NCBI RefSeq assembly: GCF_009192945.1
Contig: NZ_NSET01000004.1
Coordinates: 124,001 to 188,000 of the forward strand
DNA: 64,000 bases
From: Xanthomonas maliensis
GTDB lineage: Bacteria > Pseudomonadota > Gammaproteobacteria > Xanthomonadales > Xanthomonadaceae
Direction: 5' to 3'
The first letter of the stretch is position 1; every line of letters starts with the position of its first letter. The notes beneath the pieces were generated by a model. That model had not been told where the DNA came from, did no database searches, and was given only the letters and a program-made list of their open reading frames with translations. The translations under genes and the position numbers were made by a program. Shown here in pieces: positions 1-64,000 of this stretch.

Positions 1-1123
1 GGGTCTCGCGTGCGGCGCGCGAGAGCCGACTCTCTGGGCCGCGCTGCGCCTCGCGGGCGCGCGTCAGCGCTTGCTCGGCCTGGGCGATCGCCGGCAGATC
101 CGCCACCAGTGCACGCGCCTGCTGCAGCGAGTTCTGTGCGGCGTCGAACTGGAAATCGGCCGCCTGGCGCGCGCCCTGGGCTGCATATTCGGCCGCCACC
201 TGCTCCAGTCCACGGCGGGCCATCGCATCGTCTGGCGCGGCGGCGAGCACGGCCTGGAAATCGCGCGCGGACGGCGCCAGCCGCCCCCGTTGCAGCAAGC
301 GTTCGGCGCGTCGTCGGCGCTGATCCAGCGCCCGGTGATAATGCCCTTCGGTCAGCGGCACATCGGCATGCCCGGCGTCGAAGCGCTTGGCCGCCGCCAG
401 CAGCGCACCGGCAGTGACCAGATCTTCGCGCCCGAGCGCCGCACGCGCCTGCGCCAGCACATCGGTCAGCGCATCCTCGCGCCCTTCCAGCGCATCGGTC
501 CGGTCCGGCGCCAACGCCAACACTCGCTGATACAGCGGCAGCGCGCTGTCCGACGTGCCGTCCAGCCGTCCTTCCCGCTGCGCGGCCGCTGCCTGTGCGA
601 CCAAGGCATCCAGGCCGACACGCTGTGCGCGCTGACGGCGCAACGGCACCGCCACCGCATCGATCTGCGCTTGCGGCACCTGCAAGGCGCTGGCCAGCGA
701 CAGCGCCTGCTGGGCCTGTTCGAGCTGACCGGCGGCCAAGGCCGCGCGCGCCTGCCGAACCGCTGCCGCGCCGGTACGCACCAAACCAGCGCGGGCTTCG
801 CTGCGATCGCTGTCCAGCGCCAGCGCGGCGGCGAACAGATCGCGCGCGCCGCTGCCATCGGCGGCGCTCAGTCGGCCTTGCGCCAACGCCGTCTCGCCCG
901 CCTGCAGCAGTTGCTGGATCCGGGTATCTGGCCATAGCGAATCGGCGAGCGGGCGGCGCAACGCCACCAGGCCGATCGTCAGCGCTACCGCCAACACCAC
1001 GACCAGCCGCCATAGCGCAGGACTGCGCAACGGTCGCCAAAGGCGCGGCGAGCGGGCCCAGCGCGGCAACAGGGGCATACGGTGGCGTCCATCCTTGGCG
1101 CGACCTGACGGGGACGCGTTCAC
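1..1123 (-). CDS. TPR-like membrane-anchored protein, C-terminus beyond the window
   Basis: The minus-strand frame is open from 1123 to the first base of the window, so the 3' end is missing. The start is either GTG at 1123 or the in-frame ATG at 1078 (MPLLPRWARS); neither has a strong ribosome binding site. Near the N-terminus a hydrophobic stretch (LWRLVVVLAVALTIGLVAL) follows a basic, proline-containing segment, which suggests a single membrane anchor. The remainder is Ala/Leu/Gln/Arg-rich helical repeats of about 34 residues, such as ALPLYQRVLALAPDRTDALEG and DFQAVLAAAPDDAMARRGLEQ, which look like tetratricopeptide repeats. TPR proteins are usually protein-interaction scaffolds, and I cannot assign a partner. 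It lies directly downstream of relA on the same strand and may be co-transcribed. I do not recognise a named gene. Confidence 0.75.
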   Translation of the reverse strand, partial: MNASPSGRAKDGRHRMPLLPRWARSPRLWRPLRSPALWRLVVVLAVALTIGLVALRRPLADSLWPDTRIQQLLQAGETALAQGRLSAADGSGARDLFAAALALDSDRSEARAGLVRTGAAAVRQARAALAAGQLEQAQQALSLASALQVPQAQIDAVAVPLRRQRAQRVGLDALVAQAAAAQREGRLDGTSDSALPLYQRVLALAPDRTDALEGREDALTDVLAQARAALGREDLVTAGALLAAAKRFDAGHADVPLTEGHYHRALDQRRRRAERLLQRGRLAPSARDFQAVLAAAPDDAMARRGLEQVAAEYAAQGARQAADFQFDAAQNSLQQARALVADLPAIAQAEQALTRAREAQRGPESRLSRAARET

Positions 1124-1179
1124 GGCGCAATGGTAACTGGCCGCCGCGAAGACCGCGTTCGTACGCCGTCCGCCCCCCA

Positions 1180-3339
1180 TTACCCGAGCCGTCGGACCTC
1201 GCTGACACCGGGCAGCGCATCGAGCTTGCCGAGCAAGGCCGACAACTGCCCGTAGTCGCTGACCTTCAGCCGCAACCGCAGCTGCGCGCGGCCGCTGTCG
1301 CGCACATTGTCGCTGTTGATCTCCAGGACGTGCGCGTCCTCCTGCGCGATCACGTTGCTGATGTCCTTGAGCAGCCAACGCCGGTCCACCGCCCTGACCT
1401 GCACGTCGACCTCATAGCCGCTGCCAGCCTGTCCCCATTCCACTGGCAGGACCCGCTGCGGATGCGCGGCCGCCAGACGCGACAACGCCGCGCAATCGGT
1501 GCGGTGCACGGTGACGCCGCGGCCACGGGTGAGATAGCCGGCGATCGGCTCGCCGGCCACCGGCTGGCAGCAACGCGCCAGTTGCACCAGCAGATTGCCG
1601 ACGCCCTGCACGGTGAACTTGGACTTGCCCAGGCCCTGCCGGCGTGCCGTCGGCCGTGGCGGCGCCGGGGTCTGCGGCTGCGACGCCGCGCGCTCGGCTT
1701 CCAGCAAGGCGCGACTGATCTGGCTGGGCCCGGTATCGCCCAGCGCCACCTGGATGTAGAGATCGTCCACGCTGTCGGCGTGGAACTTGCGCGTGGCCGC
1801 GCCCAGATCGGCGTGCTGCAGGCCCAGCCGCTTGAGTTCGCGATCCAGTAGCTCCTTGCCTGCCTGCACGTTGCGCGCGCGGTCCAGCTTGTGGAACCAG
1901 GCGCGCACCTTGTCTCGCGAGCGCCCGCTGGCCAGAAAGCCGTTCGATGCCAACAGCCAGTCGCGGCGCGGATCGGCTTCCTTGGCGGTCATGATCTCCA
2001 CCCGGTCGCCGCTGCGCAGGCGGTAGGTCAGCGGCACGATGCGATCATTGACCCGCGCACCGCGACAGCGATGCCCCACCATCGTGTGCACGTGGTAGGC
2101 GAAGTCCAGCGGCGTGGCGCCCTGCGGCAAGTCGATGACCTCGCCCTTGGGCGTCAGCGCATAGACCCGGTCCTCGATCAGCTCGGCGTCCAGCGCGCCG
2201 GCCAGCTCGCCATGCTCGCCGTCCTGCACCTGCTCGAGCAGTTGGCGCATCCACAGGATCTTGCGATCGAAGGCCTTCTCCGCGCCCTTGCCGCCTTCCT
2301 TGTATTTCCAGTGTGCGGCCACGCCCAGCTCGGCCTGGGCGTGCATCTCGTGGGTACGGATCTGGATCTCGATCGTGCGGCCTTCCGGCCCCACCACCGC
2401 GGTGTGCAGCGATCGGTAATCGTTGGCCTTGGGCCGGGCGATGTAGTCGTCGAACTCGCTGGGCACCGGCGTCCACAGTGCATGCACCGCGCCCAACGCT
2501 GCGTAGCAGGCGGCCACGTCGTCGACCATCACCCGCACGGCGCGCACGTCGTACAGCTGGTCGAAGGCCAGCCGCTTCTTCTGCATCTTCCGCCAGATGC
2601 TGTAGATGTGCTTCGGCCGGCCACTGACCTCGGCGTGCAGGCCTTGCTGGGCCAGCGCCGACGACAGGCTACGCTTGACCGCTTCGATGTAGCGCTCGCG
2701 CGCCACCCGGGTCTCATCGACCTCGCGCGCGATGCGCCGATAGGTCTCCGGCTCCAGGTGCCGGAACGCCAAGTCCTCCAGCTCCCACTTGAGCTGCCAG
2801 ATACCCAGCCGGTTGGCCAGCGGCGCATGGATGTCGCGGGTCAGCTGCGCCAACGCACGGCGCCGCTCCTCGCCCAGCCGGTCGGCGACCCGCATGCGCG
2901 CCAGTTGCCGCGCCAGCAGGATCGGCACCACGCGCAGATCGTGGATGATGGCCAGCAACAATCGGCGCAGACCCTCGCTGTTGCGCCCGGCATCGCGCCC
3001 GGCGTGCAGCGCCCACACCTGGTCGGCGGCATCCAACCCGTCCAGCAAGCCTTCGACGGCACCGCGCCGTTCGGCCGGCTGCCAAGGCAGCGCGGCCAGG
3101 CATGCCCGCAACGGAGCTAGTTCGAACACCAAGGCGGCCACCAAGGTCGCCTCGTCGGCGGCCAATAACGCCAGCGCATCGACCGTATCGGCCAACACCG
3201 GCCAGGCGACCTCATCGGCAGGTGCGGACGGCAGCACGCGCCAGGCGTCTGCCAGTCCCGCCCGCAACGCCGGGGACAGGGACGCCAGCGCGGGACGCTG
3301 CAACAAGGCGTCCAGGCGTTCGGATGAGGTGCTGATCAC
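1180..3339 (-). CDS. relA: GTP pyrophosphokinase RelA
   Basis: A 719-residue RelA/SpoT homologue that makes (p)ppGpp from ATP and GTP/GDP during the stringent response at the ribosome. The N-terminal region (about 20-180) is HD-like but lacks the metal-binding HD pair, matching a hydrolase-dead RelA. The synthetase domain carries HIYSIWRKM (244-252), the acidic EFDD motif (295-298) typical of monofunctional RelA rather than the basic RXKD of bifunctional SpoT/Rel, and EIQIRT (324-329). A TGS domain follows (about 390-452, VYALTPKGEVIDLP), then a Cys-containing linker (LARCCQPVAGEPIAGY) and a C-terminal ACT domain from about 640. Length matches gammaproteobacterial RelA. It is transcribed away from the pqq cluster. 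Residue 307 is Asp (ANDYRSLHT) where E. coli RelA has Gly, which is probably lineage variation. Confidence 0.96.
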   Translation of the reverse strand: MISTSSERLDALLQRPALASLSPALRAGLADAWRVLPSAPADEVAWPVLADTVDALALLAADEATLVAALVFELAPLRACLAALPWQPAERRGAVEGLLDGLDAADQVWALHAGRDAGRNSEGLRRLLLAIIHDLRVVPILLARQLARMRVADRLGEERRRALAQLTRDIHAPLANRLGIWQLKWELEDLAFRHLEPETYRRIAREVDETRVARERYIEAVKRSLSSALAQQGLHAEVSGRPKHIYSIWRKMQKKRLAFDQLYDVRAVRVMVDDVAACYAALGAVHALWTPVPSEFDDYIARPKANDYRSLHTAVVGPEGRTIEIQIRTHEMHAQAELGVAAHWKYKEGGKGAEKAFDRKILWMRQLLEQVQDGEHGELAGALDAELIEDRVYALTPKGEVIDLPQGATPLDFAYHVHTMVGHRCRGARVNDRIVPLTYRLRSGDRVEIMTAKEADPRRDWLLASNGFLASGRSRDKVRAWFHKLDRARNVQAGKELLDRELKRLGLQHADLGAATRKFHADSVDDLYIQVALGDTGPSQISRALLEAERAASQPQTPAPPRPTARRQGLGKSKFTVQGVGNLLVQLARCCQPVAGEPIAGYLTRGRGVTVHRTDCAALSRLAAAHPQRVLPVEWGQAGSGYEVDVQVRAVDRRWLLKDISNVIAQEDAHVLEINSDNVRDSGRAQLRLRLKVSDYGQLSALLGKLDALPGVSEVRRLG

Positions 3340-3649
3340 AACAGGTGGGCAATCGGAGACAGTGCTGACGACTACGGTAACGTGCGCGTCACCCTCTTCA
3401 CAACGCAGCCTGACGGACCAGGTCGCGCCGGGCCGCAGGCGCCAACTTTAACTGCGGTTCACCTGCATCGTCTTGATTTGCGAGCCGTCGGTCACGTTCG
3501 CGCGGGCGCGACCACGGCGACGCGCTGCCGCCACAGCGGCTTTTACACCAGATTTACAACTCCACCAGACCTGCTGCCTATGCTCGATTGGCATCGCGCC
3601 GGCTCTCTACGCCCAAGCGGTGCCGTCCCTTCCAACACCGAGGTAGCCC
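3340..3649. other. Intergenic region between divergent relA and pqqA
   Basis: About 310 bases without a convincing gene; it must hold the promoters for relA (minus) and pqqA (plus). It is locally less GC-rich around 3540-3590. A weak sigma70-like pair, TTTACA (3553-3558) and TATGCT (3579-3584), lies upstream of pqqA, but the 20-base spacer is long, so I do not claim it as a mapped promoter. Short ORFs crossing this stretch lack family-like sequence and are treated as noise. Confidence 0.5.
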
Positions 3650-3730
3650 ATGAAGACCTGGAACAAGCCCGTCGTGCGTGAAGTGAACTGTGGCGCCGAG
3701 ATCAACTGCTACGTCTCCGGCGAGCTCTGA
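3650..3730 (+). CDS. pqqA: PQQ precursor peptide PqqA
   Basis: A 26-residue peptide starting MKTWNKPVVREV and ending GEL. PqqA is the ribosomal precursor of pyrroloquinoline quinone. The conserved Glu and Tyr that are cross-linked lie in the E-x3-Y arrangement; here this is E17-I-N-C-Y21 within AEINCYVSG. Length is in the usual 22-29 residue range and the gene sits just upstream of pqqB. It is too short for ordinary ORF calling. No strong Shine-Dalgarno is visible (GAGGTAGCCC precedes the ATG). The two Cys residues (14 and 20) are not part of the cross-link in characterised family members. Confidence 0.95.
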   Translation: MKTWNKPVVREVNCGAEINCYVSGEL

Positions 3731-3791
3731 CCACAGCGGTCGCTGCCCAACGCATGTCCGGCTGTTGCCGGCAACCAGGTAACAGCCTTTC

Positions 3792-4691
3792 ATGCGCATC
3801 ATCGTTCTCGGATCGGCGGCCGGCGGCGGGCATCCGCAGTGGAATTGCCACACCCCCGCGAGTCTGCGGGCCTGGCAATGCGCTGAGGGTGCCCAACGTC
3901 GCACCCAGGCCAGCATCGCAGTCAGCGCGGATGGTCAACGCTGGGTCCTGATCAATGCCTCCCCTGATGTCCGCCAGCAGATCCTGGCAACCCCGAGCCT
4001 GTGGCCGCAGCAAGGACTGCGGCATTCGCCGATCGAGGCGGTGCTGCTGACCAGCGGCGAGATCGACCATATCGCTGGCCTGCTGTCGCTACGCGAGAGC
4101 CAGCGTTTCTCGTTGCATGCCAGTGCGCGTGTGCTCGAGCTGCTGGCAGGCAATCCGATCTTCGATGCGCTCAACCCGCAGTTCGTCGATCGCCAGCCGT
4201 TCGCGCTGGACACGCCGCTATCGCTGCTGGGCCTGCAGTTCACACCTTTCTCTGTACCCGGCAAGGTGCCGTTGTTCATGGAGTCGCGCAGCGGTGGCGA
4301 TCTGGCCGGCTCCAACGAGGAGACGCTTGGCCTGACCATCGACGACGGTCGCCATCGCCTGCACTACATTCCCGGTTGCGCTGCAATGACCGACGCGTTG
4401 CGGGCGCGCCTGCGGGGTGCAGAACTGGTGTTCTTCGACGGCACGCTGTGGCGCGACGACGAGATGGTGCAGCTGGGCGTCAGCCAAAAGACCGGCCAGC
4501 GCATGGGCCATATGAGCATCGATGGCGACGACGGCGCCATTGCCGCCTTCGCACCGCTGCAGGTGGCGCGCAAGGTCTTCATCCACATCAACACCACCAA
4601 CCCCGTGCTCAATGCCCATTCCGCCGAGTGCGCCGCCGCGCGCGCCGCCGGTTGGGAGATCGCGCACGATGGCATGGAGATCGCCCTGTGA
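3792..4691 (+). CDS. pqqB: PQQ biosynthesis protein PqqB
   Basis: A 299-residue metallo-beta-lactamase-fold protein required for PQQ formation; the family has been linked to oxygenation of the tyrosine-derived intermediate or to PQQ export. The opening MRIIVLGSAAGGGHPQWNC is characteristic, and the histidine motif appears as SGEIDHIAGLL (about 93-103), a PqqB-style variant of the HxHxDH site. The C-terminal half carries GHMSIDGDDG and FIHINTTNPVLN, both typical of the family. It is preceded by pqqA after 61 bases, and its stop codon overlaps the GTG start of pqqC by four bases (GTGA), which suggests translational coupling. Confidence 0.95.
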   Translation: MRIIVLGSAAGGGHPQWNCHTPASLRAWQCAEGAQRRTQASIAVSADGQRWVLINASPDVRQQILATPSLWPQQGLRHSPIEAVLLTSGEIDHIAGLLSLRESQRFSLHASARVLELLAGNPIFDALNPQFVDRQPFALDTPLSLLGLQFTPFSVPGKVPLFMESRSGGDLAGSNEETLGLTIDDGRHRLHYIPGCAAMTDALRARLRGAELVFFDGTLWRDDEMVQLGVSQKTGQRMGHMSIDGDDGAIAAFAPLQVARKVFIHINTTNPVLNAHSAECAAARAAGWEIAHDGMEIAL

Positions 4692-5440
4692 GCGCACTGC
4701 TATCCCCCGATCAATTGGAAGCCGAGCTGCGCGCGATCGGCGCACGGCTCTACCATGACCGCCATCCGTTCCACGCCTTGTTGCACGGCGGCCAGCTCGA
4801 TCGCGGCCAGGTCCAGGCCTGGGCATTGAATCGCTTCGAATATCAGCGCTGCATCCCGTTGAAGGACGCAGCGATCCTAGCGCGAATGGACGACCCGGCG
4901 CTGCGGCGCATCTGGCGTCAGCGCATCCTCGACCACGATGGCGATGGCGCCACCGACGGTGGCATCGCGCGCTGGCTGTGCTTGACCGATGCCTTGGGAT
5001 TGGATCGCGCGCTGGTGCAGTCCGGGCGTGCGCTGCTGCCGGGCACGCGCTTCGCGGTACAGGCCTATCTGCAATTCGTGCGCGAGAAGAGCCTGCTGGA
5101 GGCGATCGCATCGTCGCTGACCGAGCTGTTCTCTCCGCAAATCATCGGCCAACGGGTGGCCGGCATGCTCAAGCACTACGACTTCGTGTCGTCCGACGCG
5201 CTGGCCTACTTCGAGCACCGCCTCAGCGAGGCACCGCGCGATTCGGATTTCGCCCTCGACTACGTCAAGCAACATGCCGACACGCCCGAGAAACAGGCCC
5301 TGGTCAAGGCCGCGCTGGAATTCAAGTGTTCGGTGCTGTGGGCGCAGCTGGACGCTCTTCATCTGGCCTACGTCACCCCGGGCATCCGCTGGCCGGGGGC
5401 CTTCGTGCCGGAAGACGCCGACCGTCGGGCCGCCGCATGA
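4688..5440 (+). CDS. pqqC: Pyrroloquinoline-quinone synthase PqqC
   Basis: A 250-residue cofactorless oxidase that catalyses the final ring closure and eight-electron oxidation of AHQQ to PQQ. It starts at a GTG overlapping the pqqB stop; the reading frame is open further upstream, but similarity to PqqC begins at SALLSPDQLEAELRAIGARL. Recognisable PqqC segments include YHDRHPFHALLHGG, NRFEYQRCIPLKDAAI and SSLTELFSPQIIGQRV, with FEHRL and VLWAQLDALHLAY near the C-terminus. Active-site His, Tyr and Arg residues of the all-helical fold appear conserved in these segments. The stop overlaps the pqqD ATG by four bases. Confidence 0.96.
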   Translation: MSALLSPDQLEAELRAIGARLYHDRHPFHALLHGGQLDRGQVQAWALNRFEYQRCIPLKDAAILARMDDPALRRIWRQRILDHDGDGATDGGIARWLCLTDALGLDRALVQSGRALLPGTRFAVQAYLQFVREKSLLEAIASSLTELFSPQIIGQRVAGMLKHYDFVSSDALAYFEHRLSEAPRDSDFALDYVKQHADTPEKQALVKAALEFKCSVLWAQLDALHLAYVTPGIRWPGAFVPEDADRRAAA

Positions 5441-5715
5441 GTGCGATCACCCGCGATAGCCGGCCGGCCTTGCGCGCCGGCGTGCGCCTGCAACACGACC
5501 GCGCCCGCGAGCGCTGGGTGCTGCTGGCGCCCGAACGGGTAGTGGAACTGGACGACACTGCCGCGGCGATCGCGCAGCGTTACGACGGCAGCCGTTCGTT
5601 GACCGATATCGCGGCCGAGCTGGCGGCCGAATTCGCTGCCGACGCGGCCGTGATCGAGGCCGATGTGGTCGAATTCACCGACACCTTGCAGCAGAAGCGC
5701 CTGCTGCGCGTATGA
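5437..5715 (+). CDS. pqqD: PQQ biosynthesis chaperone PqqD
   Basis: A 92-residue PqqD, a RiPP recognition element that binds PqqA and presents it to the radical-SAM enzyme PqqE. It begins [19 protein letters not shown] and includes the family core [27 protein letters not shown] followed by SLTDIAAEL. Start ATG at 5437 overlaps the pqqC stop (ATGA), and its own stop overlaps the pqqE ATG, so stoichiometric expression by coupling is likely. Length is normal for a stand-alone PqqD. Confidence 0.96.
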
Positions 5716-6824
5716 GCCAGGTGCCGCCGCCGCTGTCGGTCCTGCTGGAGCTGACGCACCGCTGCCCGCTCGCCTGCCCGTACTGCTCCAATCCCATCGC
5801 CCTGGCGGCGATGCGCGAGGAAATGGACACCGCCGGCTGGCGCTCGTTGCTCGATCAGGCGGCCGCGCTCGGCGTGCTGCAAGCGCATTTTTCTGGCGGC
5901 GAACCGATGCTGCGCAAGGATCTGCCGGCGCTGGTCGCGCACGCGCGCACGCTCGGTCTGTACAGCAATCTGATCACCTCCGGCGTGGCCGGCGGTGAGG
6001 CAATGCTCGACCAATTGCGGGACGCGGGCCTGGAACACGTGCAACTGAGCGTGCAGGATGTCGATCCCGCCGGTGCCGACCGCATTGCCGGCTATCGCAA
6101 CAGCCTGGACAAGAAACGCAGCTTTGCCGCTGCGGCGCGCGCACGCGGGCTGCCGTTGACCATCAACGCGGTGATCCACCGCCACAATGCCGGGCGCGTG
6201 CCGGAGATGATCGCGCTGGCGCTCGACTGGCAAGCCGAACGCATCGAGGTGGCGCATACCCAGTACTACGGCTGGGGACTGCGCAACCGGGCCGCCCTGA
6301 TGCCCAGCCGCGAACAACTGCTGGCCACCATCGCCGCAGTGGAGCAGGCCCGCCGCGAAGTCGGCGAGCGCCTGGCGATCGATTTCGTCACTCCGGACTA
6401 CTACGCGCGCCAACCCAAGCCCTGCATGGGCGGCTGGGGGCAGCGCTTCGTCAATATTTCTCCGCGCGGCGATGTGCTGCCCTGCCATGCCGCGGAAACC
6501 ATCCAGGGACTGCGCTTCGACAATCTGCGTGATCGCTCGCTGGCCGATATCTGGGCCCACGGCGACGCCTTCGTTCGCTTCCGTGGGACTGACTGGATGC
6601 CGGCGGTGTGCCAGGAGTGCCCCAAACGCGAGATCGACTGGGGTGGCTGTCGCTGCCAGGCGCTGGCCCTCAGCGGCGACGCGGCGACGCTGGATCCAGT
6701 CTGCGAGCGCTCGCCCGACCACATGGTGGTACGCGCCACCGCCGGGCAGGAGGCGGCCGCAGCGCCACCGGCACTGGTCTACCGCCGGCCCGCTCGGAGC
6801 ACGGCAGGCGCGACTCAGGACTAG
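5712..6824 (+). CDS. pqqE: PqqA peptide cyclase PqqE (radical SAM)
   Basis: A 370-residue radical-SAM enzyme that forms the carbon-carbon bond between Glu and Tyr of PqqA. The CxxxCxxC iron-sulfur motif is visible as CPLACPYC near residues 18-25, followed by FSGGEPMLR (the GGE SAM-binding motif). The C-terminal SPASM region contains the extra Cys ligands, including [30 protein letters not shown] and PVCERSPDH. Translationally coupled to pqqD. No pqqF/pqqG protease gene follows within the window, so PqqA processing must rely on a protease encoded elsewhere. Confidence 0.97.
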
Positions 6825-6903
6825 CGCCGGCACAGACGGCAAGGTCAGTGGCGCGATCGGAGACTGCGACTACACTAACCGCCTTCTCCATTGGATCGCC
6901 TCC

Positions 6904-7410
6904 ATGCCCGCCGCGTGCCGCCTTCTTCTGCTGACTGCGCTGTCCCTCGCTGCCGTTCCGGCATTGGCCCAACACAACGCGCACGCCGATCTGCAGTCGC
7001 AGATGAGTCCCGAACAATTCAAGGCTGCCGGTCTGAACAAGCTGGACGCGCGCGAACTGGCGGCACTGAACGATTGGCTGCAGGGCAAGGTCGCCACACA
7101 GTCGGCGGCTGCGGTCGAACAAGCCAAGGAAGCCGGCCGCCAGGAGGTGATCGTCAAGAATCGTGGCTTCTTCGATTTCGGCAGCAAGGAACCGATCCAG
7201 AGCACGCTGGTCGGCGAGTTTGCCGGCTTCGCCAAGAGCCGCGTCTACGTGCTGGCCAACGGCCAGGAGTGGGAACAGACCGACAGCAGCAGCCTGCCGG
7301 GCGTACGCAAGTCATCGCCCAAGGTGCAGATCAAGCCGGGCCTGGTCGGCGTGTGGTATTTGCAGATCGACGGCTACAACACCCAAGCCAAGGTGCGTCG
7401 CATCAAGTAA
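6904..7410 (+). CDS. Small secreted protein of unknown function
   Basis: A 168-residue protein with a clear Sec signal peptide (MPAACRLLLLTALSLAAVPALA, cleavage probably before QHN). The mature part has a helical segment rich in Ala/Glu (LNKLDARELAALNDWLQGK) and a C-terminal beta-rich part (RVYVLANGQEWEQTDSSSLPG, VWYLQIDGYNTQAKVRRIK). No catalytic motif is apparent, and I do not recognise a named family. The start is chosen for the signal peptide; the frame is open upstream into the pqqE 3' end but that extension is not protein-like. It lies 79 bases downstream of pqqE on the same strand and could be read through from the pqq operon, though no functional link is visible. Confidence 0.75.
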   Translation: MPAACRLLLLTALSLAAVPALAQHNAHADLQSQMSPEQFKAAGLNKLDARELAALNDWLQGKVATQSAAAVEQAKEAGRQEVIVKNRGFFDFGSKEPIQSTLVGEFAGFAKSRVYVLANGQEWEQTDSSSLPGVRKSSPKVQIKPGLVGVWYLQIDGYNTQAKVRRIK

Positions 7411-7826
7411 CGCTGGTGGCCCGGGCGCCGCCGGGCATGCGTCGCAGCGCGTTGTGGCAGCGTGTACAAGCTGACAGCATTGACCTGCATCGACGCCGCG
7501 TGGCGCCGATCGCCCGTGCTTGCTGTTTCTACGCATTGACGTCCATCGATGTCATCAATGCCCGCTTGCGGGACTCGCATCCTGGCTGCTGCGTGCATCC
7601 GCATTGCTCGGCGGCCGCAGACCACCTCCATCGCCCGCTACGCTTGCCGCGGAACAGTTGCGCGCTTGCGCGCCGCTCGCTGGCAATTCCGCCCAACATG
7701 GCAAATCAGTGCTTGGGCCCGCCAGCAAGATCGATCCAACCCGGCTGATCCATTGACATCGTTGTCAGCAATTCCTACACAGCGGCTACCGGCGATCGCG
7801 CCGGAGTCCTCGATCAAGGATTGCCC
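7411..7826. other. Intergenic region upstream of glucokinase
   Basis: About 416 bases with no convincing gene. Short overlapping frames here are arginine/cysteine-rich and unlike real proteins. A weak GCCCGG/CCGGGC hairpin sits shortly after the preceding gene. The notable item is the LacI-type palindrome at 7754-7767, listed separately. The rest looks like leader and promoter DNA for the glucokinase/receptor unit. Confidence 0.5.
7754..7767. promoter_or_regulatory. Candidate LacI-family operator upstream of glk
   Basis: TGACATCGTTGTCA: a 14-base palindrome with arms TGACA/TGTCA around a central CG, the architecture of LacI-family operators. It lies about 60 bases before the glucokinase start. 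Sugar-uptake loci with a TonB-dependent receptor in xanthomonads are commonly controlled by LacI-type repressors. No regulator gene is adjacent, so the assignment is inference. Confidence 0.45.
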
Positions 7827-8861
7827 GTGGTTGCGACCCCGCGTTCCGCCCCTGCTTCTGCGTGGCCGGCTACCTCCAGCGGCACGGGCCTGATTGCCGC
7901 CGATGTCGGTGGTACGCATGTCCGCATCGCCAGCGTGCATGCCCACGGCGCTGCCATGGAGCTGGCGCACTACCGCACCTATCGCTGCGCCGAACACGCC
8001 AGTCTGGAAGCGATCGTGGGCGACTTCCTGGCCGCGACGGCGGTGCCCCGGCAATCATTGGTGATCGCTGCGCCCGGCGTGGCACTGGACGATGGCAACG
8101 TGGTCAGCAACAACCTGCCATGGCCGCTGTCGCGGCATCGGTTGCGTGCCACGCTGGAGCTGCGCAGCGTGCAACTGGTCAACGACTTCGAAGCAGTCGC
8201 CTATGCGGCGCCGCAGATGGCGCTCAGCGCAGTGGCCCAGCTCAGCGGACCGACGCCGCGGCATGCACGCGCCACCGGGCCGATCCTGGTGGTCGGTCCC
8301 GGTACCGGGTTGGGGGCCGCCGTCTGGATCGACGCGACGCCGCATCCGGTCGTGTTGGCGACCGAGGCCGGACAGATGGCCTTGGCCAGTGACCAGCCGC
8401 AGGAACAGCTGCTGCTGCAACGCATGCGTCGGGGACAGTCTTACCTGCCGCTGGAGCACGTGCTGTCCGGCCCCGGGCTACAACGTCTGTACCTGGCGTT
8501 GTGCGATCGGCAGGGCGAGCAGCCGCGCCATGCGCAACCGGATGCGATCACCCATGCCGCCCTGCATACGGACGATGCGCTGGCGCGCACCTGCCTGCAG
8601 CTGTTCTGCGGTTGGCTCGGCAGCGCGGTCGGCGACATGGCGCTCGCCTACGCCGCGACCGGCGGCATCTACCTTGCCGGCGGCATCCTGCCCTCGCTGG
8701 CGCCGTTCCTGGCCAGTAGCGAGTTCCGAGTGCGCTTTCTGGACAAGGGCCGCATGCGCGCCGTCCTGGAAGGCATTCCGGTGCATGTGGTCGAACATGG
8801 ACAGCTCGGCGTGCGTGGCGCCGCCAGCTGGTATCTGCAACAGCGGCACGATCAGTCCTAG
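7827..8861 (+). CDS. glk: Glucokinase
   Basis: A 344-residue glucokinase of the bacterial Glk family, which phosphorylates glucose with ATP at the entry to glycolysis and the Entner-Doudoroff pathway. The phosphate-binding motif LIAADVGGTHVRIA lies near residue 20, the catalytic Asp is in LVNDFEAVAYA, and GPGTGLGAAVW, EAGQMAL and LAGGILPSL are further family signatures. The start is GTG at 7827, preceded by AAGGA with six bases of spacing; a TTG six bases earlier lies too close to that site. Followed by a TonB-dependent receptor on the same strand, which together with the upstream LacI-type palindrome suggests a sugar import and phosphorylation locus. Confidence 0.92.
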   Translation: MVATPRSAPASAWPATSSGTGLIAADVGGTHVRIASVHAHGAAMELAHYRTYRCAEHASLEAIVGDFLAATAVPRQSLVIAAPGVALDDGNVVSNNLPWPLSRHRLRATLELRSVQLVNDFEAVAYAAPQMALSAVAQLSGPTPRHARATGPILVVGPGTGLGAAVWIDATPHPVVLATEAGQMALASDQPQEQLLLQRMRRGQSYLPLEHVLSGPGLQRLYLALCDRQGEQPRHAQPDAITHAALHTDDALARTCLQLFCGWLGSAVGDMALAYAATGGIYLAGGILPSLAPFLASSEFRVRFLDKGRMRAVLEGIPVHVVEHGQLGVRGAASWYLQQRHDQS

Positions 8862-8872
8862 CAGTTCCCCGC

Positions 8873-8898
8873 CTGCATCCCTTTCCCCGCGGATGCAG
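8873..8898 (+). terminator. Hairpin between glk and the TonB-dependent receptor gene
   Basis: CTGCATCC and GGATGCAG form a perfect 8-base stem around a 10-base loop just after the glk stop. There is no downstream T-run, so it may be an attenuating or mRNA-stabilising hairpin rather than a full terminator. Confidence 0.4.
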
Positions 8899-8969
8899 AC
8901 GGCTGTGTGACGAGTCTCCGGCGGACAGGCGTCCACCGGCCATCCCGATGCATGATGAGGAGAGACATC

Positions 8970-11588
8970 ATGAAGCACCGTCCTGCTTTGCTGTCCGGCG
9001 CGATTGCCGCCGCCCTGACGTTTGCCGCACACGCGCAACAGGCCACCGACCTGGATGCCGTGCAGGTCGTCGGCATCCGTGCCAGCCTGGAAAAATCGCT
9101 GGATACCAAACGCAACAACGCCGGCGTGTCCGAAGCCATCACCGCCGAAGACATTGGCAAGTTTCCCAGCACCAATGTCGCCGAGGCCTTGTCGCAGATT
9201 CCCGGCGTCACCCTGGATCGCCGCTTCGGCCAGGGCGAGCGCGTCAGCATCGACGGCACCGACCCCAGCCTCAATCTGTCCTTCCTCGACGGCCATCCGG
9301 TCGCGCAAGCCATCTGGCTGTATGGCGAGCAGCCCAATCGCGGCTTCGACTACACCTTGCTGGCGCCGCAGATTCTTGGTCGGGCCGAGATTATCAAATC
9401 CTCCGAAGCGCGCCTCACCGAAGGCAGCCTGGGCGGCACGGTGCTGATGCAGACCCGGCAACCGCTGGATCTGGACGTCAACGAAGTGGCGGCGTCGGTC
9501 GGCTACAGTTATAGCGCACAGGCCAGCCAGGGCAAGCCGAACGCGGCGATCCTCTACAGCTGGAAGAATCCGGCGCAGACCTTCGGCATCGCAGTGTCCG
9601 CGCAGCATTACGAAGAGCGGGTGGATCGCCGCGGCATGGAGGTGTTCGGCTATGCGCCGGCCTCCACCTTCGCCAATGCCGCTGGCGTCCCGGCCGATGC
9701 GGATGTTCCCAACTCGATCAACTCTGCCTGGTTCCAGCAGGACCGCGAACGCGACAGTGCCGTGGTCAACCTGCAGTTCAAACCCAGTGACGCGCTGGAA
9801 TTCAATCTCAGCGGTCTGTACATCAACGAGAGCTTCGACAACTACAACCAGTCGATGTACAGCTTCCTGACCTGGAATCCCGGGACCGTGGCCGCGGTGG
9901 ACCGGCTGGGCGATGTCCGCAATGGCGTGGTGAACAGCGGCCACTCCAGCGCCAATGCCGACCCGCTGGGCGGCACGGTGATCTACGACAACAACGTGCG
10001 TGAGTCGGAGGTCACCACGCGCGGCCTGGATCTGCGCGGCGCGTTCCGCGGCGAGCGCTGGGGGCTGAAAGGGCAACTGGGCCAGAGCAAGTCGGAGAAC
10101 AACGATTTATCGCAATACTTCATCGAGCCGTTCTACAACGGCGGCTTCAGCTGGGACACCCGCCGCGGCATTCGTTTCGACGATCCGGCCGCTGCGCGCG
10201 CCCCGGCCAACTGGGGCTCGGCCGGCGGCTGGTTCGGCAACAACGGGATCTTCTCCACCGAGAGCAAGGACCGCTACGGCCAGCTGGATCTGGATCTGCG
10301 CATGGATGGACCGTTCAACCAGCTGCTGCTGGGTGTACGCCACGGCAAGCACGAGGAGCGCTTCGTGCTGAACGTCTATGGCGGCGTCACCCCGGGGACG
10401 CTGGCCGATGTCGGCACCATCGGACTGACCGACCTGCAGGGCTTCTACCCGGATCATGGCCGCCACGTGCAGGCCGGCCGCAACAACGTGCTGGCCTGGA
10501 TCCGCAACAGCCCGGTCGACTACGGCGCACCGGACCCGTCCAGTTATCTCAACAACACCTGGGCGCTGGAGCAGACCAATAACGCCGCCTATGCGCAGCT
10601 CAACTTTTCCGCCAACGGCTTGCGCGGCAATCTCGGCCTGCGCTATGTCGATTCCAAGACCGAAGGGAGCGGCTTCGTCTATAGCGGCACGCCCACGCTG
10701 CAGAACGCCGACAGCCTGTGGCAGACCCGCACGCGCAAGGAAGACTTTCTGCTGCCGTCGCTGACCCTGGCTTACGACGTCGGCGAAGACTGGGTGCTGC
10801 GCTTTGCGGCCGCCAAGGTGATTGCCTGGGCGCCCTACAACCAGATGGTCAACAACACCTTCCTCAACGACACCACCCTGACCGGCAGCGGCGGCAATGC
10901 CGACCTGTCGCCCTACCAATCATGGAATTTCAACCTCTCGGCCGAGTATTACTTCGCCCGGCAGGCGGTGGTGGCGTGGTCGGTGTTCTACAAGAAGATC
11001 GACAACTACATCGACACCAGCGCGCGCATCGAGCGCCAATACAACGCCTTGCGCGACACCGCGCCGCAGAGCTGGGCGCAAGTGGTCGGCAGCAATGGCT
11101 GCACCGCCGACGGCTATTGCGACTACAGCATCCAGCGCCCGCGCAATGCCGGCGATGGCAAGGTCAAGGGCTTCACCCTGGCGTTCCAGCAACCCTTCGG
11201 CGACAGCGGCTTCGGCCTGACCAGCAGCTACACCTACGCCAGCGGCGAGAACAATACCGGCGACCCGCTGCCTTACCAGTCCCGCAACAGCATCGCGGTC
11301 AGCCCGTACTTCGAAAAAGGCCCGCTCAATGCACGCCTTACCTACAACTGGCGCGACAGTTACCTGGCCGGCGGCTACGTGGCCGGTGCCGCGCCCGCCA
11401 GCGTGGACGACTATGCCGAACTCGGGGCCAGCATCGGCTACGCGTTCGACGCGCATTGGTCGCTGCAACTGGACGCACAGAATCTGCTCGACGAAGAGTA
11501 TCTGCAGTATCTGGGCGACAAGGACCATCTGGCAGGCCGCTACAAGAGCGGCCGTCGCTACATGGCCACGCTGCATCTGAAGTTCTGA
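8970..11588 (+). CDS. TonB-dependent outer-membrane receptor
   Basis: An 872-residue TonB-dependent receptor with a signal peptide (MKHRPALLSGAIAAALTFAAHA|QQ). The plug domain begins DLDAVQVVGIRASLEKSLDTKR and carries ITAEDIGKFPSTNVAEALSQ and IPGVTLDRRFGQG, typical of the large carbohydrate-associated receptor group seen in Caulobacter and Xanthomonas. The C-terminal beta-barrel ends with LDAQNLLDEEYLQYLGDKDH and a terminal Phe (TLHLKF), the outer-membrane insertion signal. Start ATG at 8970 follows a strong GAGGAGAG site. Location after glucokinase implies uptake of a glucose-containing oligosaccharide, but the substrate is inference. Confidence 0.93.
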   Translation: MKHRPALLSGAIAAALTFAAHAQQATDLDAVQVVGIRASLEKSLDTKRNNAGVSEAITAEDIGKFPSTNVAEALSQIPGVTLDRRFGQGERVSIDGTDPSLNLSFLDGHPVAQAIWLYGEQPNRGFDYTLLAPQILGRAEIIKSSEARLTEGSLGGTVLMQTRQPLDLDVNEVAASVGYSYSAQASQGKPNAAILYSWKNPAQTFGIAVSAQHYEERVDRRGMEVFGYAPASTFANAAGVPADADVPNSINSAWFQQDRERDSAVVNLQFKPSDALEFNLSGLYINESFDNYNQSMYSFLTWNPGTVAAVDRLGDVRNGVVNSGHSSANADPLGGTVIYDNNVRESEVTTRGLDLRGAFRGERWGLKGQLGQSKSENNDLSQYFIEPFYNGGFSWDTRRGIRFDDPAAARAPANWGSAGGWFGNNGIFSTESKDRYGQLDLDLRMDGPFNQLLLGVRHGKHEERFVLNVYGGVTPGTLADVGTIGLTDLQGFYPDHGRHVQAGRNNVLAWIRNSPVDYGAPDPSSYLNNTWALEQTNNAAYAQLNFSANGLRGNLGLRYVDSKTEGSGFVYSGTPTLQNADSLWQTRTRKEDFLLPSLTLAYDVGEDWVLRFAAAKVIAWAPYNQMVNNTFLNDTTLTGSGGNADLSPYQSWNFNLSAEYYFARQAVVAWSVFYKKIDNYIDTSARIERQYNALRDTAPQSWAQVVGSNGCTADGYCDYSIQRPRNAGDGKVKGFTLAFQQPFGDSGFGLTSSYTYASGENNTGDPLPYQSRNSIAVSPYFEKGPLNARLTYNWRDSYLAGGYVAGAAPASVDDYAELGASIGYAFDAHWSLQLDAQNLLDEEYLQYLGDKDHLAGRYKSGRRYMATLHLKF

Positions 11589-11595
11589 CGATGCC

Positions 11596-11622
11596 GACCG
11601 GCCATCCTCAGGGTGGCCGGTC
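11596..11622. terminator. Bidirectional hairpin between convergent receptor and hrpA genes
   Basis: GACCGGCCA pairs with TGGCCGGTC, and the inner bases can extend the stem to about 12 pairs with a three-base loop. It is placed exactly between the stop codons of two convergent genes. There is no T-run on either strand, so the assignment rests on stem strength and position. Confidence 0.65.
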
Positions 11623-11640
11623 GGGTGTCGGGCGGCTGGG

Positions 11641-14600
11641 TCATCCGCCCAGTGCCGCCACCCGTTGCGCCAGCTTTTTGGCCGAAATCCCTGACTTCGC
11701 ACCCAGCTCCTGCGCGAACACCGACACCCGTAACTCCTCCAGATCCCAACGCAGTGCCTGCCACTCCGGGCGCTGCGTCAACCCGCGGGCGGCGGCGTCC
11801 TGTAGCGCATCGACGAACGGCTTGAGTTCGAGCATCCGCGCCTGATCGCGGGCCGGATCGCGCTTGGCCCGCTCGGTGCGCAGAATCATCGCCTTCAGAT
11901 AGCGCGGATAGTTCGCCAATGCCTCGGCCGGGGTCTGGCGGAGGAATCCGGCATGCACCAGCGCCTGCAACTGCGCCTCCATGTCGTCCAGATTGCCGCG
12001 CGCCCACCCCATCAAGGGTGCCTCCAGCAATGGCTTGAGTTCGGCCACCGCGGCCAGAATGGCTTCGGCCAACTTCAACCGCTCCATCGCCTCGCCGAAC
12101 AAGCGCTTGGACGCGTCGTCGCGGCGCTGTGCGAACGCACCGGGATCGCGGATCGCCGCCAGGCCCTCGGCCAGTACCGCGTTCAGCGCGGCATCGACCA
12201 GATCGCCGCGCAAGCGTTCCTGCGACTCGATCGCCGCGTACAGCAAGCCGGTCTTGGGCGAGACCGGCAACTGCTTGCGTGCCTGCTTGATCTTGTCGGC
12301 CAGCGCGATCTCGAGCAGGCGGCGGACACCGCCGGGGTGCGCCTGTAGCGCCTGGGTGCGGTCGGCGAAGATCTGCAGCGCGGCGGCATCGCCTTGATCC
12401 ACCAGGGCCGGATACGCAGGCACGCCGGCTTCGCCCGGTACCTGCGCGGGAATCGGCGCCGCCGGAAACTCGCGCAGTCCTTCGGCCGCCAGCGCGCGAC
12501 CGGCACGCGCAGCGAACGCCTGCCCGGCACGCTCGCCGAAGCGGGCGCGCAGCGCAGCCAGATCGCGCGATTCGGCCAGCACCTTGCCCTGCTCATCGCG
12601 CAGTCGCAGGTTCATGCGCAGATGCGGCTCCAGCGCCGCCTCATCGAAGTCCAGTGCGACCACCGGCACGCCGGTGGCCTTGGCGAGAAAACGCGCCAGC
12701 TCGCCACGCATCTCATCGGCCGACGGCGTGCCGTAGGCTTCGTAGAAGGCGCGCGCGAAATCCGGAGCCGGCACGAAATTGCGGCGTTGCGCCTTGGGCA
12801 GGCCACGGATCAAGGCGGCTGCCTTGTCGGCGACGAAGCCAGGCGCCAACCAGGATAGCCGCGCCGGATCCAGCGCATTGAGCAAATGCAGCGGCACCTC
12901 CAGCGTCACGCCGTCGTCGGCAGCGCCCGGCTCGAAGCGATAATGCAGCGCCAACCGCGCATCGCCCAGCGGCAAATACTTGGGGTACCGATCCGCCTCG
13001 CTGCCTTCGCCCGGCAACAGATCCAGCAATGACCAGTGCAGCCCGCGCCGCTTGTCCGCCGGCAGGTTCTTCCACCACGCGTCCAGCCCGCTGGCCGAAT
13101 GCAACTCGGCAGGCACGCGGTCCAGATACCAACGCGCCTGCCAGTCCTCGTCGGCGACGATGCCTGCCCGCCGCAACTTGGCTTCCTCTTCACGCGCCTG
13201 CTCCAGCACCTTCAGGTTGTCGGCGACGAAACCGGCGCGCGTATTGATCTCGCCGGGGACCAAGCCCTGGCGAACGAACAGGTCGTGTGCAGCGGCCGGA
13301 TCGATCTTGCTAAAATGCACCGGCTTCTTCGGCGCCAGCACCAGTCCGAACAGACTGATCTGCTCGGAAGCGATCACCTGCCCCTGCGCGCGCGACCAGT
13401 GCGGGTCGAAGTGCTTGCGCGCCAGTAGATGCGGCAATTCGGCAATGGCCCATTCCGGTTCGATCGCCGCATTGGTCAGGCCCCAGACCTTCTGGGTGTC
13501 GAGCAAGGTCGCTGCCAGGATCCACGGCGGCGGCTTGCGCGCCAGGGTCGAACCAGGAAACGGCAGGAACCTGCGCTGCCGCGCCGCCAGAAAATCGCCC
13601 TTCTCGGTGCGATGTCCGATCTGCGTCGGCAGGCCGGCCAGCAGTGCGCGATGCAGGGCCTGATAGGCGGCTGCGCGTTCGCGTTCGTTGCGACGCGGCG
13701 ACGCCTGCCCGGCCTGCTCCTGGGTGCTGATGGCGAGCGCGGGGCCTTCAGGCGTGGTCGTCGGATCGGACTTGCCCTCGCGCGCCAGTCGCGCGGCGCG
13801 ATGCAACTGGCCGCGGGTCGGACGGTTGGACGCCTGGCCATCGTCGCGCAACGGCGCATTGGACCCTGCCAACAACGGGGTGAACGTGGCCTCGGCCGGT
13901 TCCTCGCTCCACCCCAGTTCCTCGCACAACAGACGCAGTTGCCGATGTAGCTCGCGCCACTCGCGCATGCGCAGGAAGCCGAGGAAATGGCGACCGCACC
14001 AGTCGCGCAAGCGCGACTGCGTCAGGTCCTCATGGGCCTGCCGGTAGGCCTCCCACAAGCGGAGGATGCCGACGAATTCCGAGCGCGCATCGGCGAACTG
14101 CGCGTGCGCGTTGTCGGCCGCCTCGCGCGCTTCCGGCGGTCGCTCACGCGGATCCTGGATCCCCAGGAACGCGGCGATCACGATCATCGCGCGCAGGCAG
14201 CCGTGCTGGTGCGCGGCCACCAGCATGCGGGCGAGCTTGACGTCGACCGGCAACCGCGCCATCTGCCGCCCGATCGTCGTCAACCGCCGCTCGCCATCGA
14301 TGGCGCCCAGCTCCAGCAATTGCTGCCAGCCATCGGCCACGGCGCGTTCGTCCGGCGCTTCCAGAAACGGGAAGTCCTCGATCCGGCCCAGGCCCAGCTG
14401 CAGCATGCGCAGGATCACCCCGGCCAGCGAAGAACGCCGGATCTCCGGATCGGTGAAGGCCGGGCGTGCGGCGAAATCCGCTTCCGCGTACAGGCGATAG
14501 CAGATGCCCTCGGCGACGCGGCCGCAACGCCCCATGCGTTGATTGGCACTGGCCTGCGACACCGGCTCGATGTGCAGACGGTCGAGCTTCTGCCGCGGAC

Positions 14601-15759
14601 TGTAGCGCTTGACCCGCGCCAGCCCGGGATCGACCACGTAGCGGATACGCGGCACCGTCAGCGAGGTCTCGGCGACGTTGGTGGCCAGCACCAGTCGGCG
14701 CTGCGGTCCGGGTTGGAACACCCGATCCTGGTCGTTGGCCGATAGCCGCGCATACAGCGGCACCACTTCGGTCTGGCGGTACTTGCGCCGCTCCAGCGCC
14801 TGATGCGCATCGCGGATCTCGCGCTCGCCCGGCAGGAAGACCAGCACATCGCCACGCGGATCGGCCTGGGTGATCTCGTCGACGGCCGCCACGATCGCCT
14901 CGTTGAGCGTGCGCTCGCCATTGCGGCCGTCCTCGTCGTCGCCGTCCGCATCGGCAGCGGCCTGGCCCTCCAATGGACGATAGCGCACCTGGACCGGATA
15001 GGTGCGTCCTTCCACCCCGATCACCGGCGCATCGCCGAAATGGCGCGCGAAGCGTTCGGTATCGATGGTCGCCGAGGTCACGATCAGCTTCAGGTCCGGC
15101 CGCTTCTTCAGCAACTGTTTCAGATAGCCGAGCAGGAAGTCGATGTTGAGGCTGCGCTCGTGCGCCTCGTCGATGATCAAGGTGTCGTAGGCCGACAGCC
15201 AGCGATCGCTGGCGATTTCAGCCAGCAGGATGCCGTCGGTCATGAACTTGATGCGCGACTGCTCGCCGACGCGGTCGGTGAAGCGCACCTGGAAGCCGAC
15301 CGTCGTCCCCAGCGGCGTCTGCAACTCCTCGGCCACGCGCGCGGCCACCGCGCGCGCAGCGATCCGGCGCGGTTGCGTGCACCCGATCATGCCGGCCACG
15401 CCGCGCCCGGCCGCCAGGCACAGCTTGGGCAACTGGGTGGTCTTGCCGGAACCGGTCTCGCCCGCGATCACCACCACCTGGTGGTCGCGGATCAGCGCCA
15501 CGATGCGCTCGGCCTCGCGTGCGATCGGCAGCTGCGCGTCGAGCGTGATCGCCGGGGCGTCCTCTGCGCGCGCCTGCCGCTGCGCCTGCGACGCCGCCAA
15601 CGCCTGTTCGAAGGCCTCGCGCAGCTGGGTATTGCCGGGCTTGCTCTGCCAGCGCGACCATAGCCCGAGCAGGCGGCCGCGGTCGCGGCTCATGGCCGCG
15701 TCGACGGCGCGCCGGCGCTCACGCAAGGTGGCGGCAAGCGTCTGATCGATAGCGCTCAT
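11641..15759 (-). CDS. hrpA: ATP-dependent RNA helicase HrpA
   Basis: A 1372-residue DEAH-box helicase. Walker A is GETGSGKTTQLPK (from residue 100), motif Ia includes TQPRRIAARAVA, motif II is DEAH (197-200), motif III SAT (229-231), and motif VI is QRMGRCGRVAEG. The helicase core is followed by the HA2 and OB-fold regions and the long C-terminal DUF3418-type extension of proteobacterial HrpA. HrpA unwinds RNA; in E. coli it has been implicated in mRNA processing and in rescuing stalled or collided ribosomes. ATG at 15759 is the start, divergent from dps across 88 bases. Length is close to the ~1300-residue family norm. Confidence 0.95.
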   Translation of the reverse strand: MSAIDQTLAATLRERRRAVDAAMSRDRGRLLGLWSRWQSKPGNTQLREAFEQALAASQAQRQARAEDAPAITLDAQLPIAREAERIVALIRDHQVVVIAGETGSGKTTQLPKLCLAAGRGVAGMIGCTQPRRIAARAVAARVAEELQTPLGTTVGFQVRFTDRVGEQSRIKFMTDGILLAEIASDRWLSAYDTLIIDEAHERSLNIDFLLGYLKQLLKKRPDLKLIVTSATIDTERFARHFGDAPVIGVEGRTYPVQVRYRPLEGQAAADADGDDEDGRNGERTLNEAIVAAVDEITQADPRGDVLVFLPGEREIRDAHQALERRKYRQTEVVPLYARLSANDQDRVFQPGPQRRLVLATNVAETSLTVPRIRYVVDPGLARVKRYSPRQKLDRLHIEPVSQASANQRMGRCGRVAEGICYRLYAEADFAARPAFTDPEIRRSSLAGVILRMLQLGLGRIEDFPFLEAPDERAVADGWQQLLELGAIDGERRLTTIGRQMARLPVDVKLARMLVAAHQHGCLRAMIVIAAFLGIQDPRERPPEAREAADNAHAQFADARSEFVGILRLWEAYRQAHEDLTQSRLRDWCGRHFLGFLRMREWRELHRQLRLLCEELGWSEEPAEATFTPLLAGSNAPLRDDGQASNRPTRGQLHRAARLAREGKSDPTTTPEGPALAISTQEQAGQASPRRNERERAAAYQALHRALLAGLPTQIGHRTEKGDFLAARQRRFLPFPGSTLARKPPPWILAATLLDTQKVWGLTNAAIEPEWAIAELPHLLARKHFDPHWSRAQGQVIASEQISLFGLVLAPKKPVHFSKIDPAAAHDLFVRQGLVPGEINTRAGFVADNLKVLEQAREEEAKLRRAGIVADEDWQARWYLDRVPAELHSASGLDAWWKNLPADKRRGLHWSLLDLLPGEGSEADRYPKYLPLGDARLALHYRFEPGAADDGVTLEVPLHLLNALDPARLSWLAPGFVADKAAALIRGLPKAQRRNFVPAPDFARAFYEAYGTPSADEMRGELARFLAKATGVPVVALDFDEAALEPHLRMNLRLRDEQGKVLAESRDLAALRARFGERAGQAFAARAGRALAAEGLREFPAAPIPAQVPGEAGVPAYPALVDQGDAAALQIFADRTQALQAHPGGVRRLLEIALADKIKQARKQLPVSPKTGLLYAAIESQERLRGDLVDAALNAVLAEGLAAIRDPGAFAQRRDDASKRLFGEAMERLKLAEAILAAVAELKPLLEAPLMGWARGNLDDMEAQLQALVHAGFLRQTPAEALANYPRYLKAMILRTERAKRDPARDQARMLELKPFVDALQDAAARGLTQRPEWQALRWDLEELRVSVFAQELGAKSGISAKKLAQRVAALGG

Positions 15760-15847
15760 CGATGCGTTGGTGTGAAAAATTGCATGACAAAAGATCCTTT
15801 AGCCTGTCTATTGTGACGCCATATCTCTTCCCGAGGAGGATTTCCCG
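15760..15847. promoter_or_regulatory. Divergent promoter region hrpA/dps
   Basis: An 88-base AT-richer gap holding both promoters. On the plus strand a TTGACA-like ATGACA (15784-15789) and TATTGT (15809-15814) are separated by 19 bases, a weak candidate for dps. A strong ribosome binding site AGGAGGA lies at 15834-15840, seven bases before the dps ATG. I cannot confirm an OxyR site by eye. Confidence 0.4.
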
Positions 15848-16408
15848 ATGGCCAAGAAGAACGCATCTCCCAAGTCCAGCTCCCCCAAGCGCAGCGGCAA
15901 GGACACCCTGCCGATGTCGGCACCGTCGGCGCCACAGATCGATATCGGGATCAAGGACGCCGATCGCAAGAAGATCTCCGATGGTCTGGCCCGCTACATG
16001 GCCGACGCTTTCACCCTGTACCTGAAGACCCACAACTTCCACTGGAACGTCACCGGGTCGATGTTCAATTCGCTGCACACCATGTTCGAGACCCAGTACA
16101 CCGAGCAGTGGGGCGCGCTGGACGAGGTGGCCGAGCGCATCCGTGCGCTGGGATACAACGCGCCGGGCTCGTACCGCGAATTCGTCGCACTGACCTCGAT
16201 TCCCGAGGAGCCGGGCCTGAGCGATAGCGCCGACTGGCGTGAAATGGTGCGCCAGCTGGTCAGCGGCAACGAGGCGGTCTGCCGCACCGCGCGCAAGGTA
16301 CTGGGCACTGCCGACGATGCCGGCGACGACCCGACCGTGGACCTGTTGACCCAGCGCCTGCAGACCCACGAGAAGTACGCCTGGATGCTGCGCTCGCTGT
16401 TGCAGTAG
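15848..16408 (+). CDS. dps: Dps-family DNA-protecting ferritin
   Basis: A 186-residue Dps/mini-ferritin that stores iron and protects DNA from oxidative damage as a dodecamer. The ferroxidase signature is clear: LKTHNFHWNVTGSMFNSLHT, then FETQYTEQWGALDEVAERIR, with the metal-binding His, Asp and Glu residues at the expected dimer-interface positions. The N-terminal tail (MAKKNASPKSSSPKRSGK) is lysine- and serine-rich, suited to direct DNA binding. A strong ribosome binding site suggests high expression, and a perfect hairpin follows the gene. Confidence 0.94.
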   Translation: MAKKNASPKSSSPKRSGKDTLPMSAPSAPQIDIGIKDADRKKISDGLARYMADAFTLYLKTHNFHWNVTGSMFNSLHTMFETQYTEQWGALDEVAERIRALGYNAPGSYREFVALTSIPEEPGLSDSADWREMVRQLVSGNEAVCRTARKVLGTADDAGDDPTVDLLTQRLQTHEKYAWMLRSLLQ

Positions 16409-16429
16409 GCGGTCACGGCAGGGACAGAA

Positions 16430-16455
16430 GCCATTGCGTGCGGAGACGCAATGGC
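16430..16455 (+). terminator. Terminator-like hairpin after dps
   Basis: GCCATTGCGT and ACGCAATGGC form a perfect 10-base stem with a six-base loop, 21 bases after the dps stop. No T-run follows, so termination may be partly Rho-assisted. Confidence 0.65.
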
Positions 16456-16731
16456 ATGACTCGCGTGCAACATCCGGATCGAGCCCGGAGGGACAGGCAG
16501 CGCAACGTTTCAATCGTGCTGCCCGTTCACGACAGCACATGCCAGGGCGCTACGCCTGGGCCAACAGCCATTATTGCAAGCCCGGCGCGCCTTTCCCTCC
16601 GCGCTGCACACGCAGATCGGCACTCTGCAGCGCAGGGCGCAGACAGCCACAAGACCCGTTCCGGCCCCGACCATTCAGACCGCCAGCGTCAGCAGAGCTG
16701 ATGCACGGTCTGCAATCCAACGCCAGGCGTT
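16456..16731. other. Intergenic stretch after dps
   Basis: About 276 bases with no supportable gene. A plus-strand frame through here continues antisense into the neighbouring minus-strand gene but has Arg/Pro/Ser-rich composition unlike a protein. I see no repeat or strong promoter. Confidence 0.4.
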
Positions 16732-17154
16732 CTAACGCAATCTGGAGACCAGAAACAACGGGCAGGTCAGCCGCATATTGGCCTCATCACGGCATATCAC
16801 CACCGTATTTGAGTCCCAACGCAGCCAACGCGGAGCAGTCGATTCGAAGGTTCGACTGCGGATGGATGGGCGCTCGGCATACCCCAGCCGATGGAGTCGA
16901 GCCGCCATCGACGCTGCCTGGGCGGCGGGCAGGCATGTGGTGACCGGCAGATTGAGCAGGCGCATCGCGACCGCGGCGAGCATGGCGCCGATAGCCGCAC
17001 CACGCGCCATTCCGGCATCGTCGAAAAGAAGCTGGATGAGCTCAGCGACGCAGCCGACGCTACCGATCACCACCACCAGCCACAGCCCCGCGTCTCGCCA
17101 CGATCCGAAAGGATTGCAGGAGACGACCTGCCATTTTTTGCGTTCGCCCATCAT
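16732..17154 (-). CDS. Small two-helix membrane protein, possible partner or immunity protein of the adjacent bacteriocin-like peptide
   Basis: A 140-residue protein starting MMGERKKWQVVSCNPFGSW. Two hydrophobic segments are visible: LWLVVVIGSVGCVAELIQLL (about 24-43) and AAIGAMLAAVAMRLL (about 53-67). A soluble basic C-terminal half follows, rich in Arg (RLHRLGYAERPSIRSRTF). I do not recognise a family. It lies downstream of, and on the same strand as, the 77-residue GA-leader peptide at 17326-17559. Small multi-helix membrane proteins beside class II bacteriocin genes are commonly their immunity proteins, so that role is inferred from position alone. Codon use fits a real gene better than the opposing frames. 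The ribosome binding site is weak. Confidence 0.55.
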   Translation of the reverse strand: MMGERKKWQVVSCNPFGSWRDAGLWLVVVIGSVGCVAELIQLLFDDAGMARGAAIGAMLAAVAMRLLNLPVTTCLPAAQAASMAARLHRLGYAERPSIRSRTFESTAPRWLRWDSNTVVICRDEANMRLTCPLFLVSRLR

Positions 17155-17325
17155 TTTGCTTATCCAACTCTCGTTTGGAACGCTGACGCTGCAAAGCTGA
17201 CGTCGCTCGCCCTGAAGACTACCGAGCCATTTCCAGCAGTTGCCAGGCGGGGGTTGGGGGGCGGCGCTTGGACGCCCCGGCCAGGCCCCGCCTCGCGGAT
17301 ACCAAGGCCTATCTGCTAGTTGCGC

Positions 17326-17559
17326 TTACTCGAGCGCCCGCCCCACCAGACCGCCGATCGCTGCCCCTGCTGCAGCCCCGATGATGATGCCTGCGACTTC
17401 GCCAGCCGGACCGCCGACCCAGCTGATCTCTGCCCCAATCGCCGCACCGGCGCGTGCACCAGCAAGCCAGCCGCCTGCGCCACCAGCTCCGGTGGCCGCA
17501 TCGGCAATCACACCGGCACCGGACACCTGCATGACTTCGGACTCTGAGAGAACGAACAT
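17326..17559 (-). CDS. Double-glycine-type leader bacteriocin-like peptide (class II / microcin-like precursor)
   Basis: A 77-residue peptide. The N-terminus MFVLSESEVMQVSGA matches the leader consensus of peptides exported by peptidase-containing ABC transporters: LS-x2-E-x3-VSG[GA], with cleavage predicted after Gly-Ala at residue 15. The mature part (about 62 residues) is almost entirely Gly, Ala and hydrophobic residues, with many GxxxG-like spacings (GAGGAGGWLAG, GIIIGAAAGAAIGGLVG) and one Trp in each half. This composition is typical of membrane-active class IIb bacteriocins and colicin V-type peptides; related Gly-Ala-rich precursors with such leaders are annotated in Xylella and Xanthomonas. 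AAAGGA gives a good ribosome binding site nine bases before the ATG. No transporter/peptidase gene is nearby, so export would need one in trans. Confidence 0.75.
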   Translation of the reverse strand: MFVLSESEVMQVSGAGVIADAATGAGGAGGWLAGARAGAAIGAEISWVGGPAGEVAGIIIGAAAGAAIGGLVGRALE

Positions 17560-17947
17560 CTTCTATATTCCTTTCCATTTGACGGCAGTGTGCTCCTGCC
17601 TGAGCATCGGCTGACGGCGGTCGCCATCGTCGATCTGGGGAGGGCAGCAGACCGGTCGTGCCATATCTGCTGGCGTCTCGCCCGTTCATGGAAGCGCAGA
17701 GGTGCCCTGACCGACAAGCCAATTGCTGTGCGGCAAACGACATGCCTAGAACACCATGTCGAATGAATGCGACACCGCCTGGCGCGGCACACTGCACCGG
17801 GCAGAATCGAACACCGGCACCCGTGTCCCACGGTGCACCGATCACGATGGGAGACTTCTCCCGTCGCGGCAACTTCCGACGTTCGCTTGCGCACGGCACT
17901 CAGGCATTGACCGGGCCAAGGCTTGACCTGCGCGGTATCCTAGGCCG
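17560..17947. other. Divergent intergenic region, bacteriocin-like gene / recQ
   Basis: About 388 bases with no supportable gene. Long overlapping frames on both strands are Arg/Cys/Ser-rich noise. It should contain the promoter for the minus-strand bacteriocin-like gene and that of recQ. I found no clear operator or repeat. Confidence 0.45.
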
Positions 17948-19753
17948 ATGCCTTCCCCCGCCCACGAACTGCTCAGCCGCGTCTTCGGTTACGACGACTT
18001 CCGCGGCCCCCAGCAAGCGATCGTCGAGCATGTCGCTGCCGGCAACGACGCGCTGGTGCTGATGCCGACCGGCGGCGGCAAGTCGCTGTGCTATCAGGTG
18101 CCGGCCTTGCTGCGCCAGGGCATCGGCATCGTGGTCTCGCCGCTGATCGCCTTGATGCAGGACCAGGTCGAAGCCCTGCGCCAGCTCGGCGTGCGCGCCG
18201 AGTTCCTCAATTCCACCCTGGACGCGGAGAACGCGCAGCGGGTCGAACGGGCCCTGCTGGCCGGCGAGCTGGACCTGCTGTATGTCGCCCCGGAACGCCT
18301 GCTGACGCCACGCTTCCTGTCGCTGCTGGAGCGCAGCAGGATCGCCCTGTTCGCCATCGACGAGGCCCATTGCGTCTCGCAATGGGGGCACGACTTCCGT
18401 CCGGAATACCGCCAGCTGACCGTGTTGCACGAACGCTGGCCGCAGATCCCGCGCATGGCGCTGACCGCCACTGCCGACCCGCCGACCCAGCGCGAGATCG
18501 CAGAACGGCTGGATCTGGTGGAGGCGCGGCATTTCGTCAGCTCGTTCGACCGTCCCAATATCCGCTACACCGTGGTGCAGAAGGACAACGCACGCCGCCA
18601 GCTGCAGGACTTCCTGCACCGCCAGCGTGGCGTGGCCGGCATCGTCTATGCGATGTCGCGACGCAAGGTCGAGGAGACCGCGCAGCAGCTCTGCGCACAG
18701 GGCTTCAACGCCCTGCCCTACCACGCCGGCCTGCCGGCCGAGGTACGCGCGGAAAACCAGCGGCGTTTCCTGCGCGAAGACGGCATCGTCATGGTCGCCA
18801 CGATCGCCTTCGGCATGGGGATCGACAAGCCGGACGTGCGCTTCGTGGCGCATGTGGACCTGCCGAAGTCGCTGGAAGGCTACTACCAGGAAACTGGCCG
18901 CGCCGGCCGCGATGGCGAGCCGGCCGAAGCCTGGCTCTGCTATGGCCTGGGCGATGTGGTGCTGCTCAAACAGATGATCGAGCAGGGCGAGGCTGCCGAA
19001 GAACGCAAGCGGCTGGAACGCGCCAAGCTCGACCACCTGCTCGGCTATTGCGAATCGATGCAATGCCGCCGTCAGGTCCTGCTGGCTGGCTTTGGCGAAA
19101 CCTACCCCAAGCCCTGCGGCAACTGCGACAACTGCCTGACCCCGGCGGCGGCCTGGGATGCGACGATCGCCGCGCAGAAGGCGTTGAGCTGCGTCTATCG
19201 CAGCGGGCAGCGCTTCGGTGTCGGCCACCTGATCGACATCCTGCGCGGTAGCGACAACGAGCGCATCCGCCAACTTGGCCATGCCCAATTGAGCACCTAC
19301 GGCATCGGCCGCGACCTGGACGAGCGGACCTGGCGCAGCGTCTTCCGCCAGCTGGTGGCGGCCAGCCTGCTGGAAGTCGACAGCGAGGGCCACGGCGGCC
19401 TGCGCCTGACCGATGCCAGCCGACAGGTGCTCAAGGGCGCCCGCCAGGTCATGATGCGACGCGAACATCCGGCCGCGGCGCGCGAGCGCGATCGCAGCAG
19501 CACCCCGCGCACCGGCGTGCCGGTGCAGCCGCAGGACCTGGCCTTGTTCAACGCCCTGCGCGGCCTCCGTGCCGAACTGGCACGCGCGCAGAACGTGCCG
19601 GCATTCGTGATCTTCCACGACAGCACGCTGCGCAACATCGCCGAACAGCGCCCGACCAGCATCGACGCATTGGCGCGCGTCGGTGGGATCGGCGGCGGCA
19701 AACTGGCGCGCTATGGCGACCAATTGATCGAGATCGTTCGCGAACAGGGTTGA
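17948..19753 (+). CDS. recQ: ATP-dependent DNA helicase RecQ
   Basis: A 601-residue 3'-5' DNA helicase acting in recombination and repair of stalled forks. Motif 0 [14 protein letters not shown] is followed by Walker [13 protein letters not shown] (TGGGKS at 41-46), [17 protein letters not shown] (DEAH 138-141), and motif [21 protein letters not shown]. The RecQ-Ct zinc site is visible as [12 protein letters not shown] followed by CGNCDNC, then the winged-helix region ([19 protein letters not shown]). An HRDC domain closes the protein ([33 protein letters not shown]). Length and order match full-length proteobacterial RecQ. Confidence 0.97.
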
Positions 19754-19875
19754 CCGCTGGTCGCGCCCGAACCGCCGCCAGCAGTGGTCATCGATTGCGA
19801 CAGCGCGCATTCAATCAGCCATTGCTAGCTTTTCCCTGTGCCGGCACTGCTGTCGGCCCTTGCCGAGTCAGACCG

Positions 19876-20373
19876 ATGAAACGCAGCCTGCTCCTCCTGG
19901 TCATGATGTCCGCCGCCGGTGGCGCCCTCGCGCAGAATGGCGACAGCACCGGCACCGATAGCGGCGCAACCGCAACCATGCCGCGCGGACTGGACCTGAG
20001 CGTGCCTTCCGCGCCGGTGCAGTACCGGTCCGACCCCACCTACAGCAACGACCCGCCAGGGACGTTCTACGGCGACAAGACCGGGCCCCGCCCGGCCATC
20101 AGCCAGCCTGGCGCTGCCACACTTGCCGCGGAGCGCGCCGAACAGTGCCAGGGGAAACTGCATGGTGCGGTCGAGACCGGCATCGGCTATTCCAGCCGTG
20201 GCGGCAACAGTAACTGGCAGGCCGCCAACCTGAATTCGTGCAAGACCTATTACGACGACGACGGCAAGGCGCACCAGATCGGCGTCAGCATCAGTGTCGG
20301 TCGCGGCGAAGGTCCCGTTTTCGGCCCGCGCTATGCCCCCGGCTATTACGGGCCACGTCCATTCGGCTGGTAA
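19876..20373 (+). CDS. Secreted hypothetical protein
   Basis: A 165-residue protein beginning with a Sec signal peptide (MKRSLLLLVMMSAAGGALA|QNGDS). The mature part is low-complexity at the start (Ser/Thr/Gly/Asp), then a Pro/Tyr segment (RSDPTYSNDPPGTFYGDKTGP), a pair of Cys residues (AEQCQGKLHG and LNSCKTYYDDD) that may form a disulfide, and a Pro/Gly/Tyr-rich end (RYAPGYYGPRPFGW). I do not recognise a family. The frame is open upstream to the recQ stop, but the signal peptide fixes ATG at 19876. Probably periplasmic or surface-located. Confidence 0.75.
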   Translation: MKRSLLLLVMMSAAGGALAQNGDSTGTDSGATATMPRGLDLSVPSAPVQYRSDPTYSNDPPGTFYGDKTGPRPAISQPGAATLAAERAEQCQGKLHGAVETGIGYSSRGGNSNWQAANLNSCKTYYDDDGKAHQIGVSISVGRGEGPVFGPRYAPGYYGPRPFGW

Positions 20374-20451
20374 GCGTACAGTCGCGTCTGCGTTGACGGA
20401 CGGTTCACCGCCGGTTTGCGGAGAATGCGGTCTGCCTCATGAGATGGTGTC

Positions 20452-20853
20452 ATGTCACAAAACAAGGAACGGCCGGTTGTGTTCGTCGTCGAAGACGGTG
20501 ATGGCACCCGACAACTCAGTTGCCTTGTGCTGGAGAGCTACGGCTTTACCTGCCGCAGCGCCGGTTCGGTCGAGGACGCTTTGGCGTTGATCGAGCAGGA
20601 CCCCCGCGTCGATGTGCTGTTTTCGGATATCCACTTCCCAGGCGGCTTGACCGGTGTTGATCTGGCGGTGCGCGCGAGCGGCGCCCCCTACCACCTGCCC
20701 ACGCTCCTGACCTCCGGCCTGGCAGTGGAATACGTGGAAGAAATCCTTCCGGAGGGTGTCGCCTTCCTTGAAAAGCCGTATACGCCGGATCAATTGTTGA
20801 CCGCGATCCGGAGCGTGATGGCCCGGCATCGGGTCTCGACCTCGGTCGATTGA
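20452..20853 (+). CDS. Single-domain response regulator (CheY-like receiver)
   Basis: A 133-residue stand-alone receiver domain. Acidic-pocket residues are in FVVEDGDGTR (E14, D15), the phosphoacceptor Asp59 is in VLFSDIHFPGG, the switch Thr/Ser is in LLTSG, and the conserved Lys is in FLEKPYTPDQL. Gly follows the acidic pair where many receivers have a second Asp, but the essential residues are present. There is no output domain, so it probably acts through protein interaction or phosphotransfer. No histidine kinase is adjacent; the nearest candidate partner family is the kinase at 28568-29644, about 8 kb away. The VLFSDIHFPGG style resembles receivers paired with HWE kinases. Confidence 0.85.
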   Translation: MSQNKERPVVFVVEDGDGTRQLSCLVLESYGFTCRSAGSVEDALALIEQDPRVDVLFSDIHFPGGLTGVDLAVRASGAPYHLPTLLTSGLAVEYVEEILPEGVAFLEKPYTPDQLLTAIRSVMARHRVSTSVD

Positions 20854-21532
20854 CGATCGCGCGCCGGGCCACCGGCCGGCGGCAGTGCTAGCGCCGCAGG
20901 ACAGGTCGTCAGGAACACACCGACAGACAAGTCGCACATGCCCGATTCCCGTGACCGACTTCTCGTTTAAACTGCCATCACCGGACGCGAGGCCAATGGC
21001 AGCTCGACTCGCGAGGCGCAGAGCACGCCCCCGCCGGAACATCGCCATCTGTGCATCGCCGATCCTGCGCACCGCTGCGCGCGGTCGGTGTTGTCGTGAG
21101 CGCACTTTCAAACAGCGTGCACCGTTGCGGATCGACGTGATCGCGAGAGGCAACCAGGCTGGCCTGCGGCGAGATGCCGCAACACGCCCAGCGCTCGACC
21201 TGCGAGCACCACGCAAGCTCTGACGCACCACCTCTCGCACAGGGTGTCGCGCCCGCGCAGCGCCAGCACCGTCATGGTCGTTGCGGTGGGGCTGTGGCAT
21301 CGCATCACTGCTGACGCATCACTATCTCGCTAGCGCATGCGTACACGCATGCATTGCAACGCGTGCGTGCGCGCAACAGCGGCATGCAGTGCAGTGAACG
21401 CGCCCGGCAGTGTGCTCATCGACCCACGCGCAAGCGTACCGAAGCGCGTGCATTTCACATGCTCCATTCGGCATACACCGCTAGGCTGTGATGCAGCATC
21501 TTCCATGGTGGAAGGAGCATCAGGAGATCCCC
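20854..21532. other. Long intergenic region upstream of a 36-residue membrane protein
   Basis: About 680 bases without a convincing gene on either strand. The stretch at 21310-21430 is rich in alternating GCATGC/TGCGTGCG sequence and contains the inverted repeat listed separately. CTTCCA/TGGAAG around TGG forms a small hairpin shortly before the downstream gene. An untranslated RNA cannot be excluded. Confidence 0.45.
21335..21352. repeat. Perfect inverted repeat GCATGCG-TACA-CGCATGC
   Basis: Seven-base arms around a four-base loop, embedded in a purine/pyrimidine-alternating stretch. It lies about 180 bases before the 36-residue membrane protein gene. It could be a regulator site or a short hairpin; nothing more can be said. 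Confidence 0.4.
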
Positions 21533-21643
21533 ATGGGCGACAACAGTTTTCTCTCACCGGCCTTCATCATTCTCGTTATCGCCATCATCGCGGTCGTGCT
21601 CTTTCTGGTGACGCGCGCGAAGAAGAAACGCAACAAGCGCTGA
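21533..21643 (+). CDS. 36-residue single-pass membrane protein
   Basis: A short ORF encoding MGDNSFLSPAF, then a strongly hydrophobic helix (IILVIAIIAVVLFLV) and a basic tail (TRAKKKRNKR). The layout fits a single-pass membrane peptide with the basic C-terminus in the cytoplasm. A good ribosome binding site (AGGAGA) lies seven bases before ATG. It stands alone after a long gene-free region, which suggests its own promoter. I do not recognise a named family; small hydrophobic proteins of this type often tune membrane complexes or stress responses, which is inference. It is too short for most gene callers. Confidence 0.65.
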   Translation: MGDNSFLSPAFIILVIAIIAVVLFLVTRAKKKRNKR

Positions 21644-21757
21644 CAAGGCGCATTAACTCAGTCGACAGCGAGCGATCGCCGCCGGCGCTGCCGTCTGCGC
21701 GAGATGACGGCGGGGCGTACGCCTCCCTGCCTTCGCCTTCGCCGCCGCTGCGTTGGC

Positions 21758-22468
21758 TCAGAAGCGCAGATCCCGTGGCAGATGGCACCATTGGCCTGCC
21801 GCGAGTTTGCCCAAGGGCACGCGACCGATCCGCAAGCGGCGAATCGCCGATACCTGCAATCCCACCTCGGCACACATGTCGCGTAGCGGTGCAGGCCGGA
21901 CCGTCTTGAGCGCGATGCGCAGACGCCGCTCGCTCTGCCAGCTCGCCTTGCACGCCGGAAACCTCTCACCCCCGCACTGGAGGCCGAGCGCTAGCCGGCG
22001 CAGCCCGTACGGATGGATCTCGCCCTCGACCTCGAGCACGAACTCCTGCTCGATCGGAAATGCCGACGCATCGAGCCTGCGCAACACGCGTGGATCCTGG
22101 CTCAGCACGAGCAGCCCGCTGGCCTCGGCCTCCAGCGGCAACGGCGCCTGCAGAGATCGCAGCTGCTTCTGCAGCAGGCGTCCCTCGCTCGTCTCCAGCG
22201 GACTGCGCGTGGTGTCCGCCAGCAGCGCCGACGCCGCTTCGGCCGTGACCCCGACCGGCTTGTGCAGCAGGAAGGTCGCCGGCGCCGGTGCGCGGATGGG
22301 ATCGCTGGCCAACACGATCGCCTGCTGATCGCTCACCAGGGTCTGCGGACGCTCGACCACCTGGGCGTCCACCTGGACGGCGCCCGCCTCGATGGCAAGC
22401 TGCGCCTGACCACGCGAGCAGCCGAACAGCTGGGCGACGCGCTTGTCCAGGCGGATCGGATCGGACAT
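21758..22468 (-). CDS. RsuA/RluF-like pseudouridine synthase homologue with altered catalytic motif
   Basis: A 236-residue protein with an N-terminal S4-type RNA-binding domain (LDKRVAQLFGCSRGQAQLAIEAG, VQVDAQVVERPQTL) followed by an RsuA-family catalytic domain (FLLHKPVGVTAE, EQEFVLEVEGEI, KTVRPAPLRDMCAEVGLQV, RIGRVPLGKLAAGQW). In active family members the catalytic aspartate lies in a GRLDxDTxGLL motif. The corresponding stretch here reads LPLEAEASGLLVL (110-122), so Glu113 replaces Asp and Pro111 replaces the conserved Arg. It may be inactive for isomerisation and bind RNA only, or use Glu. Start ATG at 22468 is chosen at the S4 domain boundary; the frame is open upstream without homology. 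Confidence 0.8.
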   Translation of the reverse strand: MSDPIRLDKRVAQLFGCSRGQAQLAIEAGAVQVDAQVVERPQTLVSDQQAIVLASDPIRAPAPATFLLHKPVGVTAEAASALLADTTRSPLETSEGRLLQKQLRSLQAPLPLEAEASGLLVLSQDPRVLRRLDASAFPIEQEFVLEVEGEIHPYGLRRLALGLQCGGERFPACKASWQSERRLRIALKTVRPAPLRDMCAEVGLQVSAIRRLRIGRVPLGKLAAGQWCHLPRDLRF

Positions 22469-22629
22469 CGGGCATACTCGCGACAGGGGCCGGCAAGTGT
22501 ACGCCGCCGATGCGAGCGTGCAGATGCGCGCTGCGATCGCGGCACACCGACATCGGCCGATAGACCGACAGCGCAATGCATCGCCCTTGCGACGCTGGCT
22601 TTCCAACCCACCACCAGGAGACTGCAAAG

Positions 22630-22836
22630 ATGTTCATCCCTTTCGGCACCATGCGCGTTCGGCTCGATCACGTTTCCGTGGTGCACGACCCGTTCAATGC
22701 CGGCGAAAGCTTCGGTTCCTACTGCCATTCGGTGCGCCTGAGCCTGATCTCCGGACAGGACGTGTTCGCACGCTTCAATACCGAGGCCGGCGCCGAAGCG
22801 CTGCACGCGCAGGTGGTGGAGGCGCTGAATACCTGA
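22630..22836 (+). CDS. Small hypothetical protein
   Basis: A 68-residue protein starting MFIPFGTMRVRLDHVSVVHD and ending AEALHAQVVEALNT. It contains beta-strand-like segments (MRVRLDHVSVV, HSVRLSLISGQDVFARF) and a C-terminal helix, and has no membrane segment or Cys cluster. The ribosome binding site AGGAG lies a normal distance before ATG at 22630. A perfect hairpin follows the stop, supporting a real transcription unit. I do not recognise the family and propose no function. Confidence 0.6.
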   Translation: MFIPFGTMRVRLDHVSVVHDPFNAGESFGSYCHSVRLSLISGQDVFARFNTEAGAEALHAQVVEALNT

Positions 22837-22841
22837 TCCAG

Positions 22842-22861
22842 GCGACGCGCTGGCGCGTCGC
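22842..22861 (+). terminator. Hairpin after the 68-residue ORF
   Basis: GCGACGCG and CGCGTCGC form a perfect 8-base stem with a CTGG loop, six bases after the stop codon. No T-run follows. Confidence 0.55.
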
Positions 22862-22936
22862 AATCGGCCTGCCACCACGCGGTGAACCGCGCTTTCCCGA
22901 GCCAGACCCGCTAGCCAATGGTCACGCTAGCGCCCG

Positions 22937-23566
22937 CTACATCCCAGGCGCGGTCCCTGGCCACACCAGCAGTCCGCACAAGACCAGCATCAGGGTGGCG
23001 ATTGCGGCATCGAGCACGCGCCAGGCGCGCTGATCGCGAAACACTGGTTGCAGCGTCCGCGCGCCGTAGCCGAGTGCGGCAAACCAGCTCACGCTGGCCA
23101 AGCAGGCCCCGGCCGCGAACACCCAGCGCGCATCGCCGGCATGGCGGTTCGCCAAGCTGCCCAGCAGCACCATGGTGTCGAGATAGACGTGCGGATTGAG
23201 AAACGTAAAGGCCAGGCAGGTCAGCGCGATCCGATACCCGTCGCCTGGTGTGGCCGACTCGGCAGGAGCCAGCGCCTCTGCCCCCTGCCAGGCGCGTCGT
23301 GCCGCCAGCAGACCGTAACCGGCAAGGAAGGCCGCACCGGCATATCGCAGCACGATGAGCACCCCCGGCCAACGGGCAATGAGCGCACCAACGCCGGCGA
23401 CTCCCAGTGTAATCAGACAGATATCGCACAGTGCGCAGATCGCCACTACCACGCCGACGTGACGGCGCTGCAGGCCTTGCCGCAGCACGAAGGCATTCTG
23501 CGCACCGATTGCCACGATGAGTCCGGCTCCAGCAAGAAAGCCGGCAAGTAGCGTGTGTGTGGCCAT
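22937..23566 (-). CDS. LysE/ArgO-family amino acid exporter
   Basis: A 209-residue inner-membrane exporter. The hallmark LysE N-terminus is present as FLAGAGLIVAIGAQNAFVLRQGLQRR, followed by CALCDICLITLGVAGVGALI, and the central motif FTFLNPHVYLDTMVLLGS contains the conserved NPH. Five to six hydrophobic helices are visible, matching family length (about 205-230). Substrates of characterised members are basic amino acids such as lysine and arginine. ATG at 23566 is preferred because family members start shortly before the first helix; an in-frame ATG at 23620 would add 18 residues of no apparent homology. It is divergent from a LysR-type regulator, the classic lysE-lysG/argO-argP arrangement. 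Confidence 0.88.
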   Translation of the reverse strand: MATHTLLAGFLAGAGLIVAIGAQNAFVLRQGLQRRHVGVVVAICALCDICLITLGVAGVGALIARWPGVLIVLRYAGAAFLAGYGLLAARRAWQGAEALAPAESATPGDGYRIALTCLAFTFLNPHVYLDTMVLLGSLANRHAGDARWVFAAGACLASVSWFAALGYGARTLQPVFRDQRAWRVLDAAIATLMLVLCGLLVWPGTAPGM

Positions 23567-23673
23567 TGCGTCCAAGGCATCGTCCAGAATTGCCGCCAAG
23601 GATGGGCAAGCTTGCTGCATTAGAAAAACTCAATATTCTGGACTGTCTGTAGAAATTCTAATGCGAGGGCGGA
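23567..23673. promoter_or_regulatory. Divergent control region of the lysE-type exporter and its LysR regulator
   Basis: The gap is AT-rich compared with its surroundings and contains the palindrome TAGAAATTCTA (23650-23660), a plausible core for a LysR-type T-N11-A site, directly upstream of the regulator gene. Regulation of the exporter by the divergent regulator is expected from the family but is not shown by sequence alone. Confidence 0.5.
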
Positions 23674-24579
23674 ATGGATCTATTGCACCCGCAACTGGCC
23701 GCGTTCACTGCTGTGCTGGAAGAAGGCAGCTTCGACGCCGCTGCCGATCGACTCAATGTCACTCCGTCGGCGATCTCCCAGCGCATCAAGGCATTGGAGG
23801 ATCGCCTGGGCCAGGTGCTGATCGTGCGGCAGTCTCCCTGTCAACCGACGCCGGCGGGCGAGCGGCTCTTGCGGCATGCCCGTCCAATGCAGATGCTGGA
23901 AGCCGACGCGCTCGCGGATCTTGCGCCCGACAAACGCGCGCAGATGCCGATGCGCAGCATTGCGCTGGCGGTGAACGACGACTCGTTGCAGACCTGGTTG
24001 CTGGAGGCGCTGGCCACGTTGCACGACCGTCACCGGCTGTTGTTCGATCTGCGCGTGGACGATCAGGACCACACCCTGGAGCTGCTGCGAAGCGGCGCCG
24101 CGTTGGCGGCCGTCACCTCGGTCCGCACGCCCCTGCAGGGCTGCAACGTGCATGCGCTCGGCGTCATGCGCTATCACGCCATCGCCTCGCCGGACTTCGT
24201 GCGCAGGTACTTTTCCCAAGGCGTGAATGCCTCCAGCCTGGCGCAGGCGCCCATGCTGGTCTTCAATCGAAAGGACCGCCTGCAGGCGCGGTTCGTCAGA
24301 CGCATCACCCGTGCCACGCTCACTCCCCCAATCCATTATGTGCCTACGTCGACCGGCTTCGTGGAAGCGGCGATACGGAGCTTGGGCTGGTGCCTGGCGC
24401 CCGAATCGATGGTCGCTCCGGCACTCGAACGGGCGGCACTCGTCACGCTGGATCCGACCCGCTGGCTCGATGTTCCGCTCTATTGGCAATACGCAGCGGT
24501 ACGTTCTCCAACCCTGCTGGCGATGACCCAGGTTCTACGCGAAACGGCGAGCAGATCGCTGCGGCCGCTCTCCCATTAG
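23674..24579 (+). CDS. LysR-type regulator, ArgP/LysG-like
   Basis: A 301-residue LysR-family activator. The N-terminal helix-turn-helix is DLLHPQLAAFTAVLEEGSF followed by DAAADRLNVTPSAISQRIKA and LEDRLGQVLIVRQSPCQPTPAG, closely resembling ArgP/IciA/LysG. The C-terminal effector domain follows (LLFDLRVDDQDHTLELLRSG, SLGWCLAPESMVAPALERA). In characterised systems this regulator senses lysine, arginine or histidine and activates the divergent exporter. GAGGGCGG precedes ATG. The opposite-strand exporter gene supports the assignment; naming it argP or lysG would go beyond what the sequence proves. Confidence 0.88.
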   Translation: MDLLHPQLAAFTAVLEEGSFDAAADRLNVTPSAISQRIKALEDRLGQVLIVRQSPCQPTPAGERLLRHARPMQMLEADALADLAPDKRAQMPMRSIALAVNDDSLQTWLLEALATLHDRHRLLFDLRVDDQDHTLELLRSGAALAAVTSVRTPLQGCNVHALGVMRYHAIASPDFVRRYFSQGVNASSLAQAPMLVFNRKDRLQARFVRRITRATLTPPIHYVPTSTGFVEAAIRSLGWCLAPESMVAPALERAALVTLDPTRWLDVPLYWQYAAVRSPTLLAMTQVLRETASRSLRPLSH

Positions 24580-25067
24580 GCAGATCGCCTTCGCGATCGC
24601 AGATGCAAACCCTGCGGTCACTCGCTGGATCGCATGCCAACAATCCCATCGGCCACGGCCATGCATCTGCGCGGACGACGCATGTCTCCATGGATTCCTG
24701 TGCAAAGACAGAACGCGCACTACGACGAGCACGCGGGACGAGAGGCTGCGCCATTGCTCATGAACTCGCAGCGAGACCAGAAGCCAGGCAGGCGCAGAAA
24801 CGGCGCTACCGTAACGGTGTCACGGTGCTTCGCAACCAGCGTCCGCGTTTCGTCGCGCCGCCACCGCTGAGCGTGACATCGGCAGATAGTGTGCCCGCCC
24901 CGCCAGTGCGTTCGACATCGGTGCTTGCGATGTTCGGTCACTGGGGTGCTGAAGCGCGCCACGCCGTGAGGAACGTGCCGCGCACCACTGCAGGCACTTT
25001 CGCCATGGCGATGGAACCACACGACGATTCATTGGCATACATTCCACCAGACAACAAGGACATCACG
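24580..25067. other. Intergenic region before the secreted hydrolase
   Basis: About 490 bases without a supportable gene. The hydrolase frame is open far upstream through this stretch and through the regulator gene, but its translation there is low-complexity and lacks homology. Two short frames have acceptable length but no start site or protein-like composition. No repeat or clear promoter was seen. Confidence 0.45.
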
Positions 25068-26345
25068 ATGCCCTGCCTGCCCCCTTCGAAGACGCTGTGT
25101 ACTCTGACGATCGCCGTCGCCGCCGCGCTGCTGCCGACCCTGGGCGCCGCCGCGCCAGCGCGCGGCACGCTGTTGAACAGCAACGTGCTGACGCGCTATA
25201 CCCATCAGGCTATCGGCCATCTCGACACCAACGCCGTCGCGACAGCCGCCACCGCCGCGTCCAAGACCGCACCCAGCTGCGATGTCAGCGTCGTCGAGCT
25301 GACGTACGCCACCGTCGGCGTCGATGGCGAACCCGCCACCGCGTCTGCCGCACTGCTGGTCCCGCAAGGCGCGCAATGCCACGGACCCTATCCGCTGTTG
25401 GGTTGGGGCGATGGCACCGAGACCCAGCGAAGCGCGGAACAGGCCAAGGACATTCGCCGGGCCAAGGGTGACGACCCGTTGGTGACCCAATTCGCGGCGC
25501 ATGGCTATGTGGTGGTCAGCACCGACTACCTCGGCCTGGGCAAGTCCAACTACGCCTACCACCCGTATCTGCACGCTGCCTCGGAAGCGAGCGCGATCAT
25601 CGACTCGCTGCGCGCAGCACGCGCTTACCTGCAAAAGCAGCAGGTGCCGCTGTCGGGCAAGGTCATGCTCTCGGGCAATTCGCAGGGCGGCCATGCTGCG
25701 CTGGCGGCGCAGCGCGAGATCGAGACGCATCTGTCGCACGAGTTCAATCTGGTCGCGAGTGCACCGATCTCCGGCCCTTACGCGCTCGAGCAGACGTTCG
25801 TCGATAGCTGGAGCGGGCGCAATGCCGTCGGCGAGAGCACCTTCGGCCTTGTACTCGCCAGCTACGCCATCGTCGGCATGCAACACGTCTACCAGAACAT
25901 CTACAGCGCGCCGCAGCAGGTGTTCCAGGATCCGTGGGCTGGCAAGGTGGAATCGCTGTTCCCGGGCGTCTACAGCACGGAAGATCTTGCGCTCGGCATC
26001 CTGCCCACCATCGACCAGCGCAAGGCCTACTTCCAGGCGGGCTTCGACAACGACTTCGCTACCAATCCCAACAACAGCTTCCGTCGCGACCTGGCTCGCA
26101 ATGACCTGTTGAATTGGGCACCGCGCACACCGACCCTGCTGTGTGGCTCGGATAACGATGCAACCGTTCCGCTAAAGAACGCCGAAACGGCGATCGCTTC
26201 GTTCCGTCAGCACGGCAGCAACAAGGTGTCCATGGTCGACGTGGGCAGCGGCGATCCCAAAGACAACAACGCCCTGGTGCACCTGTTCGTCAAAGAAGAC
26301 TGCATCCCGGTCGTGCGGGAGCAATTGCTGGACAAGCGCCGCTGA
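25068..26345 (+). CDS. Secreted alpha/beta hydrolase (secretory lipase-like)
   Basis: A 425-residue exported hydrolase. A signal peptide runs from MPCLPPSKTLCTLTIAVAAA to the Ala-rich AAAPARG region. The nucleophile elbow is GNSQGGHAALAAQ (GxSxG), the likely catalytic Asp is in LLCGSDNDATVPLKNAE, and a His near the C-terminus (NALVHLFVKEDC) completes the triad. LLGWGDGTETQ and FAAHGYVVVSTDYLGLGKSN are typical of bacterial relatives of the secretory lipase family. Four Cys residues could form disulfides. AAGGA (25056-25060) sets ATG at 25068. The substrate is probably an ester or lipid, but specificity cannot be read from sequence. Confidence 0.85.
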   Translation: MPCLPPSKTLCTLTIAVAAALLPTLGAAAPARGTLLNSNVLTRYTHQAIGHLDTNAVATAATAASKTAPSCDVSVVELTYATVGVDGEPATASAALLVPQGAQCHGPYPLLGWGDGTETQRSAEQAKDIRRAKGDDPLVTQFAAHGYVVVSTDYLGLGKSNYAYHPYLHAASEASAIIDSLRAARAYLQKQQVPLSGKVMLSGNSQGGHAALAAQREIETHLSHEFNLVASAPISGPYALEQTFVDSWSGRNAVGESTFGLVLASYAIVGMQHVYQNIYSAPQQVFQDPWAGKVESLFPGVYSTEDLALGILPTIDQRKAYFQAGFDNDFATNPNNSFRRDLARNDLLNWAPRTPTLLCGSDNDATVPLKNAETAIASFRQHGSNKVSMVDVGSGDPKDNNALVHLFVKEDCIPVVREQLLDKRR

Positions 26346-26523
26346 TCATCGGCGCCTGGCATGGATCGAGACGCGAGTGCTCGCGCATCGATCCGTGCCA
26401 ACCGGTGACGAAATGACCGCGAGTGCGCGTGAGGTAGTCCGCGCACATTGCAATCCAGCATTGGCCTGGGTCGCACGCCCACACAACCCAAGCGAAGCGG
26501 CTGAGCGACATCCCGCCCCTAGC

Positions 26524-26670
26524 GCGTGTTATGGACTTTGAGGTGGACGCTTCCCGGAGGGTTGGCCGTCAGCGGCACGGAGCATGCTGCACGGCTTGCT
26601 TTGGCGCCAGGCAGCATCCGCTCCGCGCCGCTGACGGACAACGCACCGCAGCTCAACGTGCATAACACGC
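26524..26670. repeat. 147-bp imperfect palindromic repeat (MITE- or REP-like)
   Basis: The ends are exact inverted copies (GCGTGTTATG at 26524-26533, CATAACACGC at 26661-26670). The two halves continue as an imperfect inverted repeat: CCGTCAGCGGCACGGAGC on the left mirrors GCTCCGCGCCGCTGACGG on the right. The whole unit can fold into one long stem-loop. It has no coding capacity. Its right end abuts the truncated 5' side of a decayed toxin gene, consistent with insertion or rearrangement there. I see no second copy in the window, so genomic repetition is inferred from structure. Confidence 0.65.
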
Positions 26671-28016
26671 TCTAAGCCGTGGTGCACACTGCCTCGGATC
26701 AAAGGCGGTGACTGGCCGATCGCGGGCCTTTATATCGGTGGAGCGGGAGGCGCGTTGTTTGCCGCTATCGGCAAGCTGGTCGGTCGCGGAAGCGACCCCG
26801 TTCAGGGCAAGATTGGCCAGAACAACCCGAACGCGTCTCCAGCCGACACCATCGAGATGACCTCACCCAACAGCAATACCGGCATCAGCACGACCGCCGA
26901 CAACACCCTGCCGTATGTCCGTCCCGGATCGACCGTGAGCGTGGCAGGCAAGCCCGCTTTTACTGCACCGAAGGCGGGATCGCTCGTCCTTGGCGACGCC
27001 TCAACCTGGTTTTCCCAGCAGGTGGCGCGCTTGCCGGAGATGATCGATACCTTGCTGCCCAGTTCGAACAGGCCTACCAATTGCGCCAGCTGCTGCGCGC
27101 GGCCAGCGTGAATGGCCTGGTCGACAGCACGCTGAGTGGCGAGTTCCTTGAGGACTTCGTGCTGGCCTCGCGCGAGAGCATCCGCGCAACGTTCGCCAAC
27201 CAGTTCTCCGGCGACGCGCTGTACCGCAAGATGCTCGACGAGGTGCTCACCAAGGTCGACGCTACCATTGCCTCGGAAACCAGCTGCTTCATCGCTGGCA
27301 CCTCCGTGTGGACGGAAGCGGGCGAGATCGCGATCGAGTTAATCAAGGAAGGCGACAAGGTGCTCTCGCAGCCTGAGGAAGGCGGTGAATTGGCTTATCG
27401 GTCCGTGGTCAGGACGATCAAGCACAGCAACAAGGTGATCGTTGGGATCTTCTATGTGGACCCCAATAGGCCGCAGGCCACGATTCCCACCTTCGCGACT
27501 GAAGACCACCCTTTCTGGGTGGAAGGACGTGGATGGGTCGCCGCTGGCGCACTACGACCGGGCTATGAACTACAGGGTAGCGATGGCAGCAAACTCCGCG
27601 TAACGCTGGTCTCGCCCGTCTATCGGACCGAGACCCCAGATGTCGGTTGGTGCCCACGCACGGCAACTTCACAACTTGGCAATGACTTCGACTCCAATGG
27701 ACCTTCGTTGCGCCTGGTCAAGTCACGGACTTACCGACCTACTGAGAAGTTCATCGAGGGCCCAGTGCTGGGCGTGGACGTCTACAATCTTGAAGTGGAT
27801 GGGTTCCACACTTACTACGTCGGCAAGGCCGGCGTGTGGGTTCACAACGCCAACTGCAACTTCCGCCTGATGAACGAAGGCAGTGGTGTGCTGCCGCCCA
27901 AAGGCACCAAGGACCATACGACCGAAGCCGAGCTGAAATCGTAGCTGACCGATGGCCAGACCGGTTTTGCGTTGGTGCGCAGCGTGACGCAGACCCATGT
28001 CGACAAGCTGACGTAA
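26671..28016 (+). pseudogene. Decayed polymorphic-toxin gene with HINT domain (truncated, frameshifted, stop codon)
   Basis: Fragments of one coding region in two frames. In the first frame, from the edge of the palindromic repeat, GGDWPIAGLYIGGAGGALFAAI leads into a Gly/Pro/Thr linker (about 26701-27060). Around 27040-27070 homology-like sequence moves to another frame (FEQAYQLRQLLRAASVNGLVD onward), implying a frameshift. The second part carries a HINT-type self-cleavage domain: nucleophile region SETSCFIAGTSVWTEAG, TEDHPFWV (the TxxH block) and a closing DGFHTYYVGKAGVWVHNA with terminal His-Asn. This is the pretoxin-HINT signature of Rhs/PAAR-type toxins. The C-terminal toxin stops at TAG (27942-27944); the frame continues LTDGQTGFALVRSVTQ to TAA at 28016, suggesting CAG to TAG mutation. 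There is no start codon or export domain. Confidence 0.7.
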
Positions 28017-28181
28017 CACGCCCCTCTCTCCCGAAGGGATCATTGCTGCGGACACAGGCTGTCGCTGCGGGCGTCACCAGATCATCGTCGCAATCGACAG
28101 GATTGCGCTTGCGATGACGTTCGACAATGCCCGTCGCCGTCGGATGCATCGAACCCCTCAACCCAGTGGGCTGCTCGGAGT

Positions 28182-28571
28182 CTACTGACAGTGCTCGCCG
28201 GCGCTTGCCGCGTCGGGTTTGCAACGCTGACTCAAGCGGCCGACGGCCTCCTGTAGATCGCGAAAATGAAAGGGCTTTTGCAAGCCGTGGTGGCACCGAT
28301 AGCGCTCGGGAATCCCGGCCCGTGCGTATCCACTGACGAAGATGAAGGGAATGCCTCGCCGTTCCAATTCCTCGGCGACGGGAAACGATGGCGTTCCGCC
28401 CAGATTGATATCCAGCAACGCGAGGTCCAATCCGCCGGCCTCCACCACCGACATTGCCGCCGCTACCGTCGCCACCGTATCTGCGATCTCATAGCCCAGT
28501 TCCACCAGGCAGTCTTCGAGCAGCATGGCGACCAGCGACTCGTCTTCGACGATAAGCACGCGTGCGTTCAT
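28182..28571 (-). CDS. Response regulator (receiver only)
   Basis: A 129-residue receiver domain: VLIVEDESLVAMLLEDCL at the N-terminus (acidic pocket E9, D10), phosphoacceptor Asp54 in LALLDINLGG, switch residue in FIFVSGYA, and conserved Lys in LQKPFHF. There is no output domain. The ATG overlaps the stop of the upstream histidine kinase by four bases, so the two are translationally coupled and almost certainly cognate. Receiver-only partners of HWE kinases are common in alphaproteobacteria and xanthomonads. Confidence 0.88.
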   Translation of the reverse strand: MNARVLIVEDESLVAMLLEDCLVELGYEIADTVATVAAAMSVVEAGGLDLALLDINLGGTPSFPVAEELERRGIPFIFVSGYARAGIPERYRCHHGLQKPFHFRDLQEAVGRLSQRCKPDAASAGEHCQ

Positions 28572-29644
28572 GGCAGCGCCGGCTCGGGCAGCGTGGGAAA
28601 CGGCATGCAGACGCGGAAGACCACCCCCGTTGGCTCAAACAGCAACTCCACCGTGCCGTCGAGATCGTGCTTCAGCCCCCGCTCGAGCAGGCGGCTTCCG
28701 AAGCCACGCCGTTGCGGCGGAGTTACCGGCGGTCCGTCGCGCTCCTGCCACACCAGCAGGAGCATGTCCTTTCCATCGCGCGTCGTACGCTCCCACGACA
28801 ACTGCACCCGTCCCTGCGGCGAGGACAGCGCGCCATACTTGACTGCATTGGTGCAAAGCTCATGCAGTGCCATCGACAAGGCCAATGCACGCCGCGGATC
28901 CAGCTGGCAGGCGTCGCCCTGTAGCAGCCACTGTTCGCCGTCGCCAGCCCCGTACAGCGCCGCGGCATCGCCGGCTAGCTCCACGATGTCGGCGCTGACC
29001 CAGTTCTGCCGCGTCAGGATGTCATGCGCCCTGGACAACGCAAGCAATCGCGCATCGATCTTTTCCCGCGCATCGTTGACATCGGCAGCGTTGTTGAAGG
29101 ATTGCCGCGCCAGCGACTGCACCATCACCAGCGAGTTCTTGACCCGATGGTTCAACTCGTTGATCAGCAATTGCAGATGCTGCTCGTGTTGCTTGCGCTC
29201 GGTAATGTCGCGGGTGGCGCCAGCGATCGCCTCGACCTCGCCGTCCGGCCCGAACACCGGCGTAAAGATATAGTCGTAGATGCGCAGCCCTTTGCTGACA
29301 TGCGGAAACGGCACCTCGCCACGCAACGGCTGCCGTGTCGCGATCACCTGTTCGATCTCGGCGTCGTGCATGGCCGCATGCCACGGTTCATAGCCCAGCT
29401 CCAGGCAGGTCTTGCCGCTCGCCTCCTCCCAGCGCATCCCCCACATCGACAGCAGCGCCTCATTGGCATAGATAAAGCGATGCTGGGTGTCGAACACATA
29501 CAACAGATCGGGAGTTGCTTGCAGCAACGCCTTGTAGATGCGCGATTTGGTAGCGTCGTCCTGCTCGGCGATCACGTCGTTCAGATCCTTGATTTGCGAT
29601 GCACGGTAAAGCCAGGGACGTGAATGCACGATCATCCCGGCCAC
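28568..29644 (-). CDS. PAS-domain HWE-family sensor histidine kinase
   Basis: A 358-residue cytoplasmic sensor kinase with no obvious transmembrane segment. A PAS domain spans about 37-150 (LLQATPDLLYVFDTQHRFIYA, DYIFTPVFGPDGEVEAIAG, ending RDITERKQ). The dimerisation/phosphoacceptor region is LLINELNHRVKNSLVMVQSL with His166 in the HRVKN signature of HWE kinases. The ATP-binding part has ALHELCTNAVKYGAL and the WxE motif VWQERDGPPV that names the family. The PAS domain could bind flavin, heme or a ligand, but no LOV-type cysteine motif is visible. The start is GTG at 29644 or ATG at 29635, and neither has a strong site. Coupled to the receiver gene downstream. Confidence 0.88.
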   Translation of the reverse strand: MAGMIVHSRPWLYRASQIKDLNDVIAEQDDATKSRIYKALLQATPDLLYVFDTQHRFIYANEALLSMWGMRWEEASGKTCLELGYEPWHAAMHDAEIEQVIATRQPLRGEVPFPHVSKGLRIYDYIFTPVFGPDGEVEAIAGATRDITERKQHEQHLQLLINELNHRVKNSLVMVQSLARQSFNNAADVNDAREKIDARLLALSRAHDILTRQNWVSADIVELAGDAAALYGAGDGEQWLLQGDACQLDPRRALALSMALHELCTNAVKYGALSSPQGRVQLSWERTTRDGKDMLLLVWQERDGPPVTPPQRRGFGSRLLERGLKHDLDGTVELLFEPTGVVFRVCMPFPTLPEPALP

Positions 29645-29956
29645 CCGACGAGCTCGACGTGCGCCAGCGGCCGGAAATCAGCATCGGCTAGCGGTCAGGA
29701 CAGGCGAACCGAGCCACGCATGGGCTCGTCGGGATCACTCAGGCCAGGGCGGCGGCGGCCAGCAGGACGCATTCGGCACCGACGAGGGCAACGGTGTCGA
29801 CACATACCAGCGGTCCGTCCGGTCGCAATCACATCACCAGGAACGTCGTCGTGGCCGAGCACCCGGTGAGATCGCAGGACGCGCAAAAGCACGCACTTGC
29901 GCATCGTTGCGGAGCGAAAGTCCGGGCGGGGAATTGGCGCAACGCCTTGCTGTAGA
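29645..29956. other. Intergenic region between kinase gene and tRNA-Lys
   Basis: About 312 bases; no supportable gene on either strand. It contains the likely promoter of the minus-strand kinase and the DNA immediately downstream of the minus-strand tRNA. No attachment-site duplication of the tRNA end was noticed. Confidence 0.45.
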
Positions 29957-30032
29957 TGGTGGGCCGTGATGGATTCGAACCATCGACCAAAAGATTAAAA
30001 GTCTTCTGCTCTACCGACTGAGCTAACGGCCC
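29957..30032 (-). tRNA. tRNA-Lys (anticodon UUU)
   Basis: On the minus strand the 76-base molecule starts GGGCCGTTAGCTCAG and ends with an encoded CCA. Acceptor arms GGGCCGT/ACGGCCC pair, the D-loop reads AGTCGGTAGA, the anticodon loop is CTTTTAA (anticodon TTT), and the T-arm has GGTTCGAATCC. All four cloverleaf arms form. It lies downstream of queC; in E. coli a lysine tRNA likewise follows the tol-pal cluster. Confidence 0.97.
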
Positions 30033-30078
30033 ACAGGCCCGGCAGACGCCGGGGTGCGCATTCTACCCTACCCGGGCG

Positions 30079-30753
30079 TCAAGGCGAAATCGCGTAGCGG
30101 GTGGGATCGGCTACGCCCGCGTCGGCGAAACCGGCGGCGCGCAGCCGACAGGCGTCGCAGTGTCCGCAGGCGCGTCCATCGGCATCTGCGCGATAGCACG
30201 ACACGGTCAGGCCGAAGTCCACGCCCAAACGCAGCCCTTCGCGCACGATGTCCGCCTTGCTGAGGAATTGCAGCGGCGCATGCACGCGCAACCCGGCGCC
30301 TTCCACACCCGCCTTGGTAGCCAGATTGGCCAGTGTCTCGAAGGCGCTGATGAACTCCGGCCGGCAGTCCGGGTAGCCGGAATAATCGACCGCATTGACG
30401 CCGCAGAACAGGTCGGCGGCGCCGATTACCTCGGCCCAGCCCAAGGCCAGCGACAGCATAATGGTGTTGCGTGCGGGCACATACGTGACCGGGATGCCCT
30501 CACCACCGGCGTCCGGCACGTCGATATCGTCGGTCAGCGCCGATCCCCCGATGCTACGCAGATCCACATCGACCACCTTGTGCGCGACCACCCCTTGCGC
30601 CGCTGCGACCCGCGCGGCGGCAGCCAATTCGGAGGTATGGCGCTGGCCATAGCGCACGCTCAAGGCATGCACGGCGAAGCCCTGCTCCTGCGCAAGCGCG
30701 ACGACGGCGGCGGAATCCATGCCACCGGACAACAGGACAACGGCGTTCTTCAT
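30079..30753 (-). CDS. queC: 7-cyano-7-deazaguanine synthase QueC
   Basis: A 224-residue enzyme that converts 7-carboxy-7-deazaguanine to preQ0 using ATP and ammonia in queuosine biosynthesis. The PP-loop is [17 protein letters not shown] near the N-terminus. [14 protein letters not shown] and [17 protein letters not shown] are hallmark segments, and the zinc-binding cysteines are in [21 protein letters not shown]. Length is standard. It follows queE on the same strand after 80 bases, so the two consecutive steps are encoded together. Confidence 0.97.
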
Positions 30754-30833
30754 GAGCGATCGGACATCACGATGGAATCGGAAAGGCTAGCAGGTAGGCG
30801 CGATGCAGCGGCGCGGCGGCGGGCACGCCTGCA

Positions 30834-31517
30834 TCAGCGGCCGGGCTCGTCGTTCCACAGCAGCTTGTGCAACTGCATCTGGAAGCGCACGGGCAGGCGA
30901 TCGGCGACGATCCAGTCGGCCAATTCGCGCGCGGACACTTCGCTCTTGCTGGGCGAGAACCAGACGGTGCAGCGACGATCCAATCCGTGCTCGGCAACCA
31001 CCGCGCGCGACCAGTCATAGTCGGCACGGCTGCAGATGACGAACTTGATCTGGTCGTGCGGATTCAGCAGCGTCAGGTTTTCCCAGCGATTGCGGTGGAC
31101 TTCGCCGGACGCGGGCGTCTTGATGTCCACGACCCGCGACACCCGCGCATCCACTGCCGCGACATCCAGCGCCCCGGACGTCTCCAGCGATACCTCCAGG
31201 CCGGCATCGCAGAGCTGTTCCAGCAGGGCCAGGCAGCGCTTTTGCGCCAGCGGCTCGCCACCGGTCACACAGACATGGCGCACGCCATGCCCCATCACCT
31301 CGGCCACGATCGCATCGATATCGCGCCACTGGCCGCCGTGAAAGGCGTAGGCGGTATCGCAATACTGGCAGCGCAGCGGGCAACCGGTCAGACGGACGAA
31401 CACGGTCGGCCAGCCAGCCGTCTCCGCTTCACCTTGCAGGGACAGGAAGATCTCGGTGATCTTCAGTCGCGGCAAAGGCGATTGGACGATCTCGCTGGGG
31501 ACGGCGGCGGCATTCAT
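30834..31517 (-). CDS. queE: 7-carboxy-7-deazaguanine synthase QueE
   Basis: A 227-residue radical-SAM enzyme that rearranges CPH4 to 7-carboxy-7-deazaguanine. The N-terminal LKITEIFLSLQGEAETAGWP is followed by the CxxxCxxC motif as CPLRCQYC and then DTAYAF; CVTGGEPLAQ is the GGE motif. ATG at 31517 (MNAAAVPSEIV) is chosen because 11 further upstream residues have no homology and run toward cpoB. It lies 44 bases after cpoB and upstream of queC, an arrangement common in gammaproteobacteria after the tol-pal operon. Confidence 0.95.
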   Translation of the reverse strand: MNAAAVPSEIVQSPLPRLKITEIFLSLQGEAETAGWPTVFVRLTGCPLRCQYCDTAYAFHGGQWRDIDAIVAEVMGHGVRHVCVTGGEPLAQKRCLALLEQLCDAGLEVSLETSGALDVAAVDARVSRVVDIKTPASGEVHRNRWENLTLLNPHDQIKFVICSRADYDWSRAVVAEHGLDRRCTVWFSPSKSEVSARELADWIVADRLPVRFQMQLHKLLWNDEPGR

Positions 31518-31561
31518 AGGAGTTCCGGGGCGTCGTCGCGACCACGGCAACGCAGGTTCGC

Positions 31562-32380
31562 TCAGCGCGTTTGCTGACCGAGACGGATGGACTGCAGGCG
31601 TTCCTGAGCGACGCGTGCGGCGTCCGAGCCCGGATACTGCGCCTGCACTTGCTGCAGCGTCTGCTGCGCTTCGCTGTTCTTGCCCTCGCCGTACTGCGCC
31701 AGGCCAAGCTTCAGCAGGCCGCCAGCAGCCTTGTCGTGGGTCGGATAGCGGCTGATGAGATCGCGAAATTGCGCCTCAGCCAGCGGGAAATTGCGTGTGG
31801 CGTAGTAGCTTTCGCCCAACCAATACAGTGCGTTGGGGGTGTAGACGCCATTGGGATAGAGCTCGAGAAAGCTCTGGAACAACTGCGAGGCATCGTCGTA
31901 CTTGCCGTTCTTCAACGCGTCAAAAGCCACGTTGTAGGCGGTACGTTCGTCGTTGCCGACAGCCAGTGTGCCGGCATCGCCATGGACAGAAGGCGGCTTC
32001 TCGGAAGTTGCCGCCGACGAGGGCCGCGCGGCAGGTGCCGGGGCCGGAGTCGCGCTGCCGTTGGCAGGAGGCAGAGACGGCATTGCGCCACCCGCTCCTT
32101 CCAGACGGTTCAAACGCCCGTCCAGGTCCAGATACTGGTCCTTGACTTGCTGCTTGAGCTGTTCGTTGTCGTGCTGCAACTGTTCCACCGTCGAACGCAG
32201 CGACTGCAGGTCAGAACGCGCCTGCTGCAGCTGGTTGAGCAAATCGGTGTTGGCCTGCGTATTGGCCTGTTGCTGCTCGAGGACGGCAACGCGGTCGGCA
32301 AGACTCTGCCGCTGCGCAAACGCCGGCGCGGCGGCCACCAGGGCCGCCGCGACGAACAGGGATGTCGCCCAAAAGCGCAT
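31562..32380 (-). CDS. cpoB: Tol-Pal cell-division coordinator CpoB (YbgF)
   Basis: A 272-residue periplasmic protein: signal peptide MRFWATSLFVAAALVAAAPAFA, a coiled-coil trimerisation segment (RVAVLEQQQANTQANTDLLNQ, ending in DLDGRLNRLEG), a Pro/Ala linker, and C-terminal TPR repeats (AYNVAFDALKNGKYDDASQLF, YWLGESYYATRNFPLAEAQF, LKLGLAQYGEGKNSEAQQTL). CpoB binds TolA and links outer-membrane constriction to peptidoglycan synthesis at division. It lies six bases after pal. Confidence 0.95.
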   Translation of the reverse strand: MRFWATSLFVAAALVAAAPAFAQRQSLADRVAVLEQQQANTQANTDLLNQLQQARSDLQSLRSTVEQLQHDNEQLKQQVKDQYLDLDGRLNRLEGAGGAMPSLPPANGSATPAPAPAARPSSAATSEKPPSVHGDAGTLAVGNDERTAYNVAFDALKNGKYDDASQLFQSFLELYPNGVYTPNALYWLGESYYATRNFPLAEAQFRDLISRYPTHDKAAGGLLKLGLAQYGEGKNSEAQQTLQQVQAQYPGSDAARVAQERLQSIRLGQQTR

Positions 32381-32386
32381 CGCTTC

Positions 32387-32905
32387 TTACTGCGCCGTGT
32401 AGACGATCTCGACGCGACGGTTCTGCGACCAGCAGCTTTCGTTGCTCTCGGTGCAGACCGGACGCTCTTCGCCGTAGCTGACAACGGTCAGCTGGCTGGC
32501 GGCACCACCGGCAGCCTGCAGCGCGGACGACACGGCATTGCCGCGACGCTCGCCCAGGCCCATGTTGTACTCGCGCGAACCGCGCTCGTCGGTGTTGCCT
32601 TGCAGGGTGATGCGCGAGGACGGACGGTCACGCAGGTACTTGGCGTGGCAGGCCATGATCGCCTGGAACTCAGGCTTCACGGCGTCCTGATCCAGATCGA
32701 AGTAGACGACGCGCTGGCGCAGGCAGGCATCGGTATCCAGGTCGCCCGGGCCGTACAGGCCGGAGGTGGCCGGACCGGTCGGGGCGGTGGAACCGCTGGT
32801 GGTGTCGGTCGCAGGAGGCGGAGTTTCCTTCACCTTCTTCGAGCAACCAGCGAGCACGGCGACGGACAGCAGGGAGACAAGCAAGACGCGGGTGGACTTG
32901 TTCAT
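32387..32905 (-). CDS. pal: Peptidoglycan-associated lipoprotein Pal
   Basis: A 172-residue outer-membrane lipoprotein. The signal peptide MNKSTRVLLVSLLSVAVLAG is followed by lipobox LAGC (Cys21). A Thr/Pro linker precedes the OmpA-like domain with VYFDLDQDAVKPEF and the peptidoglycan-binding NTDERGSREYNMGLGERRGN. The C-terminal SYGEERPVCTESNESCWSQNRR is standard for Pal. It anchors the outer membrane to the wall and to TolB. The order tolB-pal-cpoB is conserved. Confidence 0.97.
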   Translation of the reverse strand: MNKSTRVLLVSLLSVAVLAGCSKKVKETPPPATDTTSGSTAPTGPATSGLYGPGDLDTDACLRQRVVYFDLDQDAVKPEFQAIMACHAKYLRDRPSSRITLQGNTDERGSREYNMGLGERRGNAVSSALQAAGGAASQLTVVSYGEERPVCTESNESCWSQNRRVEIVYTAQ

Positions 32906-32963
32906 GGGATACCTATGGTGGCTCCTGGGCCAATGAGGGGTGTAACGCAGCGAAATATTAACA

Positions 32964-34283
32964 TTAATGCGCGGTTCGGTAAGGCCCCCAAGCGGGTTCT
33001 CTTACATCCCCATCGGCCAGGACCAACCGTTGGCGGACCCGAGCGTCGGCGGAGACGGCATACAGCACACCGCGCCCCCCCTCACGTGCAGCGTACAGCA
33101 CCATGCTGGCATTGGGTGCAAAGCTGGGCGACTCGTCCAACGATCCGGGGGACAAGGTGCTCCAGCTCGGCGAACCGAGGCTGCGATCCATCATCGCGAT
33201 CCGGTAGGTATTGCCGCTGCCCTGCGCCACCGCGATCTTCTTACCGTCGAACGACACACTCGCGGTGGCGTTGTAGTTGCCCTGGAAGGTCACGCGATTG
33301 GCGCTGCCACCGCTGGCCGCCACCTGGTAGATCTGCGGACGACCGCCACGATCGGAGGTGAAGTAGATGCTGCCGCCATCCGGAGCCCAGGTCGGCTCGG
33401 TGTCGATACCGAAGTGATTGGTCAGCTGGGTCAGCTGCTTGCTGCCCAGGTCCATCACATAGATCTCCGGGTTGCCGCTGCGCGACAGCGCCAGCGCCAG
33501 GCGGCGACCATCGGGCGAGAACGACGGCGCGCCGTTGATGCCACGGAAGCTGGACACCAGCTCGCGCGCGCCGGTCGCGATGTCCTGGATATAGATCGAC
33601 GAATTGCCGCGCTCAAAGCTCACGTAGGCCAGCTTCTTGCCGTCCGGACTCCAGTTCGGCGACAGCAGCGGTTCGGCCGAGCGCACGATGGTTTGCGGGT
33701 TGTAGCCGTCCGAATCGGCAACCATCAGCGCATAGCGCATCGCGCCGCCGCTGCCGCTGGCGGTCACGTAGGCGATGCGGGTCCAGAAGGCGCCACGCAC
33801 GCCGGTGATCTTTTCGTAGATCGCGTCGGCCATCTGGTGGGCGACGTCGCGCATGGCGTTGGCACGCGCGGTCATCGCCAGACCGAGCAGGCGCTCGCCC
33901 TTGGCGACGTCGAACAGTTCGTACTCGACGCGGTATGCACCCTCGCCGGCATCCATCACCCGGCCGACGACGATGTAGTTCTGCTTGAGCGCGCGCCAGG
34001 TCTGGAACTGGATATCGGTACCGCGGGTCGGCTTCTCGACGATCTGCGCAGCCGGCAAGGTACGGAACTGCCCGGAGCGATCGAGGTCGGCGCCCACCAC
34101 GGCCGACACATCGGTTTGCGGGGCGCTGCCCGAGCCCTGGTAGGGCATCGGCACAACGGTGATCGGCGTGGCCGAAGCGCTGCCGCCGACGATATCGATA
34201 GTGAGACCCTGCTGCTGCGCGAGTGCGCTCAGCGGCAACAACAGGGCGGTCAAGGCGGCTAGCCAACGCAGCGATTTCTTCAT
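32964..34283 (-). CDS. tolB: Tol-Pal system protein TolB
   Basis: A 439-residue periplasmic protein. The signal peptide is MKKSLRWLAALTALLLPLSALA, then an N-terminal domain with VVPMPYQGSG and a six-bladed beta-propeller with repeats such as SPNWSPDGKKLAYVSFE, APSFSPDGRRLALALSRSG and EPTWAPDGGSIYFTSDRGG. TolB shuttles between TolA and Pal. ATG at 34283 is chosen for the signal peptide; the frame is open 105 bases farther upstream without homology. Confidence 0.97.
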   Translation of the reverse strand: MKKSLRWLAALTALLLPLSALAQQQGLTIDIVGGSASATPITVVPMPYQGSGSAPQTDVSAVVGADLDRSGQFRTLPAAQIVEKPTRGTDIQFQTWRALKQNYIVVGRVMDAGEGAYRVEYELFDVAKGERLLGLAMTARANAMRDVAHQMADAIYEKITGVRGAFWTRIAYVTASGSGGAMRYALMVADSDGYNPQTIVRSAEPLLSPNWSPDGKKLAYVSFERGNSSIYIQDIATGARELVSSFRGINGAPSFSPDGRRLALALSRSGNPEIYVMDLGSKQLTQLTNHFGIDTEPTWAPDGGSIYFTSDRGGRPQIYQVAASGGSANRVTFQGNYNATASVSFDGKKIAVAQGSGNTYRIAMMDRSLGSPSWSTLSPGSLDESPSFAPNASMVLYAAREGGRGVLYAVSADARVRQRLVLADGDVREPAWGPYRTAH

Positions 34284-34488
34284 GGACGGCTCGGATCGGG
34301 CGGGAAAGTGGGCAAGGGATACCAATCGACGAGTGAACATACTCGCAATCGTGAACGAGACAACGTGAAAATGAAGCGAGCGCAGCACCGCACTCTCGAC
34401 AAGCGGCGTGGCGTGCGTGTCACACCGGGCTCGAAGACGGCATCGGTACTGCGCCGCGGCGCCCGAGTGGGCTGCCGGCAGGCACGCA

Positions 34489-35532
34489 TCACTGATCCTG
34501 GGCAGTGAACACGAACGTCAGGTTGCGCTGGAACACCGCCTCGAAGCCACGGTATGGCAGCGGCTGGGCACTGAGGACGGCCGCTTCGATCGAGCGCTGG
34601 CCGGCCTCGTCGTATGGGCAACCCGGCGCCACCTTGGCTTCCATGACGCTGCCGCCCGGCAGCTGGCGGATGTTGATCGTGCACTTCTGGCCGATCGGCA
34701 CCGACGGCGGACGCACCCACTGCGCCAGCACCTTTTGCTGGATCGCGGCGGCATACTTGGCCGATAGATCGGTATTCGTGCCCCCCTGCCCCGCGGTCGG
34801 CTGCGCGCTGCTGGCCGCGGCCGCCGAGGCCTGCTGAGCGCGCGCGGCAGCCAGCTGACGCAATTTCTGCTCGGCCAGCTTGGCGTCCTTGTCGGCCTGC
34901 TCGCGCTGGCGACGGATCTCGGCGATCTTCTTTTCGCGCTCGGCCTGCTCGGCCTGCTGCTGCGCGGCGGCCGCCTGCTTCTTCTTGGCGTCTTCCTCTT
35001 CCTGCTGCTTGGCCAGGCGCAGTTTCTGCTCGGCCTCTTCCTGCCGTTTGCGCTCGGTGAGATCGATCTGTTCCTGCCGCCGCTTGGCTTCCTGCTCCTG
35101 CTTGGCCTTCTCGGCCGACACCGCCAACGCGTCGACCTGATCCTGGTCGACCTTGTCCGGCTGCGCCACGCGCTCCTGCGCCTGCGACTGCTGCGGCGTC
35201 GGTGCGTCTTGCGGTCGCGGTTCGGGGATCGGCTGCGGTGGCGGCACGGTGTCTTCCGGCGCTGGCTCGGGCAGCGGCGCCGGTGGCGGCGGTTGACTGA
35301 CCGGCGTGGCCTTCAGGGCCTGCTGTGCAACCCGCGCCTCGGCGGCGGAGACGTCCAGGGATGCCTCCATGCTCGGATCGCCGGCAGCCGGCTCGACCGA
35401 GCGTTTCGGCGACCACAGCCAGCCGGCGATGAAGACCAGCGCGACCAGCACGTGCACGACCAGGGCGAGCAAGACCGGGCGGAACCAGCCCTCGTCCTGC
35501 GCCCGCTGCGAGGGAAGCGTATCAGCGTGCAT
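34489..35532 (-). CDS. tolA: Energy-transducing protein TolA
   Basis: A 347-residue protein anchored by one N-terminal helix (PVLLALVVHVLVALVFIAGW), followed by a Pro-rich linker and a long charged coiled coil (AKQEQEAKRRQEQIDLTERK through the KKKQAAAAQQQAEQAEREKK region). The C-terminal TolA domain has YAAAIQQKVLAQWVRPPSVP and KCTINIRQLPGGSVMEAKVA, ending FQRNLTFVFTAQDQ. It spans the periplasm and connects the TolQR motor to TolB/Pal. The start overlaps the tolR end by 11 bases. A 205-base gap separates it from tolB, so tolB may also have its own promoter. Confidence 0.95.
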   Translation of the reverse strand: MHADTLPSQRAQDEGWFRPVLLALVVHVLVALVFIAGWLWSPKRSVEPAAGDPSMEASLDVSAAEARVAQQALKATPVSQPPPPAPLPEPAPEDTVPPPQPIPEPRPQDAPTPQQSQAQERVAQPDKVDQDQVDALAVSAEKAKQEQEAKRRQEQIDLTERKRQEEAEQKLRLAKQQEEEDAKKKQAAAAQQQAEQAEREKKIAEIRRQREQADKDAKLAEQKLRQLAAARAQQASAAAASSAQPTAGQGGTNTDLSAKYAAAIQQKVLAQWVRPPSVPIGQKCTINIRQLPGGSVMEAKVAPGCPYDEAGQRSIEAAVLSAQPLPYRGFEAVFQRNLTFVFTAQDQ

Positions 35533-35971
35533 TGCTGCTTGCGGTACCGCCGGAGTCGGAAATCAGGCCAACCTTTTCGACCTTGGCCTGCTTGAGCGCA
35601 TCGATGGCGTCCATGATCTTCTGGTAGGGCGCGGCGCGGTCGCCGGCCACCACCACGCGCGCATCCTTGTCCTGCGCGACGATCGCCGACAGCTGCGCCT
35701 GCAGGGTCGGCACGTCCATCGCCTGCGGCTTGCCCTTGGGCAGCTGCAGCGCCAGCGCGCCATCGGCGGCCACCACCACCACGATCGGGTCTTGCTTGCT
35801 CTCCAGCGCCTTGGCGCGCGAGCTGGGCAGCGTGACATCGGTGCTGAGGGTCAGCAGCGGCGCGGTGACCATGAAGATGATCAACAAGACCAGCATCACG
35901 TCGATATACGGCACGACGTTGATGTCGGATTTGAGTTTGCGCTTCTTGCGGCGGGAAATACCGGAGATCAT
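35522..35971 (-). CDS. tolR: Tol-Pal system protein TolR
   Basis: A 149-residue inner-membrane protein of the ExbD/TolR family: a basic cytoplasmic start (ISRRKKRKLKSDINVVPYID), one transmembrane helix (VMLVLLIIFMVTAPLL) with the essential Asp of the proton pathway in YIDVMLVLL, and a periplasmic domain (VVVAADGALALQLPKG, VVVAGDRAAPYQKIMDAID). It forms the proton-driven motor with TolQ. Confidence 0.97.
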   Translation of the reverse strand: MISGISRRKKRKLKSDINVVPYIDVMLVLLIIFMVTAPLLTLSTDVTLPSSRAKALESKQDPIVVVVAADGALALQLPKGKPQAMDVPTLQAQLSAIVAQDKDARVVVAGDRAAPYQKIMDAIDALKQAKVEKVGLISDSGGTASSNAR

Positions 35972-36083
35972 CGCGGAACGTTCCAGTTGGATCCCCGCAC
36001 CTGCCGGTGCGGGCTGTTGCGAGCCAGGCGGCGATCGGCAGATCCGTGGATCTGCCGAGGCGCGCCGTGACGACGGATGCCGC

Positions 36084-36863
36084 TCACTCCTCGGCGCCGG
36101 CCTGGCGCTGAAGGATCGAGCTGAACTCGTCGGCGAAGGTCTCGTAGCGCACCGACAGCCGCTCGACCCGCGTGGTGAAGCGGTTGTAGGCCCACACGGC
36201 CGGGATCGCCACGAACAAGCCGATGGCGGTGGCGAACAGGGCTTCGGAAATACCCGGTGCGACCGAGGCGATACCGGCCTGCTCGCCGCTGCTGATCATG
36301 TCGTGCATGGTGACCATGATGCCGAACACCGTGCCGACCAGGCCCACGTACGGCGCGGTCGAGCCGATGTTGGCGAGCAGTTCGAGATTGCGCTCGAGCT
36401 GGTCGACCTCGCGGGTGAAGGTGGTACGCATTGCGCGCTGGGCGCCTTCCAGCTGGATACGGGAGTCCAGGCGGCGACGATCGCGCAGACGGGAAAACTC
36501 GCGAAAGCCGCTTTCGAACATCGCCTCCAGGCCGCCGACGGTGCGGTTGCGATCGGTCGCAGAGGCATACAGCTTGGACAGATCGGCACCGGACCAGAAG
36601 CGGTTCTCGAACTCGTCCGCTTCGCGGTTGGCCTGCTTGAAGGCACGCGCCTTGCGGAAAATGATCACCCAGCTGATGAACGACCCCAGCAGCAACAGCA
36701 GCACGATGATCTTCACCGGGATGCTGGCGCGCAGGATCAGCTCGGCATAGTTGATGCCGCTGTTGTGCGCCACGCTGGCGGTCTGCGCCGCTGCGGCGGT
36801 GACATCCTGCGGCAGTGCTTCCACTACCGTGTCCTGCAGGGCCAGGAGCAATGCGATCGACAT
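36084..36863 (-). CDS. tolQ: Tol-Pal system protein TolQ
   Basis: A 259-residue inner-membrane motor subunit of the MotA/TolQ/ExbB family. The first helix is PVKIIVLLLLLGSFISWVII, a long cytoplasmic loop follows, and the two C-terminal helices are in STAPYVGLVGTVFGIMVTMH and ISEALFATAIGLFVAIPAVW. These carry the conserved GLxGTVxGI and TAxGLxxAIPA signatures. It is separated from tolR by 112 bases and from ybgC by 11 bases. Confidence 0.97.
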   Translation of the reverse strand: MSIALLLALQDTVVEALPQDVTAAAAQTASVAHNSGINYAELILRASIPVKIIVLLLLLGSFISWVIIFRKARAFKQANREADEFENRFWSGADLSKLYASATDRNRTVGGLEAMFESGFREFSRLRDRRRLDSRIQLEGAQRAMRTTFTREVDQLERNLELLANIGSTAPYVGLVGTVFGIMVTMHDMISSGEQAGIASVAPGISEALFATAIGLFVAIPAVWAYNRFTTRVERLSVRYETFADEFSSILQRQAGAEE

Positions 36864-36874
36864 CCGTTTGTTCC

Positions 36875-37386
36875 TCAGTATTCGGATTCTGGGGTTTCTT
36901 GAGCTTTCAAAACGTCATACAGCGCGTCGTCCATGCCGCGGGGTCGGAAGTCGCCGGCCCCGAGCGCGGCGACCCGCACCTCGGCGGTCAGCAGCACCGC
37001 GCCCTCGCAGCGGATGGACTGAGCGAATACCAGGCTGGCCCGCTTGCACCTCACCAACTCCGCAGACACCGCCAATGCATCGTCCAACCGGGCTGGCTTG
37101 AGAAACTCCATTTGCATGGAGCGGACCGCGAACACCAGCGCGTGTTGCTGCCGCATGCGCTCCTGCCCGTAGCCCAATGCCCGCATCCACTCGGTCCGCG
37201 CCCGCTCCAGGAAGGCGACGTAACGCGCGTGGTAGACCACCCCACCGGCGTCGGTATCTTCCCAATAGACGCGTGTCGGCCAACTGAATAGTGAACGGGT
37301 TCCTGGACCCGAGGCATGGGGCTCGTCAGGCAAGCGCGCCTGCGATCCGGCGATCGCCGCGGGCGCGGCGGGGCGGTCTGTCGAAG

Positions 37387-37390
<4 letters not shown>
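36875..37390 (-). CDS. ybgC: Tol-Pal-associated acyl-CoA thioesterase YbgC
   Basis: A 171-residue hotdog-fold thioesterase. The hallmark is [20 protein letters not shown] with the catalytic Asp in WEDTDAGG, followed by [15 protein letters not shown] and [18 protein letters not shown]. It hydrolyses acyl-CoA or acyl-ACP thioesters and is conserved at the head of the tol-pal operon. I chose a TTG start at 37390 that overlaps the ruvB stop (TTGA) because AGGAGA lies a good distance upstream. The first about 30 residues before SLFSWPTR are outside the usual domain, so a later start is possible. Confidence 0.88.
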
Positions 37391-38427
<1,037 letters not shown>

Positions 38428-38477
38428 CCGCCCATCATCGCATGCCGCGTGCGGCGGGCACAGCACCGCACCTACGC

Positions 38478-39596
38478 TCAGGTGTCGAGTTCGGCCTGCC
38501 GCAGCAGACCGAAGAACGCGTCGAAGCTCGGCGCCCGCCAGGTCGGCACCAGCCCCTCCCAGCGTTCGATGTACACCACCTCCGGCTCATGCTGCGGACC
38601 GCGCGCGCGGTAGTCCAGGCACAACAGGCAATCGACGTTGTGGGCCGACAGCACCAGCACCTGCTCCAGACCGGCATGCAGGCAGGCTACCCCATTGAAG
38701 TCGTCTGGATCTTCGAAGGCGGCGGCCATGTCCAGCACGCTCCCGACCTGCGCCAAGGGCAGCAGATGACGATCCACCAGCACACAGTCCCAGTCCACGT
38801 AACGGTCGGACGGAAAACGGGTGCGCGGCACCCAGCACCACTGGGTATCGCCGCCGTCCTGTACGCCGTAGAGACGTTTGAACAGCGCAGGCAGGCGTAC
38901 GCCCAGCCGCGCTTCGGCAGCGGACAAGGCCTGCTGGTCCGCCGGCGCGCCTGCCGCATTCCAGTGCCCGGGGCCACTCCAGAAGGTTGCCAACGCCGGT
39001 GGCTGCGGCTGCCACTCCAACACGTCGCCATCGTGCCTGGCCTGCAACGCGGGCGACCAATACACGACGTCGACCAATTGCGACAGCAGCGCATCCACGC
39101 TCTCGAATGCGATCAGGCGTCGTTTGCTGTGCGCGTCGACGTACACGAGGCCGGGCTCGGCGTCGGGGGATGGGTAATCCAGACACAGCGCGCGGCCAGG
39201 GGCGCGGTCGTCGGCGGCAATGACGATCAGCAGGCGATCGTCGTCACTGACGGCCAGGCCGGCGTAGGCGTCGTCGCGATACTCCTCGCGCGCCCGCACC
39301 TCGGCAAAGGAAAACAGGCCGGCAGCCCCGAGCAGGCGCGCGCGCGGAATCAACCACTCGGCCTTCAGCCAGGCATCCGGGCGATCCAGCGAGCGCCCGC
39401 GCGCCATCTGTACCGCGCCGCCGTCGTAGCGCGCATACAACTGCCGCAACCACGCCGGCAGCCGCACCCCGAGGCGCTGCTCGGCCGCCGCGATCGCTGT
39501 AGCCGTGGCCGGCTCTCGGCCCAGATTCAGCCCTTCATCCCACAGCGTCTCCAGGGACGGCCCGCTTCCATAGACCATCCACTTGAGATCGGCCAT
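38478..39596 (-). CDS. Tandem SUKH (SMI1/KNR4-like) domain protein
   Basis: A 372-residue protein with two similar halves, each opening with a SUKH-type motif: [20 protein letters not shown] then YARYDGG in the first, [20 protein letters not shown] then YGVQDGG in the second. SUKH domains are found in immunity proteins against polymorphic toxins and in some regulatory proteins. Each half has the acidic/aromatic beta-strand pattern of the fold ([40 protein letters not shown]). It starts two bases after the kup stop, suggesting co-transcription, and is 50 bases upstream of ruvB. No toxin gene is adjacent. The frame is open through kup upstream, but the homology begins at the ATG. Confidence 0.75.
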
Positions 39597-39598
39597 GG

Positions 39599-41512
<1,914 letters not shown>

Positions 41513-41569
41513 GGAGGGAAGAGTAGCGCCAGAACGTGAAGAAAGCGGGTAGCCGGGCCGACCGGGCGG

Positions 41570-42154
41570 TCAGCGCAGCGCGGCCTGCAAGGCCTTGCGG
41601 ATCACCGTGGCGACGTCGTCCCCCTCGGCCCCCGCATCGCGCGCCATGCGCGCCGCCTCGGCGGGTTTGTAGCCCAGCTGCTGCAGGGCGACGGTGGCCT
41701 CGGACACCGCGTCCGGACCGAGCTGGCCTGTGATCGGCGCGCCGCTGCTGAAATCGGCCGCACGATCGCGCAGCTCCACCACCATACGCTCGGCAGTCTT
41801 CTTGCCGATGCCGGGAATACGCGTCAGCGCGGTGATGTCGCCGGCGGTGATCAGGCGGGCGAACTCGTCGACGCTGACCCCCGACAACACGGCCAGGGCG
41901 ATCTTGGCACCGATGCCACTGACCTTCTGCACGTCGCGAAACAGCCGTCGTTCGCCTTCGCGCAGGAAGCCGTACAGCGCCACGCTGTCTTCCTTCTGGG
42001 CGTAATGGGTGAACAGGATGACGTCGCGACCGACATCGGGCAGATCGTAGAAGGTGCTCATCGGCGCCTCCAGCTCATAGCCGACCCCACCGACATCGAT
42101 CACCAGCCACGGCGGCTGCTTATAGGCGAGGATCCCGCGCAGACGGCCGATCAT
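41570..42154 (-). CDS. ruvA: Holliday junction DNA helicase subunit RuvA
   Basis: A 194-residue RuvA. Domain I starts [20 protein letters not shown], the double helix-hairpin-helix region is [20 protein letters not shown] and [20 protein letters not shown], and the C-terminal domain III ([20 protein letters not shown]) contacts RuvB. It tetramerises on four-way junctions. It lies downstream of ruvC across a repeat-containing gap. Confidence 0.97.
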
Positions 42155-42163
42155 GCGGAAGCT

Positions 42164-42267
42164 CCGGGACCCGGGACCCGGGACCCGGGACTCGTAAAGG
42201 CGATGCTCGCCGGAGCTTCATCGCTCGATGCTGGTCGCGTCCCGGGTCCCGCGTCCCCAGTCCCGGC
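42164..42267. repeat. GGGACCC-type heptamer repeats forming a long inverted repeat between ruvC and ruvA
   Basis: Four tandem copies of CCGGGAC (42164-42191) face a roughly complementary copy on the other side (GTCCCGGGTCCCG and CAGTCCCGG, about 42239-42267). The RNA spanning ruvC-ruvA could fold into a strong hairpin. Such G/C-runs with GGGA-like units are frequent in intergenic DNA of xanthomonads. It is non-coding. Confidence 0.7.
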
Positions 42268-42287
42268 CTTTCCCGACATCTTCATGC

Positions 42288-42809
42288 TCATTTCCGGCTC
42301 CACGCCTGTTGAGGATTGACGCCCAATCGCTGCGCCGTGGCGCGCACATGGGCGTGGGTGATGGCCACCGCCAGCGCATCGGCGGCGTCGGCCTGCAGCT
42401 TGCCTTGCAACTGGAGCATGAGCCCGACCATATGCTGGACCTGCCCCTTGTCCGCGCCGCCGCGACCGACCAGGGCCAGCTTGATCTCGGTCGCCGCATA
42501 CTCGTGGACGGCCAGATCGCGCAACACTGCCGCGCAGATCGCCGCGCCGCGCGCCTGGCCGAGCTTGAGCGCCGAGTCGGCACTCTTGCCGACGAACACC
42601 TTCTCGATCGCCACTTCCTGCGGCCGGTAGGTCTCGATCACCTCCGACAACCCATGCAGCAAACGCTTCAGGCGCTGGGCGAAATCGCCCTCGCCCAGCA
42701 GCAGCAAGGGCGCGTGATACACATGACGACTGCGCCCGCCAGCATCCACATCGATGATCCCGATGCCGGTGCGCTGCGATCCCGGGTCGATGCCGAGGAT
42801 GCGAATCAC
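42288..42809 (-). CDS. ruvC: Crossover junction endodeoxyribonuclease RuvC
   Basis: A 173-residue Holliday junction resolvase. Catalytic acidic residues are in [18 protein letters not shown] (Asp7), [20 protein letters not shown] (Glu), and the C-terminal [14 protein letters not shown] pair. The start is GTG at 42809 ([11 protein letters not shown]). The frame continues upstream as far as yebC, but only this start gives family length. Repeats of the GGGACCC type flank both ends. Confidence 0.95.
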
Positions 42810-42885
42810 ACCGGGAGCGGGAACCTGCGATGAGGGGCTGGCAACCGCCAGCTCGGCGACGACCCGACGGCTGCCAACGCGCGTC

Positions 42886-42915
42886 CGGGACCCCGGCCCC
42901 GCGTCCCGGGTCCCG
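42886..42915. repeat. GGGACCC-type inverted repeat between yebC and ruvC
   Basis: CGGGACCC (42886-42893) and GGGTCCCG (42908-42915) form an 8-base stem with a 14-base GC-rich loop. Same sequence type as the repeat between ruvC and ruvA. Confidence 0.6.
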
Positions 42916-42933
42916 TTGGGAGGCATCGCGCGC

Positions 42934-43668
42934 CTACGCCCCCGCGCCCAGCGCGGCCTGGTCGACGTTGGAATACACGTCCTGCACGTCGTCGAGGTCT
43001 TCGAGCATGTCCAGCAGCTTGCGCACCTGCACGGCAGTGTCGCCATCGACGGCGATATCGTTTTCGGCACGGAACGTGATCTCGGCGTGCGCCGGCACCA
43101 GGCCGGCGGCCGTCAGCGCGTCGCGTACCTGGGCGAAGCTTTCCGGTGCGGTCAGCACGTCGATGGCGCCGTCTTCCGGATACACCACCACGTCGTCGGC
43201 GCCGGCGTCGATCGCCGCCTCGGTCACCGCATCTTCGTCGGCACCGGCGGCATAACTGAACACGCCCAGGCGCTTGAACATGAAGGACACCGAGCCATCG
43301 GTTCCCATGTTGCCGCCGCATTTGCTAAAAGCATGGCGAACATCGGCCACCGTGCGCACGCGATTGTCGGTCAGGCAGTCGACGATCACTGCCACGCCGC
43401 CGGGGGCATAGCCCTCGTAGCGCACTTCCTCGTACTCCACGCCTTCCAGCTCGCCGGTGGCCTTCTTGATGGCGCGCTCGATCACGTCCTTGGGCATGTT
43501 GGACGCCAATCCCTTGTCCATCGCCACGCGCAGGCGCGGATTGTTGGCGGCATCGCCACCGCCGGCGCGCGCGGCCACGCTGATCTCGCGGATGATCTTG
43601 GTGAAAATCTTGCCGCGCTTGGCGTCGGACGCGTTCTTGCGGGCTTCGATCGAGGGGCCTCTACCCAT
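42934..43668 (-). CDS. yebC: YebC/PmpR-family regulatory protein
   Basis: A 244-residue protein with the usual opening [20 protein letters not shown] followed by [39 protein letters not shown] and [20 protein letters not shown]. The C-terminal part is acidic ([14 protein letters not shown]). YebC proteins are linked to transcriptional regulation and, in more recent work, to relief of ribosome stalling. The family typically begins MAGHSKWANIKHRK; this shorter [11 protein letters not shown] form is a lineage variant. Position next to ruvC is widely conserved. Confidence 0.93.
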
Positions 43669-43740
43669 GGAGCATTCCAGACTGGCTGAAGACAGGGCGC
43701 GGATTTTACCTGATTGGCGCCCCCTTACGCGGCGGCCACC

Positions 43741-44412
43741 TCAGTGCTGGAATCGCCCGCTGCCCAGAAAGGCCAATGCCTGCCGCGCCGCGGCTGGCGA
43801 CAGCAACAGGCCGCTGTGGCTGGCGCGGACCACACAATGGTCGCGCAGGCCGGGCAGCTGCGTTTCGCCCAGGCTCACGGTTCCGTCCGACACCGCGCCA
43901 AGCGGAGCCAACCAGTGGCCCAGCCCGCGCGGGACGCAGCCGGCGACCTGGCCGATCTCGGCTGGGCCGTCCCAGTGCCCCACGCCCTGCTGCAGCAAGT
44001 CGGCACTGCGACCCATCGCCCACGGCAGGCCGCGTCTGGCCAACCCACGCGCCACACCGCTGCCGGCCAGCGGGCTTCCCAGGCAGACCACCCGTCGCAC
44101 CGGCAGCTCCGGCGCACTGCGCAGGGCTTGTGCGGCAATCAAGCCGCCAAGGCTGTGACAGACCAGCGCTTGCGCGCCGGTCGCGCGCAGGCGGCCAATC
44201 AGCCGCGGCACCGCCTGCGCGGGACCGCCCAGGACGCTGGCGTAGCCGAACAGCGCCGGCCGATACCCCCCCTGCCGCAATCGACGTGCCAGTGGCAGCA
44301 ACCAGAGCGGGGAATTCCAGATGCCATGCACCAGCAGGACATCGGCCAGTGCGCTGCCGCCGGCGTCGGCTGGCGCCAGCACGCGCAGGGGCACGACAGG
44401 CGGAGACGACAT
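43741..44412 (-). CDS. Alpha/beta-fold hydrolase
   Basis: A 223-residue cytoplasmic hydrolase with no signal peptide. The oxyanion-hole region is VLLVHGIWNSPLWLLPLARR and the nucleophile elbow is LVCHSLGGLIAAQAL (Ser in CHSLGG, with Cys instead of the usual Gly). HSGLLLSPAAARQALAF supplies a probable catalytic His. It resembles small lipase/esterase-like proteins of the PGAP1/RBBP9 type; the substrate is unknown. It lies downstream of the GNAT gene on the same strand. Confidence 0.8.
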   Translation of the reverse strand: MSSPPVVPLRVLAPADAGGSALADVLLVHGIWNSPLWLLPLARRLRQGGYRPALFGYASVLGGPAQAVPRLIGRLRATGAQALVCHSLGGLIAAQALRSAPELPVRRVVCLGSPLAGSGVARGLARRGLPWAMGRSADLLQQGVGHWDGPAEIGQVAGCVPRGLGHWLAPLGAVSDGTVSLGETQLPGLRDHCVVRASHSGLLLSPAAARQALAFLGSGRFQH

Positions 44413-44424
44413 CGACGTGACCGC

Positions 44425-44949
44425 TCAGCGGGACGACAGGCGCGGCTCCCGCCGCAGGATGAATTCGCGATCGACAGTCGCGCCGACCGGGAAATCGTAT
44501 TCGCCGACCTGCACGAAGCCATAGCGCGCATAGAAGCGTTGGGCGCCGAAGTTTTCCGACCACACGCCGATCCATAGCGTCCGTGGGCCGTCGCGCTCCA
44601 GCCACTGCAACGCCGTCTCGAACAGGCGGCTGCCCCAACCGCAACTCTGGTATTGCTTGAGCAGGTAGAGCCGTTTCAGTTCGCCATCGCCCGGACGCAC
44701 CTCGGCATGCGGCAGGCCGCAGGGACCGGCGGCGGCATGGCCAATGGCCACGCCCTCATGCTCCAGCAACCAGATCGCATAGTTGGGATGGCCGAGCACG
44801 ATCTGCGCACGCTCGACCGAAAAGGTCTCGATCAGGAAGTCGCGCAGATCCTGTTCGGGATAGAGATGACCGAAGGTCTCGGTAAAGGTGGCGGTAGCGA
44901 TCCGCGCGACCGCCGCGGCATCGTCCAACGTGGCGCGGCGGATCTGCAT
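44425..44949 (-). CDS. GNAT-family N-acetyltransferase
   Basis: A 174-residue GNAT protein: MQIRRATLDDAAAVARIATA at the N-terminus, an acetyl-CoA-binding segment YLLKQYQSCGWGSRLFETAL (a Q/R-x-x-G-x-G/A variant: QSCGWGS), and the terminal strand NFGAQRFYARYGFVQVGEYD. It transfers acetyl from acetyl-CoA to an unknown amine. It lies three bases after the acidic protein gene and probably shares a transcript with it. Confidence 0.88.
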   Translation of the reverse strand: MQIRRATLDDAAAVARIATATFTETFGHLYPEQDLRDFLIETFSVERAQIVLGHPNYAIWLLEHEGVAIGHAAAGPCGLPHAEVRPGDGELKRLYLLKQYQSCGWGSRLFETALQWLERDGPRTLWIGVWSENFGAQRFYARYGFVQVGEYDFPVGATVDREFILRREPRLSSR

Positions 44950-44952
44950 GGC

Positions 44953-45246
44953 TCAACGGCCCTCTTCGGCCTCGTCGTCCTCTTCCTCTTCTTCGTCCTC
45001 GGACTCCTCGTCTTCGGACTCTTCATCGTCCTCGTACTCGTAGTCGTCCTCGCCGAAGTCCTCGCCATCCCAGCGCCCTTCCGGATCGGGGACGAAGGTC
45101 AACGGCGCGTTGGCACCGGCGCCGACGCGCACCAGCCAGCCGCCGAAGACGCGCGCACGCTGGGTGGTGATGGTGTCTGTGGCCCCTTCATTTTCCAGCG
45201 TCTCCCACTCGAGGGCGAAGGCCTGGTCGTTATCGGTCTCACTCAT
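44953..45246 (-). CDS. Small highly acidic protein
   Basis: A 97-residue protein. The N-terminal two-thirds form a compact beta-rich segment (FALEWETLENEGATDTITTQ, RARVFGGWLVRVGAGANAPL), and the C-terminus is a run of more than 35 mostly Asp/Glu residues (DDYEYEDDEESEDEESEDEE and onward). The acidic tail suggests binding of basic proteins or cations, or a solubility role. I do not recognise a characterised family. It lies between aspS and the GNAT gene on the same strand. Confidence 0.75.
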   Translation of the reverse strand: MSETDNDQAFALEWETLENEGATDTITTQRARVFGGWLVRVGAGANAPLTFVPDPEGRWDGEDFGEDDYEYEDDEESEDEESEDEEEEEDDEAEEGR

Positions 45247-45276
45247 GTCGCTGTCTCCGCTGGGAGGGATGGGGAA

Positions 45277-47028
45277 TCACTTGGCCTGCGGCCGGACCTG
45301 CACGTGCACTTCGGCCAGCTGCGCATCGGCAATTGGCGACGGCGCATCGGTCATCAGGTCCTGCGCACCGGTGGTCTTGGGGAAGGGAATCACGTCGCGG
45401 ATCGACTCGGTGCCGGCCATCAGCGCGGCGATACGGTCGATCCCGAAGGCGATGCCGCCATGCGGGGGTGCGCCGTAGTTCAGCGCATCGAGCAGGAAGC
45501 CGAACTTGGCGCGCGCTTCCTCGGCACCGATGCCGAGCAGCTCGAACACCGCGCTCTGCATGTCCGGGCGATGGATACGGATCGAACCGCCACCGATCTC
45601 GTTGCCGTTGAGCACCATGTCGTAGCCGCGCGAGACCGCGGTCCTGGCATTGGCACGCAGGTCGGCGATGTCGTCCACTGCCGGCGCGGTGAAAGGGTGA
45701 TGCAGGGCGACATAGCGTTGCGCCTCCTCATCCCATTCGAACATCGGGAAGTCGGTGACCCACAACGGACGCCAGCCCTCGGCGACCAGGCCAAAGTCCT
45801 TGCCGGCCTTCAAGCGCAGCGCGCCCATGAAGTCGGACACCTTGGTGTAGCTGCCAGCGCCGAAGAACACCAGGTCGCCATTGCCGGCACCGACGTGGGC
45901 CACCAGCGCAGCGAAGGCCGGCTCGCTGAAGAATTTCTGGATCGGCGAGCTGATCTCGCCGTTGTCGGCGATCTTGATGTAAGCCAGGCCCTTGGCGCCG
46001 TACTTGGCGGCATGCGCGGCGTATTCGTCGATCTGCTTGCGCGACAGGCTGGCGCCGCCGGGAATGCGCAGTGCGGCGACACGACCATCGGCATCGCTAG
46101 CCGGGCCGGTGAACACCGCAAATTCGCTGTCCTTGACCAGGTCGGCCACGTCGACCAGCTCCAGGGCGATGCGCAGGTCCGGCTTGTCCGAGCCGTAGCG
46201 ACGCATCGCCTCGGCCCAGGTCATGCGCGGGAAGCTGGCGTCCAGCTCGACCTCGGCCACTTCCTTGAAGATCGCGCGGATCATCTCCTCGACGAAGTCC
46301 TGCACATCGCGCTCGCGCACGAAGGCGAACTCCATGTCCAGCTGGGTGAATTCCAGCTGGCGGTCGGCACGCAGGGCTTCGTCGCGGAAGCAACGGGCGA
46401 TCTGGTAGTAGCGGTCGAAGCCAGCCACCATCAGGATCTGCTTGAACAACTGCGGGCTCTGCGGCAGTGCGTAGAACTCGCCCGGATGCATGCGCGCCGG
46501 CACCAGGAAATCGCGCGCGCCTTCCGGCGTGGCCTTGGTCAGGATCGGGGTCTCGATGTCCTGGAAGCCGCGCGCATCCAGATGGCGGCGCAGCGCCTGT
46601 ACCAGCTTGATGCGGGTGCGCTGCATGCGCTGCATCTCCGGGCGGCGCAGATCCAGATAGCGATACTTCAGGCGGGTGTCCTCGCCCGGGTTTTCGTGCG
46701 CGTGGAACGGCAACGGCGCGGCCTTGTTCAACACGGTGATACGGCTGGCGATCACTTCCACCTTGCCAGTGCGCATCTTGTCGTTGACCGCGTGGCGGGC
46801 ACGCACCACGCCTTCCACCTGCAGCACGTCTTCGTAGCCCAGCGACGCGGCCACCGCGAACACCTCGGCGTTGTCGACTTCCACCGTCACCTGCACGATG
46901 CCTTCGTGATCGCGCAGATCGATGAAACAGACGCCGCCCTGGTTACGGGCCACGTCGGTCCAGCCGGCGAGGGTGACGGTTTGGCCGATCAGGGTCTCGT
47001 CGACCAGGCCGCAGAAGTGGGTACGCAT
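45277..47028 (-). CDS. aspS: Aspartyl-tRNA synthetase
   Basis: A 583-residue class II aminoacyl-tRNA synthetase. The OB-fold anticodon-binding domain starts [20 protein letters not shown], motif 1 is in [20 protein letters not shown], motif 2 in [20 protein letters not shown], the bacterial GAD insertion lies in the middle, and motif 3 in [20 protein letters not shown]. It charges tRNA-Asp (possibly also tRNA-Asn where Asn is made on tRNA; the sequence alone does not decide). ATG at 47028 is preceded by GGAG; an upstream in-frame start adds unrelated residues. Confidence 0.97.
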
Positions 47029-47182
47029 CGAAAGCTCCGCTGGAAACCGGCGCAGGACGGCGCCGGAGAGCCGGGTATTCTGCGGCCCACGGCCGGCCGG
47101 GGCAAATGCGCAGGCGGTCACGGTCGCTTAAGTCGGCGCTAGGCTGAATAGGCACAACCTCCTCTCGTTGCAGGACAAGACC

Positions 47183-47926
47183 ATGTCGCGCACAGCCTTG
47201 CTCTTTGCCGCCTGCCTGGCCCTGCCCGGCCTCCTGATCAGCCGCCATGCCCACGCCCAGGACCGCGGCTGGGACGGGCCATCGATCACCTGTTCCAGCA
47301 ACGACAATCGCCGCCGCGAGTGCGACACCCCATTTCGCGGGCGCGCGGTGCTGGTGGAGAACATTTCCGGCACTCGATGCATCGAAGGACGCAACTGGGG
47401 CAGCGCGCGTGGGCGGATCTGGGTGGACAACGGCTGCCGGGGCCGCTTTGTCGAGGCCCGCGGCGGCTGGGGTGGCGGCTGGGACCGCGACGACGGCCCG
47501 GCCGCCGCCGGCACGGTGCGCTGCGAAAGCCGCGACCAGCGCCAGGCGGTCTGCCAGACCGGCTGGCGTCGCGCCACCCTGGTGCGCCAGCTCTCGGACA
47601 CCCGCTGTGTCGAGGGCCGCAACTGGCGCCAGGCACCGGGACGCATCTGGGTGGACGATGGCTGCCGCGGCGAGTTCGCCGAAGCCCGTGGCGGTTGGGA
47701 CGGTGGCTGGGGTGGCGGCCGCCCGGCGAACGACTACGCGATCACCTGCAGCAGCGACGACCGGCGGCTGCGCACCTGTGGCTGGGACGGCCGCTACGGC
47801 GATCCGGTGCTGACCCGCCAACTCTCCGACACCCGCTGCGAAGAAGGTCGCACCTGGGGATACGACCGTCGCCGCGCCACGGTCTGGGTCAACGACGGCT
47901 GCCGCGCCCGCTTCGAGGCGCGCTGA
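47183..47926 (+). CDS. Secreted DUF3011 triple-repeat protein
   Basis: A 247-residue exported protein: signal peptide MSRTALLFAACLALPGLLIS ending at AHAQ, then three repeats of about 65 residues. Each repeat has a CxS start (ITCSSNDNRRREC, VRCESRDQRQAVC, ITCSSDDRRLRTC), a middle TRC-EGR-W element and a terminal IWVDNGCRG-like or VWVNDGCRA element with a conserved Cys, giving four Cys per repeat that could form disulfides. This is the DUF3011 pattern. Linkers are Gly/Trp-rich (ARGGWGGGW). Function unknown; surface or periplasmic. AGGA seven bases upstream fixes ATG at 47183. Confidence 0.85.
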   Translation: MSRTALLFAACLALPGLLISRHAHAQDRGWDGPSITCSSNDNRRRECDTPFRGRAVLVENISGTRCIEGRNWGSARGRIWVDNGCRGRFVEARGGWGGGWDRDDGPAAAGTVRCESRDQRQAVCQTGWRRATLVRQLSDTRCVEGRNWRQAPGRIWVDDGCRGEFAEARGGWDGGWGGGRPANDYAITCSSDDRRLRTCGWDGRYGDPVLTRQLSDTRCEEGRTWGYDRRRATVWVNDGCRARFEAR

Positions 47927-48034
47927 GCGCGCAAGCGCGGTTGCTCGAACATGCGCCGACGTGGCCGCAGCGCAGACTCGCTAACCGCGTGTTCGCCAGC
48001 GACGGCGCCGGAGTGTCCAGCAGTGTCGGCCTGC

Positions 48035-48340
48035 TCAGGACGCGGCGGATGGGCTCGCCGACGTCGCTGCGGCCGGCTTGGCGGAGGCAGCATCCGCCGC
48101 AGGTGCGCTGCCGGCAGCAGCGCCGCTGTCGACCAGGTTCTTCTTCTTTTCGCCGGCGGACTTGAAGTCGGTTTCGTACCACCCGCTTCCGGACAGGCGA
48201 AAGGCCGGTGCAGTGACCTGGCGGCGGACGCTGCCGACGGCAGCGCAGGTTGGGCATTGCTGCGGATCCGGATCGGCCATCTTCTGCAGGCGATCGAAGG
48301 CGTGGCCACAGCTGGAGCATTGGAACGCGTAGATAGGCAT
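48035..48340 (-). CDS. FmdB-family zinc-ribbon protein
   Basis: A 101-residue protein with an N-terminal zinc ribbon: MPIYAFQCSSCGHAFDRLQK with CxxC, then CPTCAAVGSVRRQV with the second CxxC. This is the FmdB regulatory-type domain, usually about 70 residues. The C-terminus is a low-complexity Ala/Ser/Pro tail after FKSAGEKKKNLVDSG. The family name comes from a formamidase regulator, but the function of most members is unknown. It is transcribed opposite to the DUF3011 gene. Confidence 0.85.
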   Translation of the reverse strand: MPIYAFQCSSCGHAFDRLQKMADPDPQQCPTCAAVGSVRRQVTAPAFRLSGSGWYETDFKSAGEKKKNLVDSGAAAGSAPAADAASAKPAAATSASPSAAS

Positions 48341-48503
48341 CGTGCGGTAGGTGCGGTGCGGATGGAGCGGCCGCAGATTCTACGGTGCGCGCTGGCATCA
48401 ATGCAGCAGCGCCGGCGCCTCCCCTGCCCCTCGGCGCTGTTCGGAGGGACTGTTACACTGGCCCGGTGACCGACGCGCCTTTCCCCACACGAGGGCCGCA
48501 GCC

Positions 48504-49748
48504 GTGTTGCGGCTGACCGCCCTATTGCTCGGCGTCGGCCTGCTGCTGACCGGCAGCGGGCTGCTGGGCACCTTGCTCGCCGTGCGCGGGAGCCAGATCG
48601 GCTTCGACGCGCGCGCGCTCGGCCTGATCATGTCCGGCTACTTCGCCGGCTTTTTCCTCGGCACCTTCTTCGCTCCGCCGCTGATCCGACGGATCGGGCA
48701 TGTGCGCGCATTCGCCTTCTACGCCGCCTTGGCGGCGATTGCGGTGCTGCTGCATCCGATCTGGCTCGACGCCTGGGGCTGGGGGCTGCTACGGCTGCTG
48801 ACCGGCGTGGCGCTGGTCGGCCTGTACACGGTGATCGAAAGCTGGTTGAACGCCGAGCCGGACGCACGTCGGCGCAGCCGGGTGTTTTCGGTCTACATGG
48901 CGGTGAATCTATCGGCATTGGCATTGGGCCAGTTGCTGTTGCGGGCCGGCGATGCGGCCGCGCCGGCAATGTTCACGCTGACGGCGATCCTGATCTGCGC
49001 GGCGGTGATGCCGGTGGTCACCACGCGGCTGATCCCGCCGGAGGTCCCGCAGGTCTCGCGGCTACGGCTGAAGGCACTGTATGCGCTGGCGCCGGTGGCG
49101 ACCGTCGCGGCCGGCTTGTCGGGTCTGGCGATGGGCGCGTTCTGGGGCCTGCTGCCGGTGTATGCGGACCGGATCGGCCTGGATGCCGATGGCGTCGCAT
49201 TGTTCATGCTCACCGCCATCGTCGGCGGAGCGGCCCTGCAGTGGCCGATCGGGCGGATCAGCGATGGCCACGATCGGCGCATCGGGCTGGTGGCGGTCAG
49301 CGTGCTGGCCGCGGCCACTGCGATCGCGATCGCGCTGCCGGTCGTGCAGGGCAACCTGCAGCTGCTGTTCGCCTTGGTATTCGTCTATGGCGGCCTGGCC
49401 TTCTCGCTGTATCCGTTCGCCGTCGCCCACATGCTCGACTACCTGCCGCGCGAGGACCTGCTGGCCGGCTCCAGCAGCCTGCTGCTGGTGCATGGGGTGG
49501 GCGCCGCACTGGGCCCTGCGCTGGCGGGTGGGGCAATGCAAAAATTTGGTCCGTTCGCGCTGCCGATGTACTTTGCCTGCATGCTGGTGTTGTTGGCGGG
49601 GTTCGTCCTGCACCGACTGCTGCGCTTCACGCGCCGCCGCCCACACCCGATCGCCTTCCGGCCGATGGTGCGCACCACCCCAGCCGCGCTGGAACTGATG
49701 CCGGAGACCCAGCAGGCGCCAGCGCCGACGCCGCGGCGCAGCTCCTGA
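48504..49748 (+). CDS. MFS transporter (YcaD-like)
   Basis: A 414-residue major-facilitator membrane protein with about twelve hydrophobic helices. The loop motif between helices 2 and 3 is FAPPLIRRIGHVRAFAF (a GxxxDRxGRR-like variant), and a second one is GRISDGHDRRIGLVAVSVLA. IESWLNAEPDARRRSRVFSV resembles the YcaD/UMF1-type subgroup. The substrate is unknown. The start is GTG at 48504 (VLRLTALLLG), where the first helix begins; the frame is open upstream without homology. The C-terminal tail is Pro/Ala-rich. Confidence 0.88.
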   Translation: MLRLTALLLGVGLLLTGSGLLGTLLAVRGSQIGFDARALGLIMSGYFAGFFLGTFFAPPLIRRIGHVRAFAFYAALAAIAVLLHPIWLDAWGWGLLRLLTGVALVGLYTVIESWLNAEPDARRRSRVFSVYMAVNLSALALGQLLLRAGDAAAPAMFTLTAILICAAVMPVVTTRLIPPEVPQVSRLRLKALYALAPVATVAAGLSGLAMGAFWGLLPVYADRIGLDADGVALFMLTAIVGGAALQWPIGRISDGHDRRIGLVAVSVLAAATAIAIALPVVQGNLQLLFALVFVYGGLAFSLYPFAVAHMLDYLPREDLLAGSSSLLLVHGVGAALGPALAGGAMQKFGPFALPMYFACMLVLLAGFVLHRLLRFTRRRPHPIAFRPMVRTTPAALELMPETQQAPAPTPRRSS

Positions 49749-50156
49749 AGCGCGCGCAGGGCCAGTACCGACTAGCGCATTGACGAAAACGCAGGGATCC
49801 CTGCACGCGTCCTCGGCATGTGGAAGCGCGACGGGGCAGTCATCCCGACGCAACGCAGGCGCAGCACACTACCGCTTTTCCGCGCATCCGCGCTGCCATG
49901 GAAACGCCGTCCGATCTGCAGTCGCGATTAATAGCGCGCGCGTTGTTGGTCACGGCCAACGCCGTGGTCAACGGCCGCGCACGCCATTCGCGCCACGCAG
50001 ACAGTACTGCGGTGGACCTGGCCGCCCGATCTCCGATAGCGCTGCGTGCAGGAGATCGCCTGCAAGCAGCACGCGCCGGCATCGCCGCACATGGCGCCCT
50101 TCCCCGCTCCCAACGCGGCAAGATGACCCGCAACCGAGCCAGCCTCAGGTGACCGC
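49749..50156. other. Intergenic region before phospholipase C
   Basis: About 408 bases with no supportable gene. Frames on both strands are short and Arg/Ala/Ser-rich. The plcC promoter should lie here, but no clear consensus was seen. Confidence 0.45.
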
Positions 50157-52310
50157 ATGATCAACCTTCCGCGCCGCCGCCTATTGCAGGCCGGCCTGGC
50201 ATCCAGCGCTGCCAGCCTGCTCCCCAGCATCGCGCGCGCCGCCGCGATCGCCCCGGCCGTGCGCAGCGGCACGCTGGACGACCTGCAACATGTGGTGATC
50301 CTGATGCAGGAGAACCGTGCCTTCGACCATTACTTCGGCAGCCTGGCGGGTGTGCGCGGCTTCGGCGATCGCTTCCCGATCCCGGCGCCGCCACTGCCGG
50401 AGACGCCGGCACGCACGGTCTGGCTGCAACCCAGCGCCGACGGCAGCCGAATGCTGGCACCGTTCCCGCTGCACACGGCGCGCGACTTTGCCACCATGCG
50501 TGTCCAAGGCACGCCGCACACCTGGCCCAACGCGCAACAAGCCTGGGATCACGGCCGCATGGGCCAGTGGCCGGCGGCCAAGCGCGACCACGCGCTGGCG
50601 CACTACACCCGCGACGACCTGCGGTTCCAGTTCGCGCTGGCGGAAGCCTTCACCGTGTGCGACGCCTATCACTGCGCGATCCAGGCCGGCACCAATCCCA
50701 ACCGAGTGTTTCTGTGGACCGGGCAGAACGATCCGCTGGCGCGCGCCGGTGGCCCGGTGATCGCCAACTCGCACGACAACTTCCCCGAGCTTGGCGGCCA
50801 TCCGGACGACTATCGCTGGCCCAGCTACGTCGAGGCATTGCAGCAGGCCGGGGTGTCCTGGCAGATCTACCAGGACATGGGCGACAACTTCACCGACAAC
50901 CCGCTGGCCGGCTTCGCGCCGTTTCGTGCCGCCTGGCGCGGTGCGCCCGGGCACGACCCGCAATTGCGCGAACGTGGTGTTTCCAGCCGTAGCCTCGCGC
51001 AGCTGCGCGAGGACGTGCTGGCCGCGCGACTTCCGTCGGTGAGCTTCCTCATCGCCGACGCCGCCGGCAGCGAGCATCCGGATCCATCCAGCCCGGCGCA
51101 GGGTGCGGCCTATACCGCGCGCGTGCTCGACGCCCTCACCGCCAATCCGGCGGTCTGGGCGCGCACGGCGCTGTTGCTGATGTTCGACGAGAACGATGGG
51201 TTCTTCGACCACGTGCCGCCACCGGCACCACCTTCGCCCGATTCCGCAGCCGCAAACGGCTGGGCTGGTGCCTCCAGCGTGCCGACCGATGGCGAATACC
51301 ATGTGCATCCGGCGCCGGGCGACGACAAGGCCGACCTGCCGGAATGGCGCGGCTGCCCCTACGGCCTGGGCCCACGGGTGCCGTTGTACGTGATCTCGCC
51401 ATGGAGCCGCGGCGGCTGGGTCGATTCGCAGGTCTACGACCATACCTCGGTGTTGCGGTTGCTGGAACGTCGCTTCGGCGTCGCCGCCAGCGGAGTGTCC
51501 CCATGGCGCCGCGCGGTCTGCGGCGATCTGGTCGATGCGTTCGATTTCCGCCAGGCCGATGCACGCACGTTCGTCGCCGCACTGCCGGATGTGCGCAGCG
51601 CCGCGACGCGTGCGGCGGCGCTGCACGAGCACACCGTCCCGCCGACGCCATCGCAGTTGCAGCCGCCGCAGCAGGCGTTTGGCGTGCGCCCTGCACGTGC
51701 CTTGCCCTATCGCCCGACGGTGCAGTTGCAGCACCTGCAGACGCGCGGCGCGGTGCAGTTGCAGATGACCAACGCCGGTGCGGCGGTCGTGCTGCACGTC
51801 TACGACCGCTACGACCTGGCAGCAATCCCGCGCCGCTACACGATCGCTGCCGGCGCGGCGCTGGACGGCATCTGGACCACCTACGACGGGCGCTACGATC
51901 TGTGGCTGCTCGGCCCCAACGGCTTCCATCGCCATTATCGCGGCGACCTGGATGCCGCGCCGCTGCTGGCCGACATCACGCAAGACGCGGACGAGGCGCA
52001 GGCGCTGTGCCTGACGTTGCGCAATCCCGGCAACCGCCCACTGCAGGTCACGCTGGAACCCGGCGCCTATACACAGGCGCAACCGCGCAAGCGCATCACC
52101 GTCGCCGCCGGCAGCGAGCACCGTGAGCGCTGGAGCGCCGCACCGACTGGCGGCTGGTACGACCTGTGGCTGGTCCAGGGCAGCGCGCGCCAGCGTCTGG
52201 CCGGACGCATGGAAACCGGCAAGCCCGGCATCAGCGACCCGGCGCTCGGCGGGCCGGCACGGCTGTATCAGGACGACCCGCCACGCATTGACGGCCCAGG
52301 ACCTGCGTAA
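50157..52310 (+). CDS. Phosphocholine-type phospholipase C, Tat-exported
   Basis: A 717-residue secreted phosphoesterase of the PlcC/PlcN family (phosphatidylcholine-degrading phospholipases such as P. aeruginosa PlcH/PlcN). The Tat signal is PRRRLLQAGLASSAASLLPS. The catalytic N-terminal half contains VVILMQENRAFDHYFGSLAG, VFLWTGQNDPLARAGG and LLMFDENDGFFDHVPPP, all family hallmarks with metal-binding Glu, Asp and His. Two C-terminal DUF756-type beta domains follow (VVLHVYDRYDLAAIPRRYTI, WYDLWLVQGSARQRLAGRME). Homologues are exported by Tat then by the type II secretion system. It could act on host or own phospholipids. Confidence 0.93.
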   Translation: MINLPRRRLLQAGLASSAASLLPSIARAAAIAPAVRSGTLDDLQHVVILMQENRAFDHYFGSLAGVRGFGDRFPIPAPPLPETPARTVWLQPSADGSRMLAPFPLHTARDFATMRVQGTPHTWPNAQQAWDHGRMGQWPAAKRDHALAHYTRDDLRFQFALAEAFTVCDAYHCAIQAGTNPNRVFLWTGQNDPLARAGGPVIANSHDNFPELGGHPDDYRWPSYVEALQQAGVSWQIYQDMGDNFTDNPLAGFAPFRAAWRGAPGHDPQLRERGVSSRSLAQLREDVLAARLPSVSFLIADAAGSEHPDPSSPAQGAAYTARVLDALTANPAVWARTALLLMFDENDGFFDHVPPPAPPSPDSAAANGWAGASSVPTDGEYHVHPAPGDDKADLPEWRGCPYGLGPRVPLYVISPWSRGGWVDSQVYDHTSVLRLLERRFGVAASGVSPWRRAVCGDLVDAFDFRQADARTFVAALPDVRSAATRAAALHEHTVPPTPSQLQPPQQAFGVRPARALPYRPTVQLQHLQTRGAVQLQMTNAGAAVVLHVYDRYDLAAIPRRYTIAAGAALDGIWTTYDGRYDLWLLGPNGFHRHYRGDLDAAPLLADITQDADEAQALCLTLRNPGNRPLQVTLEPGAYTQAQPRKRITVAAGSEHRERWSAAPTGGWYDLWLVQGSARQRLAGRMETGKPGISDPALGGPARLYQDDPPRIDGPGPA

Positions 52311-52582
52311 GACCGGTGGGATGGGAAAGGGGAGATTCGGGACGGAGCGGACCGATGTGCACCGTCATCGGCTCGCGATCGCCGTGCCGCCGCGCCATGC
52401 GTATCGGCGTCGCCGATGGCCTTTTTCAGCGCAAGCGACAACACGGTCTGCTGGTCTGCTGCCGCGGTTACGCACCCTGTCGAGCGGCAGCGGCCGCCCG
52501 GCAAGGACAGCCATTGATGCGCCGCCCCTGAGCGCCCTGGCCGACGCGCACACCGCGTCGCCGGCCACGCCGCTGGCGTGCA

Positions 52583-54139
52583 CTACCGATGCAGCCAGTA
52601 CCGGCAATCGCCGATCGTCTGCGGCGGCGCGCCAGCGGAATAACGCTGCACGATCGCGGCGTGCCACTGCGCCCGTTGCGGCGTGCTGCCGACCTTGTTG
52701 GGGCAATCGACCATCGCCGCCAGCGGCAGGCCACCCAGCGCAGTGTCGGTGCTGGCCAGCGACTGCAAGGCCTGATCGGACGCCCAGTCGGCAATCATCA
52801 CCGCGCGGCGCCCGGACCGATACGGCAGCTCGGAGGACCAGTCATCGCCGAAAGCCACCACCACGCCCTGCTCGGGGGTCGCGGCACGGATCTGTTCGGC
52901 GATCTGCGAGATCGACGTCGGCGCACGCGCTTCCTTCATGTTCTTCAGCGAGCTCACCAGGCCAGAGCCCAGTGACAGCAGGCACAGGAACACCGCGAAT
53001 GCCACGCCGCGGCCGGGTTTACCGATCGCCTGGCCACGCTGCACCACCCACCACAGCACCAAGCCGACGATCGAGGTGGCGAACACCACCTGCGCGAACT
53101 GGTAATAGGGATGCACGACCTGCAGATTGGTGAAGGCCAGCATCGGCGCCAGATAGGCGAGCAATAGCACTATCACCGCCGCGCGGATCTGGCGGATCGA
53201 CAAGCCGGCGATGAGGATGATCAGGAACACCCAGTTCGAACCGACCGGTCCGGCGAAGCGCTTCTTGAAGATGGTCCCCCACCAGACGGCCGGATCCAGG
53301 CGCTGCTGCAGGGTGCCGTAATTGAAGCCCGACAGGCTGTCGGACGTGACCTGTTGGCCCAGTACCGACTGGGACTTCAAGAGATCCGCATGGTGCAGCC
53401 AGAGCAGCAGCGCCACCAGCGCCGCCACGGCCGCCACCGCGCCCCAGCCCAGCAGCTTCCAGTGCCCAACCAACCACTGCGGACGCCAGCCATGCTCGCG
53501 CAGCGCCACCCAGGCCAGGGCCATGACGGTGAAGACCGCAAAACCGAAGAAGGTGGTGATCTTGATCAGGGCTGCCAATACTGCGGCGGCAACGGCGACC
53601 ACGCCATGCCAGGCCCGCGGCTGCACGTACAGCCGTGCCATCGCCCAGACAAACACCAGGCCGAAGAACACTGCGGTGGATTCCATCATCACCGAGCGTC
53701 CCCACAACTGCGCCAGCGGCGACACCGCGAACGCACCGGCGATGCACAGTGCCAACACGCGGTCGGGGCGCAGCACCAGGGTGATGCGATAACTCATCCA
53801 GATGCAGGCCAGGTGGAACAAGGTGGACAACAAACGGCCGCTATTGTCTGCACTCATGCCGGTGGCCTTGGACAGCAAGGCAGCCAGCCACTGGAACAGC
53901 GGCAGCTCGAACGGGATCGACCACGGCGCGCCGAGCACTGGCGTGAGATAAGACAGGAAGGGTCCGCCGCGCAGCATCCAGTCGATCGACAGGACGGTCT
54001 GCGTCTGCCGGAAACCGGACGCATCGATGGGTGGCATCGACCAGCTGAAGACCAGCATGATCAACAGCGCGATGGCCGAATAGCACAGCAGGATCCGGGC
54101 CGGTAGCAGGCCACGGTCGGGGGGCAGTTGCTGGTTCAC
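52583..54139 (-). CDS. Polytopic membrane protein, PMT/ArnT-like glycosyltransferase (GT-C)
   Basis: A 518-residue membrane protein with about ten to twelve hydrophobic helices. The first periplasmic loop has MPPIDASGFRQTQTVLSIDW with an Asp in the position typical of GT-C catalytic residues, then FELPLFQWLAALLSKATGMS and a soluble C-terminal domain (GVVVAFGDDWSSELPYRSGR, ending in a Cys-containing segment). Such enzymes transfer sugars from lipid-linked donors to envelope targets; the substrate here is unknown. The start is GTG at 54139; 53 residues of open frame upstream are not protein-like. Confidence 0.8.
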   Translation of the reverse strand: MNQQLPPDRGLLPARILLCYSAIALLIMLVFSWSMPPIDASGFRQTQTVLSIDWMLRGGPFLSYLTPVLGAPWSIPFELPLFQWLAALLSKATGMSADNSGRLLSTLFHLACIWMSYRITLVLRPDRVLALCIAGAFAVSPLAQLWGRSVMMESTAVFFGLVFVWAMARLYVQPRAWHGVVAVAAAVLAALIKITTFFGFAVFTVMALAWVALREHGWRPQWLVGHWKLLGWGAVAAVAALVALLLWLHHADLLKSQSVLGQQVTSDSLSGFNYGTLQQRLDPAVWWGTIFKKRFAGPVGSNWVFLIILIAGLSIRQIRAAVIVLLLAYLAPMLAFTNLQVVHPYYQFAQVVFATSIVGLVLWWVVQRGQAIGKPGRGVAFAVFLCLLSLGSGLVSSLKNMKEARAPTSISQIAEQIRAATPEQGVVVAFGDDWSSELPYRSGRRAVMIADWASDQALQSLASTDTALGGLPLAAMVDCPNKVGSTPQRAQWHAAIVQRYSAGAPPQTIGDCRYWLHR

Positions 54140-54348
54140 GTGTCGCGCTCCTGTAGGCGCCGGCCAGCAAGCACAAGGCGGCCGGGCGCGCAGTGTCGGT
54201 TCTGCGGGCAGCGAGCGCAAGCCGTTGTCGGCGCCGGCAGCTGCCAGGAGCTCGCCGCATCTGCCGGTCCAGCACAGTGCCGCCACACCTGCGATCACCT
54301 TAGCGCGCGATGAGCGCGCTGCCGCCCCTTTTCAGCAGCGCGGACCAA

Positions 54349-55287
54349 TCAATGCAGCACACCGATCGTATGCAGCCAGGTTTCGACCAACTGCGGCCAC
54401 TTGGCGATCGGCAACCCTTTGGCGCGCAGACCGAAGGCATGGCCACCCTGGGCGTACACATGCATTTCCACCGGCACGTCGGCGTGGTTGAGCGCCACGT
54501 AGTACGCCAGCACCTGCGAAACGCCATCCACATGATCGTCCTGCGCCTGCAGCAGGAAGGTCGGCGGGGTATCGGCGACGACACGAATGTCCGGACGCAG
54601 GTCCAGATGGGTGGGATCGCGCGTGTCGTCATCCTCGTCCTCGTGCGCCCAGAGATGGCCCGGGTACACGGCGATGGCGAAATCCGGGCGACAGCTCACG
54701 CGATCGGCCGCATCCACCGATGGATAGGTACGCTCGGCGAAATGGGTGCTGGCCGCGGCCACCAGGTGGCCGCCGGCGGAAAAGCCCATGACCCCGATCT
54801 TGTGTGGGTCCACGCCCCAGGTCGCGGCCTGCTGGCGTACCAGGCTCAACGTACGCTGGGCGTCTTGCAGCGCGGTCTGTACCTTGGGGTAGTAACGGCG
54901 CCCATCCACCCAGGTCGGCCCGGAGCTCGGCACGCGGTACTTCAGCAGCACGCAGGTGATGCCGCGCGCCGCCAGCCAGTCGCAGATCTCCGTGCCCTCC
55001 AGATCCATCGCCAGCATCTGGTAGCCGCCACCGGGAAACACCACCACCGCCGCGCCAGTGTTGTGGCCCTGCGCCGGGTACACGGTCATGGTCGGCCTGC
55101 TGACGTTGTCGACCCTGGCTCCGGGCCCGGCCGATTCCGGCGTCGGATGCGGCAATGCATTCGGCACTGCGCCTGGCCAGATCGGTACCTGCACATGACC
55201 TGGCGTGGGTTCCCAGACGCGCCCCTGCGCAGCATGCGCGCACAGGCCAAGGACGATGGCAAACGTACAGCAGACGAACCGGCGCAT
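54349..55287 (-). CDS. Secreted esterase/acetyl-hydrolase (alpha/beta fold)
   Basis: A 312-residue exported hydrolase. The signal peptide is MRRFVCCTFAIVLGLCAHAA. The oxyanion motif VVVFPGGGYQMLAMDLEGTE (HGGG-like, with FPGGGY as in bacterial BD-FAE/acetyl xylan esterases) is followed by GVMGFSAGGHLVAAAS (nucleophile Ser), LLQAQDDHVDGVSQ (Asp) and GGHAFGLRAKG (His). The family typically removes acetyl or feruloyl groups from plant polysaccharides, fitting a plant-associated lifestyle; that use is inference. GGAG seven bases upstream supports ATG at 55287. Confidence 0.88.
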   Translation of the reverse strand: MRRFVCCTFAIVLGLCAHAAQGRVWEPTPGHVQVPIWPGAVPNALPHPTPESAGPGARVDNVSRPTMTVYPAQGHNTGAAVVVFPGGGYQMLAMDLEGTEICDWLAARGITCVLLKYRVPSSGPTWVDGRRYYPKVQTALQDAQRTLSLVRQQAATWGVDPHKIGVMGFSAGGHLVAAASTHFAERTYPSVDAADRVSCRPDFAIAVYPGHLWAHEDEDDDTRDPTHLDLRPDIRVVADTPPTFLLQAQDDHVDGVSQVLAYYVALNHADVPVEMHVYAQGGHAFGLRAKGLPIAKWPQLVETWLHTIGVLH

Positions 55288-55429
55288 GGCGAGCTCCAAA
55301 GGGATCGACAGGACTGCTGGGAAGGCGCGCGGCGGCCATCCGCCGCGTCGCCGCTGGATCGGCGGTGTTCTCGCCTGCCACCAAGCACGCGGCGCGCACC
55401 GTGCGGCAGGCGAGAGAGAGCAAACGCGG

Positions 55430-56344
55430 CTAGATGGCGCGCGTTGCGCGTGTCGGCCACCAAGCCGCCACCGCCTGCGCCACGGCCTTCAGCGCCGCAT
55501 CGCGGGCGTCGGCATCGACGGTCGCCTTGTTCAAATACGTGGTCAACAGCAGCGGCGCCTGCTGCCCCGGCACCCAAACGATGCCGATGTCGTTGCGGCT
55601 GTCGGTGCCGTTGTTGCCGGTCTTGTCGCCGACCTTCCATCCCTGCGGGAAACCCGCGCGCAGGCAGTCGTCGCCGGTGCGATTGTCGATCATCCACTCG
55701 GTCAGCCGCTTGCGCGAGGCCGGCAGCAAGGCATCGCCCACCAGCACGGCGCGCATGCTGCCCAGCATCGCCGCCGGCGTGGTGGTGTCGCGCGGGTCGT
55801 CCAGGGCGAAATTGTTCATCGACGGCTCGTTGCGATCCGAGCGGGTCTGGGTGTCGCCCAGGGTTCGGATGAAGGCGGTCAAGCCGGCCGGATCGCCGAC
55901 CTGGGTCAACAGCAGGTTTGCCGCCACCCCGTCGCTGAAGATCATCGCCGCCTGACACAACTCGGCGAGGCTAAGGCTCCCGCCCACATGCGGCTTGGTC
56001 GCCGGCGCATAGGACAACATGTCCTCGGCACGGATCGGCACCTGCCTGTCCAGCCGCAACTCGCCTCGGTCGACCCGCTGCAAGACCGCAGCAACCAATA
56101 AGAATTTGAAGGTGCTGCAGAGCGGGAAGCGCTCGTCCTGCCGCTGCTCGATCCGCTGGCCGGTGGCGGTATCGAGCAGGCTGATCCCCAGCCGCCCGCC
56201 GCTGCGGCCTTCGATCTCGGCCCAGCGGACACGCAGCGCGGCCTCGGCGCTTGGCTTGGACGGCTTGATTGCCAAGGCATTCCCGGATACCGCCAGGGCA
56301 ATCCCGACCCCGGCTCCGCGTAGAAACTGTCGCCTGCTATGCAT
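55430..56344 (-). CDS. bla: Class A beta-lactamase, Tat-exported
   Basis: A 304-residue serine beta-lactamase. A Tat-type signal (SRRQFLRGAGVGIALAVSGN) precedes the mature enzyme. Catalytic motifs are STFK (77-80, Ser70 and Lys73 in Ambler numbering), SDG (137-139, where SDN is usual), EPSMN (173-177, containing Glu166), and KTG (241-243). It hydrolyses penicillins and possibly cephalosporins; the spectrum cannot be predicted from these motifs. A strong AGGTGA site precedes ATG. It is divergent from an AmpR-like LysR regulator, as reported for chromosomal beta-lactamases of Xanthomonas. Confidence 0.93.
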   Translation of the reverse strand: MHSRRQFLRGAGVGIALAVSGNALAIKPSKPSAEAALRVRWAEIEGRSGGRLGISLLDTATGQRIEQRQDERFPLCSTFKFLLVAAVLQRVDRGELRLDRQVPIRAEDMLSYAPATKPHVGGSLSLAELCQAAMIFSDGVAANLLLTQVGDPAGLTAFIRTLGDTQTRSDRNEPSMNNFALDDPRDTTTPAAMLGSMRAVLVGDALLPASRKRLTEWMIDNRTGDDCLRAGFPQGWKVGDKTGNNGTDSRNDIGIVWVPGQQAPLLLTTYLNKATVDADARDAALKAVAQAVAAWWPTRATRAI

Positions 56345-56441
56345 TGGTCACCTCCCGGAAAGCCCGCAGTATCGAGGTCCCCGGTCACAGCGACCAGCGC
56401 GATGTTTCGATCTCAGCCATGAATTGAACTAATCTCTATAC
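56345..56441. promoter_or_regulatory. Divergent control region between bla and the AmpR-like regulator
   Basis: A 97-base gap with an AT-rich half (56401-56441) adjacent to the regulator start. In known ampR-bla pairs, the regulator binds between the genes and controls both. No exact copy of the enterobacterial AmpR site is visible, so this is an architectural call. Confidence 0.5.
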
Positions 56442-57317
56442 ATGGTCCGCCCTCGCCTTCCGCTCAATGCCCTGCGCGCCTTTGAGGCCGCCGCACGTCA
56501 CCAGAACCTGACCCGCGCGGCCGACGAACTGTGCGTAAGCCAGGCCGCGCTCAGTCATCAGATCAAGGCGCTCGAGCAGCAGCTGGGCCTGCGCCTGTTC
56601 CATCGCCTGCCGCGCGGCGTGGCACTGACCGACGAGGGCGCGGCCTTGGCGCCGGTCCTGGGCGAATCGTTCGACCGCATCGCTGCGACTCTGGAACGCT
56701 TTGCCGACGGACGCTATCGCGACGTGCTCAGTGTCGGCGTGGTGGCGACCTTCGCCACCGGCTGGCTATTGCCGCGGCTGGCGGCCTTCCATGCCGCCCA
56801 TCCAGGTATCGAGTTGCGCCTGCTGACCCATAACAACCGCGTCGATCTGGCCGCCGAAGGGCTGGACCTGGCGATCCGCTTCGGCGATGGCGACTGGCAG
56901 GGCGAGGTGGCGACCCCGTTGATGGAGGCCCCGTTCGCACCGGCCTGCGCGCCGGCGCTGGCGCGGCTGCTGCGCACACCCGAAGACCTGGCCAAGACGA
57001 CCTTGCTGCGCTCGTATCGGCTGGACGAATGGCCGCGCTGGTTTCGCGCCGCGGGCGTGGCCGAGGTCGCCGCGCGCGGCCCGATGTTCGATTCCTCATT
57101 GGCCCTGGCCGCCGCCGCAGCCGCCGGTGCCGGCGTGGCGCTGCTGCCGCTGCCGATGTTCCACCAGGACCTGGACGCCGGACGCCTGAGTTGCCCGTTC
57201 CCGATCCGCCTGGACGCCGGGCGTTACTGGTTGACCCGGCTGCGCTCGCGCCAGGAAAGCAATGCCGAGCTGCAGTTGCGCAGCTGGTTGTTGGACGAGC
57301 AGCAACGCGCCGCGTGA
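56442..57317 (+). CDS. ampR: LysR-type regulator, AmpR-like
   Basis: A 291-residue LysR-family regulator. The DNA-binding domain is LPLNALRAFEAAARHQNLTR then AADELCVSQAALSHQIKALE and GLRLFHRLPRGVALTDEGAA, closely matching AmpR. The effector domain includes LSVGVVATFATGWLLPRLAA, LAIRFGDGDWQGEVATPLME and LAAAAAAGAGVALLPLPMFH. AmpR responds to peptidoglycan fragments and activates bla when cell-wall damage occurs. Divergent placement beside bla supports the role. Confidence 0.88.
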   Translation: MVRPRLPLNALRAFEAAARHQNLTRAADELCVSQAALSHQIKALEQQLGLRLFHRLPRGVALTDEGAALAPVLGESFDRIAATLERFADGRYRDVLSVGVVATFATGWLLPRLAAFHAAHPGIELRLLTHNNRVDLAAEGLDLAIRFGDGDWQGEVATPLMEAPFAPACAPALARLLRTPEDLAKTTLLRSYRLDEWPRWFRAAGVAEVAARGPMFDSSLALAAAAAAGAGVALLPLPMFHQDLDAGRLSCPFPIRLDAGRYWLTRLRSRQESNAELQLRSWLLDEQQRAA

Positions 57318-57338
57318 AACAGGCCGGCACGCGCCGCG

Positions 57339-57842
57339 CTATACCGATCGCGCGCCCTTGCCGACACGCAGCGCCAGTTGGCGAAACGCCTCGTACTGCG
57401 CCTTGTCGGCGAACCAGTGCGGGGCGAACAGTTCGAACAGTTGATCGTTGTGGTACAGCAGCAGGATGCGCGCGTTCTCGCGGCAACGGAGGTAGTCCGA
57501 CCACGGGCGGCGCAGATGCCCTGCCGACCAGCGGATTTCGATGCCGTCCTCGTCCCAACTGTAGGTGTAGGTGTGCCGCAACGCGACGTGCTGCGCATGC
57601 AGGCGCTTGACCCGCCACCGAATGCCCCATAGGTGCAGCACGGCGAGTGCGACCACTCCGCCGCCGCAGCCGCCGAGCAGCATCGCGCCGAAGACCTTGC
57701 CCGCCCCGCTCAGCAGCAGCCCCAGCCCGACCAGCAGCAGGACGCCCAGGAAGACGCTGGCACGTACGGCCTGATGGCGTGCATGCAGCCGCTGTGCGGC
57801 CATATGGTCTTCCAGGCTGATGCTGGCGGTGATCGTGTTCAT
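57339..57842 (-). CDS. YcxB-like membrane protein
   Basis: A 167-residue protein: a short cytoplasmic start (MNTITASISLEDHMAAQRLH), two hydrophobic segments (VFLGVLLLVGLGLLLSG and MLLGGCGGGVVALAVLHLW), then a YcxB-type C-terminal domain (YTYSWDEDGIEIRWSAGHLR, RRPWSDYLRCRENARILLLY, FELFAPHWFADKAQYEAFRQ). YcxB-like proteins have no established function. ATG at 57842 is preceded by AGGGAC; ten upstream in-frame residues are excluded. Confidence 0.78.
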   Translation of the reverse strand: MNTITASISLEDHMAAQRLHARHQAVRASVFLGVLLLVGLGLLLSGAGKVFGAMLLGGCGGGVVALAVLHLWGIRWRVKRLHAQHVALRHTYTYSWDEDGIEIRWSAGHLRRPWSDYLRCRENARILLLYHNDQLFELFAPHWFADKAQYEAFRQLALRVGKGARSV

Positions 57843-57885
57843 GCTGTCCCTGTCATGGCGCGATGGCGGCATCAGCGATAGCGGC

Positions 57886-59745
57886 TCAGGCGCCGTCGAT
57901 CAACTCCATCCACGCCTGCTCGGCCTGCGCCAGCCGCTGCGCAGTGGCCTCGCGGTCGCGGCCCAACACCGCCATCTTCTCGGCATCGGCGTAGGCTTTC
58001 GGATCGGCCATTTGCCGGTCCAGCTCTGCCAGCGCCGCCTCGAGCTCGCCCACGCGCTGCTCGGCGGCGGCCAGCTTGTGCGGGTTGGCGGCTTTCTTCT
58101 GCACCAACGGCTTGGTCGGTGGCGGCGGGGTTGGCGCGGCCTCGGCCAGCTTCTGCTTGGTGCCTTGCGCGGCGGGGCGGGTGCGCAGCCAGGCGGCGTA
58201 GTCGTCGAGGTCGCCATCGAACGGCTCGACCACGCCATCGGCCACCCGCCAGAAGGTGTCGCAGACCAGGCCGATCAGGTGGCGGTCGTGCGAGACCATC
58301 ACGATCGCGCCCTCGAAATCGCTGAGCGCCTCGGCCAGCGCTTCGCGCATTTCCAGGTCCAGGTGGTTGGTGGGTTCGTCCAGCAGCAGCACGTTCGGTT
58401 GCTGCCAGGCAATCAGCGCCAGTGCCAAACGCGCACGCTCGCCACCGGAAAAACCGTCGACCGGCTCGAACGCGCGATCGCCAGGGAAGTTCCATTTACC
58501 GAGGAAATCGCGGAACGCCTGGTTGGCGCCATCCGGTGCCAGCTCGCGAAAGTGGTCCATCGGCGACTGGCCTTCGTGCAGCGACTCCACCGTGTGCTGG
58601 GCGAAGTAACCGATGCGTAGATCCGGATGCGCGGCACGCTCGCCAGCCAGCGCCGGCAGCTCACCGACCAGGGTCTTGACCAGGGTGGTCTTGCCGGCGC
58701 CATTGGGGCCGAGCAAGCCGATCCGCTGGCCGGCCTCCAGACCGAAGCCGACGTTGTGCAGCACGACCGCATCGCGGCCATAGCCGGCCTCGACGTGATT
58801 CAGGCGAATCAGCGAGAACGGCAGCTTGGCCGGGTCGGCGAACTGGATGCGGAATTCGCGCTCGGCGCGCACCGCCTCGGTGCCGGCGAGTTTTTCCAGG
58901 CGCTTCATGCGACTCTGCGCCTGCGCCGCCTTGGACGCCTTGGCCTTGAAGCGGTCGATGAAGCTCTGCAGATGGGCGCGCTCGGACTGTTCCTTTTCGT
59001 GCGCGATCTGCTGCTGGCGCAGTTGTTCGGTGCGCTGGCGCTCGAAGTCGGTGTAACCGCCCACGTACAGCTTGGCGGTGCCGCCATGCAGATGCAGGGT
59101 GTGGGTGGCGACGTTGTCGAGGAATTCGCGGTCGTGCGAGATCAGCAGCAGGGTGCCGGGATACTTGAGCAGCCACTGCTCCAGCCAGTACACCGCGTCC
59201 AGATCCAAGTGGTTGGTCGGTTCGTCCAGCAACAGCAGATCGCTTGGCATCATCAGCGCGCGCGCCAGATTCAGGCGCACCCGCCAGCCGCCGGAGAACG
59301 AGGACACCGCACGATGATGGGTGTCGGCCGGAAAGCCCAGCCCGTGCAGCAGCTTGCCGGCGCGCGCCTCGGCGTCATAGGCGCCCATTTCGGCCATCTT
59401 CTGGTGCGCGTTGGCGACCGCTTCCCAGTCTTCGCGCGCCGTCGCTGCCGCTTCTTCCTGCAGCACCGCGGCCACCTCGGTGTCGCCGCCGAGCACGAAG
59501 GACAACGCCGGGTCCGGCAGCGAGGGGGTTTCCTGCGCCACGCTGGCGATGCGCACCTTACCAGGCAATTCCACATCGCCCTTGTCCGCCTCCAGCTCCC
59601 CCTGGACCGCGGCGAACAGGCTGGACTTGCCGGCGCCGTTGCGGCCCACCACGCCGACGCGGTAGCCGGCATGCATGGTCAGGTCGACATTGGACAACAG
59701 CAGCCGCTCGCCGCGGCGCATGGAGAAGTTACGCAGGGAAATCAT
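57886..59745 (-). CDS. ABC-F family ATPase (YheS/Uup-like)
   Basis: A 619-residue soluble protein with two ABC ATPase domains and no membrane segments. The first domain has VGVVGRNGAGKSSLFAAVQG, SSFSGGWRVRLNLARALMMP and DLLLLDEPTNHLDLDAVYWL; the second has IGLLGPNGAGKTTLVKTLVG, FSGGERARLALALIAWQQPN and LLLDEPTNHLDLEMREALAE. A linker between them is charged and helical, and a C-terminal coiled coil ends the protein (PHKLAAAEQRVGELEAALAE). ABC-F proteins act on the ribosome to modulate elongation or protect from antibiotics; the subgroup is closest to YheS, with no resistance signature seen. Confidence 0.92.
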   Translation of the reverse strand: MISLRNFSMRRGERLLLSNVDLTMHAGYRVGVVGRNGAGKSSLFAAVQGELEADKGDVELPGKVRIASVAQETPSLPDPALSFVLGGDTEVAAVLQEEAAATAREDWEAVANAHQKMAEMGAYDAEARAGKLLHGLGFPADTHHRAVSSFSGGWRVRLNLARALMMPSDLLLLDEPTNHLDLDAVYWLEQWLLKYPGTLLLISHDREFLDNVATHTLHLHGGTAKLYVGGYTDFERQRTEQLRQQQIAHEKEQSERAHLQSFIDRFKAKASKAAQAQSRMKRLEKLAGTEAVRAEREFRIQFADPAKLPFSLIRLNHVEAGYGRDAVVLHNVGFGLEAGQRIGLLGPNGAGKTTLVKTLVGELPALAGERAAHPDLRIGYFAQHTVESLHEGQSPMDHFRELAPDGANQAFRDFLGKWNFPGDRAFEPVDGFSGGERARLALALIAWQQPNVLLLDEPTNHLDLEMREALAEALSDFEGAIVMVSHDRHLIGLVCDTFWRVADGVVEPFDGDLDDYAAWLRTRPAAQGTKQKLAEAAPTPPPPTKPLVQKKAANPHKLAAAEQRVGELEAALAELDRQMADPKAYADAEKMAVLGRDREATAQRLAQAEQAWMELIDGA

Positions 59746-59923
59746 CGATGGACGGTCCAATAGAACGAAAAGGAATGAGCAGATGAGCAGCACTCCTGCG
59801 ACACCATTCTAGCGTTAACGAATAATTAGCGCCTTCAGGTTGGACCCATGGGCCTATGCCCACGCGCGATCGCCACCTGCCTCGTCTTGCCGGTCCCGCG
59901 CGGACCCACGTTCCGGAGTTGTC

Positions 59924-62314
59924 ATGAACATCCCCCTGTCCTCGCTTGCGACCGCCGTGGTCGCTGCACTGCTTGCCTCCCCCGCCCTGGCCCAGACCGA
60001 GGCCTCTGCGCCGGCCGCCACCGCCAACACCCTGGACACCGTCATCGTGACCGGCACCCGGGTGTCCGACCGCACCGTGGCCGAATCGCAATCGCCAATC
60101 GACATCATCAGCGCCGAGTCGCTGGCGGCGACCGGCACCCCCGAGCTGGCCACTGCGCTGGCACGTGCCCTGCCCTCGCTGAACTTCCCGCGCCCGGCGC
60201 TGAGTGATGGCACCAGCGCGATTCGCCCGGCACAGCTGCGTGGCCTGTCGCCGGACCAGGTGCTGGTGTTGGTCAACGGCAAGCGTCGCCACACCTCGTC
60301 GCTGCTCAACCTCAACGGCACCATCGGCCGCGGCGCTGCGGCGGTGGATCTCAACACGATCCCGGTGGCGGCGATCGCCCGCGTCGAGGTGCTGCGCGAC
60401 GGCGCGTCGGCGCAGTACGGCTCCGACGCCATCGCCGGCGTGGTCAACATCGTGCTCAAGGGCACGGAAAAAGGCGGCAGCCTGCAGGCCGGTTTCGGGC
60501 AGTACTCGGCTGGAGACGGCAACAATTATGAGCTGTCCGGCGACACCGGCGTGGCCTACGGCGGCGACCGCGGCTGGCTGCACGTGGCCGCGCAGCTCAA
60601 CCAGCAAGATCCCACCGACCGCGCACGCGGCTATGCCGGCGCTCCCAGCGCATCGCAACCGGCGGTCGGCCAGAAAGCGTTCAAAATCGGCGACCCGCAG
60701 GTCGATGCGCAGGCCGCCTCGCTCAATACCGAGTACCAGTTCAGCGACACCGTCACCGGCTACGCCTTCGCCACCGCCAGCAACCGCAACATCGACGCGT
60801 TCGCCTTCTTCCGCGCACCGGGCAACACCGCGCAGAACATCGTGTCGATCTATCCGCAGGGTTTCTTGCCGGAGATCCAGACCTATGCCAAGGACCGCGC
60901 GCTGGTCGCTGGCGTGCGCGGCGCCACGGCCGGTGGCTGGGACTGGGATGCCAGCTACAACTACGGCTACAACCGCATCGACTTCCACACCCGCAACACC
61001 CTCAACGTCAGCCTCGGGCCGACATCGCCGACGGAGTTCTACGACGGCGCGCTGGAGACCACGCAGAACATCGTCAATCTGGACGTCAAGAAGGGCTTCG
61101 ACTGGGGCCTGGCGTATCCGGTGACGGTAGCCTTCGGCGCCGAGTACCGCAACGAGAAGTGGAACCAGTCGCCGGGCGAACCGGGCTCGTATTTCCAGGC
61201 CGGCACCCTGGCCGGCGGCGCGCAGGGTTTCGGCGGCTTCGCCCCCAGCGTGGCCGGACGCTATTCGCGCGACAGCTATGCGCTTTACGCCGATATCGAA
61301 GCCGACCTCACCGACAAGTTCTCCGCCGGCCTGGCCGGCCGTTACGAGGACTACAGCGATTTCGGCAACCAGACCTCCGGCAAACTGTCGGCACGCTACG
61401 CCTTCAGCGACAAGGTCGCCTTGCGCGGCACGGTGGCTTCCGGCTTCCGTGCACCGTCGTTGGCCCAGCAATACTTCCAGTCCACCAGCACCACTTTCCT
61501 GGCCGGCAATCCGAATCCCTTCGAGATCCGCACCTTCCCGGCCAACAGCACGGTGGCACGCGCATTGGGCGCCGAGCCGCTGGACGCGGAAACCTCGCTC
61601 TCCTACAGCCTGGGCCTGGTGCTACAACCGACCGACGCGCTGTACCTGACCGTGGATGCCTACCAGATCGATGTCGACGACCGCATCGTGCTGTCGTCCA
61701 ACCTGACCGGCGCGGGTGTCCGCAGCCTGCTGGAAGCGCAGGGCATCTTCGGCATCAACGGCGGCCGCTATTTCACCAACGCCGTGGATACCCGCACCCG
61801 CGGCGTGGACGTGGTCGGCAGTTATCGCTGGCAATTGGCGGCCAGCAGCATCGACCTGACTGCCGGCTACAACTACTCCGAGACCGAAGTGCGCCGGGTG
61901 GCGCCGAATCCGGCCGCGTTGTCGGCCAATGGCCTGAGCCTGGAGCGCATCGATCGCACCGAACGGGGGCGGATCGAAGAAGGCTTCCCGCGCGACAAGT
62001 TCCTGCTCAACGGCAGTTGGAGCAACGCGCAGTGGACGTTGGCACTGGGAGCGACCCGCTACGGCAAGTACAGCACGCGTCCATCGGACGCGCGCAACGA
62101 CCAGACCTTCGGCGCGAAGTGGGTGGTGGATGCATCGGCCAGCTACAAGATCGATCGCTGGACGCTGACGCTGGGCGCGGACAACGTGTTGGACGAGTAT
62201 CCGGACGAGAACAACTTCGCCAACTCCACCAGCGGCCAATTTCCCTATAGCAATCTGTCGCCGTTCGGCTTCAACGGTGCCTACGTGTACGGGCGCATCA
62301 ACTACCGCTGGTAA
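59924..62314 (+). CDS. TonB-dependent outer-membrane receptor (first tandem copy)
   Basis: A 796-residue receptor with signal peptide MNIPLSSLATAVVAALLASP to AQTEA. The TonB-box/plug start is NTLDTVIVTGTRVSDRTVAE, followed by SQSPIDIISAESLAATGTPE, LRGLSPDQVLVLVNGKRRHT and RDGASAQYGSDAIAGVVNIV. The barrel ends LTLGADNVLDEYPDENNFAN and a short aromatic C-terminus (RINYRW). This plug type is common among receptors of unknown carbohydrate or aromatic ligand. The start has GGAG upstream and is divergent from the ABC-F gene. A paralogue follows at 63156. Confidence 0.93.
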   Translation: MNIPLSSLATAVVAALLASPALAQTEASAPAATANTLDTVIVTGTRVSDRTVAESQSPIDIISAESLAATGTPELATALARALPSLNFPRPALSDGTSAIRPAQLRGLSPDQVLVLVNGKRRHTSSLLNLNGTIGRGAAAVDLNTIPVAAIARVEVLRDGASAQYGSDAIAGVVNIVLKGTEKGGSLQAGFGQYSAGDGNNYELSGDTGVAYGGDRGWLHVAAQLNQQDPTDRARGYAGAPSASQPAVGQKAFKIGDPQVDAQAASLNTEYQFSDTVTGYAFATASNRNIDAFAFFRAPGNTAQNIVSIYPQGFLPEIQTYAKDRALVAGVRGATAGGWDWDASYNYGYNRIDFHTRNTLNVSLGPTSPTEFYDGALETTQNIVNLDVKKGFDWGLAYPVTVAFGAEYRNEKWNQSPGEPGSYFQAGTLAGGAQGFGGFAPSVAGRYSRDSYALYADIEADLTDKFSAGLAGRYEDYSDFGNQTSGKLSARYAFSDKVALRGTVASGFRAPSLAQQYFQSTSTTFLAGNPNPFEIRTFPANSTVARALGAEPLDAETSLSYSLGLVLQPTDALYLTVDAYQIDVDDRIVLSSNLTGAGVRSLLEAQGIFGINGGRYFTNAVDTRTRGVDVVGSYRWQLAASSIDLTAGYNYSETEVRRVAPNPAALSANGLSLERIDRTERGRIEEGFPRDKFLLNGSWSNAQWTLALGATRYGKYSTRPSDARNDQTFGAKWVVDASASYKIDRWTLTLGADNVLDEYPDENNFANSTSGQFPYSNLSPFGFNGAYVYGRINYRW

Positions 62315-62336
62315 TGCGCGCTGAGGCTCTCAAGAA

Positions 62337-62365
62337 GCAACGCCCCGGCTGGCCCGGGGCGTTGC
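62337..62365 (+). terminator. Strong hairpin after the first tandem receptor
   Basis: GCAACGCCCCGG and CCGGGGCGTTGC form a perfect 12-base stem around a five-base loop, 23 bases after the stop. The following bases (GCTTGTG) are not a T-run. Opposite-strand read-out has TTCTTG after the stem. Confidence 0.7.
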
Positions 62366-62452
62366 GCTTGTGCTCGCCATGCGCCACGACGTGACGCGCG
62401 CATCGCGGCAGCCGTGATAGCACTGCCACTCCGATCGCCACAGGAGTGCAGC

Positions 62453-62878
62453 ATGCAGACAGAACACCTGTTTCGCGGGCGCTTGATCGACCATCTGCAT
62501 CTCGTTGTTCACGACCTGCCGGCGAGCCGGCGCTTCTATCAGTCAGTGCTCGGCGTGCTGGGCATTGCGATCGGCGGCGAAGGCGAGGGTTACTTCTGGG
62601 CCGACGAATGATTCGTGTCCGACCGCATGACGGTCGCGCAGGGACACCTGACGGGACGTCACCACCTGGCCTTCCAGACACGCGATCACGCGATGGTACA
62701 GGCCTTCCATCGAACGGCGCTCGCCCATGGCGGCCGCGACAACGGCGCGCCCGGGCTGCGGCCCTACCACCCCGACTATTACGCTGCCTTCGTGCTCGAT
62801 CCGGACGGCAACAACATCGAAGCGGTTTGCCACGGGGTTGCGCAAAGCAGTGTGGAGGCGGTCCGAATTCGCGACTGA
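62453..62878 (+). pseudogene. VOC-family (glyoxalase-like) gene interrupted by in-frame TGA
   Basis: The frame starts MQTEHLFRGRLIDHLHLVVH with the metal-binding-type His and the VOC betaalphabetabetabeta opening (DLPASRRFYQSVLGVLG), reaches YFWADE, and hits TGA at 62609-62611. It then continues in the same frame FVSDRMTVAQGHLTGRHHLA, then ALAHGGRDNGAPGLRPYHPD and AAFVLDPDGNNIEAVCHG, which are classic second-half VOC motifs. Close homologues usually read through this point, so a nonsense mutation at about codon 53 is the simplest reading. AGGAG precedes ATG normally. No frameshift is needed. Translational readthrough cannot be excluded. Confidence 0.75.
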
Positions 62879-63155
62879 TATGCAAATTTCATAGCTGCTA
62901 TTGCAACAGCCGTGTTGGCACCACGACGGTGCAAATTGCGGGTGAATTGTGCATCGCACCACAGTTTACTTCCAGATGACAACGTTGCCACTAGCACAAC
63001 TGCGATGACAGTTGCACGCGCAACTTTAACCAAAATTTGACTCTCGATTCCGCGCCGGTTAATGGTTGAGCTTCGCACCGCAGCTGCCGCAACGGACGCG
63101 GCCTGGGAGGGGGCCCACTGCGCTGCATCCGTTCCCCACTCGGAGTCGTTACCGC
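62879..63155. promoter_or_regulatory. AT-richer leader region of the second tandem receptor
   Basis: 277 bases, noticeably less GC-rich than the genes around. A candidate sigma70 promoter is TTGACT (63037-63042) and TTAATG (63059-63064), 16 bases apart. A GGAG site lies before the ATG at 63156. Short frames here are not protein-like. Confidence 0.45.
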
Positions 63156-64000
63156 ATGCCTTGCAAGACCAGCCATCTCGCTGTTGCCGTTGCTGTTGCC
63201 TTGACCCTGTCCGTGACCACCGCTACTGCGCAAGAGCAACCGGCGCAGAAAACCCTCGACACCCTGATCGTCACCGGCACGCGCGTGGCCGATCGCACCG
63301 TGGCCGAGTCGGCCTCGCCGATCGACATCATCTCCCCGCAGGCGCTCGAATCCACCGGCACCACCGAACTGGCAACCGCGCTATCGCGCGCAGTGCCGTC
63401 ATTGAACTTCCCGCGCCCGGCCATTTCCGACGGCACCGATGCGATCCGTCCTGCGCAGTTGCGCGGTCTGTCGCCCGACCAAGTGCTGGTGCTGGTCAAC
63501 GGCAAGCGCTATCACACCACCGCGCTGATCAATCTCAACGACACCCAGGGGCGCGGCTCGTCGCCCGCAGATCTGAACACCATCCCGATCGCCGCGGTCG
63601 AGCGCATCGAGGTGCTGCGCGATGGCGCGTCGGCGCAATACGGTTCCGATGCGATCGCCGGGGTGATCAACATCGTGCTCAAGGGCAGCGGCGAAGGCGG
63701 TAGCCTCAGCGGCCGCTATGGCAAATACAGCGCCGGCGATGGCGAGCAATACCAGCTCTCCGGCGATGCCGGCCTGAGCTTTGCCGGCACCGGCAAAGTG
63801 CATCTGGCTGCACAGGCCGGCCACCAGGATCAAACCAACCGCGCCGTGCCCTATCAGGGACGTGTCGAACAACGCTACGGCGATCCGGACATCGACCAGG
63901 GGGCAGTGTCCTTCAACGGCGAATACAGCCCCACCGACTACTTGACGTTCTACTCGTTCGGCATGCTGAGCCGCCGCGAGGTCCTGTCCAATGGCTATTT
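63156..64000 (+). CDS. TonB-dependent outer-membrane receptor (second tandem copy), C-terminus beyond the window
   Basis: The frame is open from ATG at 63156 to the window end (281 residues). The signal peptide is MPCKTSHLAVAVAVALTLSV through ATAQ. The plug is strongly similar to the first copy: KTLDTLIVTGTRVADRTVAE, ASPIDIISPQALESTGTTEL, LRGLSPDQVLVLVNGKRYHT and RDGASAQYGSDAIAGVINIV. The start of the barrel follows (SLSGRYGKYSAGDGEQYQLS). The pair arose by tandem duplication; differences after the plug suggest diverged ligand range. GGAG precedes the ATG. Confidence 0.92.
   Translation, partial: MPCKTSHLAVAVAVALTLSVTTATAQEQPAQKTLDTLIVTGTRVADRTVAESASPIDIISPQALESTGTTELATALSRAVPSLNFPRPAISDGTDAIRPAQLRGLSPDQVLVLVNGKRYHTTALINLNDTQGRGSSPADLNTIPIAAVERIEVLRDGASAQYGSDAIAGVINIVLKGSGEGGSLSGRYGKYSAGDGEQYQLSGDAGLSFAGTGKVHLAAQAGHQDQTNRAVPYQGRVEQRYGDPDIDQGAVSFNGEYSPTDYLTFYSFGMLSRREVLSNGY

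What the first reader, a model, noticed from the sequence alone, without database searches (positions are those of the whole stretch)
17326..17559. Unlinked class II bacteriocin-like precursor with a Gly-Ala leader
The 77-residue product opens with MFVLSESEVMQVSGA, matching the LS-x2-E-x3-VSG[GA] leader recognised by peptidase-containing ABC exporters. The remainder is an almost pure Gly/Ala/hydrophobic segment full of GxxxG-like spacings. No exporter, peptidase or modification gene is adjacent, so this is a solitary toxin or signalling peptide relying on export in trans. Leader and composition are seen directly; antibacterial activity is inference.
Basis: partly seen in the sequence, partly recalled or inferred. 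Interest (0 to 1): 0.7.

Follow-up and report, generated by a model that had tools for sequence, protein, structure and literature searches.

The report
Exporterless bacteriocin-like peptide with partner gene
A plant-associated Xanthomonas carries a small, strongly conserved bacteriocin-like peptide gene next to a possible self-protection gene but away from any export pump gene, so the peptide probably leaves the cell through a pump encoded elsewhere in the genome.

Summary
The ORF is real. It lies on the minus strand (17559 to 17326), encodes 77 aa and carries a double-glycine-type leader ending in Gly-Ala. It is conserved as protein: in Xanthomonas axonopodis DSM 3585 it is 96% identical, without indels, with 29 of 33 nucleotide changes at codon position 3 and dN/dS about 0.03. 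A relative in Nitrospirillum is 74% identical and ends its leader in Gly-Gly. Ten Gly pairs are spaced GxxxG where shuffles give 4.7.

'Solitary' is wrong. A same-strand, faster-evolving gene for a 139-aa protein with two hydrophobic segments follows. It occurs in the same 2 of 35 genus genomes and is the best candidate immunity gene. Together they form a block of about 1.1 kb between dps and recQ, absent there in 28 of 30 loci checked. In X. oryzae a deposited protein reads most of the peptide and the partner as one frame.

No C39 exporter match lies on this contig. The genome has two: one in a raxX-raxST cluster, one elsewhere. The rax exporter is the only one orthologous between the two cassette genomes.

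Best reading: an orphan glycine-zipper class II bacteriocin/microcin-like precursor with its own immunity gene, exported in trans. Killing, immunity and the exporter are inferred. New member of a known kind.

The parts
17326..17559 (-). Precursor peptide, 77 aa: double-glycine-type leader (residues 1-15) followed by a 62-aa Gly/Ala-rich glycine-zipper body
17515..17559 (-). Leader coding part (residues 1-15); predicted C39 cleavage after Gly14-Ala15
   Evidence: sequence; Nitrospirillum relative ends VSGG; Gly-Ala leaders beside C39 exporters in the family
16732..17151 (-). Partner gene, 139 aa from the ATG shared with X. axonopodis (140 aa if the preceding ATG is used): two hydrophobic segments near residues 17-46 and 48-76, then a basic C-terminal part; candidate immunity protein
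16722..17860 (.). Block of about 1.1 kb found between dps and recQ in cassette genomes only; left edge from the alignment with X. axonopodis, right edge from where recQ-side identity to empty sites stops; both edges approximate
17560..17860 (-). Upstream stretch, 67% identical with gaps; AAAGGAAT ribosome-binding-like stretch just before the ATG in both species; no site found with simple sigma-70, sigma-54 or PIP-box patterns
15848..16408 (+). Flank: dps (ferritin-like domain), not part of the system
17948..19753 (+). Flank: recQ helicase, not part of the system

Best explanation
A two-gene bacteriocin-like cassette. The 77-aa precursor carries a leader recognised by a C39-peptidase ABC exporter encoded elsewhere in the genome. 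The leader is removed after Gly14-Ala15 during export. The 62-aa glycine-zipper peptide then packs as helices into membranes of competing cells, close relatives above all, and permeabilises them. The protein encoded just downstream sits in the membrane and protects the producer. Shown here: the leader's presence and conservation, the zipper spacing, strong purifying selection on the peptide, linkage and co-occurrence of the partner, and C39 exporters in the genome but not on this contig. Inferred: cleavage, export, killing and immunity.
For: Leader fits LSxxExxxVxGG/A, and the Nitrospirillum relative has VSGG. dN/dS is about 0.03 and there are no indels. GxxxG spacing is enriched. Two C39 exporters exist in the genome and two in the other cassette genome. 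Distant full-length relatives sit within about 1.5 kb of C39-type ABC and/or HlyD genes in 7 of 7 non-cassette loci examined, 5 of 7 with Gly-Ala leaders. One exporter-linked relative (L058) passes the Pfam Bacteriocin_IIc cut-off (32.1 against 27.1 bits); the Nitrospirillum relative scores 17.4, below it. The partner occurs in the same 2 of 35 genomes, is 70.5% identical and faster evolving (dN 0.18, dS 1.07), and has two hydrophobic segments. The known two-protein bacteriocin system Cdz uses glycine-zipper peptides, a type I exporter and a small, mainly inner-membrane immunity protein (PMC5380434, abstract and passages).
Against: The peptide itself matches no Pfam or NCBIfam bacteriocin model. 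The partner has no match over a cut-off in Pfam or NCBIfam and none in PADLOC, PHROGs or PDB sequences, so 'immunity' rests on position, size, hydrophobic segments and co-occurrence. The peptide is much better conserved than the partner, whereas toxin and immunity often diverge together (general knowledge). No activity or transcription data and no recognisable promoter. In X. oryzae the two genes are read as one frame, which fits loss of function there. The relatives examined keep their exporter close by; this cassette does not.
Confidence: 0.58

Rival explanations
1. A secreted signalling or surface-structuring peptide rather than a toxin: leader-dependent export by a C39 exporter, then assembly through glycine zippers on the cell surface or sensing by kin; the partner is a membrane receptor or anchor.
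For: Strong conservation of the peptide, also across classes, suits a ligand or structural peptide. RaxX, another leader-bearing peptide of the genus exported by a C39 exporter, mimics a plant peptide hormone and is not a toxin (PMC6637879, abstract and passages).
Against: Relatives sit in exporter-linked loci that resemble bacteriocin clusters, some with two peptides together. The partner shows no receptor or kinase domain in Pfam. Glycine zippers occur in class II pore-forming peptides (general knowledge).
Confidence: 0.2
2. An unexported membrane glycine-zipper peptide whose leader-like start is incidental, acting inside the cell as a toxin-antitoxin-like pair with the partner, or as an envelope protein.
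For: The only NCBIfam matches are weak ones of the body to OmpA-type glycine-zipper lipoproteins. No C39 match on the contig.
Against: The leader matches the consensus at its key positions, is identical in both Xanthomonas copies and ends GG in Nitrospirillum; 0 of 40 simulated windows give such a leader. No lipobox or Sec signal is seen by eye.
Confidence: 0.12
3. A decaying relic of a formerly exporter-linked bacteriocin cluster, kept mainly for the protective partner gene.
For: No exporter at the locus while the relatives examined have one; one-frame form in X. oryzae with the partner whole; patchy presence.
Against: Strong purifying selection on the peptide, leader included, between two lineages at synonymous divergence 0.7.
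Confidence: 0.1

Closest known systems
Cdz system of Caulobacter crescentus (CdzC/CdzD, CdzA/B, CdzI)
   Same: Small glycine-zipper peptides with an N-terminal export region and processed forms, type I export, small membrane immunity protein in the cluster (PMC5380434, abstract and passages seen)
   Different: Cdz has two peptides and its exporter in the same cluster, and CdzI has three predicted membrane segments; here one peptide, no C39 exporter on the contig, partner with two hydrophobic segments. No sequence comparison with CdzC, CdzD or CdzI was made.
Class II bacteriocins with double-glycine leader (Pfam PF10439 Bacteriocin_IIc)
   Same: Leader type, length, Gly-rich body; an exporter-linked distant relative of the peptide passes the family cut-off
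   Different: The window peptide gets no match and its Nitrospirillum relative stays below the cut-off
Class II microcins and Xanthomonas microcin candidates (PMC13174018)
   Same: Gram-negative C39/HlyD export, GG/GA/GS cleavage sites, candidate immunity genes of 50-250 aa nearby (passages and section 16)
Orphan Blp-family bacteriocin gene of Xylella fastidiosa
   Same: Same bacterial family as I recall it; gene without its own ABC exporter (PMC11885251, passage seen)
   Different: Described there as lacking an associated immunity gene and lying among prophage-related genes; here a partner gene is present and the flanks are dps and recQ
RaxX and its exporter RaxAB
   Same: Leader-bearing peptide exported by RaxB; sulfotransferase gene of the rax cluster present in both cassette genomes
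   Different: RaxX is a tyrosine-sulfated plant-peptide mimic with its own cluster; no similarity to this peptide is apparent by eye apart from leader spacing (not computed)

Membership tests
Double-glycine-leader (C39 substrate) peptides | Leader LSxxExxxVxG[GAS] close to the N terminus of a short precursor | tested here: met
   Gly-Ala as last pair, as in 5 of 7 exporter-linked relatives examined
Double-glycine-leader (C39 substrate) peptides | C39-peptidase exporter encoded in the genome | tested here: met
   2 matches over the cut-off in the own genome, on contigs C93 and C81, not on the window's contig C76
Double-glycine-leader (C39 substrate) peptides | Precursor is cleaved and exported by such an exporter | not testable with these tools
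   Needs biochemistry
PF10439 Bacteriocin_IIc | Score over the curated cut-off (27.1 bits) | tested here: not met
   Window peptide: no match up to E 1; Nitrospirillum relative 17.4 bits; distant exporter-linked relative L058 32.1 bits
Cdz-like two-peptide glycine-zipper system | Two zipper peptides plus exporter in one cluster | tested here: not met
   One peptide; stretches between and upstream are gapped without a shared frame; no C39 match on the contig
Cdz-like two-peptide glycine-zipper system | GxxxG glycine-zipper body | tested here: met
   10 GxxxG pairs against 4.7 in shuffles, p 0.0016
Cdz-like two-peptide glycine-zipper system | Adjacent small membrane immunity protein | tested here: inconclusive
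   Adjacent, conserved, co-occurring protein with two hydrophobic segments; protection untested
Bacteriocin (any class) | Kills or inhibits related bacteria | not testable with these tools

The most novel reading that the evidence does not exclude
RaxAB, the exporter known for the plant-hormone mimic RaxX, also processes and exports this bacteriocin-like peptide in cassette-bearing Xanthomonas, so that one exporter serves both host mimicry and competition with other bacteria. The rax exporter is the only one of the two C39 exporters in each cassette genome that the two share as an ortholog (97.6% identical); the second ones are only 51.5% identical to each other. Both cassette genomes are among the 8 of 35 genus genomes with the rax sulfotransferase; the chance of that alone is 0.047.
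Probability: 0.25. Interest if true: 0.68.

Novelty: new member of a known kind. Interest (0 to 1): 0.42.

Why it matters
It adds a conserved, exporterless bacteriocin-type cassette to Xanthomonas. The protein searches showed no separate annotated copy of the peptide from Xanthomonas (limited to similar lengths and shared words; records of the window's genome may be left out), only the part inside a fused X. oryzae hypothetical protein. It also gives a concrete pair, RaxAB and this peptide, with which to test whether a peptidase exporter known for one peptide serves a second, unlinked one. Substrates of such exporters in the genus are partly open: PctAB is called putative, with insufficient information on its substrates, in PMC12448352 (passages).

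Tried and rejected
Considered and rejected. (1) Chance ORF: rejected on codon-position pattern, lack of indels and the Nitrospirillum relative. (2) Antisense coding: 7 of 77 changes against 3 of 77 in sense, and no leader. (3) A second peptide in the cassette: flanking stretches carry gaps and no shared frame. (4) Phage or plasmid cargo: no match in the phage and plasmid collections (BLAST's low-complexity filter may hide such a peptide); of 62 pattern matches in viral contigs none was confirmed. However, PHROGs family phrog_29560 (unknown function) matches the peptide over residues 1-74 at E 3e-6 and P0001 at 1e-7, so a virus-borne relative is on record and was not located. In 329 phylum genomes that profile hit 4, the own one included; the other three lie in frames of 400, 734 and 695 aa. 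(5) A match of the partner in G584: 59 residues with a stop inside, over other frames; dropped. (6) Weak matches of the single peptide: 3 in 149 family genomes in frames of 235, 461 and 128 aa, not followed; 1 in 35 genus genomes, G155, is a distant exporter-linked relative and is not counted as a cassette genome. (7) Hits of the zipper profile in 91 of 395 family genomes: most start after the leader and lie in longer frames, so they are taken as general glycine-zipper proteins. The conclusion about exporter linkage uses only the 7 non-cassette loci that were fetched and have a match from model position 1 in a short frame; 6 further matches from position 1 had no locus and were not examined. 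(8) L016: taken as an ordinary glycine-zipper lipoprotein, by eye. (9) Leader peptides beside the genome's second exporter: a few weak pattern matches in L004, none with a zipper body. (10) Rfam: nothing at 15500-20500 over gathering scores. Spacer RNA fold z -0.36, unremarkable. (11) Structure prediction was tried 9 times for the partner and once for the peptide; the machine was busy each time and no structure was obtained. (12) The Nitrospirillum locus itself was not reached, so its neighbours are unknown. (13) One search failed on wrong coordinates of mine and was repeated rightly; the shuffle test left out one residue and was redone.

Full report
What is there. The finding's coordinates hold an ORF on the minus strand, 17559 down to 17326: ATG start, 77 codons, TAA stop. 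It begins MFVLSESEVMQVSGA and goes on as a 62-residue body with 18 Gly and 19 Ala. GxxxG pairs number 10 against 4.7 in composition shuffles (p 0.0016), with no excess at any other spacing from 1 to 7. A strict leader pattern finds this ORF alone in the window and nothing in 40 simulated windows; the pattern was chosen after the fact.

Conservation. A close copy lies in Xanthomonas axonopodis DSM 3585 (L011; by contig position the same locus as handle G092). It is 96% identical, has no gap in 234 columns, and its 33 nucleotide changes fall 3/1/29 on the codon positions (dN 0.018, dS 0.71). The neighbouring dps, recQ and helicase genes, as far as L011 holds them, have dS 0.43, 0.61 and 0.64, so the peptide gene is about as diverged in this pair as its surroundings. 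The stretch upstream is 67% identical with gaps, and that between the two cassette genes 56% with gaps. One antisense frame is also open and shares third positions with the peptide; it changes 7 of 77 residues against 3 of 77. In a search of 5.8 billion proteins, limited to similar lengths and shared words, the only hit at E up to 0.01 was a Nitrospirillum protein (P0001), 74% identical over the alignment, whose leader ends VSGG. Its neighbourhood was not reached.

A partner gene. On the same strand and 174 bases further, an ORF of 139 codons (16732-17151) starts at the ATG shared with X. axonopodis. It is 70.5% identical there, again without gaps, dN 0.18 and dS 1.07. It has two hydrophobic segments and a basic C-terminal half. 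It occurs in the same 2 of 35 genus genomes as the peptide (the chance of the same two is 0.0017, although linkage makes them one event; a third, weak peptide match in G155 is a distant exporter-linked relative). A profile search across 395 family genomes found these two and one match that I take as chance. It has no match over a cut-off in Pfam or NCBIfam and none in PADLOC, PHROGs or PDB sequences. I read it as the immunity protein; this is inference.

X. oryzae. A profile of the two partner proteins found a deposited 247-aa hypothetical protein of Xanthomonas oryzae with 13 member sequences (P0003). Read as deposited, it runs from the last six residues of the leader through most of the zipper body, through 44 residues with no counterpart in the other two proteins, into a whole partner protein. 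So the pair exists in a third species, where the end of the peptide and its stop are gone and both are one frame. Whether the start of the leader remains there was not seen. This supports the two genes being a unit and is consistent with loss of the free peptide in that lineage.

Location and history. In 28 of the 30 genus loci fetched around recQ (35 genomes have recQ), dps lies 217-758 bases from recQ and neither cassette gene is found. In the own genome and in X. axonopodis dps is not within the 1500 bases held; in the window the gap is 1539 bases. The shared block runs from 16722, just past the partner's stop, to the recQ side. Of the 28 empty loci, 26 match the window's gap, all only within 17859-17947. 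A recQ tree does not place the two cassette genomes together, and by distance species nearer to each lack the cassette (the own genome has a long branch and several supports are low). Patchy inheritance by recombination through the flanks, as proposed for the rax cluster (PMC6637879, passages), or repeated loss, would explain this.

Exporters. The genome has two C39 matches over the cut-off, on contigs C93 and C81, while the window is on C76. C93 carries a raxX-raxSTAB-type cluster: a sulfotransferase (Pfam), HlyD and the C39 exporter, with a divergent 62-aa frame that NCBIfam names RaxX (114.2 against a cut-off of 40 bits), between a glycine dehydrogenase and an MFS transporter gene; this is the published layout. 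C81 carries HlyD and the exporter beside ribosomal protein genes (by eye), with no leader peptide found. X. axonopodis also has two. Its rax exporter is 97.6% identical to the own one, but its other one is only 51.5% identical to the own C81 exporter. The rax sulfotransferase is found in 8 of 35 genomes, both cassette genomes included (chance 0.047). RaxAB is therefore the most economical exporter, though this is weak evidence. A published precedent for loose specificity: PctAB of X. oryzae can partly replace RaxAB for RaxX (PMC12448352, passages).

Relatives. A wider profile (A4, six sequences) found leader-plus-zipper relatives in the family. In all 7 non-cassette loci examined a C39-type ABC and/or HlyD gene lies within about 1.5 kb; the leader of the matched peptide ends GA in 5, GS in 1 and GG in 1; two loci show a second leader peptide in the same listing, and G155 has one too. 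Both cassette loci lack exporter genes in the same span. One gammaproteobacterial relative (G296) has an exporter end, two peptides and a hydrophobic frame in a row, and its peptide passes the Pfam Bacteriocin_IIc cut-off (32.1 bits). Direct BLAST between that peptide and the window peptide is not significant; the link is by profile. The window peptide does not match the Pfam model.

Mechanism. Most likely: leader-directed export by a trans-acting C39 exporter, cleavage after Gly-Ala, insertion of the zipper peptide in membranes of competitors, and protection of self by the partner. The closest characterised analogue is Cdz of Caulobacter (PMC5380434, abstract and passages), which differs in having two peptides and a linked exporter. 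No sequence homology to Cdz was tested. Rival readings (signal, internal toxin pair, relic) are listed with their tests.

Novelty. Leader peptides, glycine-zipper bacteriocins and even exporterless bacteriocin genes are known (for Xylella). I therefore file this as a new member of a known kind. Literature searches. None of the passages read names this peptide, but the supplementary candidate list of PMC13174018 was not available, so prior listing there is not excluded.

Noticed in passing
P0003 (X. oryzae, deposited protein): Most of the peptide and the partner gene are read as one 247-aa frame in a cluster of 13 deposited sequences; annotated only as hypothetical protein.
   Followed up: partly
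L003 7616-12571 (G000:C93): The window's genome carries a rax-type cluster: sulfotransferase, HlyD, C39 exporter, and a divergent RaxX frame at 7664-7852 minus that passes the NCBIfam RaxX cut-off.
   Followed up: yes
L004 7435-12517 (G000:C81): Second C39 exporter beside ribosomal protein genes, followed by an unexplained frame (10918-11895) and a 2OG-Fe(II) oxygenase-like protein below the family cut-offs (11948-12517); no leader peptide found beside it.
   Followed up: partly
L049 7927-8754: In X. axonopodis a rhomboid-domain protein gene (Pfam 60.2 bits; rhombosortase model below its cut-off) lies directly beside the second C39 exporter.
   Followed up: partly
window 17326-17559 against phrog_29560: A PHROGs family of unknown function from viruses of bacteria and archaea matches leader and body over residues 1-74 (E 3e-6), so a virus-borne relative exists; the record was not located.
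   Followed up: partly
L052 4612-4764 and 6780-6977; L057 2438-2671; L091 to L095, L106, L116: Several exporter-linked leader peptides in Xanthomonas and relatives, many with Gly-Ala or Gly-Ser cleavage pairs; not checked against the literature.
   Followed up: partly
window 17722-17745: A block of 24 bases upstream of the peptide (GCATGTCGTTTGCCGCACAGCAAT on the minus strand) has one difference in X. axonopodis inside otherwise diverged DNA; possible regulatory site.
   Followed up: no
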